DNA from: Syntrophobacteraceae bacterium | GTDB lineage: Bacteria > Desulfobacterota > Syntrophobacteria > Syntrophobacterales > Syntrophobacteraceae | DNA length: 64,000 nucleotides | Reading direction: 5' to 3' | Assembly (NCBI GenBank): GCA_018053185.1 | Contig: JAGPLX010000003.1 | Coordinates: forward strand, 1-64,000 | In this document: positions 1-64,000 of the stretch, one piece after another | Numbering within the stretch: the stretch's first letter is position 1 | How the letters are laid out: each line of letters starts with the position of its first letter | Program-made: the position numbers and the translations under genes | Notes under the pieces: model-generated | Told to the model about the DNA's origin: nothing | The model's database searches: none | Seen by the model: the letters and a program-made list of their open reading frames with translations, nothing else

Positions 1-3000
1 TCATGCCCCGGCCTCATTGAAGCACCGCACGCATAATCTTGAAAACGGTGCGCATGACCGGTTTTCCGGGGCATTCATGCCCCGGCCTCATTGAAGCACC
101 GCACGCATAATCTTGAAAACGGTGCGCATGACCGGTTTTCCGGGGCATTCATGCCCCGGCCTCATTGAAGCACAAAAGGTCGGCAATGATATTCAGCCCC
201 AATTGAAGTTTTCCGGGGCATTCATGCCCCGGCCTCATTGAAGCTAGAGTGTTTCGGACACTCACGCGGAGTCCCTTCGGATGTTTTCCGGGGCATTCAT
301 GCCCCGGCCTCATTGAAGCAGCGATGCGGGTTCGGACAAATGGGAAAGTGATTTCGGGTTTTCCGGGGCATTCATGCCCCGGCCTCATTGAAGCCTTGTC
401 CTTGCCCCCAAAGTTCTTGAATCCCATAGCCGTTTTCCGGGGCATTCATGCCCCGGCCTCATTGAAGCGCTCGAATCTATACAGATCACCGAAACCGGCC
501 TGCAGGGTTTTCCGGGGCATTCATGCCCCGGCCTCATTGAAGCATTCACGGAGCCAGAACCACCGGCACTTCCCCAGAGGTTTTCCGGGGCATTCATGCC
601 CCGGCCTCATTGAAGCGCATGGAAAAGCTGGAATGCAAGTTTACCCTGGGTGAGTTTTCCGGGGCATTCATGCCCCGGCCTCATTGAAGCCACTCCCCTG
701 GCTGCCGCTATTACACTTGCCCCAAGTTTTCCGGGGCATTCATGCCCCGGCCTCATTGAAGCTCCTGCAGCCAGACAAGCAGCTCCTTGAAGAATACCAC
801 GTTTTCCGGGGCATTCATGCCCCGGCCTCATTGAAGCCTGCCGATCTGGACCAGGATGATTGGGCCGGAGCTCGTTTTCCGGGGCATTCATGCCCCGGCC
901 TCATTGAAGCACTGTCGAGGCCGAAGAATACGGGCGTGGGGCAAATGTTTTCCGGGGCATTCATGCCCCGGCCTCATTGAAGCGGCACAAAGTTCGTCGA
1001 AATTGAAAAAAAGCTCTCCAAGTTTTCCGGGGCATTCATGCCCCGGCCTCATTGAAGCCTTCTGCGGGCCTTTCGCTTTCAGACGAGACTGCCTGGTTTT
1101 CCGGGGCATTCATGCCCCGGCCTCATTGAAGCTGGTTTCACGCAGAATGTAGCTCACAACATTTCGGCAGGTTTTCCGGGGCATTCATGCCCCGGCCTCA
1201 TTGAAGCTGTGACGGTGGCTTGATGGGAGGTGAATGATGGCCGGTTTTCCGGGGCATTCATGCCCCGGCCTCATTGAAGCCGGCAATAGTCAGTTTGCTG
1301 TTGGCGACTCCCGCCATGTTTTCCGGGGCATTCATGCCCCGGCCTCATTGAAGCTCAAACTCCTGCCCAATCTCCCGCAGCGCCGACTCGACGTTTTCCG
1401 GGGCATTCATGCCCCGGCCTCATTGAAGCCGCCGATGAAGTGCGGCTCGAGGCCAGGCCTTCCTTGTTTTCCGGGGCATTCATGCCCCGGCCTCATTGAA
1501 GCTCCCAGGGCCTGGTCTTAGGAGACTTTAGCGTCTGGAGGTTTTCCGGGGCATTCATGCCCCGGCCTCATTGAAGCACGAAGAATGGCATGGGCACCAA
1601 ATTGGCATCCAGGTCGTTTTCCGGGGCATTCATGCCCCGGCCTCATTGAAGCGGCCAGGGGTGGCATAGTGGCCTTGGGCGCCACGGCCGGTTTTCCGGG
1701 GCATTCATGCCCCGGCCTCATTGAAGCTCCCTCATCGAGGGAATTATCCCAGGAGAGCGTCCGGTTTTCCGGGGCATTCATGCCCCGGCCTCATTGAAGC
1801 CATCTACTGCATTTGCATCCTTCGGCAATCCGAGACCAGTTTTCCGGGGCATTCATGCCCCGGCCTCATTGAAGCGTGGATACTGAAATTGGTTCTAATA
1901 AATGGAAACGATGTTTTCCGGGGCATTCATGCCCCGGCCTCATTGAAGCTCCAACATGTAGACCATAAAAGCCAACAATTTCTTATAGTTTTCCGGGGCA
2001 TTCATGCCCCGGCCTCATTGAAGCGTTGTCTCCAGAAGCCGCCTTGGTTCCGCTCGTAAGGTTTTCCGGGGCATTCATGCCCCGGCCTCATTGAAGCTCA
2101 GTCAGTCACGGGCATCTATTCGACCCATACAATGTTTTCCGGGGCATTCATGCCCCGGCCTCATTGAAGCTCATTCCGCTCAACGCATAGATCACTCCAT
2201 TGATCCTGTTTTCCGGGGCATTCATGCCCCGGCCTCATTGAAGCCGGTCCCACGGCAGAACCTTTGCCCGGCTCGCGGCCCGTTTTCCGGGGCATTCATG
2301 CCCCGGCCTCATTGAAGCAGAACGGGGCTCAGAATACTGGATAAATTGTATGGGGTTTTCCGGGGCATTCATGCCCCGGCCTCATTGAAGCCTCGCAAGA
2401 CCCGAAGACCCAGACGCATTGAATTTGCGTTTTCCGGGGCATTCATGCCCCGGCCTCATTGAAGCCTTTGTGAGGCTGGGAAGGATGGTCGGGCTTTCGT
2501 GTTTTCCGGGGCATTCATGCCCCGGCCTCATTGAAGCATGTCCATCCAAGACGTGGGCCTTCCCGTTTTGGTGGTTTTCCGGGGCATTCATGCCCCGGCC
2601 TCATTGAAGCGGACAATGCTCACCCTATCACTTCAATCGGCGGTCGTAGTTTTCCGGGGCATTCATGCCCCGGCCTCATTGAAGCTTCGCTCATTTCCAG
2701 CTCCACTCACTTTAATTGACGTTTTCCGGGGCATTCATGCCCCGGCCTCATTGAAGCGATGCTTGATCGTCGGGGTCGAGTTCTCGAAGATCTTGGTTTT
2801 CCGGGGCATTCATGCCCCGGCCTCATTGAAGCGGTGCGGGAATAGCTTGAGGCACAAGGATTTCCTGTGGTTTTCCGGGGTATTCATGCCCCGGCCTCAT
2901 TGAAGCATAAGTTGCTGCGGTCTCCAGCCCCTTGATGCGGAGCGTTTTCCGGGGCATTCATGCCCCGGCCTCATTGAAGCGAAAGCTCCCGCTCGAGCTC

Positions 3001-3269
3001 CTCGGGGCTCTTGGCCTGTTTTCCGGGGCATTCATGCCCCGGCCTCATTGAAGCGATAATGCATCGAATGGCATGCGAAGGCTGGTGGCTGTTTTCCGGG
3101 GCATTCATGCCCCGGCCTCATTGAAGCGGCGATATCCACGTCCATGCGGCGCCCGGAATGAATGGTTTTCCGGGGCATTCATGCCCCGGCCTCATTGAAG
3201 CCATCGGGATCTGCGCATTGGCCGCCGCAGCCCCTACGCCTTTTTCCGGGGCATTCATGCCCCGGCCTC
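1..3269 (+). CRISPR. CRISPR array, 37-bp repeats, 44 visible spacers, open at left edge
   Basis: A 37-bp repeat beginning GTTTTCCGGGGC and ending CCTCATTGAAGC recurs about every 74 bp. The first copy is cut by the window edge (its last 23 bases are 1-23); 43 full-length copies and one truncated copy follow, separating 44 spacers of 35-39 bp. Each repeat holds a strong palindrome (CCGGGGC, loop ATTCAT, GCCCCGG). The last eight bases, ATTGAAGC, resemble the 8-nt 5' handle of crRNAs from several class 1 systems, so transcription is probably on the plus strand with the leader left of position 1. Decay at the right end agrees: the repeat at 2870-2906 has one C-to-T change (2881), and the last copy (3241-3269) has a changed first base and lacks its final eight bases. 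Subtype cannot be set without cas genes; none is in this window. Confidence 0.98.
24..134 (+). repeat. Duplicated spacer in the CRISPR array
   Basis: The spacers at 24-60 and 98-134 are identical over all 37 bases (both begin ACCGCACGCATAATC). They are separated by one normal repeat (61-97), so a whole repeat-spacer unit was duplicated. No other spacer pair in the visible array is identical. Unequal recombination between repeats is the simple explanation. Confidence 0.97.
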
Positions 3270-3358
3270 GAGCTTTGGGCCAAGGAGTTCGACTGAAGTT
3301 TTCGTAAACGCCCCGCCAAACCTCCGGTTAGCCGTCCCAACCCCGAAACGTCTTTTCG
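3270..3358 (+). repeat. Left copy of an imperfect inverted repeat bracketing the prophage fragment
   Basis: Starting at the base after the truncated last CRISPR repeat, this stretch matches the reverse complement of 6363-6452. Shared blocks include TCGACTGAAGTT, TCGTAAAC, CCCCGCC, CCAACC and CGAAACG, with small indels between them. The match fades at about 3350. Its first eight bases belong to a CGAGCTTT motif (3269-3276) that recurs at 6121-6128. I do not recognise the sequence. It could be a transposon terminal repeat or a duplicated piece of the array's original flank. Confidence 0.7.
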
Positions 3359-3397
3359 CTGGGCAAGCCCGCAGAAAAGCGGTTCGGTATCCGAAGG

Positions 3398-3559
3398 GTG
3401 AAAACCTCGCGCGAGGCCTTCCTTGTCATCGAGGGGCTGAAGGGGATGTTTATAAAAGCCATGAATGCGCGCCACGGGAAGGAGTGGTGGACGCTTGTTT
3501 TCACCGACCGCAGGATCGATCGATTCATAAAGGAATACTGCCCTAAGGAATACCGCTGA
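3398..3559 (+). CDS. Small phage protein of unknown function
   Basis: A 53-codon frame opens with GTG at 3398 and ends in a TGA that overlaps the com start (TGATG). The C-terminal half, containing GKEWWTLVFTDRRIDRF and ending in PKEYR, reads like real protein. The gene is probably translationally coupled to com. The frame is open further upstream, to about 3331, but there it enters the inverted-repeat sequence, so the true N terminus may have been lost at the insertion junction. I do not recognise a family. The ribosome-binding site before the GTG is weak, which also fits a truncated gene. Confidence 0.5.
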   Translation: MKTSREAFLVIEGLKGMFIKAMNARHGKEWWTLVFTDRRIDRFIKEYCPKEYR

Positions 3560-3735
3560 TGGATGCTATTCGCTGCAGGAGATGCGGAAGACTGCTCTTC
3601 AAGGGGATGGTCCTGCATATCGAAATAAAGTGCCCCAAGTGCGGCTACACCCAGATTATGCAAATCCAGGCGCAGCGATCTTTACAGCCACCAACCACAG
3701 AGGTCGAAAGCCGGCCGGCTGAGCACCAGGCATGA
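3559..3735 (+). CDS. com: Com-like zinc-finger translational regulator (Mu family)
   Basis: This 58-residue protein has the architecture of phage Mu Com: an N-terminal zinc knuckle with C6-x2-C9, then LLFKG, then IEIKCPKCGY supplying C25 and C28. In Mu, Com binds mom mRNA and relieves an inhibitory structure so that the Mom DNA-modification enzyme is made. Related Com proteins occur in many Mu-like prophages, often beside DNA methyltransferase genes. Here no mom or methyltransferase gene follows; the next gene is a secreted repeat protein. The start overlaps the stop of the preceding small gene. Identification rests on the Cys pattern and the LLFK/IEIKCP motif and is fairly secure; its present target is unknown. 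Confidence 0.8.
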   Translation: MDAIRCRRCGRLLFKGMVLHIEIKCPKCGYTQIMQIQAQRSLQPPTTEVESRPAEHQA

Positions 3736-3754
3736 ACTCAAAGGCGTTTTTCCA

Positions 3755-3819
3755 TTGACAACCCGCAATGCTTTGGGCCATTCATTTTGGCGCCCAAAGC
3801 TAAGACACAAGAAGGAGGT
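3755..3819 (+). promoter_or_regulatory. Possible promoter and hairpin before the secreted repeat protein
   Basis: A TTGACA hexamer lies at 3755-3760, with no good -10 box at the usual distance. An exact 8-bp inverted repeat follows: CTTTGGGC at 3771-3778 and GCCCAAAG at 3792-3799, with a 13-base loop. A strong AAGGAGG ribosome-binding site lies just upstream of the ATG at 3826. The hairpin could be an operator or a structured leader. Given the Com gene next door, an RNA-level role is conceivable but unproven. Confidence 0.4.
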
Positions 3820-3825
3820 TTGATC

Positions 3826-4158
3826 ATGGAAAATCAATTGGTCACCATGAAAAGATCCCTGGCGGCATGGATCCTCATATTTGCCATCTCGCTCTTGCCA
3901 GCGGCGTACGCAGCGGCCGCCGATCCGGCCGGAACGGCGCAGGACGTGAAGAAAGAAAAGAAGGAAAAGCAGGCAAGGAAGGTGATCTTTAAGGATCGCA
4001 GGGGCTTTCGCTCGGGAAGCGCCGAGATGCAAAACGGCAAGATCATCTTTAAGGATCGCAGGGGCTTTCGCTCGGGAAGCGCCGAGATGCAAAACGGCAA
4101 GATCATCTTTAAGGATCGCAGGGGCTTTCGATCAGGAAGCGCCGAGCTCAAAAAATGA
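3826..4158 (+). CDS. Secreted protein with three tandem 20-residue repeats
   Basis: This 110-residue product starts at ATG 3826 behind an excellent ribosome-binding site. Residues 1-35 form a signal peptide (MKRS... hydrophobic core ... AYAAAA). A short Lys/Glu-rich linker follows, then three units of 20 residues built on IFKDRRGFRSGSAE. The units occupy 3979-4038, 4039-4098 and 4099-4155. At the DNA level they are almost identical, with changes mainly in the first codons of unit 1 and the last codons of unit 3, so the expansion is recent. The mature part is strongly basic. The gene sits between com and the lysis genes of the prophage remnant and is followed by a terminator. I recognise no family. 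A phage-encoded exported factor, a repeat peptide precursor or a neutral passenger are all possible. Confidence 0.75.
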   Translation: MENQLVTMKRSLAAWILIFAISLLPAAYAAAADPAGTAQDVKKEKKEKQARKVIFKDRRGFRSGSAEMQNGKIIFKDRRGFRSGSAEMQNGKIIFKDRRGFRSGSAELKK

Positions 4159-4291
4159 TCTCCCGATGTGAAAATGAGGTTGCTTTCGCGCAGGCCGCGA
4201 GGTAAGTTGAAGCGACATTAAGATAAGAGCGCCTTCGAGCGCCAAATATGTGCCTGGGTGTGAAATTCCAGGCAGCCCCCAGAGGCCTTCG

Positions 4292-4330
4292 AGCCCGGTT
4301 TCCCCGCATGAGCGGGGGGCCGGGCTTTTT
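4292..4330 (+). terminator. Rho-independent terminator
   Basis: AGCCCGG and CCGGGCT flank a GC-rich hairpin (CCCCGC/GCGGGG inside) followed by TTTTTGG. It lies 130 bases after the secreted repeat protein gene and before the holin-like gene, so it should end the com-repeat-protein transcript. Confidence 0.8.
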
Positions 4331-4361
4331 GGTTTTCTGGGGGCCACAACTCGAATGGGGG

Positions 4362-4679
4362 ATGGTAAAGAAAATGGCGATCTCATGGTTAAAAGTCCTC
4401 AAGGCGGCTCCCGGGGCAAAAAAGGCGATTGATGCCCTGGTGGCCCCGGGCGCGAGCCAATCGAGCACCGTTTGGTACAATCTGGTGAAGGCCGCCTTCA
4501 CGGTGCTGGTCGCCTGCGGTGTCACCTGGCAACTGAGCGAAGAGGAGATGCTCACCCTGGGGTCCTTCCTTGCGGTAATGGTGCCGACTCTTGCAACCGT
4601 TGGCGACATGGTGGCCAATCTATGGCTGCGGGTGCGCACCCACGAGCCCCTTTCGGCCAAAGCGGCGAGGAGCGAGTGA
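4362..4679 (+). CDS. Holin-like phage membrane protein
   Basis: A 105-residue protein starts at ATG 4362, behind a run of Gs, and has two hydrophobic stretches: about residues 40-57 (AAFTVLVACGVTW) and 65-88 (LTLGSFLAVMVPTLATVGDMV). The tail is charged. Small size, two membrane segments and position after the regulatory genes and before the packaging genes match holins or holin-like lysis proteins of Mu-like phages, which permeabilise the inner membrane at lysis. An alternative ATG is at 4374. The frame is open back to 4248, but that part overlaps the terminator and is unlikely to be translated. No endolysin gene is visible nearby. The assignment rests on topology and context. Confidence 0.55.
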   Translation: MVKKMAISWLKVLKAAPGAKKAIDALVAPGASQSSTVWYNLVKAAFTVLVACGVTWQLSEEEMLTLGSFLAVMVPTLATVGDMVANLWLRVRTHEPLSAKAARSE

Positions 4680-4723
4680 GTGAGAAACAATAGTTGAAGG
4701 CCGATACCGGAAAATAGGCAGAG

Positions 4724-5041
4724 ATGAAAGAATATCTCGATGGGTTGAAGATCCTGGCGGATCTGGGTGGGGCCTCGGTAATCGCGGTGGTCGTGATAGT
4801 ATGCATATATCGGTTGCTCACAAACTTCGCGGTAGCCTTTATCGCCAATATGGAAAAGATCGCGACCTCGATGGGAGAGCAGGCCCGCAGCATAAAGGAC
4901 CTAAGCGAGTCATTGAATGAGACCATTGCCAAGGATAATGCGGAACACCGCGAGATTCTGCTCTCCATGCAGGTGGTGGGCGGAGAGCTCAAGACGCTGA
5001 TGCAGGAGATCAAATGCCTGAGGGAGGACATTCAGAAATGA
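4724..5041 (+). CDS. Small phage membrane protein with coiled coil (DUF2730-like)
   Basis: A 105-residue protein has one membrane segment at about residues 14-36 (ASVIAVVVIVCIYRLL) and then a charged helical region to the end, rich in E, K and L, that should form a coiled coil. Mu-like phages carry a protein of this size and design (DUF2730, Mu gp25 position) between the lysis genes and the terminase, and the order here is the same. Its exact role is not known to me. The stop overlaps the next start (ATGA at 5038-5041), indicating coupled translation. Confidence 0.6.
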   Translation: MKEYLDGLKILADLGGASVIAVVVIVCIYRLLTNFAVAFIANMEKIATSMGEQARSIKDLSESLNETIAKDNAEHREILLSMQVVGGELKTLMQEIKCLREDIQK

Positions 5042-5343
5042 TCCAAAAGGAACTGGATAGGCACAAAGACAATCACATCAGGATGCTGATCTTGCGCATC
5101 GCTTCCGCATCCTATCCCAATCCAGTGGATGCTCAGCTCGTGCGAGTGACCCTGGGAAACCTGGGATACCCGATGGATGAGCAGGACCTGAACTACTACC
5201 TGGCTTTCCTGGAGGAGCGTGGCTACATCAAGCTCATGAGACGGTCCGAGTTCTCGATCACGATGGTAGGCATCACGGCGGACGGCATCGATGTGATGGA
5301 TGAGCGCAAGAAGGATTGCTCGATAGGCTTTGGGGACAGATGA
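5038..5343 (+). CDS. Small winged-helix-like phage protein (VpaChn25_0724-like)
   Basis: A 101-residue soluble protein starts at ATG 5038, overlapping the previous stop. The pattern LILRIASASYPNPVDAQLVRVTLGNLGYPMDEQ..., then a predicted helix and a strand-like GITADGIDVMD tail, resembles the small MarR/ArsR-like proteins at the Mu gp26 position of Mu-like prophages. Function is not established for this family as far as I know. It is followed by the small terminase gene with an ATGA overlap at 5340. Confidence 0.6.
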   Translation: MIQKELDRHKDNHIRMLILRIASASYPNPVDAQLVRVTLGNLGYPMDEQDLNYYLAFLEERGYIKLMRRSEFSITMVGITADGIDVMDERKKDCSIGFGDR

Positions 5344-5853
5344 GCGCCAAAACGCAAGCCCGCGAGATGGCCTATAGAGTCTGGCGCGAGTGCGGGCAGA
5401 ACCTCTCGGAAACGGAGAGGCTGCTCAAGTGCGATCATGGCTTGCCCGTGAGCCGCCAGACCCTCACCGAGTGGTCCAAAAAATACGACTGGGAATCCAG
5501 GGCCGCTCGCGCCGAAGCTCTCGAGATGCGAAAGGCCGAAGCCTTTAGCGATGAGGCCATGCTCTCGGCCCTCCTGGACCAGAAGGAGCGCTATGAGGCC
5601 TATTTTGCCTCCCTGCAGGTAGGGCAGGTGGATAACCAGGCTCTTTTTGCCTATTCGGGGCTCCTTAAGAATCTGCTCGCCATGAAGACGGCCTCCGCAG
5701 GAAAGCGCGCGGGAAGTGGACCGCCCGGCCATCTTTCTTGAAGATCTGCAGTTCATCGCGTCAGCCCTCAAGGAGATCGACCCCGAGGGTCTCAAAGTGC
5801 TCGGGAAAAGTTTTGACGCAATCGTTTCGAGGTTTAAGGAAGCTTATGGCTAA
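5340..5853 (+). pseudogene. Small terminase subunit, frameshifted
   Basis: Frame 1 runs from ATG 5340 to 5741. It has a helix-turn-helix-like N terminus (MAYRVWRECGQNLSETERLL...SRQTLTEWSKKYDW), as in DNA-binding small terminase subunits. After about codon 120 the reading turns into low-complexity sequence (GKRAGSGPPGHLS). The natural C terminus is in another frame: from about 5710 to the TAA at 5851 it reads DRPAIFLEDLQFIASALKE ... SFDAIVSRFKEAYG. A one-base change near 5705-5715 therefore split the gene. The restored product would be about 170 residues, the usual size for this subunit. A sequencing error is possible, but the adjacent large terminase is broken too. Confidence 0.7.
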
Positions 5854-6130
5854 GATGCGTGCCAGGCCAAAGCTCACCGAATATGGCTTTGATAAGTGGG
5901 TCGAGGATCTAAGGACCTGGATACATGAGTCGGTCTCGCCTTTTGAAGAGGACTCGCCCGAAAAGCAGGCCGAGAGGATCGAGCGCGGCAGGCATAATAA
6001 GCTCTTCTTTATGAAGACGTATCTACCCCACTATTTCACTGTGGATTTCGGGGATTTCCATGAGGAGTGGAGCGAGCTGGGGGATTTGCGTGACGAGGTG
6101 GTGCTCATCGTCGCACCCCGCGAGCTTTAA
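5846..6130 (+). pseudogene. Large terminase subunit, truncated to its N terminus
   Basis: The ATG at 5846 overlaps the end of the small terminase gene. The 94-codon product has the N-terminal character of phage large terminases of Mu-like phages (RHNKLFFMKTYLPHYFTVDFGDFHEEW ... VVLIVAPREL). It ends where the ATPase Walker A-like motif of the family (APRE..KS type) should continue. The rest of the ATPase domain and the nuclease domain are missing. The break coincides with the second copy of the CGAGCTTT motif (6121-6128), and 24 bases later an orphan CRISPR repeat begins. Confidence 0.75.
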
Positions 6131-6152
6131 AGCTAACAGAACTCGCCCAATA

Positions 6153-6189
6153 GTTTTCCGGGGCATTCATGCCCCGGCCTCATTGAAGC
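6153..6189 (+). CRISPR. Orphan perfect CRISPR repeat
   Basis: All 37 bases match the consensus repeat of the array at 1-3269, in the same orientation, but this copy stands alone 2.88 kb beyond the truncated last repeat. The 24 bases between the terminase break and the repeat could be the remains of a spacer. No second repeat follows within the expected 72-75 bases. It is best read as the original terminal repeat of the array, separated from the rest by the inserted segment. Confidence 0.95.
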
Positions 6190-6632
6190 CCCTCATCCTT
6201 TGTGGTTTCAGGTTATTTCCAGGTGCGTCTTAGATTGTTTTCGGACCCTGATCCGTTCGAGCTTTTTCCGGCCTGCTTTGTATTGTCGTCGAAACGGTTT
6301 TTCGTGCATAAAGGTATAGCATGCACAACTCCGGCAGGTTGGTTCGGCGAAAAGTGAAAATCCGTGAAAACGTTTCGAGGTTGGAGTGACAGACCTGTGA
6401 TTCGGCGGGGATGTTTACGAAACTTCAGTCGACCCCACCGGTCCAAAGCCTCTTTCCATAGGGTGCGGGAATTGCCGGCCGTCTGACGAGTTGGGGGTGG
6501 GTTGGGTTCATAGGGCCCGGGGGGGCGGAGTAGGATGGGAAATCGAGGTGTCATTTTTGGGTGGACTTGGAGGATTTTGGCCGTGTAGAACCGCCGGCAG
6601 CCCGCTGCGACAACTAGAAAGAGCCAAAGACG
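6190..6632 (+). other. Gene-free stretch with the right inverted-repeat copy
   Basis: No convincing gene lies between the orphan CRISPR repeat and the porin. The stretch contains the right-hand inverted repeat (6363-6452) and a third CGAGCTTT at 6258-6265. A minus-strand frame of 113 codons (6213-6554) is open but has no recognisable domain, and part of it lies in the repeat, so I do not call it. The porin promoter must lie in the last 200 bases; I see no clear -35/-10 pair. Confidence 0.6.
6363..6452 (-). repeat. Right copy of the imperfect inverted repeat
   Basis: Read on the minus strand from 6452, this gives GGCTTTGG, GTCGACTGAAGTT, TCGTAAAC, CCCCGCC, CCAACC and CGAAACG in the same order as the plus strand from 3270. 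The pair therefore brackets about 3.2 kb containing the prophage remnant and the orphan CRISPR repeat. Confidence 0.7.
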
Positions 6633-8114
6633 ATGAAAACGCTACTGAAATGTGCCATCGTTCTGGGGGCGTTGACGACGGCCCTCAGCACCGTCTATGC
6701 ACAAACCGGCAGCCTGATGTTGCCCGACCTCTGCAATTTCGAGGAGTGGGCCCGGCAAGTGAAAAACCCCACGCCCTGGCTGACGTGGGGTGCCGACCTC
6801 CGAATCCGCGATGAATATATGCCCAACACCGTCACCCTCACCGACAAAGATCCCCTGGCGGAACAAAACCTGACGCGGTATCGGGCACGAGTATGGAGCA
6901 CCGCCAAAATGCCCTGCGATATGAGCTTCAACACGCGCGTTTCTGCGGAGCCTCGGCTGTTCACCGAACCTGCCGGTTTCGGCCCGCGAAAAACCGCCAG
7001 CGGCATGGAGTGGCGCTACGGGATCGTGGACAATGCGAACATCAAGTGGGACAATGCCTTTCGGCAGCCCCTGACCATCACGGTGGGTCGCCAGGACATC
7101 ATGCTGGGTGATCCCTATGACTGGTGGCTCGTGGCCGACGGCACGCCGAACGACGGTTCATGGACTTTCTTTCTTGACAGTGTCCGAGTTACCTGCGATG
7201 CCCAAAACATCGACACCAAATTCGACGTGATTGCCATCCATCAGCATGCCCGGGCCGATGAGTGGGTTCCGACCATCGGCAATCCGACCTACAGCGACCG
7301 GCCGCGTTTCGACGACACGGAGCACCCCCTGACGGAACAGAACGAAATGGGTGCAATCGCTTATGTGTCCAACAAGTCCCTCAAAAACACGGTTATTGAC
7401 GCCTATTTCATCTATAAGCGGGATGATCGGGAAACCCTGGAGCGCGGAGGCCTCCCGTGGGTGCCCGGCGACAATGCGGATATCTTCACCTTCGGGGGCA
7501 AGATCACCGGCAACATAACGCCGCACTGGCAATACTCCGTCGAAGGTGCTTACCAGTGCGGAAACAAGGAAGACAAGATCCTGGGGGTTTTCGCCGATCG
7601 CGACATCTCCGCCTACGGTGCCAAGGCCAAGCTCACATACCTGTTCAAGGACAAGCTGAACAACCAGTTGTTCATGGTGGGTGAATTCCTGTCGGGGGAT
7701 GACCCCGGCACGCCTGGCACCGACGAAATGTTCGACGTGCTCTGGGGGCGCTGGCCGCGTTGGAGTGAGCTCTACATCTATTCGTACCCACCTGAAACCA
7801 GCGGCAAGATCGCCCAGCTGAACAACCTCATCCGCTTCGGGCCGGGCTGGACTTTCAACCCTACCAAGGGGATGACTTTCAGTGTGACCTATAATGCCTT
7901 GTTCGCCCCGGAAGAAGTGCCCACGCGCGCTATTGTTCCACGATTCAGCAATAACGGGAACTTCCGCGGTCACTTCCTGCAGACGGTGCTCAATCACCGG
8001 TTCAACAAGCACCTCAGCGCGCATCTCTGGGTTGAATTCATCTGGGAGGGGGACTACTACGCCCAGCGCGACGTGATGGGGTTTGTCCGCCCGGAAATCC
8101 TGTTCACGTTCTAG
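6633..8114 (+). CDS. Outer-membrane beta-barrel porin, alginate-export-like
   Basis: A 493-residue protein has a clear signal peptide (residues 1-23, ending STVYAQ). The body is built of alternating hydrophobic/aromatic strands and ends in phenylalanine (EILFTF), the usual C-terminal signal for BAM-dependent insertion in the outer membrane. The opening PWLTWGADLRIRDEY and LTRYRARVWSTAKM resemble the start of alginate-export (AlgE-like) family barrels, which are common in deltaproteobacteria and are thought to pass anionic or small solutes. The substrate here is unknown. The gene is monocistronic, convergent with dnaN, and starts at ATG 6633. Confidence 0.7.
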   Translation: MKTLLKCAIVLGALTTALSTVYAQTGSLMLPDLCNFEEWARQVKNPTPWLTWGADLRIRDEYMPNTVTLTDKDPLAEQNLTRYRARVWSTAKMPCDMSFNTRVSAEPRLFTEPAGFGPRKTASGMEWRYGIVDNANIKWDNAFRQPLTITVGRQDIMLGDPYDWWLVADGTPNDGSWTFFLDSVRVTCDAQNIDTKFDVIAIHQHARADEWVPTIGNPTYSDRPRFDDTEHPLTEQNEMGAIAYVSNKSLKNTVIDAYFIYKRDDRETLERGGLPWVPGDNADIFTFGGKITGNITPHWQYSVEGAYQCGNKEDKILGVFADRDISAYGAKAKLTYLFKDKLNNQLFMVGEFLSGDDPGTPGTDEMFDVLWGRWPRWSELYIYSYPPETSGKIAQLNNLIRFGPGWTFNPTKGMTFSVTYNALFAPEEVPTRAIVPRFSNNGNFRGHFLQTVLNHRFNKHLSAHLWVEFIWEGDYYAQRDVMGFVRPEILFTF

Positions 8115-8280
8115 CGCGGTTTCAATGGGCCCGACCCGGACAATCCGCAAAGGAATCGGGCCTCGAAGGACGTAAAGAAGCGTGATGTGTGCGAAACCAT
8201 ATGTTCAGAGGAGACATTTTTATCCGGAGATTAGGGGACGATCTGCTTCGGTATCGGCACCTTTCCTGCCTGCGTGATTT

Positions 8281-9390
8281 TCAAAGGACCATGGGCATGA
8301 TCAATCCAAGGTAGCCCGGATCGTCGGCTCCCGTGAATATCGCCCCATGGAAGGCATCCAACCACTCAAAACGAATCTCGCTGCTCTCCATCACCTGGAT
8401 CGCCTCCAACACGTATCGGATATTAAAGGCAATGGAAAACTCCTCCCCTTCATAGTCAACATCCAGCAGGTCGTTGGCGAACCCCACCTCCGGATTTCCC
8501 GCCTGGAGCTCCAGGGTTCCGTTGGAGACCACCATCTTCACGTGCCTCCATTTCGAGTTCGTGAGCACGCCCACGCGTTTGAGGGCCGCATGGAAGTTTT
8601 CCCATTTCACCACAAAAGAAAACGGCCTTTCTCGAGGAATGATCTGCTCATAGTCGGGATAGTCGGCATCTAACATCCGGATGCTCAGAAAACTTCCGGA
8701 AGTTTTCACCAGGAAAGAATTTTCCACAATCCCAAGGGAGGCATCGGTTTCTCTTTCGAGAACTCGGAGAATTTCTTGGATTCCTTTCCGAGGAATGACG
8801 ATTCCCGGGCCCACATCCAGATCTCCGAGGTCTTTGCGCGAAACCTGCACGTAGGCAAGACGATGGCCGTCGGAAGATACAAAACGCAAGTCCGAGGAAT
8901 CCATAGGCTGAAAGTAAACCCCGGGAACACTGAAGGGATCGTCCTCGGCAGGAACTCCATAGATAGTTTTTTGGAAGGCTTGCTTGAGGACGGATGCACT
9001 GGTACGAACAAGGGAAGCATCCCGATGAAAAGCAATATAAGGAAAGTCTTCCACGGCGAGGGTCGCCAGCTCAAATTGTGTGCGTCCAGCCGCAACAGAA
9101 AGTCGATTGTTGGGAAGAGTTTGCAGGAGAACCGATTCTTGGGACATCTCTCGAAGAATCTCCAGGAGTTTTCTCGCGGATACGGTCGTTGTTCCGGGGG
9201 ACTCGATTTGAGCTTCCAGGTAGGTCCAGATACTCAACTCCAGGTCTGTTGCAGAGACTTCAAGAAGATTCGGTTCAGATGCCTGGAGGAGACTATTCGA
9301 CAAGATCGGCATGCCGGTCTTCTTTTCCGTGATTCCCTGAACACGTTGCAGCGCCTGAATAAGGGATCCCTTGTCGACTTGGAGTTTCAT
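8281..9390 (-). CDS. dnaN: DNA polymerase III beta subunit (sliding clamp)
   Basis: This 369-residue protein, the normal length for DnaN, forms the ring-shaped dimer that tethers the replicative polymerase to DNA. Diagnostic parts are the N-terminal KLQVDKGSLIQALQRVQGI, the first-domain segment SATDLELSI, FELATLAVEDFP, and the C-terminal IMPMVL, where the family usually ends in MPMR-like residues. The three repeated clamp folds span about 1-120, 125-245 and 250-369. It starts at ATG 9390. It stands alone here: no dnaA, recF or gyrB neighbour is in the window. The upstream region towards the TetR gene is AT-rich. Confidence 0.95.
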   Translation of the reverse strand: MKLQVDKGSLIQALQRVQGITEKKTGMPILSNSLLQASEPNLLEVSATDLELSIWTYLEAQIESPGTTTVSARKLLEILREMSQESVLLQTLPNNRLSVAAGRTQFELATLAVEDFPYIAFHRDASLVRTSASVLKQAFQKTIYGVPAEDDPFSVPGVYFQPMDSSDLRFVSSDGHRLAYVQVSRKDLGDLDVGPGIVIPRKGIQEILRVLERETDASLGIVENSFLVKTSGSFLSIRMLDADYPDYEQIIPRERPFSFVVKWENFHAALKRVGVLTNSKWRHVKMVVSNGTLELQAGNPEVGFANDLLDVDYEGEEFSIAFNIRYVLEAIQVMESSEIRFEWLDAFHGAIFTGADDPGYLGLIMPMVL

Positions 9391-9822
9391 GGTCCGTCCT
9401 CGGTTGGTAGATTATAAAGAGTAAAATATACAAGAAGTTATCATCTTAATAGGCATATGTTCACATGTCAAAAATTTTGTCATGTCCCTGAATTCATTAT
9501 CTATACCTGTGAACACTTTCTCGTCATCCGGTGGACAATTTTATCGGGTCATTCGGGAAGATTTTCCTCTGGGCCATGGAAATCCCAAGTTATGAACCTG
9601 ATCTGAGCGATTCTTCCGATGAATTGTACAAATAGCACCGGGAGCATTCCTCATTTTTATTCGACTCTTGCAATTTCGAATACTTACGAGAGATGAAAGG
9701 GTGAATTCGGTGAAATCGGCACATCCCGCCGAATTATGGGGATGAGTGGAGAAAAGATTCCCGTTGACAACTTCGTACACATGTTTCAAACTTTTGTTTG
9801 GATTTACTGCATGGAGGTCTCC
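9391..9822. promoter_or_regulatory. Divergent AT-rich intergenic region between dnaN and tetR
   Basis: This 430-base gap must hold the promoters of both genes. It is AT-rich at 9415-9560 and contains inverted motifs: TGTTCACA near 9459 with TGTGAACA near 9510, and the palindrome CAAAAATTTTG between them. A TTGACA lies near 9763 ahead of tetR, followed by CAAAC-TTTT-GTTTG, a short palindrome that could be the regulator's own operator. I see no convincing cluster of DnaA boxes, so I do not call an origin. Confidence 0.4.
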
Positions 9823-10482
9823 ATGGGAGACAGTGCTCGAAAGAATGACGATACGAAGGCCAGATTGATCGAGGCGGCCGGAGAAGTGTTTGCTCAACAT
9901 GGATTTCGGTCGGCAACCGTTCGGGATATCTGCAGCCGTGCAGGCGTTCATGTGGGTGCCGTGAATTACCACTTTGGGAGCAAAGAAGGGCTGTATGCGG
10001 CCGTCCTCACACACACCCATCAGTCGGCGGTCAAGAAGTACCCTCCCCAATTGGGCCTTCGGCAGGGGGCAACACCGGAGGAGAAACTTCGAGCATTCAT
10101 CCTCTCCTTTCTTTTGCGCACCATGGATGAGGGCTTTCCTGCCTGGCACGGGAAGCTCCTTGCGCGGGAGCTTGCCGACCCGACCGATGCGCTGGACCAA
10201 TTGCTGCAAAACTCGGTGCGGCCCCTTTTTGCCTACCTGGCAGGCATTCTCGGCGAACTGCTCGGGGAGGCCAAGCCGGCGGAGGGAGAAGAGAACGATG
10301 TGATCTTCCTTTCCATGATGAGCATCATCGGACAGTGCCTCCAGCATTTCACGGCAAGACGCGCAATCGCGGTCCTTCGACCGAAGAGCTTCGATCCTTC
10401 CGATATCGGGCGGATTGCAGACCATATCACTCGTTTTTCCCTTGGAGGCATCCGGGAGCTGGGGGCTCGAGAGACAGGATGA
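9823..10482 (+). CDS. TetR-family transcriptional regulator (CecR/DUF1956-like)
   Basis: The start is ATG 9823, chosen for the GGAGGT at 9813-9818, giving 219 residues. The N-terminal helix-turn-helix is typical of TetR: ARLIEAAGEVFAQHGF, then TVRDICSRAGVHVGAVNYHFGSKEGLY (residues about 15-57). The C-terminal ligand-binding region (MDEGFPAWHGKLLARELADPTDALDQLL) resembles the DUF1956 domain of CecR/YbiH repressors, which control efflux and membrane-related genes. The next gene, on the same strand 150 bases on, is an MlaC-type protein, a plausible target. A small palindrome just upstream may be its operator. Confidence 0.85.
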   Translation: MGDSARKNDDTKARLIEAAGEVFAQHGFRSATVRDICSRAGVHVGAVNYHFGSKEGLYAAVLTHTHQSAVKKYPPQLGLRQGATPEEKLRAFILSFLLRTMDEGFPAWHGKLLARELADPTDALDQLLQNSVRPLFAYLAGILGELLGEAKPAEGEENDVIFLSMMSIIGQCLQHFTARRAIAVLRPKSFDPSDIGRIADHITRFSLGGIRELGARETG

Positions 10483-10635
10483 AAATGTTGTTGTGGCCCG
10501 ACACAGCTTCATGGAATGGGGTGTTTCAAAGAATTCAACAGGTTGGCTTCAATTCTTCCGGGAATCACTGGATGGGTGCTGTACTGGTCTCTCTGGACCA
10601 GCTGGACGGAATGATTGGAAAAAGAGGGTATCTCT

Positions 10636-11274
10636 ATGCACAAGGATAAGCAGTTCTTTCGTCTCGCCGCAGGCATGTTGGGGCTGGTGGTATTTCTAAC
10701 GTATCCTTTTTTATCGGCCAAGGCGGATTCCCCTTCCCCGCTTCAGGTGATTCAGTCCGGTTCCGAGCGCGGTTTGCAGATCATAAAGAGTTCTTTATTT
10801 GAAGGAGGCCCCGGTCTCCAGCAGCGCAGGGACGAAATCCTCAAGATCGTCGAAGAATATTTTGACTTCAACGAGCTGGCCAAACGCGCCCTGGGAAGGC
10901 ATTGGAAGGGCCTTGCCCCGGATAAACGGGAGCGATATGTCCAGCTCTTCAAGCAACTTCTCTTCAATACTTATGTCCGTCGCATCGAAGCGTCGGCAAC
11001 CCCGACCACCACCATCCGCTACGAAAGGCAGATGATCGAAGGCCGATACGCCGTTGTCAAAACCAGGGCGGTAGGCGCCAATCAGCCTGACGTGGAGATA
11101 GACTACAAGCTGCTTCTCAGCGGCGGGCAGTGGAAGGTATACGACGTGATTATCGAGGGAATCAGCCTCGTGGACAACTACCGACAGCAATTTAGCTCCA
11201 TCCTGGACAGCGAGTCCTTCGAAAGCTTTTTGAAGCGCTTGTCGGAAAAGATCAAGGAGGGATCCGGCTCGTGA
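10636..11274 (+). CDS. mlaC: MlaC-family phospholipid-binding periplasmic protein
   Basis: A 212-residue protein with an N-terminal signal peptide or anchor (LAAGMLGLVVFLTYPFLSAKA) belongs to the MlaC/Ttg2D family: RRDEILKIVEEYFDFNELAKRALGRHWKG, FKQLLFNTYVRRIE, and the strand-rich half VDYKLLLSGGQWKVYDVIIEGISLVDNYRQQF. MlaC carries phospholipids between the outer-membrane MlaA complex and the inner-membrane MlaFEDB transporter. Here it stands without mlaD, mlaE or mlaF, behind a TetR regulator, which suggests either a dispersed system or a specialised paralogue. ATG 10636 follows GAGGG; a TTG at 10615 is a weaker alternative. Confidence 0.85.
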   Translation: MHKDKQFFRLAAGMLGLVVFLTYPFLSAKADSPSPLQVIQSGSERGLQIIKSSLFEGGPGLQQRRDEILKIVEEYFDFNELAKRALGRHWKGLAPDKRERYVQLFKQLLFNTYVRRIEASATPTTTIRYERQMIEGRYAVVKTRAVGANQPDVEIDYKLLLSGGQWKVYDVIIEGISLVDNYRQQFSSILDSESFESFLKRLSEKIKEGSGS

Positions 11275-11284
11275 GGATACGCGG

Positions 11285-11336
11285 CCTCCTGTATCCTCCG
11301 TGAATCCGGATCCGTACGGCCGGAGGATACAGGAGG
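11285..11336. terminator. Strong inverted repeat between convergent mlaC and trxB
   Basis: CCTCCTGTATCCTCCG at 11285-11300 is repeated exactly in inverted form at 11321-11336, giving a 16-bp perfect stem with a 20-base loop. It lies 11 bases after the mlaC stop and 63 bases before the trxB stop, in the right place for a bidirectional terminator. Neither side has a good T run, so a Rho-independent mode is not certain. Confidence 0.6.
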
Positions 11337-11399
11337 TTCCTCCCGGCCCCCGGGAACTTATTGCAAATCCTCGGAAAAGATACCCGGGCCGGGTTTGGA

Positions 11400-12344
11400 T
11401 CAAGGCTGGTTGATGAGGTAATTGTAGGCCGACAGAGCGGCCTTGGCACCTTCCCCCACTGCAACCACTACCTGTTTGAACGGCACGTTGGTGACATCCC
11501 CGCAGGCAAATACCCCCGCAAGGCCGGTGCGGCATTCGGTATCCACCAGAATCTCCCCCTTCCGATTGGTGGCGAGGATTTCGGCAAACAGGCCGGAGTT
11601 GGGAACGGTGCCGATTTCGATGAACACGCCTTCCACGGCCAGGGTCTTGATTTCTCCCGTTTGCACGGAACGGTACTCGATTCCCTCCACGGACTGCTGT
11701 CCCAGGATCCTGGTGGGTTCACACAAGGGAAGGATTTCCACCTTCTCCGACTGTCGTACTTTTTCCTGGTAAATGGGATCTCCCGTCAGGGTAGGCGTCA
11801 GGAAGATCAGGTGAATCTTGTTGGCAATGCCGATCAGATCGATGGCAGCTCCCAGGGCCGAGTTGCCTCCACCAATGACGGCCACGTCTGCACCGGCATA
11901 GAGGGGGGCGTCACAGGTGGAGCAGTACGAGACCCCCTTTCCCACATGCTCGCGCTCACCTGGAACGTTCAGCGGTTTGTGACGCCCTCCCGTAGCGATG
12001 ACGATGGTTTTTCCCTTGTACCTTTTCCCATCGCTTGTCACCACCTGTTTGATTCGACCGGTTGGGAACACTTCCACCGCATCCACTCCGAGGGTCCGTT
12101 CCACGTTGAATTTCCTGACATGATCCTCGAACTTGGCCACCAGTTCGCGGGCGTTCACCTGGCTAAATCCGAGGTAGTTGTCCACGTCACTCGTCCAGGA
12201 GAGCTGTCCGCCGACGTCCTTGCTGATGATGAGGGTCTTCAGGGCCTTTCGGATGGTGTAGATTGCCGCACTCAAGCCCGCCGGTCCCGCTCCCAGAATG
12301 ATGGCGTCGTACAGGGTCCCTGTGGTTTTTTCTTCTTTTGTCAT
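11400..12344 (-). CDS. trxB: Thioredoxin reductase
   Basis: The protein has 314 residues, the usual length. It transfers electrons from NAD(P)H through FAD to thioredoxin or a related disulfide protein. Motifs: FAD-binding GAGPAGLSAAIYTIRK (about residues 18-33), the redox-active CSTCDAP (about 145-151; the consensus is CATCD), the nucleotide-binding GGGNSALGAAIDL, and the C-terminal FAD motif GVFACGDV. It starts at ATG 12344. A glutaredoxin gene lies upstream on the same strand, separated by about 215 bases, so the two may form a redox unit. Confidence 0.93.
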   Translation of the reverse strand: MTKEEKTTGTLYDAIILGAGPAGLSAAIYTIRKALKTLIISKDVGGQLSWTSDVDNYLGFSQVNARELVAKFEDHVRKFNVERTLGVDAVEVFPTGRIKQVVTSDGKRYKGKTIVIATGGRHKPLNVPGEREHVGKGVSYCSTCDAPLYAGADVAVIGGGNSALGAAIDLIGIANKIHLIFLTPTLTGDPIYQEKVRQSEKVEILPLCEPTRILGQQSVEGIEYRSVQTGEIKTLAVEGVFIEIGTVPNSGLFAEILATNRKGEILVDTECRTGLAGVFACGDVTNVPFKQVVVAVGEGAKAALSAYNYLINQP

Positions 12345-12470
12345 GACATATCAGCCTGTTTTCCAAGGCCGGTACACTACGGCAAACCTCTTAGCCTCCG
12401 CTTCTCGTGGGCAAGCCCTTGATCCTGCCTGCAGAAACCGGATGCACCGTTCTGCCGTGTCGCACCAGCC

Positions 12471-12484
12471 GTCTTTATAAAGAC
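12471..12484. promoter_or_regulatory. Perfect 14-bp palindrome in the grx-trxB gap
   Basis: GTCTTTATAAAGAC is an exact palindrome followed by an A-rich stretch, about 127 bases upstream of the trxB start. Its position fits an operator for a dimeric regulator acting on trxB. There is no further evidence. Confidence 0.3.
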
Positions 12485-12559
12485 AAAAAGACAAACCTTT
12501 ATTTTGAGTCAAGTTTCAGATGGGAAACCACTCAACGTGTCGGTTGAGGCAAGGTTTCG

Positions 12560-12802
12560 CTAGCCGGTCTGGAGGGCCTTATCCAGGAGTTCGGGATCGA
12601 AACCGATGATGACCTCATCTCCAACCGAGATCACGGGAACCGATCTCCCTCCCCCGGAAATCTTCCTCATTTCCTGGAGTGCTTGAGGGTCCTTGCCCAC
12701 ATCGACCGCCTCGAACGAGACACCTTTTTTCGTCAGGTAGTCCTTTGCCTGCTGGCAATAAGGGCAGCCGGCCGTCGTGTAGATTTTCACCTTTTTGGCC
12801 AT
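12560..12802 (-). CDS. Glutaredoxin-like protein
   Basis: An 80-residue protein starts at ATG 12802, with AGGAA upstream. The thioredoxin fold is recognisable: KVKIYTTAGCPYC with the redox motif C-P-Y-C at residues 13-16, KDYLTKKGVSFEAVDVGKDP, and the cis-proline loop SVPVISVGDEVIIGFDPELL. It matches the short glutaredoxin/NrdH-like proteins common in anaerobes, where it may be reduced by thioredoxin reductase rather than glutathione. The trxB gene next downstream supports that. Confidence 0.85.
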   Translation of the reverse strand: MAKKVKIYTTAGCPYCQQAKDYLTKKGVSFEAVDVGKDPQALQEMRKISGGGRSVPVISVGDEVIIGFDPELLDKALQTG

Positions 12803-12941
12803 GGAACACTTCCTTCTGTGTTTTTTCCGTCCAACATGATCCAGGTTTCCGATCAGCACGGAAGGAAATCTCCTCCCGAACTGCACGGTCGGCACCGGCC
12901 GTCGAGCATCCCCTCACCGGCCGAGAACACCGACTCTCGAC

Positions 12942-13100
12942 TCATTCCTTCTGGAAGTCCGCCTTGGAGGCTCCACAGACGGGGCAAGTCCAGTCGTCGG
13001 GAAGCTGCTCGAAAGGGGTGCCGGGAGCGATTCCTCCGTCGGGGTCCCCTTCCGCCGGATCATACACATAGCCGCACACTTGACACACGTATCGGTCCAT
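12942..13100 (-). CDS. Rubredoxin
   Basis: A complete 52-residue rubredoxin starts at ATG 13100. The two iron-binding knuckles are C6-x2-C9-G (CQVCGY) and C39-x2-C42-G (CPVCGA), with the conserved [12 protein letters not shown] and FEQLPDDW between them. Rubredoxins carry single electrons to partners such as desulfoferrodoxin, rubrerythrin or oxygen reductases in anaerobes. The gene lies 22 bases after copA on the same strand and may be cotranscribed with the copper operon. A desulfoferrodoxin gene is elsewhere in the window (38275-38658). Confidence 0.95.
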
Positions 13101-13122
13101 CGTTTCTTCTCCTTTCTTCTTC

Positions 13123-15597
13123 TCAAACGGTTGCCTCTTTGGCCCACACGCGCCGCAGGCGAAGAGCGTTTGTGACGACGGAAACGGAGCTCAAAGCCAT
13201 GGCAGCAGCGGCAAACATCGGATTGAGGAGTACCCCGAAAAACGGGTATAGCACTCCCGCCGCAATGGGTATCCCCAACGCGTTGTAAAAGAAGGCCCAG
13301 AACAGATTCTGCTTGATCACCCTCATGGTGAGGGACGAGAGTCGGACGGCCGAAGCCACCAACCGGAGATCGTCATGAATGAGGGTGATATCACTGGCTT
13401 CCAGGGCGATGTCGGTTCCTGCGCCTACGGCGATGCCCACGTCGGCCGCGGCAAGGGCCGGAGCATCATTGATGCCGTCTCCGACCATGGCCACCACTTC
13501 ACCCTTTTCCTGCAGCCTTCGGATCTCCTGGGCCTTGGCACCCGGAAGCACCTCCGCCAGCACACGATCGATCCCCACCTCTCGGGCCACGGCCTGGGCC
13601 GTTTCAAGGCGATCTCCGGTGATCATGGCCACTCCAAGCCCCATCTTTTTCAAGGCGGCCACGGCCTGAGCCGCCGTTTCCCGGGGAACGTCCGCCAGGG
13701 CAAGAACTCCCACCACCTTTTGTTCTACGGCTACGAAGACACAGGTCTTCCCTTCACCGGCCAGCCTCTTTGCCGTTTCTTCCACTCCGTCCAGGTCGAT
13801 CCCCCGCTCTTTCAGGAGACGCTGGTTTCCAAGGATCACGGACTTTCCTTCCACCACCCCTTTCGCCCCCAAACCCGCAAGAGCCTCGAAGCCATCGACC
13901 GTCAAGGGTCGGATTCCCTCGGCCTTTCCCTTGTCCACAATGGCCCGGGCCAGGGGATGTTCCGACAGGGACTCGAGGGAGACGGCCCACCGAAGCAATT
14001 GGAGCGGATCGGTTTCCCCGACGGCAAGGACCTCGGCCACCTGCGGGCTTCCCCGGGTCAAGGTGCCGGTTTTGTCAAATACAACGGTTGTGAGTTGATG
14101 AGCTCGTTCCAGGCTCTCTCCTCCCTTGATGAGGATTCCGTTCTCCGCTCCGATTCCGGTCCCCACCATGACGGCCGTGGGGGTCGCCAGTCCCATGGCA
14201 CAAGGACATGCGATAATCAAGACCGAAATGAAGTTGAGAAGTGCCCTGCTGAAGCCTGCGTTCGGCACGGCATAGTACCACACAAACCACGTCACCAGGG
14301 CAACAGCCATGACCACGGGAACAAACACCGAGGCAACCTTGTCGGCAAACCGCTGAATGGGTGCCTTCGATCCCTGGGCGTCCTCCACCAGGCGGATGAT
14401 CTGGGCCAAAACGGTTTCGGTCCCGACCCTGGTGGCTCGATAGGTGAAACTTCCCGACTGGTTGAGGGTACCCGCAAAAACCTCGTCTCCCACCTCCTTT
14501 ACCACCGGGAGACTCTCCCCCGTGAGCATCGACTCGTCCACGGCGGAATTTCCCGCGAGGACCGTGCCGTCCGTGGGCACGCTTCCTCCGGGGCGAACCA
14601 GGACGAGGTCCCCCGGTGCAACCTCTTCCACCGGGAGTTCCACTTCTCGACCATCCCGCAGGACCGCCGCTCTTTTGGGAGTGAGTCTCATCAACCTCCG
14701 GATGGCTTCGGAGGTTCTGCCCCGGGCCCGGAGTTCCAGGAACCGTCCGAGGAGCACCAGGGTGACGATCATAGCGGCACTGTCGAAGTAGAGGTGAAGC
14801 CCGTGGCCCTCCGGATCGATGAGGTTCGGCCGGAGGGTGGCAAGGGCGGAATAGACATAGGCGGAGAGGCTCCCGATGGCCACCAGGGTGTTCATGTCCG
14901 CGGTTTTCTGTCGAGCAGCCTTGACGGCCCCGTGCAGGAAGCGCCGACCCACCCAAAAGACCACCGGGGTGGTGAGTATAAGCAGCACGAAGGACATGGT
15001 TCTCTGGGAAATCCAGCCCAGGAAGGGGAACCAGTCCTGCATGCTTCCCATCATGATCCAAAGGGTCAGGAAAGCCCCCACGATGAGCTTGACTTGGAGC
15101 TCTTTTTGCTCCTTCCGCCGAGCCGCCTCGATGGGGTCTTTCCGGGATTCCTCCGCCACCCCGAGGAATTCGTACCCCGCTCCCTCCACCACGCCCCGGA
15201 GTTCCGACAGGCTCACCTTGTCCGGGTCATAGCTCACCGTCGCCTTGGAGGTAGCCAGGTTGACCGTGGCATCAAAAACTCCCTGCACTGATTTTAAAGC
15301 TTGCTCTACCCTGCGCACGCAGGCGGCACAAGTCATTCCCCCCACCATGAGGGTCGCCCTGCGTGTGCCTCCTTGAGGCTCGGAAGCCGGTTCCACGGGT
15401 TCGTAGCCCAGCTCATGGATTCTGCCCTTGAGGGTCTCCCAATCCACGAGGGTCGGATCGTATTCCAGGGAAACCCTTCCCGTGGCGAAATTCACCTCGG
15501 CGGACCTCACCCCCTCCATTTCCCGCAAACCCTTCTCCACTCGAGCCACACAGGCTGCACAACTCATCCCCTGGACGTGGAGATTTCTTTTAACCAA
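13123..15597 (-). CDS. copA: Copper-exporting P1B-type ATPase
   Basis: The 824-residue ATPase pumps Cu(I) out of the cytoplasm. In order it has two heavy-metal-associated domains (GMSCAAC near residues 10-15 and GMTCAAC near 88-94), membrane segments, the actuator motif TGES, the transmembrane metal site CPC in [12 protein letters not shown], the phosphorylation motif DKTGTLT, the nucleotide-domain SEHPLARAI and the hinge [18 protein letters not shown]. All catalytic residues are present. The start is a TTG at 15597 that overlaps the copZ stop by 8 bases, so translation is coupled. Two HMA domains plus CPC identify a CopA-type copper pump rather than a zinc or cadmium pump. Confidence 0.95.
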
Positions 15598-15787
15598 CCT
15601 CGTAGCCTGCTTTCCTGATCTGCTCCCGAACCCGCTCCATATCCACGGGCTGAGATTCCTCGAAGGTTGCTTCTCCTCGGGAAAGATCCACCTTGAGATC
15701 CTTGATTCCCGTCACCTCGTTCAGTGCCCTGGTCACCGCCATGACACAATGCCCGCAAGTCATCCCCTTGATCTTTACCGATTTCAT
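15590..15787 (-). CDS. copZ: Copper chaperone, CopZ-like HMA protein
   Basis: A single heavy-metal-associated domain of 65 residues starts at ATG 15787 ([14 protein letters not shown]). The Cu(I)-binding pair is in GMTCGHCV, residues 8-15; the rest ([27 protein letters not shown]) follows the ferredoxin-like fold. Such chaperones hand Cu(I) to the N-terminal domains of CopA. Its start overlaps the stop of an upstream small zinc-ribbon gene (ATGA at 15784-15787), and its stop overlaps the copA start, so three genes are translationally linked. Confidence 0.93.
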
Positions 15788-15897
15788 CCGGTGAAACCCA
15801 CCCCTTTCCTGCAACCCGAACAAGAGCGCGGCTTGCCGAATTCATCCCGGAAAACTTCCCTCGGCACTCCGCAACTTGGACAGGTGCGATTGGACAA
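15784..15897 (-). CDS. Tiny zinc-ribbon protein in the copper operon
   Basis: A 37-residue reading frame ends in a TGA that overlaps the copZ start. It carries two Cys pairs, CPSC and CSGC, about 20 residues apart, the geometry of a small zinc (or other metal) ribbon. The likely start is a TTG at 15897, with AAGGA seven bases upstream; a GTG three codons earlier is possible. The frame is open further upstream but without protein-like sequence. Its coupling to copZ suggests a role in metal handling, but the function is unknown. Confidence 0.55.
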   Translation of the reverse strand: MSNRTCPSCGVPREVFRDEFGKPRSCSGCRKGVGFTG

Positions 15898-16015
15898 ACT
15901 CACATCCTTGAAGGGCTCAAGACCCGGACACCAGGCAGGTGCCGACAAGAGCCCTCCACTTTTTCCGGCGACCGGTGTCGCGGCAGGTCCCGAAAGACGT
16001 TTCCTCGAGAAGGAC

Positions 16016-16204
16016 TCACTCCTTCTCCTCCTCCACGACGAGGGTCCCCTTGTGTTTTGTTCCACAGGAAGGGCAGAGGATTTCGATCTCCTGCTCTGGA
16101 CCGATGTACTTCTCTTTCATTGTCTCGGAGGGAATGAAGCTGACATCGCCGCAGGCACATTGCGGACATTGACCCTTGACCAAGTGTCTCTGTTTCTTTG
16201 CCAT
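16016..16204 (-). CDS. Small zinc-ribbon protein
   Basis: The product has 62 residues from ATG 16204. It contains C13-PQ-C16 followed by another Cys (CAC), then CPSCGTKHKG (C44, C47), forming a four-Cys ribbon, and ends in an acidic tail (VVEEEKE). No enzyme family is recognisable. It is the first gene of the run leading into the tiny ribbon protein, copZ and copA. The 118-base gap to the next gene still allows a single transcript. It could be a metal-sensing or metal-buffering protein, but this is inference from context. Confidence 0.7.
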   Translation of the reverse strand: MAKKQRHLVKGQCPQCACGDVSFIPSETMKEKYIGPEQEIEILCPSCGTKHKGTLVVEEEKE

Positions 16205-16598
16205 GGAACTCCTCCCCTGGAATCACGGATTCAACCACTCTATTTCCCCCCGGACACACAGGACTCGCCTCGATAAGGGGTGCCGATGATCACCGGGGTC
16301 TCCGAATCTCGCCGAACGGCTTTTCCAAGTTTGGTCTTCGACCGACCCAACACGCCTGTCCAAGAACTTGATGCCGGCGTTTGCGGGACTCAAACCCGTT
16401 TCAGCGGCCGCCACATCGTCCCGGCATGCCAAGAAAGGAAACGACATGCTTTCGGCAGACCTTCTTATGGTAATGTCACCACACGGGTCTGTCCATTCGC
16501 TGTGGGGATTTGTTTCCCTTCGGCATGAGTCATCCTTCGACCTTCAAGTTCATCTCATATCACCGTATCAGGAGAGCGGGAAGAGCGACCGTCTTCCT
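16205..16598. other. Gene-free stretch between the copper operon and the cobalamin ABC operon
   Basis: About 390 bases between the start of the zinc-ribbon gene and the stop of the ABC ATPase gene, both on the minus strand. It must hold the copper operon promoter and the terminator of the cobalamin operon. I see no clear hairpin with a T run and no recognisable CueR-type operator. Frames through it do not look coding. Confidence 0.5.
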
Positions 16599-17408
16599 TC
16601 ACGGCAGGAAAAACACCTGGCGTTTGCCGGTTCCCGCCACCTCGTGCACCTGGACCCTGGTTTGATAGAGTCCTTCCAGGATTTCGGGGACGAGAAGGGA
16701 GGAAGTAGGACCGTCGGCGGCCAGTTTTCCTTCTTTGAGAAAAATCATGCGGTCGCAGTAGAGGGCGGCGAGATTCACATCGTGCAATACGGCCAGTACC
16801 GTCAGTTGCCTCTCGCGGTTCAGCCGTTCGAGGATTCCGAAAACCCGGAGTTTGCGATGAATGTCCATGGCCGAGGTGGCTTCATCGAGCAGGAGGAGCG
16901 GGGTATCCTGGGCCAGGGCCTTGGCCATGGTCACCCGCTGTTTTTCTCCCCCGCTCACCGCCGTAATGAGCCGTTCGGCAAGCTCGACGGTCTCGGTGAT
17001 TTCCATGGCCCGGCGTACTACGGAAGCATCCTCGGGGCTGTCCATCCGCCATCTCTTCTGGTGTGGGTAACGCCCCATGCGAACCACTTCCTCGCAGGAA
17101 AAAGGAAAGCGCACCTCGGCGTTTTGTGAAACGGTGGCCATCCTTTTGGCGCGGCTCCTGGAATTGAGGACCGCCAGAGGGTCTCCGAAGATCTCGATCG
17201 ATCCGCCCGATGGAGGGAGAATGCCGGTGAGGGCCAGAAGGAGCGTGGTTTTGCCCGAACCGTTGGGTCCGAGAACACCCACGAACTCCCCCCGGCGGAT
17301 TTGAAACGAGATCCCCTTCAACACGGGATCGGACGCGTAACCGCACCACAGGTCCGAGGCCCGGATTACAGTTGGAGGTATTTTTTCCGATGCATCAAGA
17401 GGAAGCAA
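16599..17408 (-). CDS. ABC transporter ATPase, BtuD/FecE type
   Basis: The ATPase of a cobalamin- or siderophore-type importer. Motifs in order: Walker A GPNGSGKTT, Q-loop region ATVSQNAEV, signature SGGEKQRV, Walker B LLLLDEAT followed by SAMDIHRK, and the switch His in LAVLHDVN. No ATG, GTG or TTG exists near the first conserved residues except a TTG at 17408, which has GGGAGG nine bases upstream; I chose it, giving 269 residues and a 43-base overlap with the permease. Position in a cobalamin-riboswitch operon points to corrinoid uptake (BtuD role). The substrate-binding protein (BtuF) is not in the window. Confidence 0.88.
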   Translation of the reverse strand: MLPLDASEKIPPTVIRASDLWCGYASDPVLKGISFQIRRGEFVGVLGPNGSGKTTLLLALTGILPPSGGSIEIFGDPLAVLNSRSRAKRMATVSQNAEVRFPFSCEEVVRMGRYPHQKRWRMDSPEDASVVRRAMEITETVELAERLITAVSGGEKQRVTMAKALAQDTPLLLLDEATSAMDIHRKLRVFGILERLNRERQLTVLAVLHDVNLAALYCDRMIFLKEGKLAADGPTSSLLVPEILEGLYQTRVQVHEVAGTGKRQVFFLP

Positions 17409-18418
17409 AAAAAGGGTCCTCCCAGAATGGCGGTCACCACGCCCACGGGGATTTCCTCCCCGCTGGGAAGGGCCGACCGCGCAAGAGTGTCCGAAAGAAG
17501 AACGAGGAGGCCGCCGGCCAGGAGGACGGCGGGAAGCAGTCTTCGATGCCGGGGCCCCATGGCTAGTCGAACCAGGTGAGGTGTTACCAGGCCCACGAAA
17601 CCGATGATGCCGCTCACTGCAACCGCGGCCGCCGTGATCAACGACGCCGCCAGGAGCAGGCGGAAACGAACCCGAGCGACGTCCACGCCCAGTTGTTGGG
17701 CCTGGATATCCCCCAGGCTCAGGATGTCCAGCTCCCTGGCGTAATAGAGGATGGCCGCGCCTCCCGCCAGAAGGTACGGGAAAACCAGGACCACCTCGGT
17801 CCAGCTCTTTCCGGAAAAGCTCCCCAAAATCCAGAACACGATGGTCGAGACGGAATCCTCGTTCAGGCTCTTGAGCAGGCTGATCCATGCGGAAAGGAAG
17901 GTCGAAACAATGATTCCAGCCAGGACCAGGGTGGCGGGATGCAGCCTTCCGTCTATCCTTCCCAGCATGTAAACCAGGTACAAGGCTCCCAGAGCTCCGG
18001 CAAAAGCAGCGACGGGCAGGAGGCTCACGCCCCCCAGAAACCCGCTCCCCCAGCCCAGCAGGATGTAGAGAGAAGCCCCGAAAGCGGCACCGGCCGAGGT
18101 TCCCAGGGTGAACGGATCGGCTAGGGGGTTGAGGAGCACTCCCTGGTACACCGCTCCGGCCAGGGCCAGGGCTCCACCCACGGTCAGGGCCAGGCATACC
18201 CGGCCCAGGCGGACGTGGACGGCAATGTAGCGGACCGTATCGTCGATCCCCCGGCCGGCCGACGGATCGATGGGGGAAATCCAGATGCGCCAGATGGTTT
18301 CATAGGGGATGTGAAAGGGTCCCATACCGGAAGTCACGAAGGCGGTCAGAACGATGACGAGGAGGAGCCCGGTCCAGCCGAGAAAGCGGGGCAGTAAACG
18401 ACAAGGCGGTGGAGTCAA
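17366..18418 (-). CDS. FecCD/BtuC-type ABC transporter permease
   Basis: About 350 residues with roughly ten membrane helices. Family marks include VRLGRVCLALTVGGALALAGAVYQGVLLNPLADPFTLGTSAGAAFGA near residues 65-115 and SGIIGFVGLVTPHLVRLAMGPRHR ... GEEIPVGVVTAILGGPFFCFLL at the C terminus, which include the coupling region to the ATPase. The inferred start is TTG 18418, with a GAGGCGA ribosome site. The frame is open further upstream, but that part lies inside cbiL in another frame. With the ATPase it should form an importer for vitamin B12 or another corrinoid, given the riboswitch upstream. Confidence 0.9.
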   Translation of the reverse strand: MTPPPCRLLPRFLGWTGLLLVIVLTAFVTSGMGPFHIPYETIWRIWISPIDPSAGRGIDDTVRYIAVHVRLGRVCLALTVGGALALAGAVYQGVLLNPLADPFTLGTSAGAAFGASLYILLGWGSGFLGGVSLLPVAAFAGALGALYLVYMLGRIDGRLHPATLVLAGIIVSTFLSAWISLLKSLNEDSVSTIVFWILGSFSGKSWTEVVLVFPYLLAGGAAILYYARELDILSLGDIQAQQLGVDVARVRFRLLLAASLITAAAVAVSGIIGFVGLVTPHLVRLAMGPRHRRLLPAVLLAGGLLVLLSDTLARSALPSGEEIPVGVVTAILGGPFFCFLLMHRKKYLQL

Positions 18419-18447
18419 AGGGATCGCCTCGCAGATGCCTGGGTCCT

Positions 18448-19185
18448 TCAGGGCTCCAAGCCTCGTTTCTTGATAATCATGAGGGACAGATAATGAGGCT
18501 GTCGAATCTCGGAGAGTCGGTTGAACTCCCTCTCGACCACCTGGCCTTCCAATCCGCAGCGGCTCACGAAACAACAGCTGTCGGTCAGCCCCGCTTCCTT
18601 GATCCGGGAGAGGATTTGCGGGAACTGCTTGTAGGTTTTCATGAGCACGACGTTGTCCGATATCCGGAGGGCTTCTTTGAGCCGGTCTCCACCCTTGGCC
18701 CCCGAGATGATGGTGATGGCTTCCTCGCCCTCGGCCAGAGGGACGCCCGCACATGCGGCGGCCGCCTGGAACGAGGTGATGCCCGGAACCGTGGTGATGT
18801 TCACCTGGGGCAGTTGGCTTCGGACCTTACGCATCAGGTAGATGAACGTGCTGAAGGTGAGGGGATCCCCCAGGGTCAGGAAGGCCACGTGCTTTCCTTC
18901 CTTCAAGATGTCCACCACTTGCTCGCAGTTGGCCTGCCACGCGTTTTCGAGGCTCTCCGCATGGAATGTCATAGGAAACAAAAGGTGGTCCACGGGAGTG
19001 TCGGGGGCCAGGTGTTCCCTCACGATATCCAGGGCCAGGCTATAGTCGTTCTTGCTGGATGCGGCGGCAAAGACATGAGAGACTTCCTTGAGAACCCTGA
19101 CCGCCTTGAGGGTCAACAGCTCAGGATCTCCCGGTCCGACACCGATTCCATACAGGGTACCCAACACAGTCTGTTCCTCATTCAA
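18448..19185 (-). CDS. cbiL: Precorrin-2 / cobalt-factor II C20-methyltransferase
   Basis: A 245-residue SAM-dependent methyltransferase of the tetrapyrrole methylase fold. The N-terminal GTLYGIGVGPGDPELLTLKAVRVL is the family signature; HVAFLTLGDPLTFSTFIYLM and the central TVPGITSFQAAAACAGVPLAEGEE also match CobI/CbiL. It adds a methyl group at C20 during corrin ring synthesis. The start is taken as TTG 19185, whose first bases overlap the cbiC stop (TTGAATGA). The oxygen-independent (cbi) route is assumed because the organism looks anaerobic. Confidence 0.9.
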   Translation of the reverse strand: MNEEQTVLGTLYGIGVGPGDPELLTLKAVRVLKEVSHVFAAASSKNDYSLALDIVREHLAPDTPVDHLLFPMTFHAESLENAWQANCEQVVDILKEGKHVAFLTLGDPLTFSTFIYLMRKVRSQLPQVNITTVPGITSFQAAAACAGVPLAEGEEAITIISGAKGGDRLKEALRISDNVVLMKTYKQFPQILSRIKEAGLTDSCCFVSRCGLEGQVVEREFNRLSEIRQPHYLSLMIIKKRGLEP

Positions 19186-19864
19186 GGGCTTTTTCCTTAC
19201 GAGCGTGCTTCGCCAGCTCCAGAAGGGCATGGAGAATAGCCACCGCTACGGCACTCCCGCCTTTTCTTCCCGACACGGTAATGTTTGGCCGGCCTGGGAG
19301 GCCGGAGAGAGCCTCCTTGGATTCCTCCGCCTGGACAAACCCGACGGGAACTCCGATGACCAGCGCCGGCTTCAATCCTTCCTCACGGATCAGCCTGACG
19401 ACTTCCAGCAACGCCGTGGGCGCGTTCCCTATGGTTACAATGTTCCCGTCCATCCGGCGGGACAGGGTTCGAAAGGCCGCCGCGGAACGTGTGGTTCCCA
19501 TCGCCAGCCCCCATTGGTGACTCTCGGGATGAAGAACCGGGATGACCACCTCGTTTCCAAACCACATCAGGCGCCACGGCGAAAGACCGGCATGGATCAT
19601 GCGCGTGTCCACAAAGAGAGATGCGCCTCTCCGGATGGCTTCGATCCCTGCATCCATGGCTTCCGGGTGAAATCGAATCCGCCGGGCGTAGTCAAAATCA
19701 CCCGTTGCATGGATCACCCGCCGCACCACTTCCCATTGATCGGGTGGAAAGGATCGGTCCTTCATTTCCTCTTCGATGATGCGGAAACTCTCGATCTCGA
19801 TCCGGCGGCCGGCTTGGACCAGGCCCGGCCGGTCCTTTTTCGAATGTTTCGGGGAATCCTTCAC
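19178..19864 (-). CDS. cbiC: Precorrin-8X / cobalt-precorrin-8 methylmutase
   Basis: A 228-residue protein that moves a methyl group from C11 to C12 to form hydrogenobyrinate or cobyrinate. Diagnostic segments are VVRRVIHATGDFDYARRIRFHP (conserved catalytic His in VIHATGD), GASLFVDTRMI, GNAPTALLEVVRLIREE, PALVIGVPVGFVQAEESKEAL and the C-terminal GRKGGSAVAVAILHALLEL. It is the first gene after the cobalamin riboswitch and starts at ATG 19864. The other cobalamin synthesis genes are not in the window. Confidence 0.95.
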   Translation of the reverse strand: MKDSPKHSKKDRPGLVQAGRRIEIESFRIIEEEMKDRSFPPDQWEVVRRVIHATGDFDYARRIRFHPEAMDAGIEAIRRGASLFVDTRMIHAGLSPWRLMWFGNEVVIPVLHPESHQWGLAMGTTRSAAAFRTLSRRMDGNIVTIGNAPTALLEVVRLIREEGLKPALVIGVPVGFVQAEESKEALSGLPGRPNITVSGRKGGSAVAVAILHALLELAKHARKEKALE

Positions 19865-20076
19865 GATTTTCAGCCCTTCTCAAGCCGCCCAACCCAGCCT
19901 CCTTGCAGGCATTCTCCTGTAGGTGTAGGCGGTCGGCCTTGGACAGGAACAAAGGCAGATGCTTGGCGTCTCGGCCGAGTGGTCCTCTCATTCCAGGTGC
20001 AGGCACTCGATCCCGCTTCATTCCCTGGTGGGGCGGCCGACCTCGGATTACCGCACGTTTTCCCTTTTGGACGCTC

Positions 20077-20120
20077 AAAAACAAAAAAATCCTTGAAGAT
20101 CCCCTTCGGACCTCCAAGGA
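20077..20120 (-). terminator. Terminator between the cobalamin riboswitch and cbiC
   Basis: On the minus strand, CCTTGGAGG and the nearly complementary CTTCAAGG form a hairpin followed by TTTTTTTGTTTT. It lies about 150 bases after the aptamer and 210 bases before cbiC. In this place it can act as the off-switch when cobalamin is bound, although the distance from the aptamer is longer than usual. Confidence 0.75.
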
Positions 20121-20270
20121 TTGCACCCAGTTTTACTTGATCCTTCCTAATTGTCGGGAATATCCCACGTTTCCCGGAGCAGCCCGCGACCCAGGCCCGG
20201 AAGCAATTCCCCAAAGGAAATGCCCTTTACAGCCGGAGCCGTGAATGAGTCTTTTGCAAGCCGCCCTTCT

Positions 20271-20442
20271 CGTTCAGGCAGGTTTTCTGACTCACGGATC
20301 TTCCTACTCACCACCCCTTCCCGGTGCCCTCGATGGGCAGCCAGTGGTCCTAATGGCTTTCGTCCCCGTTTACAGCGGCGGGACCGCGACGGACTTGCAC
20401 CGTCTTCCCTTTTAAATTTCGGAAATCCGAAAATACCTGAAC
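20271..20442 (-). promoter_or_regulatory. Cobalamin riboswitch aptamer
   Basis: Read on the minus strand, the region carries the ordered conserved blocks of the cobalamin element: GGGAAGACGGTGCAAGTCCG, CGCGGTCCCGCCGCTGTAA, GGGGACGAAAGCCA, the B12-box-type CCACTGGC, GGGAAGG and GAGTCAGAAAACCTGCC. The closing stem pairs GTTCAGGT at the 5' end with ACCTGCCTGAAC at the 3' end. It controls the downstream operon cbiC-cbiL-permease-ATPase, lowering expression when adenosylcobalamin is plentiful. Confidence 0.95.
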
Positions 20443-20820
20443 GCGCACCTTGTCAAAGAACCTACTTCCCTGGCACCGTGGAAGCGAACCGACATGAGTG
20501 CCCGCGAAGCCATGTCTCCCTCCAAGGGAACCATGCCTGCTCCCTCGAAAACACTTGACTTTTACCTCATTTGCACATGCGAGTCAACGGATACACGAAA
20601 CACTCACCCCCCGTCCCCTACGGATGCAGGGGTGTTAAGGTCCTTCCGAACGACCCCGAATAAAGTCTTTGACCCTTCCTCGGGCAGTGTGATTGAATCT
20701 GGAACCCGGACCCTGACGAGGTTTTTCACCAAGAAGTCCCGGAGGTTATTTTCCTTGCCCCGGAGCATGGCTACAGGGGTTTTCCAGCTGTCCACCCATC
20801 TGCCCAAAGAGGAGTGATTC
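20443..20820. other. Gene-free stretch between the riboswitch and the UPF0182 gene
   Basis: About 380 bases separate the divergent cobalamin operon and the UPF0182 gene. Promoters for both should lie here. I see no clear hairpin, repeat or coding frame. Confidence 0.5.
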
Positions 20821-23463
20821 ATGGTTTTGTGGAAAAAACGGCTAGGGTTGCTTATGGGGGGGTTCTTGGGGCTCCTGGTTTTGGGTTTTGCCGTGAGTCT
20901 CACCTCGGCTGCCTACCTGGTGGATCTCTGGTGGTACCGTTCCCTGGGGTATGAATTCTACTACTGGCAGCGACTTCTCTATCGTTATGTCATTTTCGGA
21001 ACGGTCACCGTTTTCTTCTTTCTTATTTTTTTTCTGAACTTCTGGGTGGCCTCCCGTCACCTCGGCACAACACTTCCCAAAGGTTCCGGCGCCAGGGCTT
21101 CCACGTTGAAAGTCCAGGCGGACCTTCTCCATTTGTTCCGCACCGGATCGATGTGGGTGTATACCCCCCTTTCCCTTGTGCTCGCCATTCCCATCGCTCT
21201 GCCGCTCTTTCATCGGTGGGAGGACTTCCTGCTCTACTTGTTTGCTCCTTCTGCGGGCATGCAGGACCCGGTCTTCGGGAAAGACGTCGCTTTCTATCTT
21301 TTCTCCCTTCCCATCTACAGCCTTGTCCAGCAGCGGCTTTTCCTCGCCTTTGCGCTTCTCCTCTGCGGCGTGACCCTGCTTTATTGGCTCGAGAGGCGAC
21401 TGCTCCTGCAACAGGATGTGCGGATGCCGCCGGGAGCCAAGTGGCATTTGAATACCCTGGTTTTGCTGACCGTCTTGCTGGGGATGGGAGTATTTGTCCT
21501 GGAGCGCTATGAGCTTTTGTACGCCGAAAGTCATGAGCCCCTCTTTTTTGGACCGGGGTACGAGGAGCTGAGAGTCATCCTGCCCATGATCTGGCTGATC
21601 CTGATTTTGCTCCCGGCGACGGCGGGGCTGCTGGTGCACTTCCTTTATACGAAAAAGAACTGGAAACCGCCGGCAGTGGCCGCGCTTTGCCTGTGCCTGG
21701 TTCTTGGGGGGCGGTACTCCCCCTTTCTGCCGGACCTTGTCGACCGCTACATTGTAAAGCCGAACGCCCTGTCCCTGGAGAAGCCCTTTATTGCCGACAG
21801 CGTTCGAGCCACCTTGACGGCCTATGATCTGGATCGGGTGGAAGTGCGGGATTTTTCTCCCCAACGCACGCCCACGGGAATTCCGGAACCCCAGGTGCGG
21901 GACATCCTGCGCAACGTCCCCGTCTGGGACGGAGAGCTTCTCACCAATGTGTACGAACAGCTCCAGGAACTGCGAACCTATTATGATTTTTCCGGGGTGG
22001 ACGTCAGCCGGTACGAAGTCCGCGGCAACAAACAGCAGGTGTTCCTGGCCGCCCGGGAGCTCAACGCCGACAAGCTTCCTGCGGGAGCCCACAATTGGGT
22101 CAACAAACATCTCACCTACACTCACGGCTACGGAGTGGTCATGACGCCGGCAGCCCAGGGCGGAGATGAACCCATGACGTGGTTCATTCGGGGAATTCCG
22201 GTGGAATCGCAGTTCGGCTTCAGCATCCAACAGCCGGGGATCTATTTCGGGGAGTTGGACCACTACCCCTATGTCATCGCCCCCAACGACGAGGGAGAAT
22301 TCGATTATCCCGAAGGCAATTCCAACGTCATGACCCATTATAAGGGGAAGGGAGGAGTCCCCCTGAACACCCTGTACAAGAAGTTGCTGTTTTCCTGGTA
22401 TTTGGGAGACCGCAACATCTTCTTCACCACCAAGACCAACAGAAACAGCAAAATCCTCTTCCGACGCAACATCCGGGAACGTGTACACACCCTGACCCCC
22501 TTCCTCCGCCTGGATGACAATCCTTACATCGTGGTGACCCCAGAAAGGCTGTACTGGATTCAAGACGCCTACACCGTTTCGGACCGCTATCCCAACGCCG
22601 CCATGTACGAAGATGGGTCATCCCGGTTCAACTACATCCGCAATTCGGTCAAGGTTGTCGTCGATGCGTACCATGGAACGGTGGACTATTACATCTTCGA
22701 TCCCGTGGACCCTGTCATTCGATCCTACAGCAGGATCTATCCCGGGGTCTTCAAAGACAAGGGAGCCATGCCCCCGGAACTGATGTCCCAGGTGCGCTAT
22801 CCGCAGGATCTCTTCGACGTGCAAATGACCGTCTACGCCAAGTATCACCAGGAGGACCCGGAGGTTTTTTACCAGCAGGAGGATGCCTGGGAGTTTGCTT
22901 CCACTCCCCTCGGCAAGCAGATAGTCCCCATCAAGTCCTACTACTTGACCCTCGACCTCATCGAACGGGGCATGTCGGGCTTTCTCCTGCTCTCGCCCAT
23001 GAGTCCCAAGGGAAAAGCCAATCTGCGCGCCTTGATGGTGGTGGGGGCGGAAGAGCCTCATTACGGAAAGATCGTGGCCTACAATTTTCCAAAGGGGGAG
23101 CTGATTCACGGTCCGTCCCAGGTAAATGCCCTCATCCAGCAGGACACCCGGGTGTCCGAACAATTCACCCTGTGGGACCAGGCCGGATCCCGGATTCGGA
23201 GGGGCAAGATGATCATTTTGCCCATCGGGAACATGGTGATCTACATCCAGCCTATCTACCTCATCGCTTCCACTCAGTTGAACATCCCGGAGCTCAAGAG
23301 GCTGATCATGACCCAGGGGCAGGTGGTCGTCATGGAGCCTTCCCTCGAGGAGGCCTACACGAGGCTCGAGGAACGCCTGCGGGAGGAATCCCTGAGAATC
23401 GAGCGGCGATACGGTCCCGCCCTCCCTGCCGGTGCGCCGACACCGGCTGCACCTCAGCCGTGA
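20821..23463 (+). CDS. UPF0182 family large membrane protein
   Basis: An 880-residue protein of the UPF0182/COG1615 family. The first ~310 residues hold about seven membrane helices (LLMGGFLGLLVLGFAV ..., VIFGTVTVFFFLIFF ..., WLILILLPATAGLLVHF). The remaining ~570 residues form a large domain, probably outside the cytoplasm, with family motifs VWDGELLTNVYEQLQELRTYYDF, DNPYIVVTPERLYWIQDAYT and YRIYP-like YSRIYPGVF. Length and motifs match the family well, but its biochemical role is unknown. It starts at ATG 20821 with GAGGAG upstream and appears to be transcribed alone. Confidence 0.93.
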   Translation: MVLWKKRLGLLMGGFLGLLVLGFAVSLTSAAYLVDLWWYRSLGYEFYYWQRLLYRYVIFGTVTVFFFLIFFLNFWVASRHLGTTLPKGSGARASTLKVQADLLHLFRTGSMWVYTPLSLVLAIPIALPLFHRWEDFLLYLFAPSAGMQDPVFGKDVAFYLFSLPIYSLVQQRLFLAFALLLCGVTLLYWLERRLLLQQDVRMPPGAKWHLNTLVLLTVLLGMGVFVLERYELLYAESHEPLFFGPGYEELRVILPMIWLILILLPATAGLLVHFLYTKKNWKPPAVAALCLCLVLGGRYSPFLPDLVDRYIVKPNALSLEKPFIADSVRATLTAYDLDRVEVRDFSPQRTPTGIPEPQVRDILRNVPVWDGELLTNVYEQLQELRTYYDFSGVDVSRYEVRGNKQQVFLAARELNADKLPAGAHNWVNKHLTYTHGYGVVMTPAAQGGDEPMTWFIRGIPVESQFGFSIQQPGIYFGELDHYPYVIAPNDEGEFDYPEGNSNVMTHYKGKGGVPLNTLYKKLLFSWYLGDRNIFFTTKTNRNSKILFRRNIRERVHTLTPFLRLDDNPYIVVTPERLYWIQDAYTVSDRYPNAAMYEDGSSRFNYIRNSVKVVVDAYHGTVDYYIFDPVDPVIRSYSRIYPGVFKDKGAMPPELMSQVRYPQDLFDVQMTVYAKYHQEDPEVFYQQEDAWEFASTPLGKQIVPIKSYYLTLDLIERGMSGFLLLSPMSPKGKANLRALMVVGAEEPHYGKIVAYNFPKGELIHGPSQVNALIQQDTRVSEQFTLWDQAGSRIRRGKMIILPIGNMVIYIQPIYLIASTQLNIPELKRLIMTQGQVVVMEPSLEEAYTRLEERLREESLRIERRYGPALPAGAPTPAAPQP

Positions 23464-23758
23464 CGGCTTCTCGGGTGCTTGGGTCCAGGGGCAGCGGCCC
23501 AGGCATGTCGGAAAAATTGCTTTTGGAACCGGCGCGACGAGCCCTCATCGGACCGATAATTTCCGCACTCCTGGAAGCGGCTCCAGGCCAGGGGATTCAA
23601 ATGAAGTTTTTGAAAACGGCGCTGCTGAGTACAGCTCTGCTCGATTCCTCCCCACCACCCGGTGTTCCACATTTTTGCCCCTGCTCATGGGACTTCATCG
23701 GCATCCCTTCGCAAAGCCGAAAAACAAATTCCGGGACCCCCCACGCACCTTTCTCGAG

Positions 23759-24399
23759 TCAGGCTTTCGGGGGTTCCTTGGGAGGTTGGCCACATCGGAG
23801 GTCGGCAGGCGGCGGGTCGAGGCGGGTTTGGTAGGGGCGGCCGGTACGGATGGCTTCCATCATGGCGTCGTAGATTTCGAGGATGGTGTCCTTGGTTCGG
23901 TAGGTACCCCACCGCGCTTCGTCCTTGCGCTTGACAATGGGGAACGTGTCCATGATGTAGGCTACGGCATCACGCGGGAGGGGAAAGCCAGCTTTCAGCC
24001 GGGCCAGGTCTTCCTCGGACTCTCCTTCCGCCCGGCGCCACCGGCCGTCCGGCTCTGCCGGGAGGTACAGGTGGAAAAAGGCGGCGTCCAGCTCGCAGCG
24101 TAGCAGGAAGCGGCGTTCCTCGTCCCACCGGAACGGCGGCCCGAACCAGCCGCAGTCCTTGGCAAAGGGTTCCAGGTCCCAAGCGGTGTAAACTAGTTCC
24201 AGCACTCGATGCACGATGAAGCTGGCGGGTAGGAGTCCGGACTCAAGTTTTCCAGAAACGAACCTGGATGGAGCACAGGGAGTTGCTTGAGAATGAAATA
24301 GCCTAAGTACAGCTCCGCAAAATAGGGTGACCATTTTAGCGACCGTCGCCCTCGCATGCTTTCGCGGAAATCCGGGGATGGGAAAGCCTGCATTTCCAC
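23759..24399 (-). pseudogene. C-terminal remnant of an Eco57I-type restriction-modification methylase
   Basis: Two adjoining frames carry fragments of the C-terminal end of large Eco57I-like DNA methylases of about 1000-1300 residues. The upstream piece (24399 to about 24260) contains [12 protein letters not shown]; the downstream piece (from about 24240 to 23759) contains [38 protein letters not shown] and [19 protein letters not shown] frameshift near 24250 splits them, and the N-terminal methylase domain (NPPY motif) is gone. The surrounding genes are housekeeping, so this is the last trace of a lost defence locus. Confidence 0.75.
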
Positions 24400-24525
24400 C
24401 TAAAACCTGCGTCCATGGAATGACGATTGGAGCATATCGGACACCTTATTGTGCAGGGCTGTACTAAGTCTCGGTAGAAGACAACGAGTTGGAAGACCAT
24501 TATAGGGGATCAGAGGATCAGGAGC

Positions 24526-27102
24526 ATGCAGAATATTGCGGAATCCCTCAAACGGCAAAGAGAACAGATCCTCGGGGACGCTCCGGAGGAAATACCGGGC
24601 CGGAATACAAGTCTCCTGGAGATCGCCGTCATTTCACTATACAACCGGTTGGCCAATCGCCTTGCCCAGGATATCGAGGTTTTCCGTTCCAGTGGGGCTG
24701 TTCTGGCCTTGGGAGCCTTTGCCAGGGGACAGATCGGCCCCACGATGCCAGTGCCCATCCTGGTGATCGAGTCCGAGACCACGCCCTGGAAGAAGGGCTG
24801 GATCGAGGAAATCACTTTTCCTTTGACGGAAGCGGGATGGAGTGTGGACGCAGCTCTTGGTTCCATCCCCCATTTCCTGCACTCGTCCCGGGAGGATGTC
24901 GGTTTCTTCTTTAAGCTTTTGGAATGCCGGTATATCTCCGGGAACCGACAGATGGCGGACCAGCTGGAGAAAGCTCTGGACCTCGAAGTTGAAAAGAGGC
25001 GAGATGAACTGCTCAGCCAGCTCCATCAGATGGTCCGGATTCGAGAAGCCTCTCTCGAAGAGGCGGACAGCTGGTTGGAACCCGATCTGGAGCAGGCGTG
25101 CGGCGGCCTGGAGGATATCAATGCCATTCGCGTGGGAGGCCGGATAGCCGCCAACATGCGTAGCCTCGAGGATGCGATCTTTCGGGGGTATCTCACACGG
25201 CAGGGAGTGGATTTTCTGCAACAGGCGGAAAAGCTCTTTGCGTGTCTGGTCAGCATGATCCACGGTATTTCGGGAACTTCGGATTCTGTACTGCGAATGA
25301 GTCGCCAGGACTATCTGGCCGGCAAACTGGGTTATTCCGGCGGGGCCGGCTTATTGCCCGCGGAAAGACTCTTGCAGCAGGTACACCGGTTTCTACACGG
25401 AGTGCAGTGCATCTCTCAAGAGTTTTGGGCGAGGTTACAGGAGAGTCGGGAAGGGGTCCCCGATGCTGTCCCCAACGGCTTCCTCGAGACGGGTCTGCTT
25501 CTCAGGGGGAGAAAGATCTTCATCCAGACCGACCGCTATCCGGCAACTCCCAGCAATATTGTGAGACTTTTCCACCTTTCCGCCAGGCACCACCTCGAAT
25601 TTGCCAACATGACCCGGCAATGGATTCATCATCACAAAGGCGGGCTGAGTTCTTGTGCGGGCGATCCTCGTGTCAAGGAGGAACTCCTGGAGCTGCTTCG
25701 GTGGGACGAGCCGGAACTGCCCGTCATCCGCCGTTTTTACAACCTGGGCCTGATGGCGGAACTCATTCCCGAGATCAATGGTGTGCACGGGTTGGTACAG
25801 CACGACTCCTTCCATCTGTATCCTATCCATGAACATCACTTGCACACCTTGATGGAACTGAAGAAACTCTTCCGCGGGGATTACACCGAGAGCGAGGTCG
25901 TGCTGTCGGAAATTGCCGGGAGAATGGGAGATCCCGCGTGGCTTTATCTTGCGAGCCTCCTCCACGATATGGGCAAGAGCACCGGGAAAGGCCATGCCAT
26001 GCACGGCGCAGAGATGGTCCCCGCCATTGCCGGGCGACTGGGGCTGACGACCGAGGAATCGGACCTCCTGCGGTTCCTCGTGGCTCAACACCTGCTGATC
26101 ATGGACAATGCGTCTCTCAGGGACCTGGCGGATGAGGAAATGCTGGCCCAGTGTGCCCTCGTTGTTGGAAATGTGGAGAACCTGGACATGCTTCTCCTGC
26201 TCAGTTTTGCCGACATGATGGCCACAGGGCCGCGAGCCCGGCAGAAATGGAGAGACACTCCCGTGGTCCAGTTGTACGAGAGGGTCCACCACCTGCTCGA
26301 GAAGGGGGAACCAAGCCCCAAAGCTATTCTCGAAAGGATCGAGAGTGTGAAGGCCCTGGTGGGTTCAAAAGTGAGCGATCTCATGGATGGCCTGGAACTG
26401 GAGAGCTATTTTTCCCGGTTGGCGCCGCGCTATCTCCTTTCAGTGTCACCCGATGCGATGGCAAGGCACATGCGCCTCCAATGGCAGCTCCAGAATTCTG
26501 AAGAAACCCTGGTCCTCGAAGTGGAAGTCTTGGAAGATTCGGCAGAATTGACGATCGTCGGTTGGCAGCAACCGGGTCTTCTATTTCGGGCGGCCGGGAT
26601 TTTGACCTTGCACGACATGAATATCCTGAGTGCACAAGTTTTCACCATGAACAATCGCATGACTCTGCTCATCTTCCAATGCCGCCTCCCGCAAAATCCT
26701 CCCCGACTTCCCGACTGGACCCAGGTACGAAGCGACATGAAGCGGCTCCTGGACGGGAAGATGGCTTTGGATTACCGAATTGCCGCTCATGCCGCCGGAC
26801 GAGACCACAGTCCGACGACCGTGCGAAGGGTTCCCAGTCAGGTCTGGATCGACAACAATTCCTCGGCCGTATACACCATTTTGGAGGTCTACACCCTCGA
26901 TCGGGTGGGTCTGCTCTATACCATCGCTAGAACGCTCTTCGAATTGCAGATCCGGATCTTCGTCGCCAAGATCACGACAAAGGTGGATCAAGTGGCGGAT
27001 GTCTTCTACATTCGAACCCGTCAGGGGGAAAAAGTCACAGACCCGGAACAGGTGGAGGAAATCCGGAATGCACTGCTTTTCTGGCTGGATGGAAGAACGT
27101 AG
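24526..27102 (+). CDS. glnD: GlnD-family protein with degenerate uridylyltransferase site
   Basis: An 858-residue protein with full GlnD architecture: nucleotidyltransferase domain (1-300), HD hydrolase domain (about 420-560) and two C-terminal ACT domains (about 690-760 and 795-858). GlnD normally adds and removes UMP on PII according to glutamine level. The HD site is intact (LLHDMGKSTGKGHAMHGAE, H480-D481). The transferase core is altered: the family's GGYGRGEL...SDID is replaced near residues 62-80 by LGAFARGQIGPTMPVPILVI, so both metal-binding aspartates are missing. The downstream part of the domain (SREDVGFFFKLLECRYISGN) is recognisable. Uridylylation is therefore probably lost while deuridylylation and sensing may remain. 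No PII gene is in the window. Confidence 0.9.
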   Translation: MQNIAESLKRQREQILGDAPEEIPGRNTSLLEIAVISLYNRLANRLAQDIEVFRSSGAVLALGAFARGQIGPTMPVPILVIESETTPWKKGWIEEITFPLTEAGWSVDAALGSIPHFLHSSREDVGFFFKLLECRYISGNRQMADQLEKALDLEVEKRRDELLSQLHQMVRIREASLEEADSWLEPDLEQACGGLEDINAIRVGGRIAANMRSLEDAIFRGYLTRQGVDFLQQAEKLFACLVSMIHGISGTSDSVLRMSRQDYLAGKLGYSGGAGLLPAERLLQQVHRFLHGVQCISQEFWARLQESREGVPDAVPNGFLETGLLLRGRKIFIQTDRYPATPSNIVRLFHLSARHHLEFANMTRQWIHHHKGGLSSCAGDPRVKEELLELLRWDEPELPVIRRFYNLGLMAELIPEINGVHGLVQHDSFHLYPIHEHHLHTLMELKKLFRGDYTESEVVLSEIAGRMGDPAWLYLASLLHDMGKSTGKGHAMHGAEMVPAIAGRLGLTTEESDLLRFLVAQHLLIMDNASLRDLADEEMLAQCALVVGNVENLDMLLLLSFADMMATGPRARQKWRDTPVVQLYERVHHLLEKGEPSPKAILERIESVKALVGSKVSDLMDGLELESYFSRLAPRYLLSVSPDAMARHMRLQWQLQNSEETLVLEVEVLEDSAELTIVGWQQPGLLFRAAGILTLHDMNILSAQVFTMNNRMTLLIFQCRLPQNPPRLPDWTQVRSDMKRLLDGKMALDYRIAAHAAGRDHSPTTVRRVPSQVWIDNNSSAVYTILEVYTLDRVGLLYTIARTLFELQIRIFVAKITTKVDQVADVFYIRTRQGEKVTDPEQVEEIRNALLFWLDGRT

Positions 27103-27448
27103 TACGTTTGGTGCGGAGACGGCACGGCGATCTGTCGGGAAATCCCGTCCCCTCCCGGGGTAGAGAAGTAAAGGGATGAAAGCCGTGTTTTTTTCCGATT
27201 CCCCGTGGAAAAGGAGAAAAAATCCGAGTTCTATTTCCTCCCCCGGTGGGGGGTTGGGCAAAAGTCTATCGTGATTCCCGGAGGTTCCCGGGGAGGTGAT
27301 CAATTACTTGTAGAGCGCGGAATACGAAAAAGGGTACTCTGCCCCCATCGTTAAAAGCTGTTTGACTTTTCCTCAGACTAGAGGCATCAGAGTAGGGACC
27401 CGAAGGGCGGTTTGGTCCCTGCTAAAATCGTGGAGTGGAGGATGCACA
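27103..27448. other. Gene-free stretch between glnD and ndk
   Basis: About 345 bases, AT-richer near 27300-27370. A TTGACT around 27362 could be part of the ndk promoter. I find no gene or clear terminator. Confidence 0.4.
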
Positions 27449-27895
27449 ATGGAAAGGACGCTGTCCATCATCAAGCCCGATGGTGTGGCTGGAAATCTAA
27501 TCGGGAAGATCGTCACGCGGTTTGAGGAGGCCGGGATCCACATTGTGGCCATGAAGATGGTGCATTTGAGCCGGGAGTATTGCCGAGCCTTCTATCATGT
27601 CCACAGGGAGAGGCCCTTCTATGACAGTCTGACCGAGTACATGTCGTCGGGACCCATCGTGGCCATGGTTCTGGAGGGGGAGAATGTGATTCAGCGGAAC
27701 CGGGAGATCATGGGCGCAACGAATCCCAGAGAAGCGTCTCCAGGCACCATCCGCCACACGTATGGAACGGATATTGAGAAGAACGTGGTCCACGGCTCCG
27801 ACAGCCTCGAAAACGCAGCCACGGAAATCGCATTCTTTTTCAGTACCCTGGAGATTTGTGGGCGAGGCACAGATCCGCCTTCTTCAGGCTTATAG
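27449..27895 (+). CDS. ndk: Nucleoside diphosphate kinase
   Basis: A 148-residue enzyme that transfers the gamma phosphate between nucleoside triphosphates and diphosphates. The start [12 protein letters not shown], the [14 protein letters not shown] segment, [10 protein letters not shown] and the active-site block ENVVHGSDS-type [21 protein letters not shown] (phosphohistidine in VHGSDS) are all present. The start is ATG 27449, just after GGAGG. The tail after FFF is about ten residues longer than average, and its last codons run towards the mltD leader region. Confidence 0.95.
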
Positions 27896-27960
27896 GTCCA
27901 AAGAGATTCGGGGAGCCGCAGCAAGGGGAAGGTGTGGGAATCCGAGTGAAAGGGAAGTTT

Positions 27961-29058
27961 ATGACTGCTCTGAAAAATGCCCTGCTGTCCATGCTGGGGA
28001 TGATTCTCCTGATGGGGGCAGCTCCCGTGGCCACCTGGAGCTCCGCTCAGTCCGTAGCCCAGATGGGAGCGATGCAGGTTCCCTATTACGCCGTTCCGGC
28101 CCAACTGGATCTGTGCGGCGAGCCTGTGCCCCTGGAGATGCAGGAAATCCGGGAGCGTTTCGACCGGGAGTTCACCATTGTGGTGTACAGCCATGCCCAG
28201 GTGTTTCTATGGCTGAAACGGGCGGAGCGATTCTTTCCCTGGATCGAAAAACAGCTCTTGCACAACAAACTGCCCAGTGACCTCAAGTACGTGGCCGTGG
28301 CCGAAAGCGACCTGCTGGCCGAGGCCACCTCTCCAGCCAGGGCTGCGGGTCCGTGGCAATTTATCCCCAGCACCGGGAGCCTATACGGATTGAGTCAGAC
28401 GGGGCAAATTGATCAACGGCGTGACTTTGAACTGGCATCGAACAGCGCCTTTCGATACCTGCAGGATTTGCACACCATGTTTCAAAATTGGACCCTTGCC
28501 ATTGCTGCATACAATTGTGGTGAAAAGCGGATGCAGGAGGAGATCAATCGACAGAAAGTGAACAGTTACTACCTCCTCAAGCTGCCCGTGGAAACCGAGC
28601 GCTATATTTTCCGCATCCTGGCCATCAAGGAGGTGTTGGGCAACCCGGGAAAGTACGGCTATGTCATGCCCAAGGGGGCCGGCTACCCACCCATCCACAC
28701 CGATCGGGTTTCCCTCAATCTCAAGCACCCCGTTCCTTTCCAGCTCATTGCCGAAGCGGCCTCCGTTACCTATCGTGAACTAAAAGTCTTGAACCCCTCT
28801 TTCATCTCGGACACCGTTCCCAAGGGCGACCATATTTTGAAGGTACCCAAAGGGAAAGGCAGGGAGTTGACTCAAAGGCTGGACGCCTTGCTGGCAAGTT
28901 ACCAGCCTTCCTTTGTGCACCATAAGGTTGTCAGGGGAGACACCCTGAGCGGGATCGCAGCCAGGTATGGAGTCAGTGCCGAGAGCATTTCCGAATGGAA
29001 CCATCTCAAAGAAAACAAGGTTCTTCTCGGTCAGATGTTGAAGATCCCAAGGCAATGA
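27961..29058 (+). CDS. mltD: Membrane-bound lytic murein transglycosylase D-like protein
   Basis: A 365-residue exported protein (signal peptide about 1-28). The SLT domain carries the catalytic Glu in LKYVAVAESDL, followed by AAGPWQFIPSTGSLYGL and LAIAAYNCGE. A single LysM domain at the C terminus (HHKVVRGDTLSGIAARYGVSAESISEWNHL) binds peptidoglycan. MltD cleaves murein glycan strands. E. coli MltD is a lipoprotein with two LysM domains; here no lipobox is seen and one LysM is present. It starts at ATG 27961, 65 bases after ndk, so the two may be cotranscribed. Confidence 0.92.
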   Translation: MTALKNALLSMLGMILLMGAAPVATWSSAQSVAQMGAMQVPYYAVPAQLDLCGEPVPLEMQEIRERFDREFTIVVYSHAQVFLWLKRAERFFPWIEKQLLHNKLPSDLKYVAVAESDLLAEATSPARAAGPWQFIPSTGSLYGLSQTGQIDQRRDFELASNSAFRYLQDLHTMFQNWTLAIAAYNCGEKRMQEEINRQKVNSYYLLKLPVETERYIFRILAIKEVLGNPGKYGYVMPKGAGYPPIHTDRVSLNLKHPVPFQLIAEAASVTYRELKVLNPSFISDTVPKGDHILKVPKGKGRELTQRLDALLASYQPSFVHHKVVRGDTLSGIAARYGVSAESISEWNHLKENKVLLGQMLKIPRQ

Positions 29059-29195
29059 CTCCATGGAAATCCCTCCTTCCTTGATGGGGGCTCATGGAAC
29101 CGGGATTGTGCGGCGAATTGCCTTGACAAGGTGTGCGGGAGAAACGTAGGATGACCCACATTATAAGGCATTAGAAATTCAACAACTTTTGGATT

Positions 29196-29969
29196 ATGGA
29201 TTCTCGATACCCACAAATTGCCGAGCGCATTGCCCGTAGTCGCCACATGGTCGCTCTGACGGGTGCGGGGATTTCCGTGGAGAGCGGAATACCGGACTTT
29301 CGGAGTGATAAGGGGCTCTGGTCACGGTATGATCCGATGGAATACGGACATATCGACTCCTTTCGCCGGAACCCCGGCAAGGTATGGGGGATGCTGGTGG
29401 AAATGGATACTCTCCTGTCCCGAGCCAACCCCAATGCCGCTCATTACGCCCTGGCGCTTATGGAAAGCCGAGGATATTTGAAGGAAATCATCACACAGAA
29501 CATCGACAGCCTGCACCAGCGGGCGGGAAGTCTGCGAGTGATCGAATTCCATGGAAACGGCAGAATCCTGCGCTGTGACGAATGCGGTCGTCGTTTTGAT
29601 CGTGAGACCGTCTCCATTGAGATTCTTCCTCCCGAATGTCCGTGTGGAAGCTCCCTGCGTCCAGACTTCGTCTTTTTTGGGGAGATGATACCGGCGTCGG
29701 TTCTGGAGGCGGCGCGGCTTGCGGCTCGCTCATGCGACATGATGCTGATCGTCGGGACATCGGCCACGGTGGCTCCTGCATGTCATTTACCCTACCTGGC
29801 CAAACAGAACCGGGCCTTTATTGTCGAGGTGAATCCCGCGCCGACGATGCTTTCAGGGGGCCTGGCGGACCTGCAGGTGACCGAGAAGGCGGGGAAAGCC
29901 CTCACGGCCATTCTCGAGGAGCTTGATTACCGGGGTGGTCTGAACCGAACGGAGTATGATGGTGAATAG
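29196..29969 (+). CDS. cobB: Sir2-family NAD-dependent protein deacylase
   Basis: A 257-residue sirtuin. NAD-binding GAGISVESGIPDFRS (about residues 23-37), TQNIDSLHQRAG, catalytic His in EFHGN, a four-Cys zinc module (CDECG ... CPCGSSLRPDFVFFGE) and SLRPDFVFFGE all match. It removes acyl groups from lysines at the cost of NAD, often regulating acyl-CoA synthetases; a phenylacetate-CoA ligase is encoded elsewhere in the window. The stop overlaps the tolQ start by 14 bases, so it may be the first gene of the tol operon. Confidence 0.93.
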   Translation: MDSRYPQIAERIARSRHMVALTGAGISVESGIPDFRSDKGLWSRYDPMEYGHIDSFRRNPGKVWGMLVEMDTLLSRANPNAAHYALALMESRGYLKEIITQNIDSLHQRAGSLRVIEFHGNGRILRCDECGRRFDRETVSIEILPPECPCGSSLRPDFVFFGEMIPASVLEAARLAARSCDMMLIVGTSATVAPACHLPYLAKQNRAFIVEVNPAPTMLSGGLADLQVTEKAGKALTAILEELDYRGGLNRTEYDGE

Positions 29970-30765
29970 CTTGATTTCAACGGCCTATGCAGCCGCGGAA
30001 GTTGTTGCCCAACCGTACCGGATGGCGGGCAACGGGGTCTGGGATATGGTGGCTCATGCAGGCCCCATGGTCAAATTCGTGATCCTCACTCTGTTGGGCC
30101 TGTCCGTTGCCTGCTGGTGCGTCATCCTTTTGAAATACCGCATGTTCAAGCGAGCACGGCGGGAGTCGAGCCAGTTTGTGGACTTGTTCCGGCAGAGGAA
30201 GAATTATTCCCTCCTCTACAAGGATAGCCAGCTCCTGGAAGATAGCCACCTGGCGCAAATCTTTCAAACGGGCTACCTGGAGCTCAATCGTCTCAGCAAG
30301 TCCCTGGAGACGAGAAATCTCCAGGATTTGAAGGTCAATCCCGAGATCGTGCTGGAAAGCGTGGACCGGGCGATTCAGGGTGCTACCATGGCGGAGCGCC
30401 AGCGGTTTGAGCGCTACCTGCCGCTCCTGGCCACCACCGGCAGCACGGCCCCCTTTATCGGGTTGTTCGGCACCGTCTGGGGAATCATGACCAGTTTTCA
30501 GGAGATTGGATTGAAAGGGGCCGCAAACCTAGCGGTAGTGGCTCCCGGCATTTCCGAGGCGCTCATTGCCACTGCCATGGGCCTTGCTGCGGCCATCCCG
30601 GCGGTGGTGGCCTACAACCACTTCGCCACCCGGATTCGGATGATCGAGCACGAGATGAGTCATTTTTCCGCAGATTTTCTGAATATTTTGAAACGCGACC
30701 TGATGCGTCGGGGGAGGCAGGAGGAGTCGTCTCCGGAACCCCAGCGGTTGGCCGTGCAGGAATGA
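29956..30765 (+). CDS. tolQ: TolQ inner-membrane proton-channel protein
   Basis: A 269-residue MotA/TolQ/ExbB family protein with three membrane helices: VKFVILTLLGLSVACWCVIL (about 36-56), LLATTGSTAPFIGLFGTVWGIM (about 155-177) and ISEALIATAMGLAAAIPAVVAYN (about 195-217). It forms the ion channel with TolR and energises TolA. The start overlaps the sirtuin gene; ATG 29956 and 29959 are both possible. It leads a complete tolQRAB-pal-cpoB set. Confidence 0.93.
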   Translation: MMVNSLISTAYAAAEVVAQPYRMAGNGVWDMVAHAGPMVKFVILTLLGLSVACWCVILLKYRMFKRARRESSQFVDLFRQRKNYSLLYKDSQLLEDSHLAQIFQTGYLELNRLSKSLETRNLQDLKVNPEIVLESVDRAIQGATMAERQRFERYLPLLATTGSTAPFIGLFGTVWGIMTSFQEIGLKGAANLAVVAPGISEALIATAMGLAAAIPAVVAYNHFATRIRMIEHEMSHFSADFLNILKRDLMRRGRQEESSPEPQRLAVQE

Positions 30766-30830
30766 GGTTTTGCAGCCGCAATATCTCCGGCGTGAGACCC
30801 TTTGGCTGATGAGAGGAAGGTCGGCAAACC

Positions 30831-31286
30831 ATGGCGATGCAAACGAACGGGAACGGTTCCCAGGGCCGGTTGGTTTCCGAAATCAATGTGACGCCCTTTG
30901 TAGATGTGATGTTGGTTCTCCTCATCATTTTCATGGTGACGGCTCCCATGATGACCCAGGGCATCGACGTGAATCTCCCCGAGTCCTCGGCCCCTGCGAT
31001 TCCGGCGGAGGAGGAGCGGTTGATGGTGACCATCACCAAGGATCAGCAGGTTTACATCAACGAGTACTCCGTGGATTTGGATTCCCTTGGGGCAAAGCTG
31101 GGTGCGCTGTACCAGAACCTTGAACGACGGAAAGGGGTCTTCCTGCGGGCTGATGAATCCATCCCGTACGGGTTTGTGGTGAAGGTGATGGGAACGATCC
31201 GTGAGGCCGGGATAGACCAGATCGGGATGGTGACGGATCCCATGAAGAGCCCTCCGGCCAAGAATTCGGCCTCGAGAGGCAAGTGA
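30831..31286 (+). CDS. tolR: TolR, ExbD-family protein
   Basis: A 151-residue protein with the hallmark SEINVTPFVDVMLVLLIIFMV: a single membrane helix carrying the essential Asp that conducts protons with TolQ. The periplasmic part (VNLPESSAPAI ... VFLRADESIPYGFVVKVMGTIREAGIDQIGMVTDP) matches the family. It starts at ATG 30831 and ends within the start region of the TolA-like gene. Confidence 0.95.
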   Translation: MAMQTNGNGSQGRLVSEINVTPFVDVMLVLLIIFMVTAPMMTQGIDVNLPESSAPAIPAEEERLMVTITKDQQVYINEYSVDLDSLGAKLGALYQNLERRKGVFLRADESIPYGFVVKVMGTIREAGIDQIGMVTDPMKSPPAKNSASRGK

Positions 31287-31342
31287 CCTGGAAACGGGTT
31301 TTTTGTGCTTGGAAAGGGCGTGGAGGATGGAAGGATGGAAGG

Positions 31343-32284
31343 ATGGAAGCACTGAGTCTTTCGCCTCGCAGGTTGTCGAGGGAAGAGATCTTTGCAGGGG
31401 TGGGCGGGTCCATATTGGGCCATGCACTGATTTTGGGCGCGGCACTTCTCCTGCCGGCCATGATGCCCCGATCCACGACCCCTCTTGTGTTTGCCACCGT
31501 GAATCTTGTCTCCATGGACGAACTGGGGGGGGGCGGAACCGTATCGCCCCAAGGTGGCAAATCCAGGAAAAGGGAAGGGGTAAAAGAGGTCAAAAGTTCC
31601 GAGGGTTCGGCTCCATCCCAGCGAAGCAGGCCTTTCTCCCCCGTGGTGCCGGTCAAACGCTTGAGGATGGAAGATTCCGCCCCTCGGGAGCATTCCATCA
31701 AGAAGCTGGATGCACCCCAAATTGCCGGGGCCCCGGAAAACCGTCAGGCATCGACGTCCATCGAGAAGGATTTGGATAAGCTGATTCCCAAGGCCAAACC
31801 TTCCACCCAGGGTTCTTCATCCAGCGGTGCGGATACGGACAAGAAGACATCTGCACGAGACCATGCAGCCGAAGAGGATAGATCCGGGGGCACGGATCGG
31901 GGCAAGGAAAAGGGAGCCTCGGCATCCTCTGGGGGCGCTTCCGGAGGCATTGGCTCGGAAGGGAGCGGTGGCAACCGCGAAGGAGGGCAGGTAGCCTTGG
32001 CGCGTCGCCTGTATTATACGGAGATCTGGAATGCCATTCGGCAACAGTGGACCCTCCCGGAATCCCTCAAATCCCAAAAACTCGAGGCCGTGCTTGTGGT
32101 GGTGGTTCGCAGAGACGGAAAGATCCTGGATATTCGTTTCGAGAGGAAATCCGGACAGCCGCTTTTCGATGAATCCGCCATGCGGGCCGTGCGCAAGGCT
32201 GATCCTCTGCCTCCTTTTCCTGAGATTTACAGCCCCCTCCAGGAGGAAATCGGCTTGCGGTTCAGACCCGAGGACCTGGCATAG
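31343..32284 (+). CDS. tolA: TolA / TonB-like energy-transducing protein
   Basis: A 313-residue protein from ATG 31343; the frame is open to 31283, but those codons overlap a purine-rich leader with several ATGs. A single membrane anchor lies near residues 18-40 (GSILGHALILGAALLLPAMM). A long Ser/Gly/Lys-rich spacer follows (about 60-210), then a C-terminal TonB-like domain (YYTEIWNAIRQQWTLPESL ... VVVVRRDGKILDIRFERKSGQPLFDESAMRAVRKADPLPPFP). It spans the periplasm and links TolQR to TolB and Pal. Position between tolR and tolB supports TolA. Confidence 0.9.
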   Translation: MEALSLSPRRLSREEIFAGVGGSILGHALILGAALLLPAMMPRSTTPLVFATVNLVSMDELGGGGTVSPQGGKSRKREGVKEVKSSEGSAPSQRSRPFSPVVPVKRLRMEDSAPREHSIKKLDAPQIAGAPENRQASTSIEKDLDKLIPKAKPSTQGSSSSGADTDKKTSARDHAAEEDRSGGTDRGKEKGASASSGGASGGIGSEGSGGNREGGQVALARRLYYTEIWNAIRQQWTLPESLKSQKLEAVLVVVVRRDGKILDIRFERKSGQPLFDESAMRAVRKADPLPPFPEIYSPLQEEIGLRFRPEDLA

Positions 32285-32335
32285 ACACCGGTCTCCCGTA
32301 TGACAAACCCAAGGCGGAATAGAGGTCTCCCGACC

Positions 32336-33646
32336 ATGAGTCGCTCTCGTCTTCTGACAGCAGTCTTGCTGGTGATGGTGTGGGCCGCGCCCAGCCAGGC
32401 CCAGCGGGCCTACATCGATTTCACCAAACCCGCTTTTTCGCCGATTGCCATTGCCGTTCCGGATTTCAAGTTCCTGAGCGCCGAGCAGACTCAGCTATCC
32501 AGGGAGATGAGCGAAGCCCTGGCAAGGGACCTCGAGTTTTCCGGCATTTTTCGGCCCCTGGATCCCCGGGGCTTTCTGGAGGACCCCCAGACCATGGGGC
32601 TCAATGCCAACGAGATTCCTTTTCCCAACTGGCAGCGGCTGGGGGCCGAATTCCTGGTAAGGGGGGCCTACCAGGTTCAGGGGAGTTCCGTACGGCTCGA
32701 GGCCCGCCTTTTTGATGTGTTTGGTTCCAGGATGATTCTGGGAAAGGTCTACGAGGGGGAGGCCAGGAGTTGGCAAGCCATGATCCATCGGTTTGCCGAT
32801 GAAATTCTGCTGCTCCTTACGGGTGAAAGGGGGGTGTTCGATACCAAGATTGCCTTTGTGCAGTCCCAGGGGAAAGCCAAGGAGATCTTCATCACGGATT
32901 TCGATGGGGGTAACCCTGTCCAGGTCACCCGTGATCAGAACTTGAATCTCTCCCCTGCATGGAGTCCCGACGGAACGCAGATTGCCTACGTGAGCTTCAA
33001 GGACGGGAGCACCAAGATTTACGCGGCTAATCTTCTAGATGGCTCGCACCGGCTCTTGTCAGGACACCCGGGTTTGAACATCGCTCCAGCCTGGAGGCCG
33101 GGAACCCGGGAACTGGCGGTCACTCTATCGAAGGGGGGAAGTCCGGACATTTACCTGATTTCCGCTTCGGGAGATATTCTCCAGAAACTGGTGCAGGGCT
33201 GGAGCATCAATGTCTCTCCCAGCTGGTCTCCCGACGGGAAGCGATTGGCCTATGTCTCCAATGAAACCGGAACGCCCCAGATCTACGTCTTGGACACAGG
33301 GTCCGGACAGAAGCGTCGGATTACCTTCAGCGGCAACTACAATACCTCTCCCGCCTGGTCCCCCAAAGGCGACTGGATTGCTTACAGTGGTTCTGTAGGC
33401 GGGAGGCATAATATTTTCATTATCAAGCCGGATGGGAGCGATATGCGCCAGCTCACCCGGGGGGAAGGAGACAATGAATCTCCCACATGGTCGCCGGACG
33501 GCCGCATGATTGCGTTTAGCTCAAATCGACAGGGCGGTCCCGCGATCTGGATGCTGCAGATCAACAGTGGCAGCACGCGAAGAATCACCCAGATGCCGGG
33601 TTCCCAGGAACTGCCGGACTGGTCGCCGAGGCTGGGCGGCCGTTAG
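32336..33646 (+). CDS. tolB: TolB periplasmic beta-propeller protein
   Basis: A 436-residue protein with a signal peptide (about 1-22, ending PSQAQR), an N-terminal domain ([10 protein letters not shown] ... [16 protein letters not shown]) and a six-bladed propeller marked by repeated [24 protein letters not shown] and SPTWSPDG motifs. TolB links TolA and Pal during outer-membrane constriction. ATG 32336 has AGAGGT upstream; the longer frame from 32300 lacks a better site. The final tryptophan-rich blade ends DWSPRL. Confidence 0.95.
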
Positions 33647-33708
33647 CTGCATGTGGGGGCAAGGGACTTTTTCACGGCTGGTTTGTCAAGAGGTTTCCAT
33701 GGAGGAGG

Positions 33709-34275
33709 ATGGGTATGAGGCGGAACAAATGGATGATAGTACTCCTGGGGGTTTTTCTGTTAGCGAATATGATTGGGTGTGCGAAAAAGGTCGGAACCCA
33801 GCCCGGTGTGCTGCCGGGTGCCGCACCCGGAGCTGAGGGCTTGGGGCCTGGAGCGGGCATGGGTGCCAATGACGCCAGGTGGCGAGAGCTGGGACTGAAT
33901 TCGGAACCCGAGCGTCGTGAGTTTCTCCAAAGGGCCCAGAGCTTTGAAAATGAGGATATATATTTCGATTTTGACTCCTACGTTTTGACCGATCCTGCCA
34001 AAAAAGTTTTGGACTCCAAGGTGGAGTTTCTCAAGCGGTATCCCAAAGTCAGGGTCACCATAGAGGGGCACTGCGACGAGCGCGGCACCAACGAATACAA
34101 CCTTGCCCTTGGAGAACGCCGCGCCAACAGCGCCTACCAGTACCTGGTGAACTCGGGCATCAGCCCTCAACGGCTCGGCACGGTCAGCTACGGCGAAGAA
34201 CGACCCATAGCCACGGGTCACGACGAGGCTGCCTGGGCCAAGAACCGCAGGGCCCATTTCGTGTTGAACTATTAG
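33709..34275 (+). CDS. pal: Pal peptidoglycan-associated lipoprotein
   Basis: A 188-residue lipoprotein with lipobox LANMIGC (Cys about residue 24) and a C-terminal OmpA-like domain: [46 protein letters not shown] and the ending [10 protein letters not shown]. The Asp and Arg that bind diaminopimelate are in GHCDERG and GERRAN. It anchors the outer membrane to peptidoglycan and binds TolB. A Gly/Pro/Ala-rich linker follows the lipid anchor. It starts at ATG 33709, with an in-frame ATG two codons later as an alternative. Confidence 0.95.
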
Positions 34276-34799
34276 AACCTTGTCAACGGTTCTGCGCGGG
34301 ACGCACCCAAAGCCGTCGTGGATACAGAGCGTTATAAAGCTCACCACCCGGCCCCCCGAAAAAGCCGTGGTTCACCCCCCCAAATGCGGGGTCCCATCGC
34401 CACGGGCCAGTGTCGCCATGTAGGCGAGGCCAAACCGAAAAAAATACCGGTGGGTTGGTCCGGCGACCAAAGGCATGAAGACCTCGAGGGGAGATACCGG
34501 GTCTCCCGCTTCTCAATTCTGTGGACATTTCCCGAGCCTGTTCGGATGAACACAGGAGAAAGGATGAATACCGGCGAGAGCTGGGGGGGCGGTTCATCGA
34601 CTCCCCTACTCGTCGCGTCACCGATTCACCGGATTTCATGGAAAGGCGGAATCCAGGGGTTCCCGGGCCGGGGAGGATGTTGAATCGCATCCGAAGGACG
34701 GTCCATCGACGGATGTTCGCTTTGTGGACGAAGGATATTCACGTTGTGATTGAGTTTGGCCACAAACTTTCGATCCAAATTGCAGAGGAAGGAGTTCCC
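34276..34799. other. Gene-free stretch inside the tol cluster
   Basis: About 520 bases lie between pal and cpoB, which are adjacent in most genomes. The first 230 bases contain C- and G-rich patches (for example ACCCCCCAAATGCGGGG near 34375) that can fold, but no T run. No open frame looks coding. I recognise no RNA family. Confidence 0.45.
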
Positions 34800-35582
34800 A
34801 TGGATCTTCCCAGACCCTGTTGCCGGAAAATGGGGATGTTCTTGCTTCTGATTGGAATGTTGTTCGGCTGTGCGTCCACCCAGGAAACATCCACTCTACA
34901 ACAAAGTGTGGGAATGTTGCACGAACGGGTCCTGACCCTGGAAAACCGGGTTCACGGCATGGAAGGCCAGACTGGAAAAAGTGCGGATCTCTACGCTCGA
35001 ATCGAGGAACTCCAACTGAAGGTCGGTTCACTCAATGGTCGGATCGAGGAGCTCGACCGGCGTATCGAACACCTGTCGAAGTCTCATGCAGCGGCCCCGG
35101 CGGCTTCCAACGCGGCTCCCGTTTCCGAGCCTCCCTCCTCTTCGGCGGTCGATTCGCCTCGACCGGCCACTGCCTCGCAGCCCGCCATCAGCATCCCTGA
35201 AAAAGAACCCTCGGAGAAGGCGCTCTACGACAAAGCTCTCCAACAGTTTCAACAAGGGCAGTACGAGGGGGCTCGAAGGGACTTTCAGACCTTCCTGAAC
35301 AAGTATCCCAAGTCGGAGCTTGCCGACAATGCCCTGTACTCCATCGGCGAGTGCTACTACGCGGAAAAGCGCTACCAGGACGCCATATCTACCTTCCAGC
35401 AGGTTCTCGATCGCTATCCCAAGGGAAACAAGGTGCCTCACGCTCTGCTCAAGCAAGGATCCGCGTTTCAGGCGCTTGGGGATGCAACGGCCGCAAGGAT
35501 ACTCTATGAACGGCTGTTGGAGAAGTTTCCGGATAGCCCCCAGGCCCAAGCGGCCGAGAAGAAACTCAAGCAGCTGCCGTAG
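34800..35582 (+). CDS. cpoB: CpoB / YbgF, Tol-Pal accessory TPR lipoprotein-like protein
   Basis: A 260-residue protein starting at ATG 34800, behind AGGAAGGAG. The exported N terminus has a lipobox-like LLIGMLFGC. A coiled coil follows (about 35-95), then an Ala/Ser/Pro linker, then three TPR repeats (about 145-258) with the pattern YDKALQQFQQGQYEGARRDF, FLNKYPKSELADNALYSIGECYYA and FQQVLDRYPKG. CpoB coordinates peptidoglycan synthesis with Tol-driven outer-membrane constriction. E. coli CpoB is soluble in the periplasm; the Cys here suggests a lipoprotein variant. Confidence 0.9.
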   Translation: MDLPRPCCRKMGMFLLLIGMLFGCASTQETSTLQQSVGMLHERVLTLENRVHGMEGQTGKSADLYARIEELQLKVGSLNGRIEELDRRIEHLSKSHAAAPAASNAAPVSEPPSSSAVDSPRPATASQPAISIPEKEPSEKALYDKALQQFQQGQYEGARRDFQTFLNKYPKSELADNALYSIGECYYAEKRYQDAISTFQQVLDRYPKGNKVPHALLKQGSAFQALGDATAARILYERLLEKFPDSPQAQAAEKKLKQLP

Positions 35583-35641
35583 AGATTCAAGAGAACTCAA
35601 AGCTCATGGCCTGAGCCCCTGCATAGGATTCCGGATCTTGT

Positions 35642-37594
35642 ATGGATGTGCGTGGAAGTTTGCCGTCCCTTCCATTCTCTCCCGACTCCACGGGGGAAGA
35701 GTGCTCCCGGAATCTGCGCTCGGAATCCTCGGTCATTTTCCCCCGATCCTTTCGCAATGACCTGTTGCCGTCGTACTGCCTGATCTTTTTCCTTTTCCTT
35801 CTCTCGGCAGGGGTCTGCAGTGCCGGGGTCCGGACGGAAAAAGACACTCCCGCTCCTCAGGTTCGCCTGATCCAGTTCAAGGGGGTCCGTTCGGTGCCCG
35901 TATCCGATCTGAAAAAGCTCCTAGCTACCAAGGAAAAGCGGTTCAAGTTTTTCGGGAAAGCTCCTTTGGAGGAAGAGGTCCTTCAAAAGGACCTGGATCT
36001 CATTGTAAAGTACTATCAGAGCAGAGGTTTCTACCACGCTCGGGTTGTGTCCCACCGGGTTGTGCCTCTTGTGGGACGGGATGTGAGGGTTGAGATCGAG
36101 ATCGAGGAAGGGGCGCCCATGCTGGTCTCGGAGATTGTCCTCCGGGTGGATGGTTCGGACAGCGGACCGTGGCATGAAGCATTGGGCTCCTTGATGGCTC
36201 TTCAACCGGGCGAGCGTTTTACGACTCCGGGATATCAGGACACCGAAAAGAAAATCCTTCGCTACCTGGGGGACTGGGGATATCCCAAAGCTCGGGTCGA
36301 AATGAAAGCCATTCTGAACAAGCAAACGAACAGGGCTAGGGTGGAGGTAGAAGTTCAGACAGGTCCCGTGTGTTATGTGGGCGACATTATGGTCGAGGGT
36401 AACGAGACTATTTCGGATCGCGTGATTTTACGGGAGCTCACCTTCAAGAAAGGAGACCGCTACAGCGCGGCCAAAATCTCGGAGAGCCAACAGCGCCTGT
36501 TCAATCTGGATCTTTTTCAATTCGTGGACCTTTTGGTGGAAGACATGGAGACGGAGGGTTCCGTGATTCTTCCCATACGGATTCTGGTCAAAGAGGCGAA
36601 AAAGCAGACTGTGAAGGTGGGGGCCGGCTACGGGACCGAGGACGAGTTCCGTGGACAGGTACAATACGAGATTCGTGATTTTCTAGGCGATGGGCGGCGT
36701 CTTCAAGTCAATGCCAAGGGGAGTTCCCTGGTGCAGTTTCTCGAGGGCAGGCTTTTGCAGCCCCACATGTTTGATCCCCGCAGTAATTTGGTACTCACCG
36801 GTGGAGTGAAGCGTGAGGACCAGGAATCCTTCGAAAATCAAAAGCTCTATGTGAGTCCGCTGCTGAACTACAAGTGGTCCGAGAGTTTCAGCTCCCACAT
36901 CGGGTACAACCTTGAAACCAACCGTCTGCTGGAGGTGGACTTGACCAGGGGAGCCCTGGGTCCGGTAGACGATGAAAACCAAGAATACTATGTTGCCTCC
37001 CTCGTTCTGGGAAACATCCTGGAACGCGTGGACAATACTCTCAATCCCAGGAAGGGATGGCGTTTCCTGCAAAATGTCGAATGGGCCAGCGTCGGTCTGG
37101 GTTCGGAAGTGGATTTCTTTAAACTGGTTCTCGAGGGAAGGGGTTACCTGCCCCTTTGGAAAAACGGGGTCCTTGCGGGAAAGCTCAAGTGGGGAGGCAT
37201 ACAAAAGCTGGAGAACACCCGCGATATTCCCATATTCAAGCGCTTTTTTGCGGGTGGATCCGAGAGCGTGCGCGGTTATCCCTACCAACGGCTGGGTCCG
37301 TTGGACAGGGATGGCAATCCCATCGGGGGCATGACGCTGGTGGAAGGCAGCCTCGAGTGGCGCTTTCCTATCCGGCGTTCGATCGAAGGGGTTTTTTTCT
37401 TTGATTTTGGGAATGTCTACGATGAGAGCTTCCACTTAGGTGTGGATGATTTGCGGTACACCGGCGGTTGCGGGGTTCGTTACCTGACCCCCGTGGGCCC
37501 GTTGAGGCTGGACATCGGCTATCAGCTAAACCCCCCGGACCAGGACTTCTTCAATCCCTACCAGTTTCATTTCAGCATTGGTCAAGCCTTTTAG
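35642..37594 (+). CDS. TamA/BamA-family outer-membrane protein (Omp85)
   Basis: A 650-residue protein. An internal signal-like segment lies near residues 42-62 (YCLIFFLFLLSAGVCSA), then about three POTRA domains (residues 75-320; IQFKGVRSVPVSDLKKLL, YYQSRGFYHARVV, VGDIMVEGNETISDRVILREL). The 16-strand barrel carries the conserved RGY of the inner loop (SESVRGYPYQRLG, near 541) and a C-terminal FHFSIGQAF. Three POTRA domains fit TamA better than BamA, which has five. TamA normally works with TamB, but no tamB follows. The gene may act with the adjacent Tol system or be a second BamA-like assembly factor. Confidence 0.88.
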   Translation: MDVRGSLPSLPFSPDSTGEECSRNLRSESSVIFPRSFRNDLLPSYCLIFFLFLLSAGVCSAGVRTEKDTPAPQVRLIQFKGVRSVPVSDLKKLLATKEKRFKFFGKAPLEEEVLQKDLDLIVKYYQSRGFYHARVVSHRVVPLVGRDVRVEIEIEEGAPMLVSEIVLRVDGSDSGPWHEALGSLMALQPGERFTTPGYQDTEKKILRYLGDWGYPKARVEMKAILNKQTNRARVEVEVQTGPVCYVGDIMVEGNETISDRVILRELTFKKGDRYSAAKISESQQRLFNLDLFQFVDLLVEDMETEGSVILPIRILVKEAKKQTVKVGAGYGTEDEFRGQVQYEIRDFLGDGRRLQVNAKGSSLVQFLEGRLLQPHMFDPRSNLVLTGGVKREDQESFENQKLYVSPLLNYKWSESFSSHIGYNLETNRLLEVDLTRGALGPVDDENQEYYVASLVLGNILERVDNTLNPRKGWRFLQNVEWASVGLGSEVDFFKLVLEGRGYLPLWKNGVLAGKLKWGGIQKLENTRDIPIFKRFFAGGSESVRGYPYQRLGPLDRDGNPIGGMTLVEGSLEWRFPIRRSIEGVFFFDFGNVYDESFHLGVDDLRYTGGCGVRYLTPVGPLRLDIGYQLNPPDQDFFNPYQFHFSIGQAF

Positions 37595-38274
37595 GCCCGA
37601 CCTGGCGACATTGCCCGAGCCCCTGGGTCCACGGGGAGAGGGTTGGTCAGGCTTCCTCGAAGGATGGGGCCTGGGAAACGAACGGGGCCTATTTCCATGC
37701 TGGCCGGGACTGTGTGGCATAAGACCTGGGTCAAAAAGTCGAGGGGATTCTCGCCAGAGGGGCGCCATGGGTGGATGAGGCTCGAAGAGACATCCCCACA
37801 TGGGGTCCTTTTTGGCTTTGAAGAAAAGAGAGCTTCTGCGGAGGAGGACGCTCGCTCGTTGGCCCGCCAAGGTCGTTTCCGAGCGGGGTCCTGAGGGCCC
37901 GGGAGACCCTCATGGACCCAGGGAAACTATCTCCCCCACAACCGCTTTGACACAGCCGAAATTCCCTCGCCGTCATGGATCAGCACATAGCGGCATCGTT
38001 CGGCGCTTGCATAAAACAAACAGGGCACTCGGTTCGGGATTGGAGTTCCTTTCGGCATACCCGACACAACCCGTCGATCCATGGGCGAAAGTTCACCCCT
38101 TTGACCCTCCTCAGGATACGCGGGCGGGATGCGTGATTCGGATCATCCGGCGACTTCCCGAAAGCTTTTCAGAAGATCCTCTTGCAGATGTTCTTGGAGT
38201 GGAAATAATAGGGATCAAATTCCCCCTCCTCTACTCGTTCACGGCTTTTGCCATGTTCTTGCAGATCACATGGG
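37595..38274. other. Gene-free stretch after the Omp85 gene
   Basis: About 680 bases separate the plus-strand Omp85 gene from the convergent dfx gene. Frames of up to 190 codons are open but have no domain-like sequence and partly run antisense to dfx. GC content drops from about 38150 on, matching the lower-GC dfx-tpx segment. I see nothing to annotate. Confidence 0.5.
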
Positions 38275-38658
38275 CTATACCGAAGCTTTCCAGAGGCCGT
38301 GGAGATTGCAGTATTCCCTCACGGTGTAAGTGCCCGCTGGTACACAGAACACCGCCTCCGGGGCATCGCCCGGCTTGAGAAACTGACGGTAGGCCTTGCC
38401 TTGCGCATCAATGACCTCAACCCACTCGATGTAGTGCTTCTCTTCCATGGGATGCGCAACGCTCCCTACTTTTACTTTGAGGCTTCCCTCTCCTGACTCG
38501 GCAACGGGAACGTGTTTCTCCTTTGCGGCATCCACGGTGTTTTCCACGAAAAGCTTCATCGGCTGTCCACAACACACGAGCTCCCCTTTACCACTGTGGA
38601 GCACTTCCACGATGTTGCCACAAAGTTCGCATTTATACACCTGAAGCCTTTCTGCCAT
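38275..38658 (-). CDS. dfx: Desulfoferrodoxin (superoxide reductase)
   Basis: A 127-residue two-domain protein from ATG 38658 (GGAGGG upstream). The N-terminal desulforedoxin-like domain has CELC and VCCGQP for the Fe(Cys)4 centre. The C-terminal domain holds the catalytic Fe(His)4Cys site: His in EKHVPV, His in [12 protein letters not shown], and Cys/His in [11 protein letters not shown]. It reduces superoxide to hydrogen peroxide without making oxygen, typically using rubredoxin as donor. It lies 27 bases after tpx on the same strand, so peroxide removal and superoxide removal are probably expressed together. Confidence 0.95.
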
Positions 38659-38685
38659 TGTTCTTCCCTCCTTGTGTATGTACAC

Positions 38686-39201
38686 TCATGCAAGACAACC
38701 TTTCACCACAGCCAGCACAGCCTCGTAGTTCGGCTCACCGCCCACCTCCGGCACAATTTCCCTGTACTGGATCACGCCATCCTTGGATACCACGAAGACA
38801 GCTCTGGCGAGAAGCCGTAGATCCTTGATGAGCACCCCATAGTTTCTCCCAAACGAGGCGATACGGTGGTCGGAGAGGGTCACCACTCTCCCTTTCCCAG
38901 GATCAATGCCCGTCGCTCCACACCATCTCTTCTGCGCGAAGGGGAGATCCATGCTGATGACGAGTACCACCACATCATCACTGAGTGTGGTCACTGCTTC
39001 GTTGAATTTCCGTGCCTCAATGTCACAGACCGGGGTGTCAAGCGACGGAACCGATGCGAGAATGATGACCTTTCCACGGTACGAGTCGAGAGTCACCGCC
39101 TGTAAATCCGTAGTCACGAGCTCCGCATTCGGTGCCCGTTCCCCTACCTTTACCTCATTCCCTTCGAGTTCTACAGGGTTCCCTCCGAGCGTCACCTTCA
39201 T
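38686..39201 (-). CDS. tpx: Thiol peroxidase (Tpx-type peroxiredoxin)
   Basis: A 171-residue peroxiredoxin. The peroxidatic Cys is in the Tpx signature VPSLDTPVC (about residues 51-59), with the resolving Cys in QKRWCGATG. It starts MKVTLGGNPVELEGNEVKVGE, as the family does. It reduces hydrogen peroxide and alkyl peroxides with thioredoxin as donor. It pairs naturally with the superoxide reductase gene immediately downstream, which makes peroxide. Confidence 0.95.
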   Translation of the reverse strand: MKVTLGGNPVELEGNEVKVGERAPNAELVTTDLQAVTLDSYRGKVIILASVPSLDTPVCDIEARKFNEAVTTLSDDVVVLVISMDLPFAQKRWCGATGIDPGKGRVVTLSDHRIASFGRNYGVLIKDLRLLARAVFVVSKDGVIQYREIVPEVGGEPNYEAVLAVVKGCLA

Positions 39202-39286
39202 GCTTTTTCTCCTTAGTTGGTGTTTTCCCGATGATACTCAAAACAATAATTTGCTGTGGAGTTTTTTCAAGGGAAGGTATGGAAAT

Positions 39287-40177
39287 TTAATAGAGGGCGA
39301 GAGTAACGCGGAATTTTTCCACAAGGCTTACTGGATGGTAGGAGAGTTTCGCCCGGCGAAGTCCCTCATTATCCAGGTCTTGCTCTCTATTGACGAATGG
39401 GAAGGCTGCCCACAGTCGCTCGCAACACTGCTGATTGATCGCAACATAGATTCCCCTGATTGCGGGGTTTGCCTTCTCAAAGTGGACAACCACGGTGTCT
39501 TTGGTCAGGGGTTCTCCTACGGAAAAAGCCTGGACTTCACCATCTACGATGAGCACTCCACCCATGAGAGAAAGTTCCTGGTAGTGGGTGAGGCATTTTT
39601 TTACCGCCTTCCACTCTCCCTGGAGCCCAAGGTCGTCTTTACAGCGTTTGAACCGACACCATGCATCAGCGAGCGCAAGTGAACGGGCGAGATGTTCGTT
39701 TCCAAGCACTTCAAAGTGGGCGTGGTAAGAATGTTGGAAGGCATTGAGGTGGTTTTTCTTTCCGTGGTATTTCCGTCCCGAGAGTGCGATGAGATCTTCC
39801 GTACGGTAGAGATAGTCGAAGTGTTCCCTCATTGGCTCCACGACGAAACTTTCATCGCGGGAGAGTTCCTCAATGAGCCTCCTGTCTGCGCGTTCAATGG
39901 CGCTATGGGGAGATCCTCCCTCTTCCCGCAACCACTCGAGTACCTCTCTCACCACCTTTCCCCTTCCAGGGGGACCCACCGGGGGGAGCGCCCACCTTTT
40001 CCCATCGGGTGCTCGTCCTCCAATGACAAGCCAATCGCCGAAAAAATCCCATACGAAGTTATAGTGCTCTTGCCAGATGAAGAGGTTCGTAAACGTGAGT
40101 TCCGATATGTCGGGTTGATATGCCTGAAGCACACGAGTAATGAGCTCTCGGTCATCGAGAGTTACCGGCTTCATCAT
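39287..40177 (-). CDS. DUF2156 / GNAT-fold protein
   Basis: A 296-residue soluble protein from ATG 40177. The pattern MKPVTLDDRELITRVLQAYQPDISELTFTNLFIWQ, then YLYRTEDLIALSGRKYHGKKNHLNAFQ and the C-terminal NQQCCERLWAAFPFVNREQDLDNEGLRRAKLSYHPVSLVEKF matches the DUF2156 family, which shares the double-GNAT fold of lysyl-phosphatidylglycerol synthase C-terminal domains. The membrane flippase part of MprF is absent, so this is the stand-alone cytoplasmic form, with unknown substrate. It precedes tpx and dfx by 85 bases on the same strand. Confidence 0.8.
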   Translation of the reverse strand: MMKPVTLDDRELITRVLQAYQPDISELTFTNLFIWQEHYNFVWDFFGDWLVIGGRAPDGKRWALPPVGPPGRGKVVREVLEWLREEGGSPHSAIERADRRLIEELSRDESFVVEPMREHFDYLYRTEDLIALSGRKYHGKKNHLNAFQHSYHAHFEVLGNEHLARSLALADAWCRFKRCKDDLGLQGEWKAVKKCLTHYQELSLMGGVLIVDGEVQAFSVGEPLTKDTVVVHFEKANPAIRGIYVAINQQCCERLWAAFPFVNREQDLDNEGLRRAKLSYHPVSLVEKFRVTLALY

Positions 40178-40690
40178 CGTTTTTCCCCCTGTCCCTGTAA
40201 TGTTCAGGTGAGGTGATAAACCTGAATCCGTGAGATGGAATTCACAAACTCTACATGAAGTTGAATTTGTTGGTAAAGCCAGAATCTGCATCTTATCTTC
40301 TGGGTGAAAAAATCGCTAGAAAAAAATGCAGTACAATCAATGGCTTGAGTCGATTTTGATTGATGTACGCTCACGGATTCAGGATAAAGTGGTAAGAAAT
40401 CGCTTTGTCAGGGCTCTTGGATAGGGGTGTTGTCGATGCTGTCCCAGCAGTCCCCGGAGGTAACCTGAATGGCCGAAACCTCTACAAGAGTACTCAGCGT
40501 TCTGCATTTACATACCGGAGCCAAATGTAGAGAATCCAATAAATTAGTACAGCATTTCATGATTACGGTGACCTGTTGGAATATAGATATGGCCTGTTGA
40601 CTATGCAGCAGGCTCACAAAAATACGAAACCGTATTTATGAAATGAAGCACTCAGCCTCATTTTTCCCTGGAATTACTGCCCGGGAATAT
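40178..40690. other. AT-rich gene-free stretch
   Basis: About 510 bases, clearly AT-richer than the flanks, upstream of the DUF2156-tpx-dfx run. Its promoter should be here, but I see no convincing box pair. Short minus-strand frames (for example 40408-40617) show no domain. Together with dfx-tpx it makes a lower-GC block of about 2.5 kb. Confidence 0.45.
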
Positions 40691-40721
40691 CCCCCGTTCC
40701 TGCACTCGTGCAGAACGGGGG
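40691..40721. terminator. Hairpin at the end of lptD
   Basis: CCCCCGTTC and GAACGGGGG flank a smaller TGCA/TGCA stem, giving a nearly perfect 13-bp hairpin two bases beyond the lptD stop. It lacks a T run. It probably ends or stabilises the lptD transcript. Confidence 0.6.
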
Positions 40722-40723
40722 AA

Positions 40724-43036
40724 TCAATGCATTCCGCCGGGGAGTCCTTCCCCGCGGTAAGTGCGGATACCTCCCAGGGTCCCAATTCCCAGCAGGTTTA
40801 CGCTAAAAGCTATGCGCTGGTCCCTGTCTTCCTTTTCATACATCAGGCCCACGCCCCAACACCCACTCTGGTACAGAACTCCGTAGCCCTGGGAGAACAA
40901 GTCGGCCTTGTCCAGGGAATAGTCATGGTAGGTGGTGAAGAAAACATTGGGTATAACCTTCAAGTAGAGCTGCGGAATGATCTCGTCCACTTGCACGTCT
41001 TTTCGATACCGGTAGTCCAGTCTCATAACGTGACCCCGTCCACTGTCCAACGTCATCAACACATCCTGCTGTAGCACGTCTCCTTGATCCGGGGAGATGG
41101 TCGTATCGTAGGATAGAGTCAGGTATCGCTTGGGCATCACATCGAGGCGCATCCCGATCTCACCGAACCCCTCATTTCCCGTGGATACCATATCGAGCTG
41201 CGGGTCGGGGTTGAACCAACGGTCCTGGACCACTTCCGGAGGCTTTTCAATATGATAGGTCTGAAAGATTTTGAACCGTGCGATCTCCCGGTAGTCCGAA
41301 ACAGGATTCCCCTGGGCATTCGTCAAGGATTCCTTGGTGGTGAGGAAGGTCGAGAACCCGTACCGGAAGTCATTGCGACTCAGGTCCTGATCCAGCCGAT
41401 CAAAACGAGGGAGGAAACCCTGGTAGCCCTGGGGAGCGTACTCGTAGCTGAACTCGGGACGAAAGGCGTGCTGCACCGCCACGAAATTGCCAATCTTCAT
41501 CGGATACACGCGATTCACCCGGCTGCTCATCTCCACACGAACGTCCGGAAAGAAATGTTCCTGCCACTGACTTCGAGAACTCTGCTCCCAGTCCACCCAG
41601 TATGAGGTGGAGCGGACGCCAAAGGAAGGCTCGATGTCCAGGTAATTCCGCCAGTGCATGGGGTAATGCAGCCTCGGGAGAAGATCGAGGCGAGTTCCCC
41701 GGTCTCCATCCCGGCGCCAGTAATTCGTCAACGAACTGTCCAGAGTGTAATAAAAGGGCAGGTTTGGAATTTCACTGGCCGCCATATTGAAATAGAGAGT
41801 CGGCATCTTTTGAAGGGTCACATCCTCCTTGGAATCTTCCAGCTGATCCCAGTAGCGCACATCCATCGCCAGGAGGGCCGAATCATGGCGCTGATCCAGG
41901 TACAGGCTCGATTCTCGTACAACGCTGCCCTTGTCGAAAAGCAAGCCCCTGCCGAAATGGTCCTGGAAGGCTCGATCGGAAAAACTATAGGATACGGACC
42001 CCCCTCGAAACTCATTGAGAAAATTCTTGTCACTGACAAGATCCAGGTCCAGCCGTCCTTCTATGTTGTCGGGGAGTTGAAAATTGTGCCTCGCTCGAAC
42101 CCAGTACCGATCCTTTTGCTCGAAAGGATATCCTTCGTGCTCCAGATGGCCTTTGTCTGCCTGATCCCTCAAGTAGTTTGCCTGCCAGATTCCTTCGCCC
42201 CATCTTTCGTTGACCAGGCGGAATTCAGCGCCGCTCATCCATCCTCTCTCCTCCATATAGCGACCATAAAGAGTCAGGTCCATGTCCTGGCGGATAGCCC
42301 AATAGAACGGCACTTCCACTCCCATTCCGTTGAGATCTGAATATTGTGCCCATGGAAGCAGGAACCCCGATTGGCGTTCCTTCAGGACCGGCACTCGCAA
42401 ATAGGGCAGATAGAAGATGGGGACGTTTCTAACCCAGAAGGAGGTGTCTCTCGCCGTGGCCTGTCCACCGATGTCCACCTTCATCCGGTCGTACCGGATC
42501 TTCCAGTCCGAATCGGCGGGATCACAACTGGTGAGGAATCCGTTCTTCAGCTCGAATTGCTGGGGACCGACTTTGGAGATGCGCTCTCCACTTACATAAA
42601 ACTTGTTCTGGGAGAAATAGGCCAGCCCACCGTCCACACAGCCCGTTTCATGATCCAAGTTCCATACGATATGCTCCCCACGGAGCCAGTCCTGTCGGTA
42701 CTGGAGGTACACATTCCCCCAAAGCTCGACTTGTCTTCGCTCCCCGTTGAGTTCTGCCCAATCTGCAAGCATGATCCGGTCCGGGGCGGTGATTCGAACC
42801 TCTCCCCAGGCCTCGTAGGTATTTCGGTTCTGATCGTACGTGAGATGAGCCGCCTCGATTTTCCATTCGAGATGAGGAGGACCGGCAAGTTTCTTTGTGC
42901 CCAACCCCGGAAAGAGCTGGGTCTTGGTCTGATCTGCCATACCGGAAGCGGGATTTGCAGCGGAAGCGCCAAACCAGCACAGGACGCAGACGAGAGTCCA
43001 TCGGATTGCCTTGGCACGAAGCATACCTGCTGCCAT
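40724..43036 (-). CDS. lptD: LPS-assembly outer-membrane protein LptD
   Basis: A 770-residue protein with a signal peptide (about 1-28), an N-terminal OstA-type jellyroll domain (AAHLTYDQNRNTYEAWGEVRITAPDRIMLADWAELNGERRQVELWGNVYL) and a large beta-barrel. Typical barrel segments are PIFYLPYLRVPV, SGFLLPWAQYSDLNGMGVEVPFYWAI and FNPDPQLDMVSTGNEGFGE. With LptE it inserts lipopolysaccharide in the outer leaflet. Two Cys (SCDP and the second in GCVDGG) remain in the N-terminal half. It starts at ATG 43036, with GGGGAG upstream, 35 bases after folC. Confidence 0.93.
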   Translation of the reverse strand: MAAGMLRAKAIRWTLVCVLCWFGASAANPASGMADQTKTQLFPGLGTKKLAGPPHLEWKIEAAHLTYDQNRNTYEAWGEVRITAPDRIMLADWAELNGERRQVELWGNVYLQYRQDWLRGEHIVWNLDHETGCVDGGLAYFSQNKFYVSGERISKVGPQQFELKNGFLTSCDPADSDWKIRYDRMKVDIGGQATARDTSFWVRNVPIFYLPYLRVPVLKERQSGFLLPWAQYSDLNGMGVEVPFYWAIRQDMDLTLYGRYMEERGWMSGAEFRLVNERWGEGIWQANYLRDQADKGHLEHEGYPFEQKDRYWVRARHNFQLPDNIEGRLDLDLVSDKNFLNEFRGGSVSYSFSDRAFQDHFGRGLLFDKGSVVRESSLYLDQRHDSALLAMDVRYWDQLEDSKEDVTLQKMPTLYFNMAASEIPNLPFYYTLDSSLTNYWRRDGDRGTRLDLLPRLHYPMHWRNYLDIEPSFGVRSTSYWVDWEQSSRSQWQEHFFPDVRVEMSSRVNRVYPMKIGNFVAVQHAFRPEFSYEYAPQGYQGFLPRFDRLDQDLSRNDFRYGFSTFLTTKESLTNAQGNPVSDYREIARFKIFQTYHIEKPPEVVQDRWFNPDPQLDMVSTGNEGFGEIGMRLDVMPKRYLTLSYDTTISPDQGDVLQQDVLMTLDSGRGHVMRLDYRYRKDVQVDEIIPQLYLKVIPNVFFTTYHDYSLDKADLFSQGYGVLYQSGCWGVGLMYEKEDRDQRIAFSVNLLGIGTLGGIRTYRGEGLPGGMH

Positions 43037-43071
43037 ATCTCCCCTCGAACTCGGAGCCTCGGACCCCTTGG

Positions 43072-44358
43072 CTATTCCGGAAGCGTAGGTTCTCCAAAGA
43101 GTTCCTTGACTTCCCCCGCAAAATATAGAGATCCCGTGATGCAGATGAGGTCTTCTGGACCCGCCAGGTGCTTCGCCTGTTCAATGGCCGATGCCGGATC
43201 CGGAATGACGTAATGTTTTCGAATGTAGGACCGTGCCAGACGCCGTAATTCCTCAGGATTGGCCGCGCGAACGTAACGCGGCCGCGTGAAAATGGCCGTC
43301 TCCGCCAAGGGCAGCAGCTTTCGAAAAATCCCCCGGATATCCTTGTCCGCCATAATCCCCAACACCAGGTGAAGATAGCGATAGGAGTAGGAATTCTTCA
43401 GAGCTTCACGCAAGGATTCGGCACCTTGGGGATTGTGAGCTCCGTCCAAAATGACCAGAGGATTTTCCTGCAATTTCTCCAGTCTTGCCGGCCAAAACAC
43501 TTGCGAGAGCCCTCTCCGGATTGCTTCGCCGTCCAGAGAGATACCACCCTGTTTTTCAATGACTTCCAGGGCAGCAAGGGCCAAGGCTGCGTTGCCGGTT
43601 TGATGCGGCCCCTCGAGAGGCAGTGGAAGGGCGGGCCATTGACGCCTCATTCCCGAGTATTTAAAAGTGCCGTCCCCATTCCGACGCACCCGAAAATCCC
43701 GACCGATACGGAACAAGGGTGCCGCATGCTTCAAGCAGGAGGCCTTGAGAATCCCCTGCACGACGGGTTGGCGGGCCCCCGTCACCACGGGGACCCCCTC
43801 CTTGATGATTCCCGCCTTTTCCCTCGCAATGGACGAGAGAGTGCTGCCCAGGTATTGCTGATGGTCAAAGGAGATGTTGGTCACAAGGCACACCTCGGGG
43901 TGGATCACGTTGGTGGCATCCAGTCGGCCGCCCATCCCCACCTCGATGACGGCCCAGTCCGCTTTTTCCTCGGCGAAGTAGGCAAACGCCATGGCGGTCA
44001 CCGCCTCAAAGAAGGTGGGAGGCTCCCTGGGATCCAGGGTGGGATGAATTTTCTGAAAAACCTCCATAATCCGCTGGGGCGCCACTTCCACATCATTCAT
44101 GCGAAATCTTTCGGTAAAGCGGACGAGGTGTGGAGACGTATACAGGCCGACTCGAAAACCATGTTCCTTGAGAACGCTCGAGAGCATGGCCGCCGTGGAG
44201 CCCTTGCCGTTAGTGCCGGCAATATGAATGGACCGGAACCGACGGTGAGGATTCCCCAACCTGGCAAGAAGGTTCTCCGTGCCGTTCAGGCCGAACTTGA
44301 TCCCGTATTTCTGCAATCCGTACAGGTAGCGGATTGACTCCTGATAGGCTGACAGCAA
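43072..44358 (-). CDS. folC: Folylpolyglutamate / dihydrofolate synthase
   Basis: A 428-residue Mur-ligase-fold enzyme. ATP loop AGTNGKGSTAAMLSSVL, then YTSPHLVRFTERFRMN, EVGMGGRLDATNV, SFDHQQYLGSTLSSIAREKAGIIKEG and ILDGAHNPQGAESL all fit FolC. It adds glutamate to dihydropteroate or tetrahydrofolate. It starts with TTG 44358 preceded by GGAAGGAAG. The gene before it on the same strand is nearly 400 bases away. In many genomes folC follows accD, but not here. Confidence 0.95.
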   Translation of the reverse strand: MLSAYQESIRYLYGLQKYGIKFGLNGTENLLARLGNPHRRFRSIHIAGTNGKGSTAAMLSSVLKEHGFRVGLYTSPHLVRFTERFRMNDVEVAPQRIMEVFQKIHPTLDPREPPTFFEAVTAMAFAYFAEEKADWAVIEVGMGGRLDATNVIHPEVCLVTNISFDHQQYLGSTLSSIAREKAGIIKEGVPVVTGARQPVVQGILKASCLKHAAPLFRIGRDFRVRRNGDGTFKYSGMRRQWPALPLPLEGPHQTGNAALALAALEVIEKQGGISLDGEAIRRGLSQVFWPARLEKLQENPLVILDGAHNPQGAESLREALKNSYSYRYLHLVLGIMADKDIRGIFRKLLPLAETAIFTRPRYVRAANPEELRRLARSYIRKHYVIPDPASAIEQAKHLAGPEDLICITGSLYFAGEVKELFGEPTLPE

Positions 44359-44746
44359 GCCGATTCTTCCTTCCGATCAGGTTTTGCGTATTCAAGAAAG
44401 TGTATTCGGGATCTGGGGATCTAATACCACAATTCCAGGAAGGAAAAAACGATGAATGTTCCAGCTCGGGACTCGCGGTCTCCCTCCGGCATGAGGGTGG
44501 AAGTCTCGTGAAAAGAGAGGAAGAGGGCTTATGTCCTCGAGTCTTCGATGGAGCCCTCCGAATAAAGCCTTTCAATTGCAGGGCCGCGCCGAGGCAGTGG
44601 GAATCAAAAAAGATTTGTCATTCAAGCATTCCTTTTCCCGACTACGGCCCACGCTGCACGCCGCTGCTCTCCCGATACCGACAGCAGCTCCCCGAGGCAA
44701 CGGCCAGAGAAGGCAGCCGGGGAGGAAATATCTTCCGTACGGCCCG
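44359..44746. other. Gene-free stretch between folC and the ACT gene
   Basis: About 390 bases of upstream sequence for folC and downstream sequence for the ACT gene. No coding frame, hairpin or repeat stands out. Confidence 0.45.
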
Positions 44747-45178
44747 CTAAATGGAATAGAGCCTCTCAGGTTCGACGACCGTAACCCCCTGTTCGGTGAG
44801 CACCTTCACCGCCTCCTCGAGATTGTCGAATCGAAAGATGATGACAGCATTGCTTCCGCTCTGCTGAACAAAGGCATACATGTACTCGACGTTCACATCG
44901 GCCCGGGACAGAACTTCCAGGATGCGATGCAGCCCTCCGGGACGATCCTCGACCTCCACGGCGACCACGTCTGTTTTTCCCACGGTGAAACCATGGGTCT
45001 TTAGAGCTTCCTTGGCCTTATTGTTGTCATTGACGATCAGCCGCAGAATTCCGAAATCCGAGGTGTCCGCCAGGGACAAAGCCCTTATGTTGACCCCGGC
45101 CTCCTTGAGGATTCGAGTCACTTCCGCAAGTCTTCCCGTTTTATTCTCCAAAAAGACCGAGATTTGTTCCATTCTCAT
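44747..45178 (-). CDS. Tandem ACT-domain protein
   Basis: A 143-residue protein made only of two ACT domains: [45 protein letters not shown] (about 3-50) and [33 protein letters not shown] (about 72-105). Such proteins bind amino acids and commonly sit next to phenylacetate-CoA ligase genes in anaerobes. It lies 21 bases after paaK on the same strand, so the two form an operon; sensing an aromatic or branched amino acid is a reasonable guess. Confidence 0.92.
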
Positions 45179-45199
45179 GGTCTTGTCCCCTTTTTCCGC

Positions 45200-46501
45200 C
45201 TAGAATTTCCGATTGTCGATGACCGTTTGAGCCTTTCCTTCACTGCGAACGATGGCCTTCGGTTCCACGAGCTTCACCGTTGCCGACACGCCCAGGGATT
45301 CCTTGATGTTCTTGGAGATCTTTCTCTCCAGCGCCTGCAACTTCCGGACTTCGTCTGAAAAGGTCGCCTCCCCGACTTCGACCATGACGGTCAGGGTATC
45401 CAGATTGCCCTCCCGTTCCACCAGCAACTGATAATGGGGCTCGACCTCCTCGATCTCCATCAGGACATTCTCGATCTGAGAGGGGAATACGTTCACTCCC
45501 CGGATGATGAGCATGTCGTCCGTCCGACCGCTCACCCGGTTCATGCGAACATGGGACCGACCACAGACACAGGGTTCGGAGATGAGGGACGTGACGTCCC
45601 GAGTGCGGTATCGGATCACCGGAAAGGCTTCCTTGGTGATGGTCGTGAACACCAGTTCCCCTACCTCTCCGTGGGGAAGTGGCTCACCGGTATCGGGGTT
45701 GATGATTTCGGGGATGAAATGGTCCTCGTAGACATGAAGCCCCCTCTTGGCCTCCATGCATTCCATGGAAACCCCCGGTCCCATTACCTCGCTCAATCCA
45801 TAGATGTCCAAGGCCACAAGATGAAGCTTTCGCTCGATTTCCTCCCTCATGCGCTCCGACCAGGGTTCCCCACCAAAGATGCCTGCTTTGAAGCTCAGAT
45901 CACTGGAATCGATCCCAGTTTCGGCGGCCACCTCCGCCAGATGCAGGGCATAAGACGGTGTACAGGTGAGGATGGTGGGGCGGAAATCCTTCATGATCAT
46001 GATCTGTCGCTTGGTATTGCCCCCTGAAATGGGAATAACCGAGGCACCCAATCGTTCTGCACCGTAGTGAATCCCCAACCCCCCCGTAAACAGGCCATAA
46101 CCGTAAGCATTATGAATGATGTCCCCTCGGGTGCCTCCTCCCGCAGCCAGGGACCGAGCCATCAATTCCGCCCATGTGTGGACGTCTCTGGCGGTATATC
46201 CGGCCACGACAGGTTTTCCCGTGGTTCCCGAGGAGGCGTGAATGCGGACCACGTTGTCCATGGGAACAGCGAACATCCCGAAGGGGTAATTGTCCCTCAG
46301 ATCCTGCTTGGTGGTGAAAGGCAATCGCTTGAGGTCTTTTAGGGATTTGACGTCGCACGGGAGAACTCCGGCTTCCTGAAACCTCTTCCGATAGAACGGG
46401 ACCGTGGCGTACACCCTTTCCACAACCGCCTGCAGGCGTCTCAACTGGATAGCTTCCAATGCTTCGCGAGGCAACGTCTCAAACTCGATATCGTAGATCA
46501 T
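45200..46501 (-). CDS. paaK: Phenylacetate-CoA ligase
   Basis: A 433-residue adenylate-forming enzyme that makes phenylacetyl-CoA (or a related aryl-CoA) from acid, ATP and CoA. Motifs: [28 protein letters not shown], with the ATP loop SSGTTGKP near residues 90-97; [45 protein letters not shown]; and the C-terminal [20 protein letters not shown]. It starts at ATG 46501, with GGAGGT nine bases upstream. It is followed by the ACT gene and preceded by a leader with two terminator-like hairpins, which suggests conditional expression. Anaerobes use it in aromatic amino acid breakdown. Confidence 0.95.
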
Positions 46502-46537
46502 CCGCCATCGACCTCCTTCCTCCCTGTCCCACTCCAC

Positions 46538-46570
46538 AAAAAAAGCCGCGGTTTGGAAATCCACGGCTTT
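46538..46570 (-). terminator. Terminator 36 bases before the paaK start
   Basis: On the minus strand, GCCGTGG ... CCGCGGC forms a hairpin followed by TTTTTTT. It lies between the TPR gene and paaK, and there is hardly room for a promoter between it and the paaK start, so it may be an attenuator. Confidence 0.75.
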
Positions 46571-46572
46571 CC

Positions 46573-46614
46573 TCATACAAAGAACCCATGGGTTCCGCTC
46601 CTTCGCCCACCCAT
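46573..46614 (-). promoter_or_regulatory. Possible leader peptide frame before the paaK attenuator
   Basis: A 13-residue frame, [13 protein letters not shown], ends just before the terminator hairpin and contains two adjacent Phe codons. The arrangement resembles amino-acid attenuators, but the frame lacks a good ribosome-binding site and two Phe codons are few. Low confidence. Confidence 0.2.
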
Positions 46615-46667
46615 GGTTTATGTCGTCCGTGCCGGTCTAGGCGTAGCACCCACAGGCCGGAAATTTG

Positions 46668-46704
46668 AAAAAAAAACCTCTGCCTCGGGGAAAACTACGG
46701 CAGG
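46668..46704 (-). terminator. Upstream terminator-like hairpin in the paaK leader
   Basis: On the minus strand, CCTGCC pairs with GGCAGAGG across a 14-base loop and is followed by TTTTTTTTT. It probably ends the TPR gene transcript or forms the first of two control points before paaK. Confidence 0.6.
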
Positions 46705-46743
46705 TCATAAACCCCCTCAAGACGCTGAATTTGCGTGCCTTTC

Positions 46744-46772
46744 CGAATATCGAATCCCCACCCCTCTGTCAA
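46744..46772 (-). promoter_or_regulatory. Candidate sigma70-type promoter for the paaK leader
   Basis: On the minus strand a perfect TTGACA (46772-46767) is followed after exactly 17 bases by TATTCG (46749-46744). It lies right after the TPR gene stop and would produce a 240-base leader containing both hairpins before paaK. Confidence 0.5.
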
Positions 46773-46779
46773 GGAAAAA

Positions 46780-47535
46780 TCAAGACCTGGATTTCTCCCC
46801 TCCCTCCGACGAAGGTATAGGCCGGGGAGAGGAATCCTGAACCCGGGTTCCGGACCTCAGAGCAGCCAGTTCCTCGGAAAGCAGCGGGGCTGAAGGATAG
46901 GGTCCCGGTGCATTCAGCGCCTTCTCCAGCTGCTCCATAGCTTTTGGATAATCCCCCTTGCCTTCGTAGATTTTTGCCAGGTGCCATTCGATCTCACGGC
47001 CGATCCCTTGTAAAGAATCCTTGTTCAAAAGAGTCCACTGGGCCAAAGCCTCGTCGGCCTTTCCCATCTCCTGGTAAATCAGGGCCAGTTGGTATCTCGC
47101 AAGGTCGAAAAGAGGTGATTTCGGGCCCGCTTCCTCGATGGCGGCAGTTGCCGCATTCAGTGCCCTGTCGTAACGCTTGAGGAGAAAACAGGCTTTGGCA
47201 AGATCCATCTGGGCGTTCACCCGTGCCCTGGTTCCACCATGTTCGGCAATGAACTTCTCGATCTCGGGGATCACGCCTTCCCACCTCCCGACATCCGCAT
47301 TCTCATCATCGGGAAATTGGGCGGAAATTCCGGCATACCTTTCTCCCGCCCGGCGTTCCTTGGACCTGGCATGGGACGCGAACAGCCAGAACCCGGCCAG
47401 GGCCACGACCAAAACGGCCAGGCTCCCGTAAGTCCAGGCGCGATTTCGATCCAGGAAATTGCGCACGCCCTCGAATATCCCGACCACCTCGTCTCCGCGA
47501 TCGACCTCTCGCCTAGGAGCTCGTATCTTCGTCAT
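46780..47535 (-). CDS. TPR-containing membrane-anchored protein (YfgM-like)
   Basis: A 251-residue protein from ATG 47535 (a GTG two codons earlier is possible). The N terminus is cytoplasmic, a single helix lies near residues 34-54 (WTYGSLAVLVVALAGFWLFAS), and the outer part has tetratricopeptide-like helices (ARVNAQMDLAKACFLLKRYDRALNAATAAIEEAG, YQLALIYQEMGKADEALAQW, EIEWHLAKIYEGKGDYPKAMEQLEKAL). This matches the YfgM/TPR_21 type that assists secreted protein folding at the SecYEG translocon. The C-terminal 25 residues are Ser/Gly-rich. Function is inferred from topology. Confidence 0.8.
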   Translation of the reverse strand: MTKIRAPRREVDRGDEVVGIFEGVRNFLDRNRAWTYGSLAVLVVALAGFWLFASHARSKERRAGERYAGISAQFPDDENADVGRWEGVIPEIEKFIAEHGGTRARVNAQMDLAKACFLLKRYDRALNAATAAIEEAGPKSPLFDLARYQLALIYQEMGKADEALAQWTLLNKDSLQGIGREIEWHLAKIYEGKGDYPKAMEQLEKALNAPGPYPSAPLLSEELAALRSGTRVQDSSPRPIPSSEGGEKSRS

Positions 47536-47844
47536 TCCCACGAACTGTCACCTCACGTGGTTCGCCCGCAGCACCCTTCAATCTCTCCCACTCCAAAGGA
47601 ACGGCTCCCGCGGCACCCCGACCTCCCGAAGAAACCCGAAAAACCCGGCCTTTGTCATGGGTTCGACACCGCCGGATTTCAGATTTGCAGTGATGATCGT
47701 CGAAAGAGCCTCGTTCGGGCATCCTTCCCGTGTGGTCTCCTTACACGAGGTTTCCTCCACAAGTCAAGGGTCCCCTCCGGGCATAAGAGAAGATTTTCCT
47801 CCTCCCCTGTCCGAGTGTCCGAGATGGCCTTCGAGGGGTCATCT
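47536..47844. other. Gene-free stretch before the TPR gene
   Basis: About 310 bases with no plausible coding frame. It should carry the TPR gene promoter. Confidence 0.4.
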
Positions 47845-48459
47845 TCATCCCCTTTCCAGCACCTTCCGTTCTATCTCCTGCAATTCCTCCCGGCTCATGC
47901 CGACCTGAAGAGAAAAACTTTCACTTTCCATGGCTTCGATGAGACCCTCCCGGTACACGGCGATCCAGAACAGAAGGCTTTCCGCGGCAGGATTCTTCAC
48001 ATGAATGACCCCCGGGTCCTCCACGTAGAGTTCTCCTTTGAAGATCCCCCTCAACCATTCCAGTGCCTCCCGACCCTTCCCTCTGCGTTTCTCCCCGTGA
48101 GCTTCCAAGTAGTAGAGGGTGATCTGCTTCCGGCCGTTGGAAGACAAGGACAGGCTCATCTGCCCATGGAAACGGCCGGGTTTCTCGAACTCCAGGATTT
48201 CCATGGGGCCGAAACCCTTGAGAATGGTCAACAGCTCCTTCACGGAAAGGCTACCGTAAGCTGCTTTCCAGGTGGCTCCCTTCCATTCGATTTCGGCCAC
48301 AGTTCCCAACTCCACATTTGGATTTCCAGGGTTCTTCGTCAGGAGGCTCGACAGGATCGGCTGCCCTGAATCCGTTCCTTGGCTTTCGCCACTGCACAGT
48401 ACAAGTCTTCCTTCCAGGAAGGAGCCCTCTCCGTGGGATTCCTTTCCACGGCCCCACAA
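47845..48459 (-). CDS. Hypothetical protein, possibly decayed at the N terminus
   Basis: A 204-codon frame from TTG 48459. From about residue 45 the sequence looks like folded protein (ELGTVAEIEWKGATWKAAYGSLSVKELLTILKGFG, FHGQMSLSLSSNGRKQITLYYLEA), and it ends in a charged helix (SREELQEIERKVLERG). I recognise no family. The first 40 codons look odd. A second minus-strand frame (48629 to 48339, starting MPDKEGLLRKLHEVCPEIEQ) also looks coding but has one in-frame TGA, so the gene may have a mutated, frameshifted beginning. Confidence 0.45.
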   Translation of the reverse strand: MWGRGKESHGEGSFLEGRLVLCSGESQGTDSGQPILSSLLTKNPGNPNVELGTVAEIEWKGATWKAAYGSLSVKELLTILKGFGPMEILEFEKPGRFHGQMSLSLSSNGRKQITLYYLEAHGEKRRGKGREALEWLRGIFKGELYVEDPGVIHVKNPAAESLLFWIAVYREGLIEAMESESFSLQVGMSREELQEIERKVLERG

Positions 48460-48689
48460 TGGATTCGCACGGAGCTCAAGGGAGGGCTTTTTCGAAAGCA
48501 GTCCCTGCTTTCAAAGAAGACCACTCAATATCGACTTCCCTTCCCCAAAACAATGGGGTAGAGCCCCAGTTGTTCGATTTCCGGGCAGACTTCATGGAGC
48601 TTCCTCAGCAGTCCCTCTTTATCCGGCATCTTGACCGGCGTTGCACCTGTTTCTCGATGACAGGAACTCGGTCTCATCACGGCACCTGC

Positions 48690-49259
48690 TCATGGGTGAG
48701 GGTTTCGGTTGGAAAGGGGTGCAAAGTCAAACAAGGACCGGGATCTCAACTGGCGGATGGCTTCATAGAGCGCGACTCCCACCGTTGTGGAAAGGTTGAG
48801 GCTTCTCACGCGGGTCCTGTCCATAGGAACTCGCAGCAGATTCTCTCCCGCGGTCTGCAAAACCTCGGCAGGCAGGCCCCGGGTCTCCGATCCGAACAAA
48901 AGGCAGTCCCCGGCACGGAATCCAAAACTGCAGTAGTCTCGGGGGGCATGAGCCGAAAAGCACACCCACCTGTATCGGTGAAGCTCCCGGCGCATGGATT
49001 CAATACAAGGATGGATCTTCAGCAGCACATGCCGCCAATAGTCCAGTCCGGCCCTTTTGAGGTGACGATCCGTGAGGAAGAACCCCAGGGGTTCCACAAG
49101 ATGGAGAGGAGTGTGCGTGGCGGCGCACGTCCTGGCGATATTGCCGGTGTTTTGGGGAATCTCCGGTTCAATGAGCACTACCCGAAGTGGAAAAACCTTC
49201 TCTCCGCTCTGGTCTTCCTGGGTCACGAGCCCCGTCTCCCTCTCACCACGAATCCGCAT
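48690..49259 (-). CDS. trmL: tRNA (cytidine(34)-2'-O)-methyltransferase, TrmL-like
   Basis: A SPOUT-fold methyltransferase. Motif 1 is VVLIEPEIPQNTGNIARTCAAT, followed by LHLVEPLGFFL, AGLDYWRH, CLLFGSETRGLP and the knot motif VRSLNLSTTVGVALYEAIRQL. This matches TrmL, which methylates the wobble ribose of certain tRNA-Leu. The core is about 155 residues; the 189-residue product from ATG 49259 has about 25 extra N-terminal residues, so a later start (GTG near residue 12) is also possible. Confidence 0.9.
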   Translation of the reverse strand: MRIRGERETGLVTQEDQSGEKVFPLRVVLIEPEIPQNTGNIARTCAATHTPLHLVEPLGFFLTDRHLKRAGLDYWRHVLLKIHPCIESMRRELHRYRWVCFSAHAPRDYCSFGFRAGDCLLFGSETRGLPAEVLQTAGENLLRVPMDRTRVRSLNLSTTVGVALYEAIRQLRSRSLFDFAPLSNRNPHP

Positions 49260-49870
49260 CCGCCGGGATTGAGTCAGACCGCTGGGAAGGAGGAGGGCAT
49301 CCGGCCCATCCCCGGTGGGTGATAGCACCCGTTCTCGAAACCGGCGAACCGGATTTCATCGAGGTGATCCACATATTGTAACCCATCCCCTCCGGACCAT
49401 GCGATTCTCAGAGACCTCCCTCTTCCGGATCAAGTCGGTCTGCCGGTCCAAAGGGAGAGAATCCTCCTGTAGGACAGAACAATCCTTCCCAGGCAATCCT
49501 TCGCCTGGGATGAAGGGCTTCCGGTGCTGCTGAAGTTCCAGGTTTGCACAAGATTCGAAATGGATATGAGATGAAAACGCACGAGATTGAACTATTACCA
49601 CAAAATTGCCCAAAGCCGAAGTTGAAAGTGCCCCACCTCGAAACTTTTTTCCCCTACCCCCACCCACATCCATCCCCTGGACCGCCGGATTTCTCATCTA
49701 GAATCGAAGGGCTCTTCGATCCATTCTCACCCTGCTCGCGTCAGAAAGAGGCAACATCCCGGTTTCCCCGGACAACACCCCCAGGATGAGGAGGCATCAC
49801 CTCTTGTTTGTCGAGGTCCACCAAGTTCCGAGGGTGGGACCTGCTCACTATCCCAAGTCTTGTGATGTCT
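49260..49870. other. Gene-free stretch between trmL and the thi-operon hydrolase
   Basis: About 610 bases. A hairpin (CCCAGGC ... GCCTGGG) near 49488-49513 could be a terminator, though it has no T run. Open frames here are not protein-like. Confidence 0.45.
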
Positions 49871-50536
49871 TCAACGACCCGACGTTGGATTTCTTCCTGC
49901 GTCATCGGCACAGAAATAGCGCCCGAGGAATTTCAGGAGCCTGTCCGTCAGCCGCCTTTCCAGCCCCCAATAGAAGTGGTCGCACCCAGGCAGAATCTGT
50001 AACTCTGCCATCTCATGATTCTTTCCAACGACGTCGAACCAGGAACGTAGAGTGTCCGTCGAGCAGAACTCATCCTCATCTCCAGCCGCCACCAACACGG
50101 GGCAGGAGGGGAATCGAAGCTTTCCAAAGTCAATGAGATTCAGGGGAGGGGAGATGAGGATGAGGGATGCGGGTTCCAGTCCTTGTGAGACGGCCTGGAG
50201 TGCAATCCAGGCCCCGTACGAATAGCCCGTCAGGTGGATCAACCCTTTGGTTTTCGTGGACAAATGGGAGGCAACGCCAAGGAGGTCCAGGGTTTCCCCC
50301 CGGCCGTGAGTGTGACTTCCCCCACTTCGCCCCACACCCCGGAAATTGAACCGAAGAGTTCCCCAGCCCATGCGGGAGAAAGCTCCCTGCACCGCTTCCA
50401 CCACATTGTTGTCCATGCTCCCGCTGTAAAGCGGGTGTGGATGGCAGAGAATGACGGTGTGCCCTCCCGCCCCTTTCTCCCATCGCGCTTCCAGGAGGAT
50501 CCCCTCCGAAGGAATCATCAGCCTCTCTTCCGCCAT
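49871..50536 (-). CDS. Alpha/beta hydrolase (COG2945-like)
   Basis: A 221-residue protein from ATG 50536, with AGGA eight bases upstream. It has the fold marks VILCHPHPLYSGSMDNNVV, LRFNFRGVGRSGG, the nucleophile elbow GYSYGAW (Ser in G-Y-S-Y-G), the acid in VAAGDEDEFC and a His in GCDHFYWG. This is the KANL3/Tex30 or COG2945-type hydrolase, whose substrate is unknown. It is the last gene of the thi run, five bases after thiD. Confidence 0.85.
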   Translation of the reverse strand: MAEERLMIPSEGILLEARWEKGAGGHTVILCHPHPLYSGSMDNNVVEAVQGAFSRMGWGTLRFNFRGVGRSGGSHTHGRGETLDLLGVASHLSTKTKGLIHLTGYSYGAWIALQAVSQGLEPASLILISPPLNLIDFGKLRFPSCPVLVAAGDEDEFCSTDTLRSWFDVVGKNHEMAELQILPGCDHFYWGLERRLTDRLLKFLGRYFCADDAGRNPTSGR

Positions 50537-50541
50537 CTTTG

Positions 50542-51402
50542 TCATCCTGATCCCTGGGGGACCTCGCTCCGGGAGTTTTCCGCCGGCGAAGGTCCCCAAC
50601 TCCATCCAGCCATGGAATAGAGGCGGTGAAAATGGTGAACCGGGCCCTGCCCCTTCCCGAGGGGAAGGCCTTCCCGAATGGCTCCCGTGATGTATTCCTT
50701 GGCCTGGAAAACCGAGTCCGCCATCCTGAGGCCCCGGGCCAGCCCGGCCGCAACGGCGGAAGCAAAGGTGCATCCGGTCCCGTGGGTGTGGATCGTCTCG
50801 TATCGAACGTTGGTGAACTGGCGATACTCCCGGCCGTCATAGAGAAGATCCAGTGGAGTCCCCTCCAGATGGCCTCCTTTGATGACCACCATACGTGGGC
50901 CGAAGTCCAGGATCTTCCTTGCCGCTTCCTTCATGTCTTCCAGGTCCCGGACCTTCATGGAAGCCAGACTTTCCGCTTCCTGGAGGTTGGGGGTGACCAC
51001 GGAGGCCAGGGGAAGCAGTTGGTGGATGAGGCCTTCCACGGCGTCGGGACTCAGGAGACGATCCCCGCTCTTGGCCACCATCACCGGATCCACCACCAGG
51101 GACTTGACCCCGAGGCTTCTCAGGTCCTCGGCCACTCGAGAGACGATGGCCGCATTGGCGAGCATGCCGGTCTTGACGGCATCCGCACCGATGTCCGTAA
51201 TGACGGCGTGGATCTGCTCGGAAACGAACCCGGGGTCCACTTCGAAGACGGCACGGACCCCTAACGTATTCTGGGCGGTGAGGGCCGTGACGGCGCTCAT
51301 GCCGTAGACTCCGAGGGCCGCAAAGGTCTTCAAATCCGCCTGGATGCCGGCTCCCCCCCCGGAATCGGACCCGGCAATGGTCAGGGCTCTTGGTATTTTC
51401 AC
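50542..51402 (-). CDS. thiD: Hydroxymethylpyrimidine / phosphomethylpyrimidine kinase
   Basis: A 286-residue kinase making HMP-PP for thiamin synthesis. Family parts: [76 protein letters not shown] and the C-terminal [23 protein letters not shown] 51402 is chosen because AGAGGTGA lies eight bases upstream. The C-terminal ~20 residues extend beyond the usual end. It follows thiL by 16 bases. Confidence 0.93.
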
Positions 51403-51418
51403 CGGAAAAATCACCTCT

Positions 51419-52435
51419 TCAACGGAAATGGTCCCATCCACGAGTGTTGCAAAGGGTTTTGAAGCGGTCCTTTTCCGATGTGGAAACGACGACGCCTCTT
51501 TCAACGGCGATAAATCGGCCGATGGGACGGCATGGGGTCCCTGTTTCGTTCAGAACCATCCGCTCGACTTCATCCGCGTGGTCCGCAGCCACCGCAAAGA
51601 GCAGTTCGTAGTCTTCCCCTCCCGTGAGAGCCCATTCCCTAAAGTCTTTGCTGGCCGCGCGGGCCACCTCGATACAGTGGTCGCTGACCGGGAGCTCGGC
51701 CAGCCGGATTTCAGCCCCCACGCCACTGGCTCGGCAGATGTGGCCCACATCGCTCCACAGTCCGTCACTCACATCCACCATGGCGTGGACTTTCCCCGAT
51801 GATGCCAGGCATTGTCCTTCCCGCAAACGGGGTCGAGGGGTGCGGTGCCGTTCCAAAACCGGATCCGCGTGGAAAGGATCGACCTTCAATTCCGGCCTTC
51901 GCATCAGTTCCAAACCGGCCCTCGAGTCCCCGAGAAAGCCGGTTACGAAAACCAGGTCCCCAACCCGGGCTCCACTACGCCGAACAATCCTCTCGGGATC
52001 CGCTTTGCCCATGAGGAAAAGATCGATCACCATCCGGGAGGAAATGGCGCTCGTATTTCCGCCTACAATGGCCCCCCCGCCCTCGGAAATCTGCTCCTGC
52101 ATTCCACCGTAGAGCTCCTCAACGAATTCCACGTCCGTGTCTTGCGGCAGTGCCAGGGAAACCAGGGCCCAGGCAGGAACCCCCCCCATGGCAGCAATGT
52201 CGCTCACGTTGATGGCCACCACCTTCCGACCCAGCTGGCGTGGAGTAGTCCAGGAACGGCAAAAGTGTACCTCTTCCACCTGAATATCGCAGGTCGCGAG
52301 CAGGACCTCCCGGGGCGAAACCTGCAAAACGGCCACGTCATCGCCGATGCCGACCAGCACCCCGGCAGAATGGCGGGGCAACAAGCCGGCTATTCTGGAA
52401 ATCAAGCCAAACTCGCCAATGTCCGCGACCTTCAT
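51419..52435 (-). CDS. thiL: Thiamine-monophosphate kinase
   Basis: A 338-residue enzyme that phosphorylates thiamin monophosphate to the active pyrophosphate. Motifs: [77 protein letters not shown] and [13 protein letters not shown], the purM-like ATP site with its Asp residues. It starts at ATG 52435, 62 bases after thiE. No TPP riboswitch is seen before the thi genes. Confidence 0.95.
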
Positions 52436-52497
52436 GCTCTTCTCGTGCCTTGTGCCGATTCTCGTTATCCTGTCGATTTTCCGCCCACCCCATAGGG

Positions 52498-53163
52498 TCA
52501 TCCCCCCCGGAGGGATTCCACGGCTTGCCGAATCCGCATCGCCAGGCTCCTGGCTTTCTTCTCGGGGTCCGGCGCGGCCATGACGGCCGAAACCACGCAG
52601 ATTCCCCGAATTCCGCACTCGATGAGCCCTGCCAGGTTGGATTCGTCAATACCGCCGATGGCCACAACCGGAAGCCCGGTCTTTTGCACCAGCTTGCGGG
52701 TGCCTTCGATTCCCAGGGGTGTCTCGTGGTCCGGCTTGGTGGAGGTGGCATAGACCGGCGAGACGGAAAGGTAATCGGCACCGTCCTTTTCCGCCCGGAG
52801 GGCTTCCTCTTCGTCATGGATGCTCACCCCGACGATCTTTCCCGGTCCCAGGATTCGCCTCGCCACGGCTACCGGCATGTCCTCCCGCCCCACGTGAATT
52901 CCGTGAGCATTTACCGCAAGGGCCACATCCAGTCGATCATTTACCAGAAACACCGCACCCTCCTGGCGACAAAGCCGGCAAAGCCTCGAGGCCTCCTCCA
53001 CCATGCGGCGCGTCGAGGCATTCTTCTCACGGTACTGGATCACCCCGGCCCCCCCTCGAATGGCCGCCGCAACGGTTTCCTCAAGAGAGCGGCCTTCCAG
53101 CCAACGGGAGTCGGTAACCACATAGAGAGGCGGGTCCAGGGGCCATAAGGCAGGTCGAGACAT
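52498..53163 (-). CDS. thiE: Thiamine-phosphate synthase
   Basis: A 221-residue TIM-barrel enzyme joining HMP-PP and thiazole phosphate. It has LYVVTDSRWL, GAGVIQYREKNAS, FLVNDRLDVALAVNAHGIHVGREDMPV, GVSIHDEEEA, GADYLSVSPVYATSTKPD and VVAIGGIDESN, covering the pyrophosphate and thiazole binding loops. The start (ATG 53163) lies five bases after the pilU stop, with AAGGAG inside the stop region, so thiamin genes are read through from the pil genes. Confidence 0.95.
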   Translation of the reverse strand: MSRPALWPLDPPLYVVTDSRWLEGRSLEETVAAAIRGGAGVIQYREKNASTRRMVEEASRLCRLCRQEGAVFLVNDRLDVALAVNAHGIHVGREDMPVAVARRILGPGKIVGVSIHDEEEALRAEKDGADYLSVSPVYATSTKPDHETPLGIEGTRKLVQKTGLPVVAIGGIDESNLAGLIECGIRGICVVSAVMAAPDPEKKARSLAMRIRQAVESLRGG

Positions 53164-53168
53164 TCTCC

Positions 53169-54338
53169 TTACTCGATTCTTCTAGCGTATTCCTGATCGA
53201 TTTTCAGCCCCTCGATGTCCGTGGTCTTCTCGCCCCTGGCCGACTTGATCTGGTCGATCCCGCGTTTCACCACCGGCTTCTTGGACGCATAGGCCAGGGC
53301 GGTCTCCTCGCTGATCAAGCCGTCCTGGTAAAGGCGGATAATGCAATAATCGAAAGTCATCCAGCCGAAAGGCGCCGCCTGCTCCATCATCTCGTAGAGG
53401 GTCTTGCCTTCGGATTCACCGTTGATAATGACTTCCCTCACCCGAAGGTTGTTCCCCATGACTTCGAATGCCGCAATCCGGCCTCCTCCTTCCCGTGGAA
53501 GCAACCGCTGGGAAATGGCCCATCGAAGAGTGTCCGCAAGACGTATGCGGATCAGCCGCTCTTCCTCCAACTCGAACATTCCCACTACACGATTGATGGT
53601 CTGGCCGGCATCGATGGTATGGAGGGTCGTCATCACCAGATGGCCCGTTTCGGCGGCGCTCAATCCAATTTCCACCGTCTCCCGGTCCCGCATCTCCCCG
53701 ACCAGGATGACTTTGGGGGCTTGGCGGAGGGCGGCGCGCAGTCCGCCGGCAAAACTGTCGAAGTCCAACCCCAGTTCTCTTTGGTTGAAAGTCGCCTTCT
53801 TCTGCGTGTGCACGAACTCGACGGGATCTTCCAGGGTCACCACATGAACGGGCTTGTGCAAGTTGATTTCGTTGAGAATGGCGGCCAGGGTCGTGGATTT
53901 CCCGCTTCCCGTCGCACCGGTCACCAGCACGATTCCGAACTTCTCCTCGGCGACTTTCTTGAAGGCAGGGGGAAGCCGGAGTTCATCGATGGATGCAATC
54001 CTGGTGGGCAACTGCCGCATGATGATGGAATAGGTCCCCCGCTGGGAGAACACATTGACACGGAAACGGGCCTTGCCCGGTAAATGATAGGAAAGGTCGC
54101 AGGAACCCTGGTTCACGAGGTTCTGAACATTTCTGCGATCCCCGGCGATGAGATTCATGGCGATGCTTTCGGTGTGGAAGGGGGTAAGTTCCTCCGCAAT
54201 CAGGTCCGAACAGACCGTCTTGAGTTGTCCGTCGATTTCCGCCTGCATCGGCTTGCCCACCGTGAAATTGATGTCGGAAGCCGTCGGATTTTCATCCAGG
54301 ATGCGGGTCAGAACATAGTCCAGTTCTTTTCGTCTCAT
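53169..54338 (-). CDS. pilU: PilT/PilU-type pilus retraction ATPase (second copy)
   Basis: A 389-residue hexameric ATPase from ATG 54338. Domains: N-terminal PAS-like half (ASDINFTVGKPM..., YHLPGKARFRVNVF) and a RecA-like half with Walker A GATGSGKSTT, Asp box TLEDPVEFVH, Walker B KVILVGEMRDRET, His box TGHLVMTTLHT and the PilT C-terminal region. The Asp box has VEF rather than IEF. It powers type IV pilus retraction or assists PilT. The PilU label is from context (next to a PilT-like gene) and from sequence divergence. Confidence 0.85.
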   Translation of the reverse strand: MRRKELDYVLTRILDENPTASDINFTVGKPMQAEIDGQLKTVCSDLIAEELTPFHTESIAMNLIAGDRRNVQNLVNQGSCDLSYHLPGKARFRVNVFSQRGTYSIIMRQLPTRIASIDELRLPPAFKKVAEEKFGIVLVTGATGSGKSTTLAAILNEINLHKPVHVVTLEDPVEFVHTQKKATFNQRELGLDFDSFAGGLRAALRQAPKVILVGEMRDRETVEIGLSAAETGHLVMTTLHTIDAGQTINRVVGMFELEEERLIRIRLADTLRWAISQRLLPREGGGRIAAFEVMGNNLRVREVIINGESEGKTLYEMMEQAAPFGWMTFDYCIIRLYQDGLISEETALAYASKKPVVKRGIDQIKSARGEKTTDIEGLKIDQEYARRIE

Positions 54339-54611
54339 GGTCTTTCCCCTGGTCCCCCATGACCTCGAGGGTCCTAATACGAGGATGATGTCGGTGCGGG
54401 AGCGCGGCAATTCAACAGCCTCCCTGTTTTGAATCACCGGTTTTGGATGGAAACGCCTCGTCCTCCCCAGGGTCGGGTCTGGGACCCTCAACGGCCGGAA
54501 AGGCGTAGTACAACCCGGCAAAACCGCACATCCCCCGCCCTACAATTCGGATAAACGGCTGCATCCCCAAAAGTGGGGGATGAATTTTGCCGTACCGTAC
54601 CAGCCCCGCGG

Positions 54612-55694
54612 CTACACTTCCGTAAAATCCAAGGGAGGTTCCGTCAGGTAGGGCCGGAACTTTTCCTTGTCCACACACTTGGCGTAGGCCTCATCGGGGC
54701 TGATCCTGCCGGCTTTGAGCGCGGCCATGATGCCGTCGTCCAGGGTCTGCATTCCGTATTTCTTCCCCGTTTGTAGGGCCGATGGAATCTGGTGGGTTTT
54801 GGCCTCCCGAATCATGGCCCTGACAGCGTGGGTGGCAATGAGGATCTCGAGGATCGCCAAACGACCTTTGACATCGATGCGTTTGAAGAGGGTCTGGGCA
54901 ATCACCGCCCGGAGACCGTCGGCGAGGGTGGAACGAATTTGGGCCTGTTCTCCCGTGGGGAACACCTCGATCACACGATCCACCGTTTTGGCGGCACTGG
55001 TCGTGTGCAGGGTCGAGAAAACCAGGTGCCCCGTGGCTGCCGCTTCGATGGCCAGGCGGATGGTTTCCAGATCCCGCATTTCGCCCACCAGGATGATGTC
55101 GGGGTCCTCGCGGAGAGCGGCACGAAGAGCCGACGAAAAACTCCGAGTGTGCGAACCCACTTCCCGATGGTTCACCAGGCAGCCCTTACTCACATGCAAA
55201 AATTCGATGGGGTCTTCCACCGTGATGATATGATCCTTGCGCTTCCGGTTCGCCTCATCTATGACTGCTGCCAGGGTGGTGGATTTCCCGCTGCCGGTGG
55301 GTCCGGTCACCAGCACCAGGCCGCGTGGCAACAGGGCCAGCCGGCTTACCACGGAAGGCAGTCCCAGTTGTTCCGTCGAGAGGATTTCACTGGGAATCTC
55401 TCGAAAAACAGCTCCAATGCCGTTTTGTTGCCGAAAGAAATTGGCCCGATACCGGGCAAGACCTGGGATCTCGTAGGCAAAATCCAGGTCGCCCGTTTCC
55501 TCGAAAGTCTTGATCTTGTCCTCCGGTGTGATTTCATAGAGCATGGCACGGAGGTCGTCGTCGTCGAGAATCTTGAACTTGACGCGCTCGAGCTCTCCTC
55601 GAATCCGCAGCACCGGCTGTTGTCCCGAAACCAGATGAAGGTCCGAGGCCTTTTGTTCGTTCATGAGTTTGAAAAAGGCGTCAATCCTGGCCAT
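54612..55694 (-). CDS. pilT: PilT-type pilus retraction ATPase
   Basis: A 360-residue ATPase from ATG 55694, behind GGGAGGGGG. It has MNEQKASDLHLVSGQQPVLRIRGEL, GLARYRANFFRQQNGIGAVFR, Walker A GPTGSGKSTT, Asp box TVEDPIEFLH, Walker B DIILVGEMRDLET, His box TGHLVFSTLHT, and the C-terminal AIRNLIRE-like AVRAMIREAKTHQIPSALQTGKKYGMQTLD, a retraction-specific signature. It depolymerises type IV pili for twitching. The next gene downstream is the PilU-like copy, 273 bases on. Confidence 0.92.
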   Translation of the reverse strand: MARIDAFFKLMNEQKASDLHLVSGQQPVLRIRGELERVKFKILDDDDLRAMLYEITPEDKIKTFEETGDLDFAYEIPGLARYRANFFRQQNGIGAVFREIPSEILSTEQLGLPSVVSRLALLPRGLVLVTGPTGSGKSTTLAAVIDEANRKRKDHIITVEDPIEFLHVSKGCLVNHREVGSHTRSFSSALRAALREDPDIILVGEMRDLETIRLAIEAAATGHLVFSTLHTTSAAKTVDRVIEVFPTGEQAQIRSTLADGLRAVIAQTLFKRIDVKGRLAILEILIATHAVRAMIREAKTHQIPSALQTGKKYGMQTLDDGIMAALKAGRISPDEAYAKCVDKEKFRPYLTEPPLDFTEV

Positions 55695-55783
55695 GCAACC
55701 CCCTCCCTCGATGAGCTCATTTTGTAGCGCTAACGTTCGCTCTGTGTCGCCAGCCGCGCCGGCACACGACAGCTTCCTCCCCA

Positions 55784-56722
55784 TCAAAATTCAATGGTCA
55801 GCCAGTGCTTGTGACGCTGATCCAGGCGGGTCAGACCTTCCTTCTCGGCCATCTGCAACGCCTCCCGGAATTCCTCGGAAGTGATCCGCCTTCCCATTCG
55901 AGTCGAGCCGACGGCACTCCCGCAGGGATGATACTGGTCCATGAGGTTCACGTACGTTTGGGGAGAAATCCTTTGGGCAATGAAATGGAGGATCTCTCCG
56001 GTGCCAGCAAGACCATGGGGCAGAACCAGGTGGCGGACCAGAAGCCCCCTTTGAGCAATCCCGGCCCCGTCCATTTGAAGATCTCCCACCTGGCGGTGCA
56101 TTTCAACCAGGGCGTCCCGAGCTCGTTTCGGGTAGTCCGGGGCATTGCAAAGTTCCCGGGCCACCTCCGAACTCCAGAATTTGAAGTCCGGCATGTAAAT
56201 GTCCACCACCCCGTCCAACAGCTTGAGGGCAGGGACCCGATCATAGCCTCCCGTATTGTACACCAAAGGGACCTCGAGCCCTCGCTCGACGGCAATGGGC
56301 AAGGCTTCGAGGATCTGCACGATCACATGGGAAGGGGTGACGAAATTGATGTTGTGACAACCCCGGTTTTGCAGGTGCACCATGAGGTCCGCCAGTTGTT
56401 CCGCAGTGACAGGAACCCCTTCGCCTCCATGGCTGATATCATAGTTCTGACAAAAGGTACAAAGCAGGTTGCAGTGGGAAAAGAAGATGGTGCCGGATCC
56501 CCTCCTGCCCACCAGGGGGGACTCCTCCCCGAAATGGGGTCCGTAACTCGCCACTACGGCAAGGCGGCCCGTTCGGCAGGTACCTGTCTCTCCCGTCAGC
56601 CGATTCACTCGGCACATACGTGGACAGAGAGTGCACCTGGTCAGCCACTGCAGGCCACGACGAATCCTTTCCCTCAAGATCCCCTCTTTGTGGGCCTGCA
56701 CATATCCCACCATTGCTTCCAT
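55784..56722 (-). CDS. Radical SAM protein, PflA-like activating-enzyme family
   Basis: A 312-residue protein. Two N-terminal Cys pairs (CTLCPRMC) come before the radical SAM cluster motif CNLLCTFC in IFFSHCNLLCTFCQNYDIS (near residue 85-92). The following GCHNINFVTPSHVIVQILEAL, DIYMPDFKFW and VRHLVLPHGLAGTGEILHFIAQ fit the PflA-related putative pyruvate formate-lyase activating enzymes often found in anaerobes. The real substrate is uncertain. It precedes pilT by 89 bases on the same strand. It starts at ATG 56722. Confidence 0.88.
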   Translation of the reverse strand: MEAMVGYVQAHKEGILRERIRRGLQWLTRCTLCPRMCRVNRLTGETGTCRTGRLAVVASYGPHFGEESPLVGRRGSGTIFFSHCNLLCTFCQNYDISHGGEGVPVTAEQLADLMVHLQNRGCHNINFVTPSHVIVQILEALPIAVERGLEVPLVYNTGGYDRVPALKLLDGVVDIYMPDFKFWSSEVARELCNAPDYPKRARDALVEMHRQVGDLQMDGAGIAQRGLLVRHLVLPHGLAGTGEILHFIAQRISPQTYVNLMDQYHPCGSAVGSTRMGRRITSEEFREALQMAEKEGLTRLDQRHKHWLTIEF

Positions 56723-56744
56723 CCTCCCCTGGGCATGAAACCCT

Positions 56745-57377
56745 TCAGGATTCCTTGGTCAAGACCACCACTTCCACCTCCCCCTTGAGAGCGTCGCGGA
56801 ACTCCAGGGCATCTTTCTCCGATCCCACTATGGAACCGTAATGTATGGGAACGGCAACCTTGGGGCGGAGGATTCCGGCAGCCTGGACCGCCTCCCTCGC
56901 CGTCATCACGTAGGTTCCCGAAACAGGAAGAAAAGCCACATCCACCTTCAGGCCCTCCATTTCCGGAATCAGGTCCGTGTCTCCCGCGTGGTAATAGCGC
57001 ACCCCATCGAGAGTCACTACAAAAGCCAGCATCCCCGCTTTCTTGGGGTGGAAACTTTTGTTCGTGTTGTAAGATGGATAGACCTCGATGCCGACGCCCT
57101 TCACTTCCAGTCGATCTCCAGGTTTGACGACACGAATATCACCTTTCAATTTTTTGGCGGAGGCCGCGTCGGTGACGATGATCGTCTCCGGTTTTTGGAT
57201 CTTTTTTACATCTTCGGGAGAGCAGTGATCGTGGTGTTCGTGACTGATGAGAATGAGGTCCGCGGCAACCCCTCCGGTAATCCGGAAGGGATCGAAGTAG
57301 ACCACCACGCTTCCGTCCAGGCGCAGAGCATCGTGTCCGAGCCAGTGAATCTTCTTCACCCATTCTTCGTGCAACAT
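56745..57377 (-). CDS. MBL-fold metal-dependent hydrolase (UPF0173/YtkL-like)
   Basis: A 210-residue metallo-beta-lactamase-fold protein from ATG 57377, behind GAGGAGGAG. Metal ligands are in LISHEHHDHCSPED, the YYHAGDTDLIPEM segment and the late VAVPIHYGSIVGSEKDALEF, matching the UPF0173 family. Substrate is unknown. It lies 22 bases before the radical SAM gene, at the head of the minus-strand run that continues to pilT. Confidence 0.85.
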   Translation of the reverse strand: MLHEEWVKKIHWLGHDALRLDGSVVVYFDPFRITGGVAADLILISHEHHDHCSPEDVKKIQKPETIIVTDAASAKKLKGDIRVVKPGDRLEVKGVGIEVYPSYNTNKSFHPKKAGMLAFVVTLDGVRYYHAGDTDLIPEMEGLKVDVAFLPVSGTYVMTAREAVQAAGILRPKVAVPIHYGSIVGSEKDALEFRDALKGEVEVVVLTKES

Positions 57378-57728
57378 GGTCTCCTCCTCGTCCTCACGGA
57401 TGGCACTGATTTCGGAAAAAAACCCGGGAAAAGCCCACCAGATTCGGAAAATCGAGACCGGCAATCAGAACTTACCCGGCGGAACCCTCCCGGATTTTTC
57501 CCACCGGGAGCGACTTCTCCGAGAAAAGGGTACCATAACGGACCGCCCGATTGAAGAGAAACCACCGGTCCGCCAAGCAGGCCGTGCCGACACCTTGGTG
57601 GGTGACGGGACTTCCTGGTGGAACCTTGCCGTATCTTTCCTTTTTGGGTTAATGTGAGGAGCCGGAAGGCAGGGGACTTTGCCGTTCGCCCCGTGGAGAA
57701 AAAAACCTTTTCCCCGAGTTGTGAGCTC
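57378..57728. promoter_or_regulatory. Divergent promoter region between the MBL gene and the helicase fusion
   Basis: About 350 bases between two divergently read genes. A GTG frame extending the helicase to 57618 is open but not clearly coding. No clear promoter boxes are visible. Confidence 0.4.
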
Positions 57729-60680
57729 ATGATGCAGCGGTTTCTCCAGGCACTCCTTCAGCAGAAAAGGTCGGACTGTAACGTCCTTCACCATGCCGTT
57801 CTGCCGGCCCAGGAGGCTCGCCATGCCGACCCCACGATCCCCTTGCCGGAGACTCTCGAAAAAATTTTGTTGCGCCTGGGCATCACAAGACTCTATTCCC
57901 ACCAGGCTGCGGCCCTCGATCACATCCGTGATGGGTTGAACGTAGTCGTTGCCACCCCCACATCGAGCGGCAAGTCCCTCATTTACAACCTGGCCGTTGC
58001 CGAACGCTTTCTGAATGAGCCGGAGGTTCGGGCGCTCTACCTGTTCCCCATCAAAGCACTCATTCGAGACCAGCTGGCAAATCTGCAAACTTTCCTCGAG
58101 ACAGGCATCGAGGAAAATCCCGCCTTTTCTTTCATCCCCGCCGTCTATGACGGGGACACCCCTCCGCACCAGCGGTCCAAGATCCGCCAACATCCCCCGC
58201 ACATCCTCCTCTCCAACCCCGACATGCTCCACTATGCTCTCCTCCCCTTTCACCACAAATGGGTATCGTTCTGGAAGACCCTGAAATTCGTGGTCATCGA
58301 TGAAATGCACACCTATCGGGGGATCTTCGGAAGCCAGGTGAGCCAGGTGTTGCGCAGACTCCAGCGCATCTGCCGGTTCTACGGGAGCAGGCCCCAGTTC
58401 ATTTTGCTCTCCGCCACCATCGCCAATCCCGAACAACTGGCCCGGCAGCTCCTGGGGAATCACCACAATTTCGAGATCGTGCGGGAGCATGGAGCCCCCC
58501 AGGCCAAGCGCCATTTTGTCTTCCTCGAAATGGGGGACATCCAGGGGTCTCACACCTCGCGGATTGCGGCCCGACTGGTAGTCCAAGCCGCCCAGGCCGG
58601 GTTGAAAACCATTGCCTTCACCCAGTCCCGTCGACTTACGGAATTGGTCCACCTGAGTGTTATGCGCATGGCTCCCGAGCTTGCCAAGCGCGTGAGCTCC
58701 TACCGGGCGGGGTTCCTCCCCGAGGAGCGCAGAACTATCGAGAAGAAGCTGGCCGGCGGAGCCCTGGACGCCGTCATCTCGACCAGTGCCCTCGAGCTCG
58801 GGATCGACATAGGGGGGTTGGATGTCTGTATCCTGGTGGGGTACCCCGGCACGGTCATGACCACCTGGCAGCGGGGAGGTCGCGTGGGCAGAGCAGGACG
58901 GGAATCCGCCATCATCCTGCTGCCTCAATCGGATGCCCTCGACCAGTACATTATCCGTCATCCCGGGGAATTTCTGGAGAGTCCCTACGAAATCGCGGTG
59001 ACCGACCCCCTCAACCCGGAAATCCTGAAAGCCCATCTTCCCTGTGCGGCAGCGGAGAAGCCTATCGAGACGGACGAACAGGAATTTGAAGGGGAGGCCT
59101 ATCGTAGGACTCTCGATCACCTGACGGAGGGAGGGCGGTTGCATCGGACAGCCGATGGAAACCAGTGGATTTCGGCGCTCCACAACCCTCACCGCATGGT
59201 GGACATCCGGAGCGTCGGGCCGTCGTTCACCATCTTTCGCGGGGGGAAATCACAGGACATCCCGAGTGTACCCCTCGGGAAGAACGAGGGGATCCGGGCT
59301 CTTCGCGAATGCCACCCGGGCGCCGTCTACCTCCACCGGGGAGAGTCCTACCAGGTGGAACGGCTGGACCTGGAGAAACACCTGATCCAGGTGACGGAAT
59401 GTCACCTGCCTTACTTCACCCGGGTGAAGACCGACAAGGAGACGGAAATTCTCGAGGTCTTGTCCTCGAAACCCGCCGGCAATTTTCTCATACGGTTGGG
59501 GCGCCTCAAAGTGACGGAGCACATCCTGGGCTACGAAAAAAGACGCCTCTTCTCCCAGGAACTCCTGGGGGCATCTCCCCTGGACCTTCCTCCCCAGGAA
59601 TTTGAAACCATCGGCTTTTGGATCGAGATCGAGCCCCTCATTGCCAAAAGCATTCAGAATGCGAGGCTTCATTTCATGGGGGGAATCCACGCCGTCGAAC
59701 ATGCCATGATCAGCATTTTTCCCCTCTTCGCTTTGTGCGATCGAAACGACATCGGTGGCATTTCCTGCCCTCTACATCCCCAGGTGGGCAAGGGCGCCGT
59801 CTTCATCTATGATGGATATCCCGGAGGAATCGGGTTGGCGGCCCGGGGTTACGAGATCATCCTGCCCCTGCTCGAAAGAACCAGGGATATGATCGCTGCC
59901 TGCAACTGCCTGGATGGATGCCCCTCCTGCATTCATTCTCCCAAATGCGGTTCAGGGAACAAACCCTTGGACAAAGAGGCTGCCGTCTCGGTTTTGCGCT
60001 ATCTTTTAGGGGAGTGGAAACTGACGGAGGAACTGCCTGACGACCCGCCCGACCCCGTGGAGAAAGAGAGCAAAGACCAGGTCGAAGACCTGGGCGATCG
60101 TCTTCCACGCATTGGGTTCTTTGATTTGGAAACTCAACGTCTGGCCGATGAAGTGGGAGGCTGGGGCAACAAGCACCTCATGGGGATCTCCGTGGCCGTG
60201 GTCTACGACACCTCCATCGAGGATTTCCGGGTGTATCGGGAAGAGGATGTTTCAGATCTGATTGAACACCTCGAAAACCTGGACCTGGTGGTGGGATTCA
60301 ACGTCCAATCCTTCGATTACGCCGTGCTCAAGGCTTATACAACCATGGATTTGGGCCGGCTTCCCACCGTGGACATCCTGAAGGAAATTCACCGTCACGT
60401 GGGTTTTCGGGTCAGTCTGCAGCACCTGGCCGAAAAAACACTGGGAACGACCAAGGGGGCCGACGGGGTGCAGGCGGTCCAGTGGTTTCGCCAGGGAGAC
60501 TGGGATTCTCTCATCGAGTACTGCAAGCAGGATGTCATCCTTACTCGGGACCTCTTTCAGCACGCCATGACCAAAGGATATCTCGTCTATGAGAATCGCG
60601 ATGGAAAATCTCTGAGAATTCCAACCCCCTGGGCTTTGGACCGGGTCAGGAAGGCAAAAGGTGAGAGAAGCTCCCATTGA
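57729..60680 (+). CDS. Helicase-exonuclease fusion (MrfA-like helicase plus MrfB-like DEDDy nuclease)
   Basis: A 983-residue protein from ATG 57729; a longer start at 57618 is possible. The N-terminal part is a superfamily 2 helicase of the MrfA/YprA type: Walker A ATPTSSGKS (about 73-81), DEMH box (about 191-194), LLSATI, and motif VI RVGRAGRES. A four-Cys MZB domain follows (C725, C727, C731, C734 and later Cys in CNCLDGCPSCIHSPKCG). The last ~190 residues form an RNase H-like exonuclease: FFDLETQ (D799, E801), VGFNVQSFDY and YCKQD (Y931, D935). In Bacillus subtilis MrfA and MrfB are separate proteins acting in mitomycin-lesion repair; here they appear as one chain. Confidence 0.85.
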   Translation: MMQRFLQALLQQKRSDCNVLHHAVLPAQEARHADPTIPLPETLEKILLRLGITRLYSHQAAALDHIRDGLNVVVATPTSSGKSLIYNLAVAERFLNEPEVRALYLFPIKALIRDQLANLQTFLETGIEENPAFSFIPAVYDGDTPPHQRSKIRQHPPHILLSNPDMLHYALLPFHHKWVSFWKTLKFVVIDEMHTYRGIFGSQVSQVLRRLQRICRFYGSRPQFILLSATIANPEQLARQLLGNHHNFEIVREHGAPQAKRHFVFLEMGDIQGSHTSRIAARLVVQAAQAGLKTIAFTQSRRLTELVHLSVMRMAPELAKRVSSYRAGFLPEERRTIEKKLAGGALDAVISTSALELGIDIGGLDVCILVGYPGTVMTTWQRGGRVGRAGRESAIILLPQSDALDQYIIRHPGEFLESPYEIAVTDPLNPEILKAHLPCAAAEKPIETDEQEFEGEAYRRTLDHLTEGGRLHRTADGNQWISALHNPHRMVDIRSVGPSFTIFRGGKSQDIPSVPLGKNEGIRALRECHPGAVYLHRGESYQVERLDLEKHLIQVTECHLPYFTRVKTDKETEILEVLSSKPAGNFLIRLGRLKVTEHILGYEKRRLFSQELLGASPLDLPPQEFETIGFWIEIEPLIAKSIQNARLHFMGGIHAVEHAMISIFPLFALCDRNDIGGISCPLHPQVGKGAVFIYDGYPGGIGLAARGYEIILPLLERTRDMIAACNCLDGCPSCIHSPKCGSGNKPLDKEAAVSVLRYLLGEWKLTEELPDDPPDPVEKESKDQVEDLGDRLPRIGFFDLETQRLADEVGGWGNKHLMGISVAVVYDTSIEDFRVYREEDVSDLIEHLENLDLVVGFNVQSFDYAVLKAYTTMDLGRLPTVDILKEIHRHVGFRVSLQHLAEKTLGTTKGADGVQAVQWFRQGDWDSLIEYCKQDVILTRDLFQHAMTKGYLVYENRDGKSLRIPTPWALDRVRKAKGERSSH

Positions 60681-60789
60681 CATGCCTTGGGGCCTGGGTA
60701 TGATGAGGCTTGTCGTTTTCTTTGGGAAGCGGAGCCGAAAGCGGACCGCCGAAAGGAAACATGGAAAGAAACCTGGAGATATTTCGACC

Positions 60790-61398
60790 ATGAGCCATGC
60801 CGGTAATCTAGGGAAGGAAGCGTCTCACGGCCTTGTGCGCAAGTACCGTGGGCCTATCTGGTTTCCCAGGCTGACGGGCAGGGAATTATGCTGGTTTGCT
60901 CTATATGTCCAGGTGAATCACGAGAAGGAGGTCGCCAAACGCCTCGAGGACAAGGCCATCGACTCTTATCTGCCCCTGGTGGAAGGCTGGAGCAAGAGGC
61001 GGGATCGCCGCAAGCGCATTCGAACCCCCCTGTTTCGGGGCTATGTTTTCGTCCATACGGTTCTCGACAACTACTCCCACGTCGACATTCTGAAAACACC
61101 GGGAGCCGTCTGCTTTATTCGGAATTCCGAGGGGGTTCTCCCCATCCCGGACTACCAGATCGACAATCTAAAGGCGATGCTCCAGTCTGACCTGGGACCC
61201 ACCCTGCACTCCTATTTGAAAGAGGGCGATTGGGTTCAGGTCAAACGAGGCCCCCTTTCGGGTTGCTGCGGAATTCTCGTCCGCCACAATCCCAGGAAGG
61301 GACGGCTGGTGGTGAGTGTGGATATCATTCAGCGGTCGGTGAGCGTGGAGCTGGATGTGGAGGATGTGGAACCCATCCATCCGCCCACAAAGCCGTAG
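60790..61398 (+). CDS. NusG paralogue, RfaH/UpxY/LoaP type
   Basis: A 202-residue protein from ATG 60790. The NGN domain (WFALYVQVNHEKEVAKRLEDKAIDSYLPLVEGWSKRRDRRKRIRTPLFRGYVFVHT) and the C-terminal KOW-type domain (LKEGDWVQVKRGPLSGCCGILVRHNPRKGRLVVSVDIIQRSVSVELDVEDVEPI) are complete. Such NusG paralogues are antiterminators that help RNA polymerase through long operons, usually surface polysaccharide or natural product clusters that follow the gene. No such cluster is seen here. It may begin a unit outside the window or have been separated from it. Confidence 0.88.
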   Translation: MSHAGNLGKEASHGLVRKYRGPIWFPRLTGRELCWFALYVQVNHEKEVAKRLEDKAIDSYLPLVEGWSKRRDRRKRIRTPLFRGYVFVHTVLDNYSHVDILKTPGAVCFIRNSEGVLPIPDYQIDNLKAMLQSDLGPTLHSYLKEGDWVQVKRGPLSGCCGILVRHNPRKGRLVVSVDIIQRSVSVELDVEDVEPIHPPTKP

Positions 61399-61528
61399 GA
61401 GAGGCCTGCCGCGATGTCGTCTTTGGGATTCCCTGAGGCCATCCCATTATGATGCACCCCCACGATTCAGAATTTTTACAAAGTGGCGCTAGGAAACAAA
61501 ACTAAACAGAAAGGCGGAGTAAAATAAA

Positions 61529-62686
61529 ATGGATCACAATGTAATTACTGTAGAAGATATTAGAAAACTTTTAGAAATCGAGCCGGCTGATACATTGGTT
61601 ACTTCTTTTTATTTGAACGTGGATCTTCGTCGTACATCTCCGAACAAATATAAAACATTTGCCCGTAATTTACTTCGTGAGAAACAGCAATTGCTGGAGA
61701 AAGAAGATTGGTCCAAAAAACAGCTAACCCAGGTAAAAGAAGATTTTAAGAAGATTGAAGATGTTGTAAATTACGGCCTTGAATTAAAAGGAAAAGTGAG
61801 AGGGTTGGTAATAATAGCTGATGCAGGAAGAGATTTCTTCCAAATTTACCGGCTTGCTCAGCCGGTAAAATCCCGGATAGTGGTAGATCTCGATCCATAT
61901 ATACGTCCTTTGATTGCAATTTTGGACGAGTATCATCGACTGATGTTGGCGCTGGTGGATGAGCGGGAAGCTCGCCTGGTGGAAGTGTATATGGGGGAAA
62001 CACTAGAGCATGAAACGTATCATTCCGAGGTTCGGGGAAAAATAAAGAAGGCGGGATGGTACGGTTTGGAAGAGCGCCGGATTGAAAGAAGCATTAAAAA
62101 CAAAATCTTACGTCACTACCAGAGAGTCGCTGATGCCCTATTGGATCACTTTAGAATGGGGCACTTTGAGTATCTTTTTATCGGTATCAGACCAGAAGAC
62201 TACTCACTTTTATTCCCCCTTCTCCATAGCTATTTGCAACCCAGGGTAAAAGGGAGGCTGGACCTTAATCCTAAAGATCACATTGGTACTGTAGTCGAAG
62301 CGGCCTTAAAAACGGAGAAAGAGATAAAAGAAGAGGAAGATAACAAAATTTTAGAAAATCTTATAGAAACCATAGATAAAGGTGGATTGGCCGTCAAAGG
62401 GATAGATAGTGTCCTGCGGGCTATTCCTCTGGGGGCCTGTCGGCTGTTGGTGGTAGATGAGGATTACTATGTTCCGGGATATCTTTGTCAAGAATGTGCC
62501 TACCTGGATTTGAAGGAGCCGAATTGTGCCTTTTGCGCAAAGGAGTCTCTTTCGGTAGAAGATGTGGTAGAAGAGGCCATAGAAGAAGTTCTTTTACAGA
62601 GGGGAGAAATTAAACATATTGCCGGCGGCCATCCTCGTTTGGAAGAAATCGCTCGCATCGGAGCATTTCTGCGCTACAAAATTTGA
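61529..62686 (+). CDS. eRF1/Pelota-like bacterial release-factor homologue (baeRF family)
   Basis: A 385-residue protein. The arrangement TLVTSFYLNVDLRRT, ARNLLREKQQLL, GLVIIADAGRDFFQIYRL, then LALVDEREARLVEVYMGE and RHYQRVADALLDHFRMGHFEYLFIGI, with the C-terminal GACRLLVVDEDYYVPGYLCQECAYL ... PNCAFC and GGHPRLEEIARIGAFLRY, fits the baeRF/Vms1-like family, bacterial relatives of eRF1 thought to release peptides or rescue ribosomes. A four-Cys ribbon (CQEC ... CAFC) lies near residues 328-345. Codon use is strongly A/T-rich, unlike its neighbours, so recent transfer is likely. The start is ATG 61529, with AAAGGCGGAG upstream. Confidence 0.75.
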   Translation: MDHNVITVEDIRKLLEIEPADTLVTSFYLNVDLRRTSPNKYKTFARNLLREKQQLLEKEDWSKKQLTQVKEDFKKIEDVVNYGLELKGKVRGLVIIADAGRDFFQIYRLAQPVKSRIVVDLDPYIRPLIAILDEYHRLMLALVDEREARLVEVYMGETLEHETYHSEVRGKIKKAGWYGLEERRIERSIKNKILRHYQRVADALLDHFRMGHFEYLFIGIRPEDYSLLFPLLHSYLQPRVKGRLDLNPKDHIGTVVEAALKTEKEIKEEEDNKILENLIETIDKGGLAVKGIDSVLRAIPLGACRLLVVDEDYYVPGYLCQECAYLDLKEPNCAFCAKESLSVEDVVEEAIEEVLLQRGEIKHIAGGHPRLEEIARIGAFLRYKI

Positions 62687-62908
62687 AAGAACCCGGACCC
62701 AATCTGAGAGAGGGTGTCCGGGAAAAACCGACAGGAAACGTAAAAATTCAGCACTCCGCGTATTTGGTGTTACCTAATCTGAGCGATTGTACCTTCAGCC
62801 CGGCCTAATTCCGACGGAAGGCGGAATCCAGGAGGTTTTTTTATGAAAACCTGCCTGCTTTTGCCGATATGACGAGCGCAACCGGAGAGAAATCGCTCGG
62901 TTCAGGGA

Positions 62909-64000
62909 TTACACCCCCTGACCGGATCCCCGCGAAGCATCTTTGACTCCTATTTTTGCGAATAGCTTTTGCTTAATCATTTCATCAAAAACCATCCATT
63001 TGTGTTCATAAAATTTTTCACCTCTACCCCCGGAAAGAAACCCGATGGGGATCTGGAATCCGCCCGCTGTTTCTTTGCCTCCGCCGTAAAAGTAGCCGGA
63101 ATCGCTTTTGCCGAAAGTCTCCTTTAGGAATTCATCGGGATCGAGTGTGATTTTTGTCGTCCGGAGAGACCCGATAATTGATTCTTCACGCTCGGCCCCG
63201 CTTACTATCCCGTAAACAATGGCTGTATGCACATTTTCTTCTGTAACCAGGAAGTCGGCGGTCTGTGGAATTACATCCCGGTCTTCCGCCCGGAGATAAC
63301 CGACGGCGGCAATTGAAAAACCTTCAACAATGACACGGTTCTCGAGGCCTCGATGGATGATATCCATGGTCCTTTTGGAACGTGACTGGCTCATGATCTG
63401 CTGAAGCAGATCCGCATCCCTGAAGTCGCTCAGGAAGCCGGCAGCATGGAAATCTTCCCGACGGGCTCTTATCAAACCGTTTGTATCGGTCATGATACCA
63501 TGGGTGAGGGCAGTGGCTGCCATTACGTGCTCTCGATGAGATTTGTCCAGTTCGATTAGTCCATTTTCAAGGTATTCGGCATAGATTGTGGCTGTAGCAC
63601 CAAAGTTCCGTCGAACATCTATAAAATCGGGTTTGAGCCGCTGTTGAGGCTCATGGTGATCCACAACAACCAAGGCACCCACCCCAACCTCCTCCAAATG
63701 CTTTACAATCTCCTCCGCCGTTGTCCCTTGATTATCCACGTAGACGGCACCGGCGTATTTCTTCCAGTCGTGAGAAGGATCAAATCGTAGCAGCTCAATC
63801 CCAAGCAGCTTCACCAATGCGATATTTTCAGGATGGCTAATCCTGCCGCTGTAAACAATGTCGCACTCGATCCCGAAGGCGGCGGCAATGAGTCGATGAG
63901 CAAAAGCCGAAGAGATGGCATCGGGATCAGGAAAGTCCTGAAGCACAATGATATGGTGTTCTCCTCGGTGGGAATCAAGGAACTCGGCTAATGTCGGTGT
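62909..64000 (-). CDS. DHH-family phosphoesterase, N terminus outside the window
   Basis: The frame is open from the stop at 62909 to the right edge with no start yet required, so the gene continues beyond 64000; at least 363 residues are visible. Motifs: LQDFPDPDAISSAF (metal-binding DPDA), VDNQGTTAE, DHH in VVVDHHEP, and the DHHA1-type GGGKETAGGF at the end. This matches NrnA-like proteins that degrade short oligoribonucleotides, pAp or cyclic dinucleotides. Base composition is lower in GC than the central part of the window but less extreme than the baeRF gene. Confidence 0.88.
   Translation of the reverse strand, partial: TPTLAEFLDSHRGEHHIIVLQDFPDPDAISSAFAHRLIAAAFGIECDIVYSGRISHPENIALVKLLGIELLRFDPSHDWKKYAGAVYVDNQGTTAEEIVKHLEEVGVGALVVVDHHEPQQRLKPDFIDVRRNFGATATIYAEYLENGLIELDKSHREHVMAATALTHGIMTDTNGLIRARREDFHAAGFLSDFRDADLLQQIMSQSRSKRTMDIIHRGLENRVIVEGFSIAAVGYLRAEDRDVIPQTADFLVTEENVHTAIVYGIVSGAEREESIIGSLRTTKITLDPDEFLKETFGKSDSGYFYGGGKETAGGFQIPIGFLSGGRGEKFYEHKWMVFDEMIKQKLFAKIGVKDASRGSGQGV

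Follow-up and report, generated by a model that had tools for sequence, protein, structure and literature searches.

CRISPR arrays are known to gather repeat damage, insertions and deletions at their leader-distal ends (PMC4869251). The Mu-like phage DMS3, in P. aeruginosa PA14, transposes and deletes CRISPR regions under spacer self-targeting (PMC11406979). Solitary repeats carried by prophages are known candidates for RNA anti-CRISPRs, or Racr (PMC10651486), and phages have been proposed to integrate by recombination between their solitary repeats and those of an array (PMC8616872). The locus described here touches on all of these and is best read as a scar, left at the old end of a type I-G array by rearrangement and decay. 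The locus lies in the window, that is, the whole stretch of DNA analysed (64 kb), which is the first part of the 101.5-kb contig C31; this contig starts inside the array and belongs to a 2.63 Mb draft genome (111 contigs, 94% complete). The features on which the following description is based are:

1-3240, + strand: part of a type I-G array, leader-distal as oriented below, with 42 full 37-bp repeats and, at the contig start, part of another
1430-1465, + strand: spacer 19, a 32/36 match to L115:2996-3031 (minus strand), in a portal gene
3241-3269, + strand: damaged last array repeat (G1T; bases 2-29 match, 28/29; last 8 missing)
3270-3373, - strand: inner part of a host intergenic repeat that is dispersed in the genome, about 104 bp, 82% identical to the copy on contig C106
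3270-3276, + strand: heptamer GAGCTTT, at the left outer junction and again at 6122-6128
3372-3559, + strand: last part (C-terminus) of a Mu gp16-like gene, homologous to a phrog_286 protein and lacking about 115 N-terminal residues
3559-3735, + strand: Com-like zinc ribbon protein (PF10122)
4724-5041, + strand: phage gene, weak phrog_1009 match, with a collinear homologue in prophage L060
5038-5343, + strand: phage gene, phrog_436, with a collinear homologue in L060
5340-5853, + strand: gp27-like or small-terminase-like gene, frameshifted near 5690-5740, in one frame in its homologue L070
5846-6125, + strand: N-terminus of a large terminase (Mu gp28-like), first ~91 codons only, cut at ...APRE
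6126-6152, + strand: 27 bp of non-phage DNA, probably what is left of a spacer, phage homology stopping at about 6125
6153-6189, + strand: perfect stranded CRISPR repeat, an exact copy by direct reading and repeat search
6190-6237, + strand: trailer from the stranded repeat to the host dispersed repeat, from sequence reading
6238-6477, + strand: longer copy of the host dispersed repeat

The repeat (GTTTTCCGGGGCATTCATGCCCCGGCCTCATTGAAGC) corresponds to Rfam CRISPR-DR16. It is present in the draft genome in 43 exact copies and one copy with a single mismatch, all of them on C31 and on the + strand, while a reversed-pattern control gave 0 copies in the genome, so that a chance origin of these copies is excluded. 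This repeat was found in 0 of 38 other genomes of the same order; in a genome of the same genus, the contig ends within a gene neighbouring the locus. The array spacers measure 35-39 bp. The 3' end of the repeat is ATTGAAGC, an ending which, from known repeat ends, we take to mark the + strand as the crRNA strand; the leader would thus lie off the contig start and position 3240 would be leader-distal. Two identical spacer-repeat units (window 1-134, ACCGCACGCATAATCTTGAAAACGGTGCGCATGACCG twice) open the contig and may be either a real spacer duplication or an effect of the assembly graph at the contig end. At the other side, the last intact spacer (3202-3240) is 39 bp long, all the others having 35-38 bp, and the changed base of the damaged repeat adjoins it.

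The only Cas1 found in the genome is encoded on C79, a contig of 3.8 kb where an unassigned frame occupies the csb1 position and is followed by csb2 and then by a Cas4-Cas1 fusion that the contig end interrupts. The profile NF049935 (cas4g_cas1g) scores 454 bits on this gene, which the contig end truncates, against a whole-length cut-off of 560; TIGR02165 (Csb2) scores 108 bits, above its cut-off of 45; PADLOC calls Cas1g and Cas56g. On these profile matches and PADLOC calls, with both the Cas4g/Cas1g fusion and the Csb2 effector present in the genome, the partial operon is assigned to type I-G. C79 breaks inside cas4/1 and C31 inside the array, and the two parts would presumably be linked. 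As in the type I-G system with a Cas4/Cas1 fusion (PMC10504553), the cas4-cas1 fusion and csb2 share one operon, but here this operon is on a short contig and the array is elsewhere.

Beyond the array, the locus is a composite of host and phage DNA. The host component is an intergenic repeat dispersed in about ten degenerate copies of ~50-260 bp, 69-84% alike, in the window (3270-3373 and 6238-6477) and on C105, C106, C62, C53, C107, C45 and C49; it was not found in the same-genus genome and has no matching Rfam family. A tRNA gene is located near two of the copies (C105 and C106). The fragment at 3270-3373 is inverted with respect to the longer copy downstream. Its assignment to phage DNA was rejected, because its matches are host intergenic repeats and gp16 homologues do not contain it. 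The phage component carries collinear gp16-, Com-, gp27- and gp28-like genes. Its blocks are collinear with the Mu-like relatives L060, L070 and L028: the homologues of the genes at 4724-5041 and 5038-5343 follow in the same order in L060, a Desulfobacteraceae prophage, and the gp27-like gene is 55% identical to that of L028. Two further, unassigned frames lie between Com and the L060-collinear genes. A small protein encoded within the phage piece (3826-4158) probably carries a signal peptide and contains a 20-residue unit repeated three times, corresponding to 60-bp tandem repeats in the DNA (IFKDRRGFRSGSAEMQNGK); no family was found for it.

The phage piece ends abruptly inside its gp16-like and gp28-like genes, both complete in the relatives. 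The gp16-like homologue in L028 has 172 residues, of which the window piece is without the N-terminal two thirds. The start of the terminase is common to 20 viral contigs (58-74% identity), nearly all with the motif APREHAKST, from which the window departs after APRE. Among the marks of an intact Mu-like element, the locus has no transposase; neither Mu end was found for the piece at ~3372-6125, both of whose ends lie inside genes; and there is no 5-bp target duplication, the flanks being host repeat and spacer remnant. Since the genome holds no second terminase and the gp27-like gene is frameshifted, the piece is, as judged from its sequence, a remnant, that is, an internal and dead part of a Mu-like phage. 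A second copy of it was looked for and found neither elsewhere in the genome nor in the 38 relatives of the order. The INPHARED phage records gave no match for the gp27-like gene or the terminase piece, and a portal-family search gave no matches, but its control likewise gave none.

Three junctions separate these blocks in the assembly: damaged repeat to host repeat (3269/3270), host repeat to phage (~3373), and phage to the 27-bp remnant (6125/6126). The earlier note, written from the letters alone, had described a last array repeat keeping 29 bases and a perfect repeat standing alone on the same strand, and both descriptions hold; the stranded copy is 2.88 kb from the damaged one. It had also placed the phage directly after the damaged repeat, a position that is in fact occupied by the host dispersed repeat from 3270 to ~3373. 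The cut spacer that it had proposed before the stranded repeat fits the non-phage bases found there, with a length of 27 bp rather than 24. This stretch directly precedes the repeat, is shorter than the 35-39 bp spacers and is probably a spacer remnant. As a candidate protospacer match it was discarded, its best phage match being no better than those of shuffles. The heptamer GAGCTTT, shared by the two outer junctions and found a third time at 6259-6265 in the downstream host repeat, was noticed post hoc and would occur by chance in ~0.8% of pairs of random 16-bp windows; as a target-site duplication it was rejected, being not clean, with part of it native to the phage and to the host repeat, and it is kept as a coincidence without explanation.

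All array spacers were compared, ungapped, with a set of related phage loci (76 after removal of redundancy, 1.08 Mb). Spacer 19 stands alone, every other full spacer having at least 12 mismatches in these loci and the reversed, complemented and shuffled spacer controls at least 11. Its target belongs to L115, a Mu-like relative whose terminase is 69% identical to the first sequence of the profile. The L115 portal gene lies downstream of the terminase, and a portal gene is absent from the retained phage piece. The 5' flank of the spacer 19 target is GTC. The type I-G motif is TTN, so that the match would not be at a canonical site. The exact core of spacer 19 was not found in viral contigs. 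The spacer search against the phage family suggested in the earlier note did yield a match to a related Mu-like phage. Self-targeting of the inserted piece was considered and discarded, no spacer matching it beyond 12-bp chance hits, and further spacers against the phage family were rejected, only spacer 19 standing out. The 3' half of spacer 6 (469-506) has 19 exact bases in L078:6525-6543, a Mu-like contig, and spacer 15 has a 19/20 match in L069; neither extends to full length.

The most probable history, in our view, is that the leader-distal array was broken and illegitimately joined to a composite of host repeat and Mu-like prophage. The array would formerly have extended at least to the repeat at 6153-6189. 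This former continuity is supported by the stranded repeat being exact and on the same strand, with all the copies in the genome at one locus. This history also agrees with spacer 19 being directed at a gene of a relative that the retained piece lacks. The starting event may have been the insertion of a Mu-like phage close to or inside the array. A break in the leader-distal part would then have been repaired by illegitimate joining, in a single step or several, to dispersed-repeat DNA combined with a dying prophage, the joins cutting one array repeat after base 29 and a later spacer, of which 27 bp are left; at least part of one array unit would have been lost, and the phage piece would have lost both ends and acquired its frameshift. 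Two damaged blocks, each without both ends, imply more than one illegitimate join or the capture of an already scrambled prophage segment. The entry of phage DNA at the distal array end, put forward in the earlier note as the simplest reading, therefore stands in part: Mu-like DNA does lie between two pieces of one array, on the leader-distal side, but simple insertion does not account for internal phage ends, absent Mu ends and a truncated, inverted host repeat. As the left join is between the array and this host repeat, and the phage ends are internal, at least two illegitimate joins are required. Mu-like phages, to judge from DMS3 (PMC11406979), would be natural agents of such a course, though with neither Mu ends nor a 5-bp duplication here Mu transposition itself would be at most a plausible beginning. 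As for the repair, no Ku gene was found in the genome (94% complete), so that classical end joining is not supported as the route and was rejected.

Further points count against the scar reading. An uninterrupted-array relative was not found among the 38 other genomes of the order, and a damaged last repeat is also typical of a natural array end. With regard to function, crRNAs would derive from the intact leader-side units only; having no second repeat beside it, the stranded repeat would yield no complete crRNA, and the block should be silent in immunity. The locus is probably without function.

Among the alternatives, a chimera of assembly or of strains, in which array end, host repeat, phage piece and stranded repeat were misjoined, is the first to be weighed. 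The draft is a fragmented, metagenome-style assembly of 111 contigs, the contig begins in the array beside two identical spacer units, and repeats offer shared sequence. On the other hand, at most ~4-7 bases are shared at the three inner junctions, far under usual k-mer lengths, which means that reads crossed the junctions or were themselves chimeric, and the base composition is even across the blocks (54-59% GC). An assembly error at the junctions is thus unlikely.

We also regard as doubtful an active role of the array, in which spacer 19 would have targeted a Mu-like prophage in or near it, Cas3-type degradation and repair then removing distal units along with the half of the prophage that was targeted. 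Were this course of events true, CRISPR interference would have shaped the locus, and the untargeted part of the prophage would be a scar inside the array.

It is less probable still that the array naturally ends at 3241-3269 with a decayed terminal repeat, the repeat at 6153-6189 being a separate remnant that was never continuous with it across what is now the gap. The terminal repeat is truncated and changed at base 1, after an unusually long 39-bp spacer, and distal degeneracy is common (PMC4869251); nevertheless, no other locus in the genome carries GTTTTCCGGGGCATTCATGCCCCGGCCTCATTGAAGC, the stranded repeat is exact, on the same strand and just 2.9 kb off, and it is preceded by a piece of the size of a truncated spacer.

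That the stranded repeat arrived with the phage DNA as a phage-borne solitary unit, acting as a Racr, seems very unlikely. It does stand next to phage DNA, and its host possesses the matching system, but phage homology ends 27 bp before it, inside the terminase, and host DNA follows directly after it. None of 97 related phage loci has a repeat-like site above background (24/37, equal to the reversed control), a set of 2.9 million viral contigs contains no exact copy of the repeat, and no sigma-70-like promoter was found nearby. Furthermore, a solitary repeat unit should be intergenic in phage DNA with no other repeats near, and here an array of the same repeat lies 2.9 kb upstream.

The capture of the phage by homologous recombination between spacer and protospacer, as the earlier note's second possibility may be understood, is scarcely credible, for although the array holds a spacer against the phage family, spacer 19 is far from the junctions, its target portal gene is absent here, and the 27-bp remnant neither continues the phage sequence nor matches any phage above shuffles. 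The proposed recombination through solitary repeats (PMC8616872) does not fit either, since intact repeats should then stand at both joins; instead, the left repeat stops at base 29 and the right join falls within a spacer.

Taken together, the locus looks like the product of rearrangement and decay, not of a new mechanism. The decay of arrays at their old end is known, while the manner in which units are lost is poorly documented, and the three-junction scar suggests that array DNA can break and join prophage and host-repeat DNA with the far repeat staying perfect. It also carries a warning, namely that a perfect repeat standing alone next to phage genes may have been severed from the host's own array and need not be an anti-CRISPR RNA. 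The locus resembles the solitary repeat units of Racr (PMC10651486) in having a single CRISPR repeat adjoining phage genes, and differs from them in that the phage context is not intact, no promoter-like site is present, and the repeat is identical to, and beside, the host array. As with DMS3, the CRISPR locus holds DNA of a Mu-like phage whose family is the target of a resident spacer; in that case the deletions are bounded by phage ends, whereas here an internal remnant without ends is found and the leader-side array persists (PMC11406979). The truncated repeat, the lost units and the foreign DNA at the old array end are all features of leader-distal decay (PMC4869251), with the difference that, here, a perfect repeat persists past nearly 3 kb of host and phage composite.
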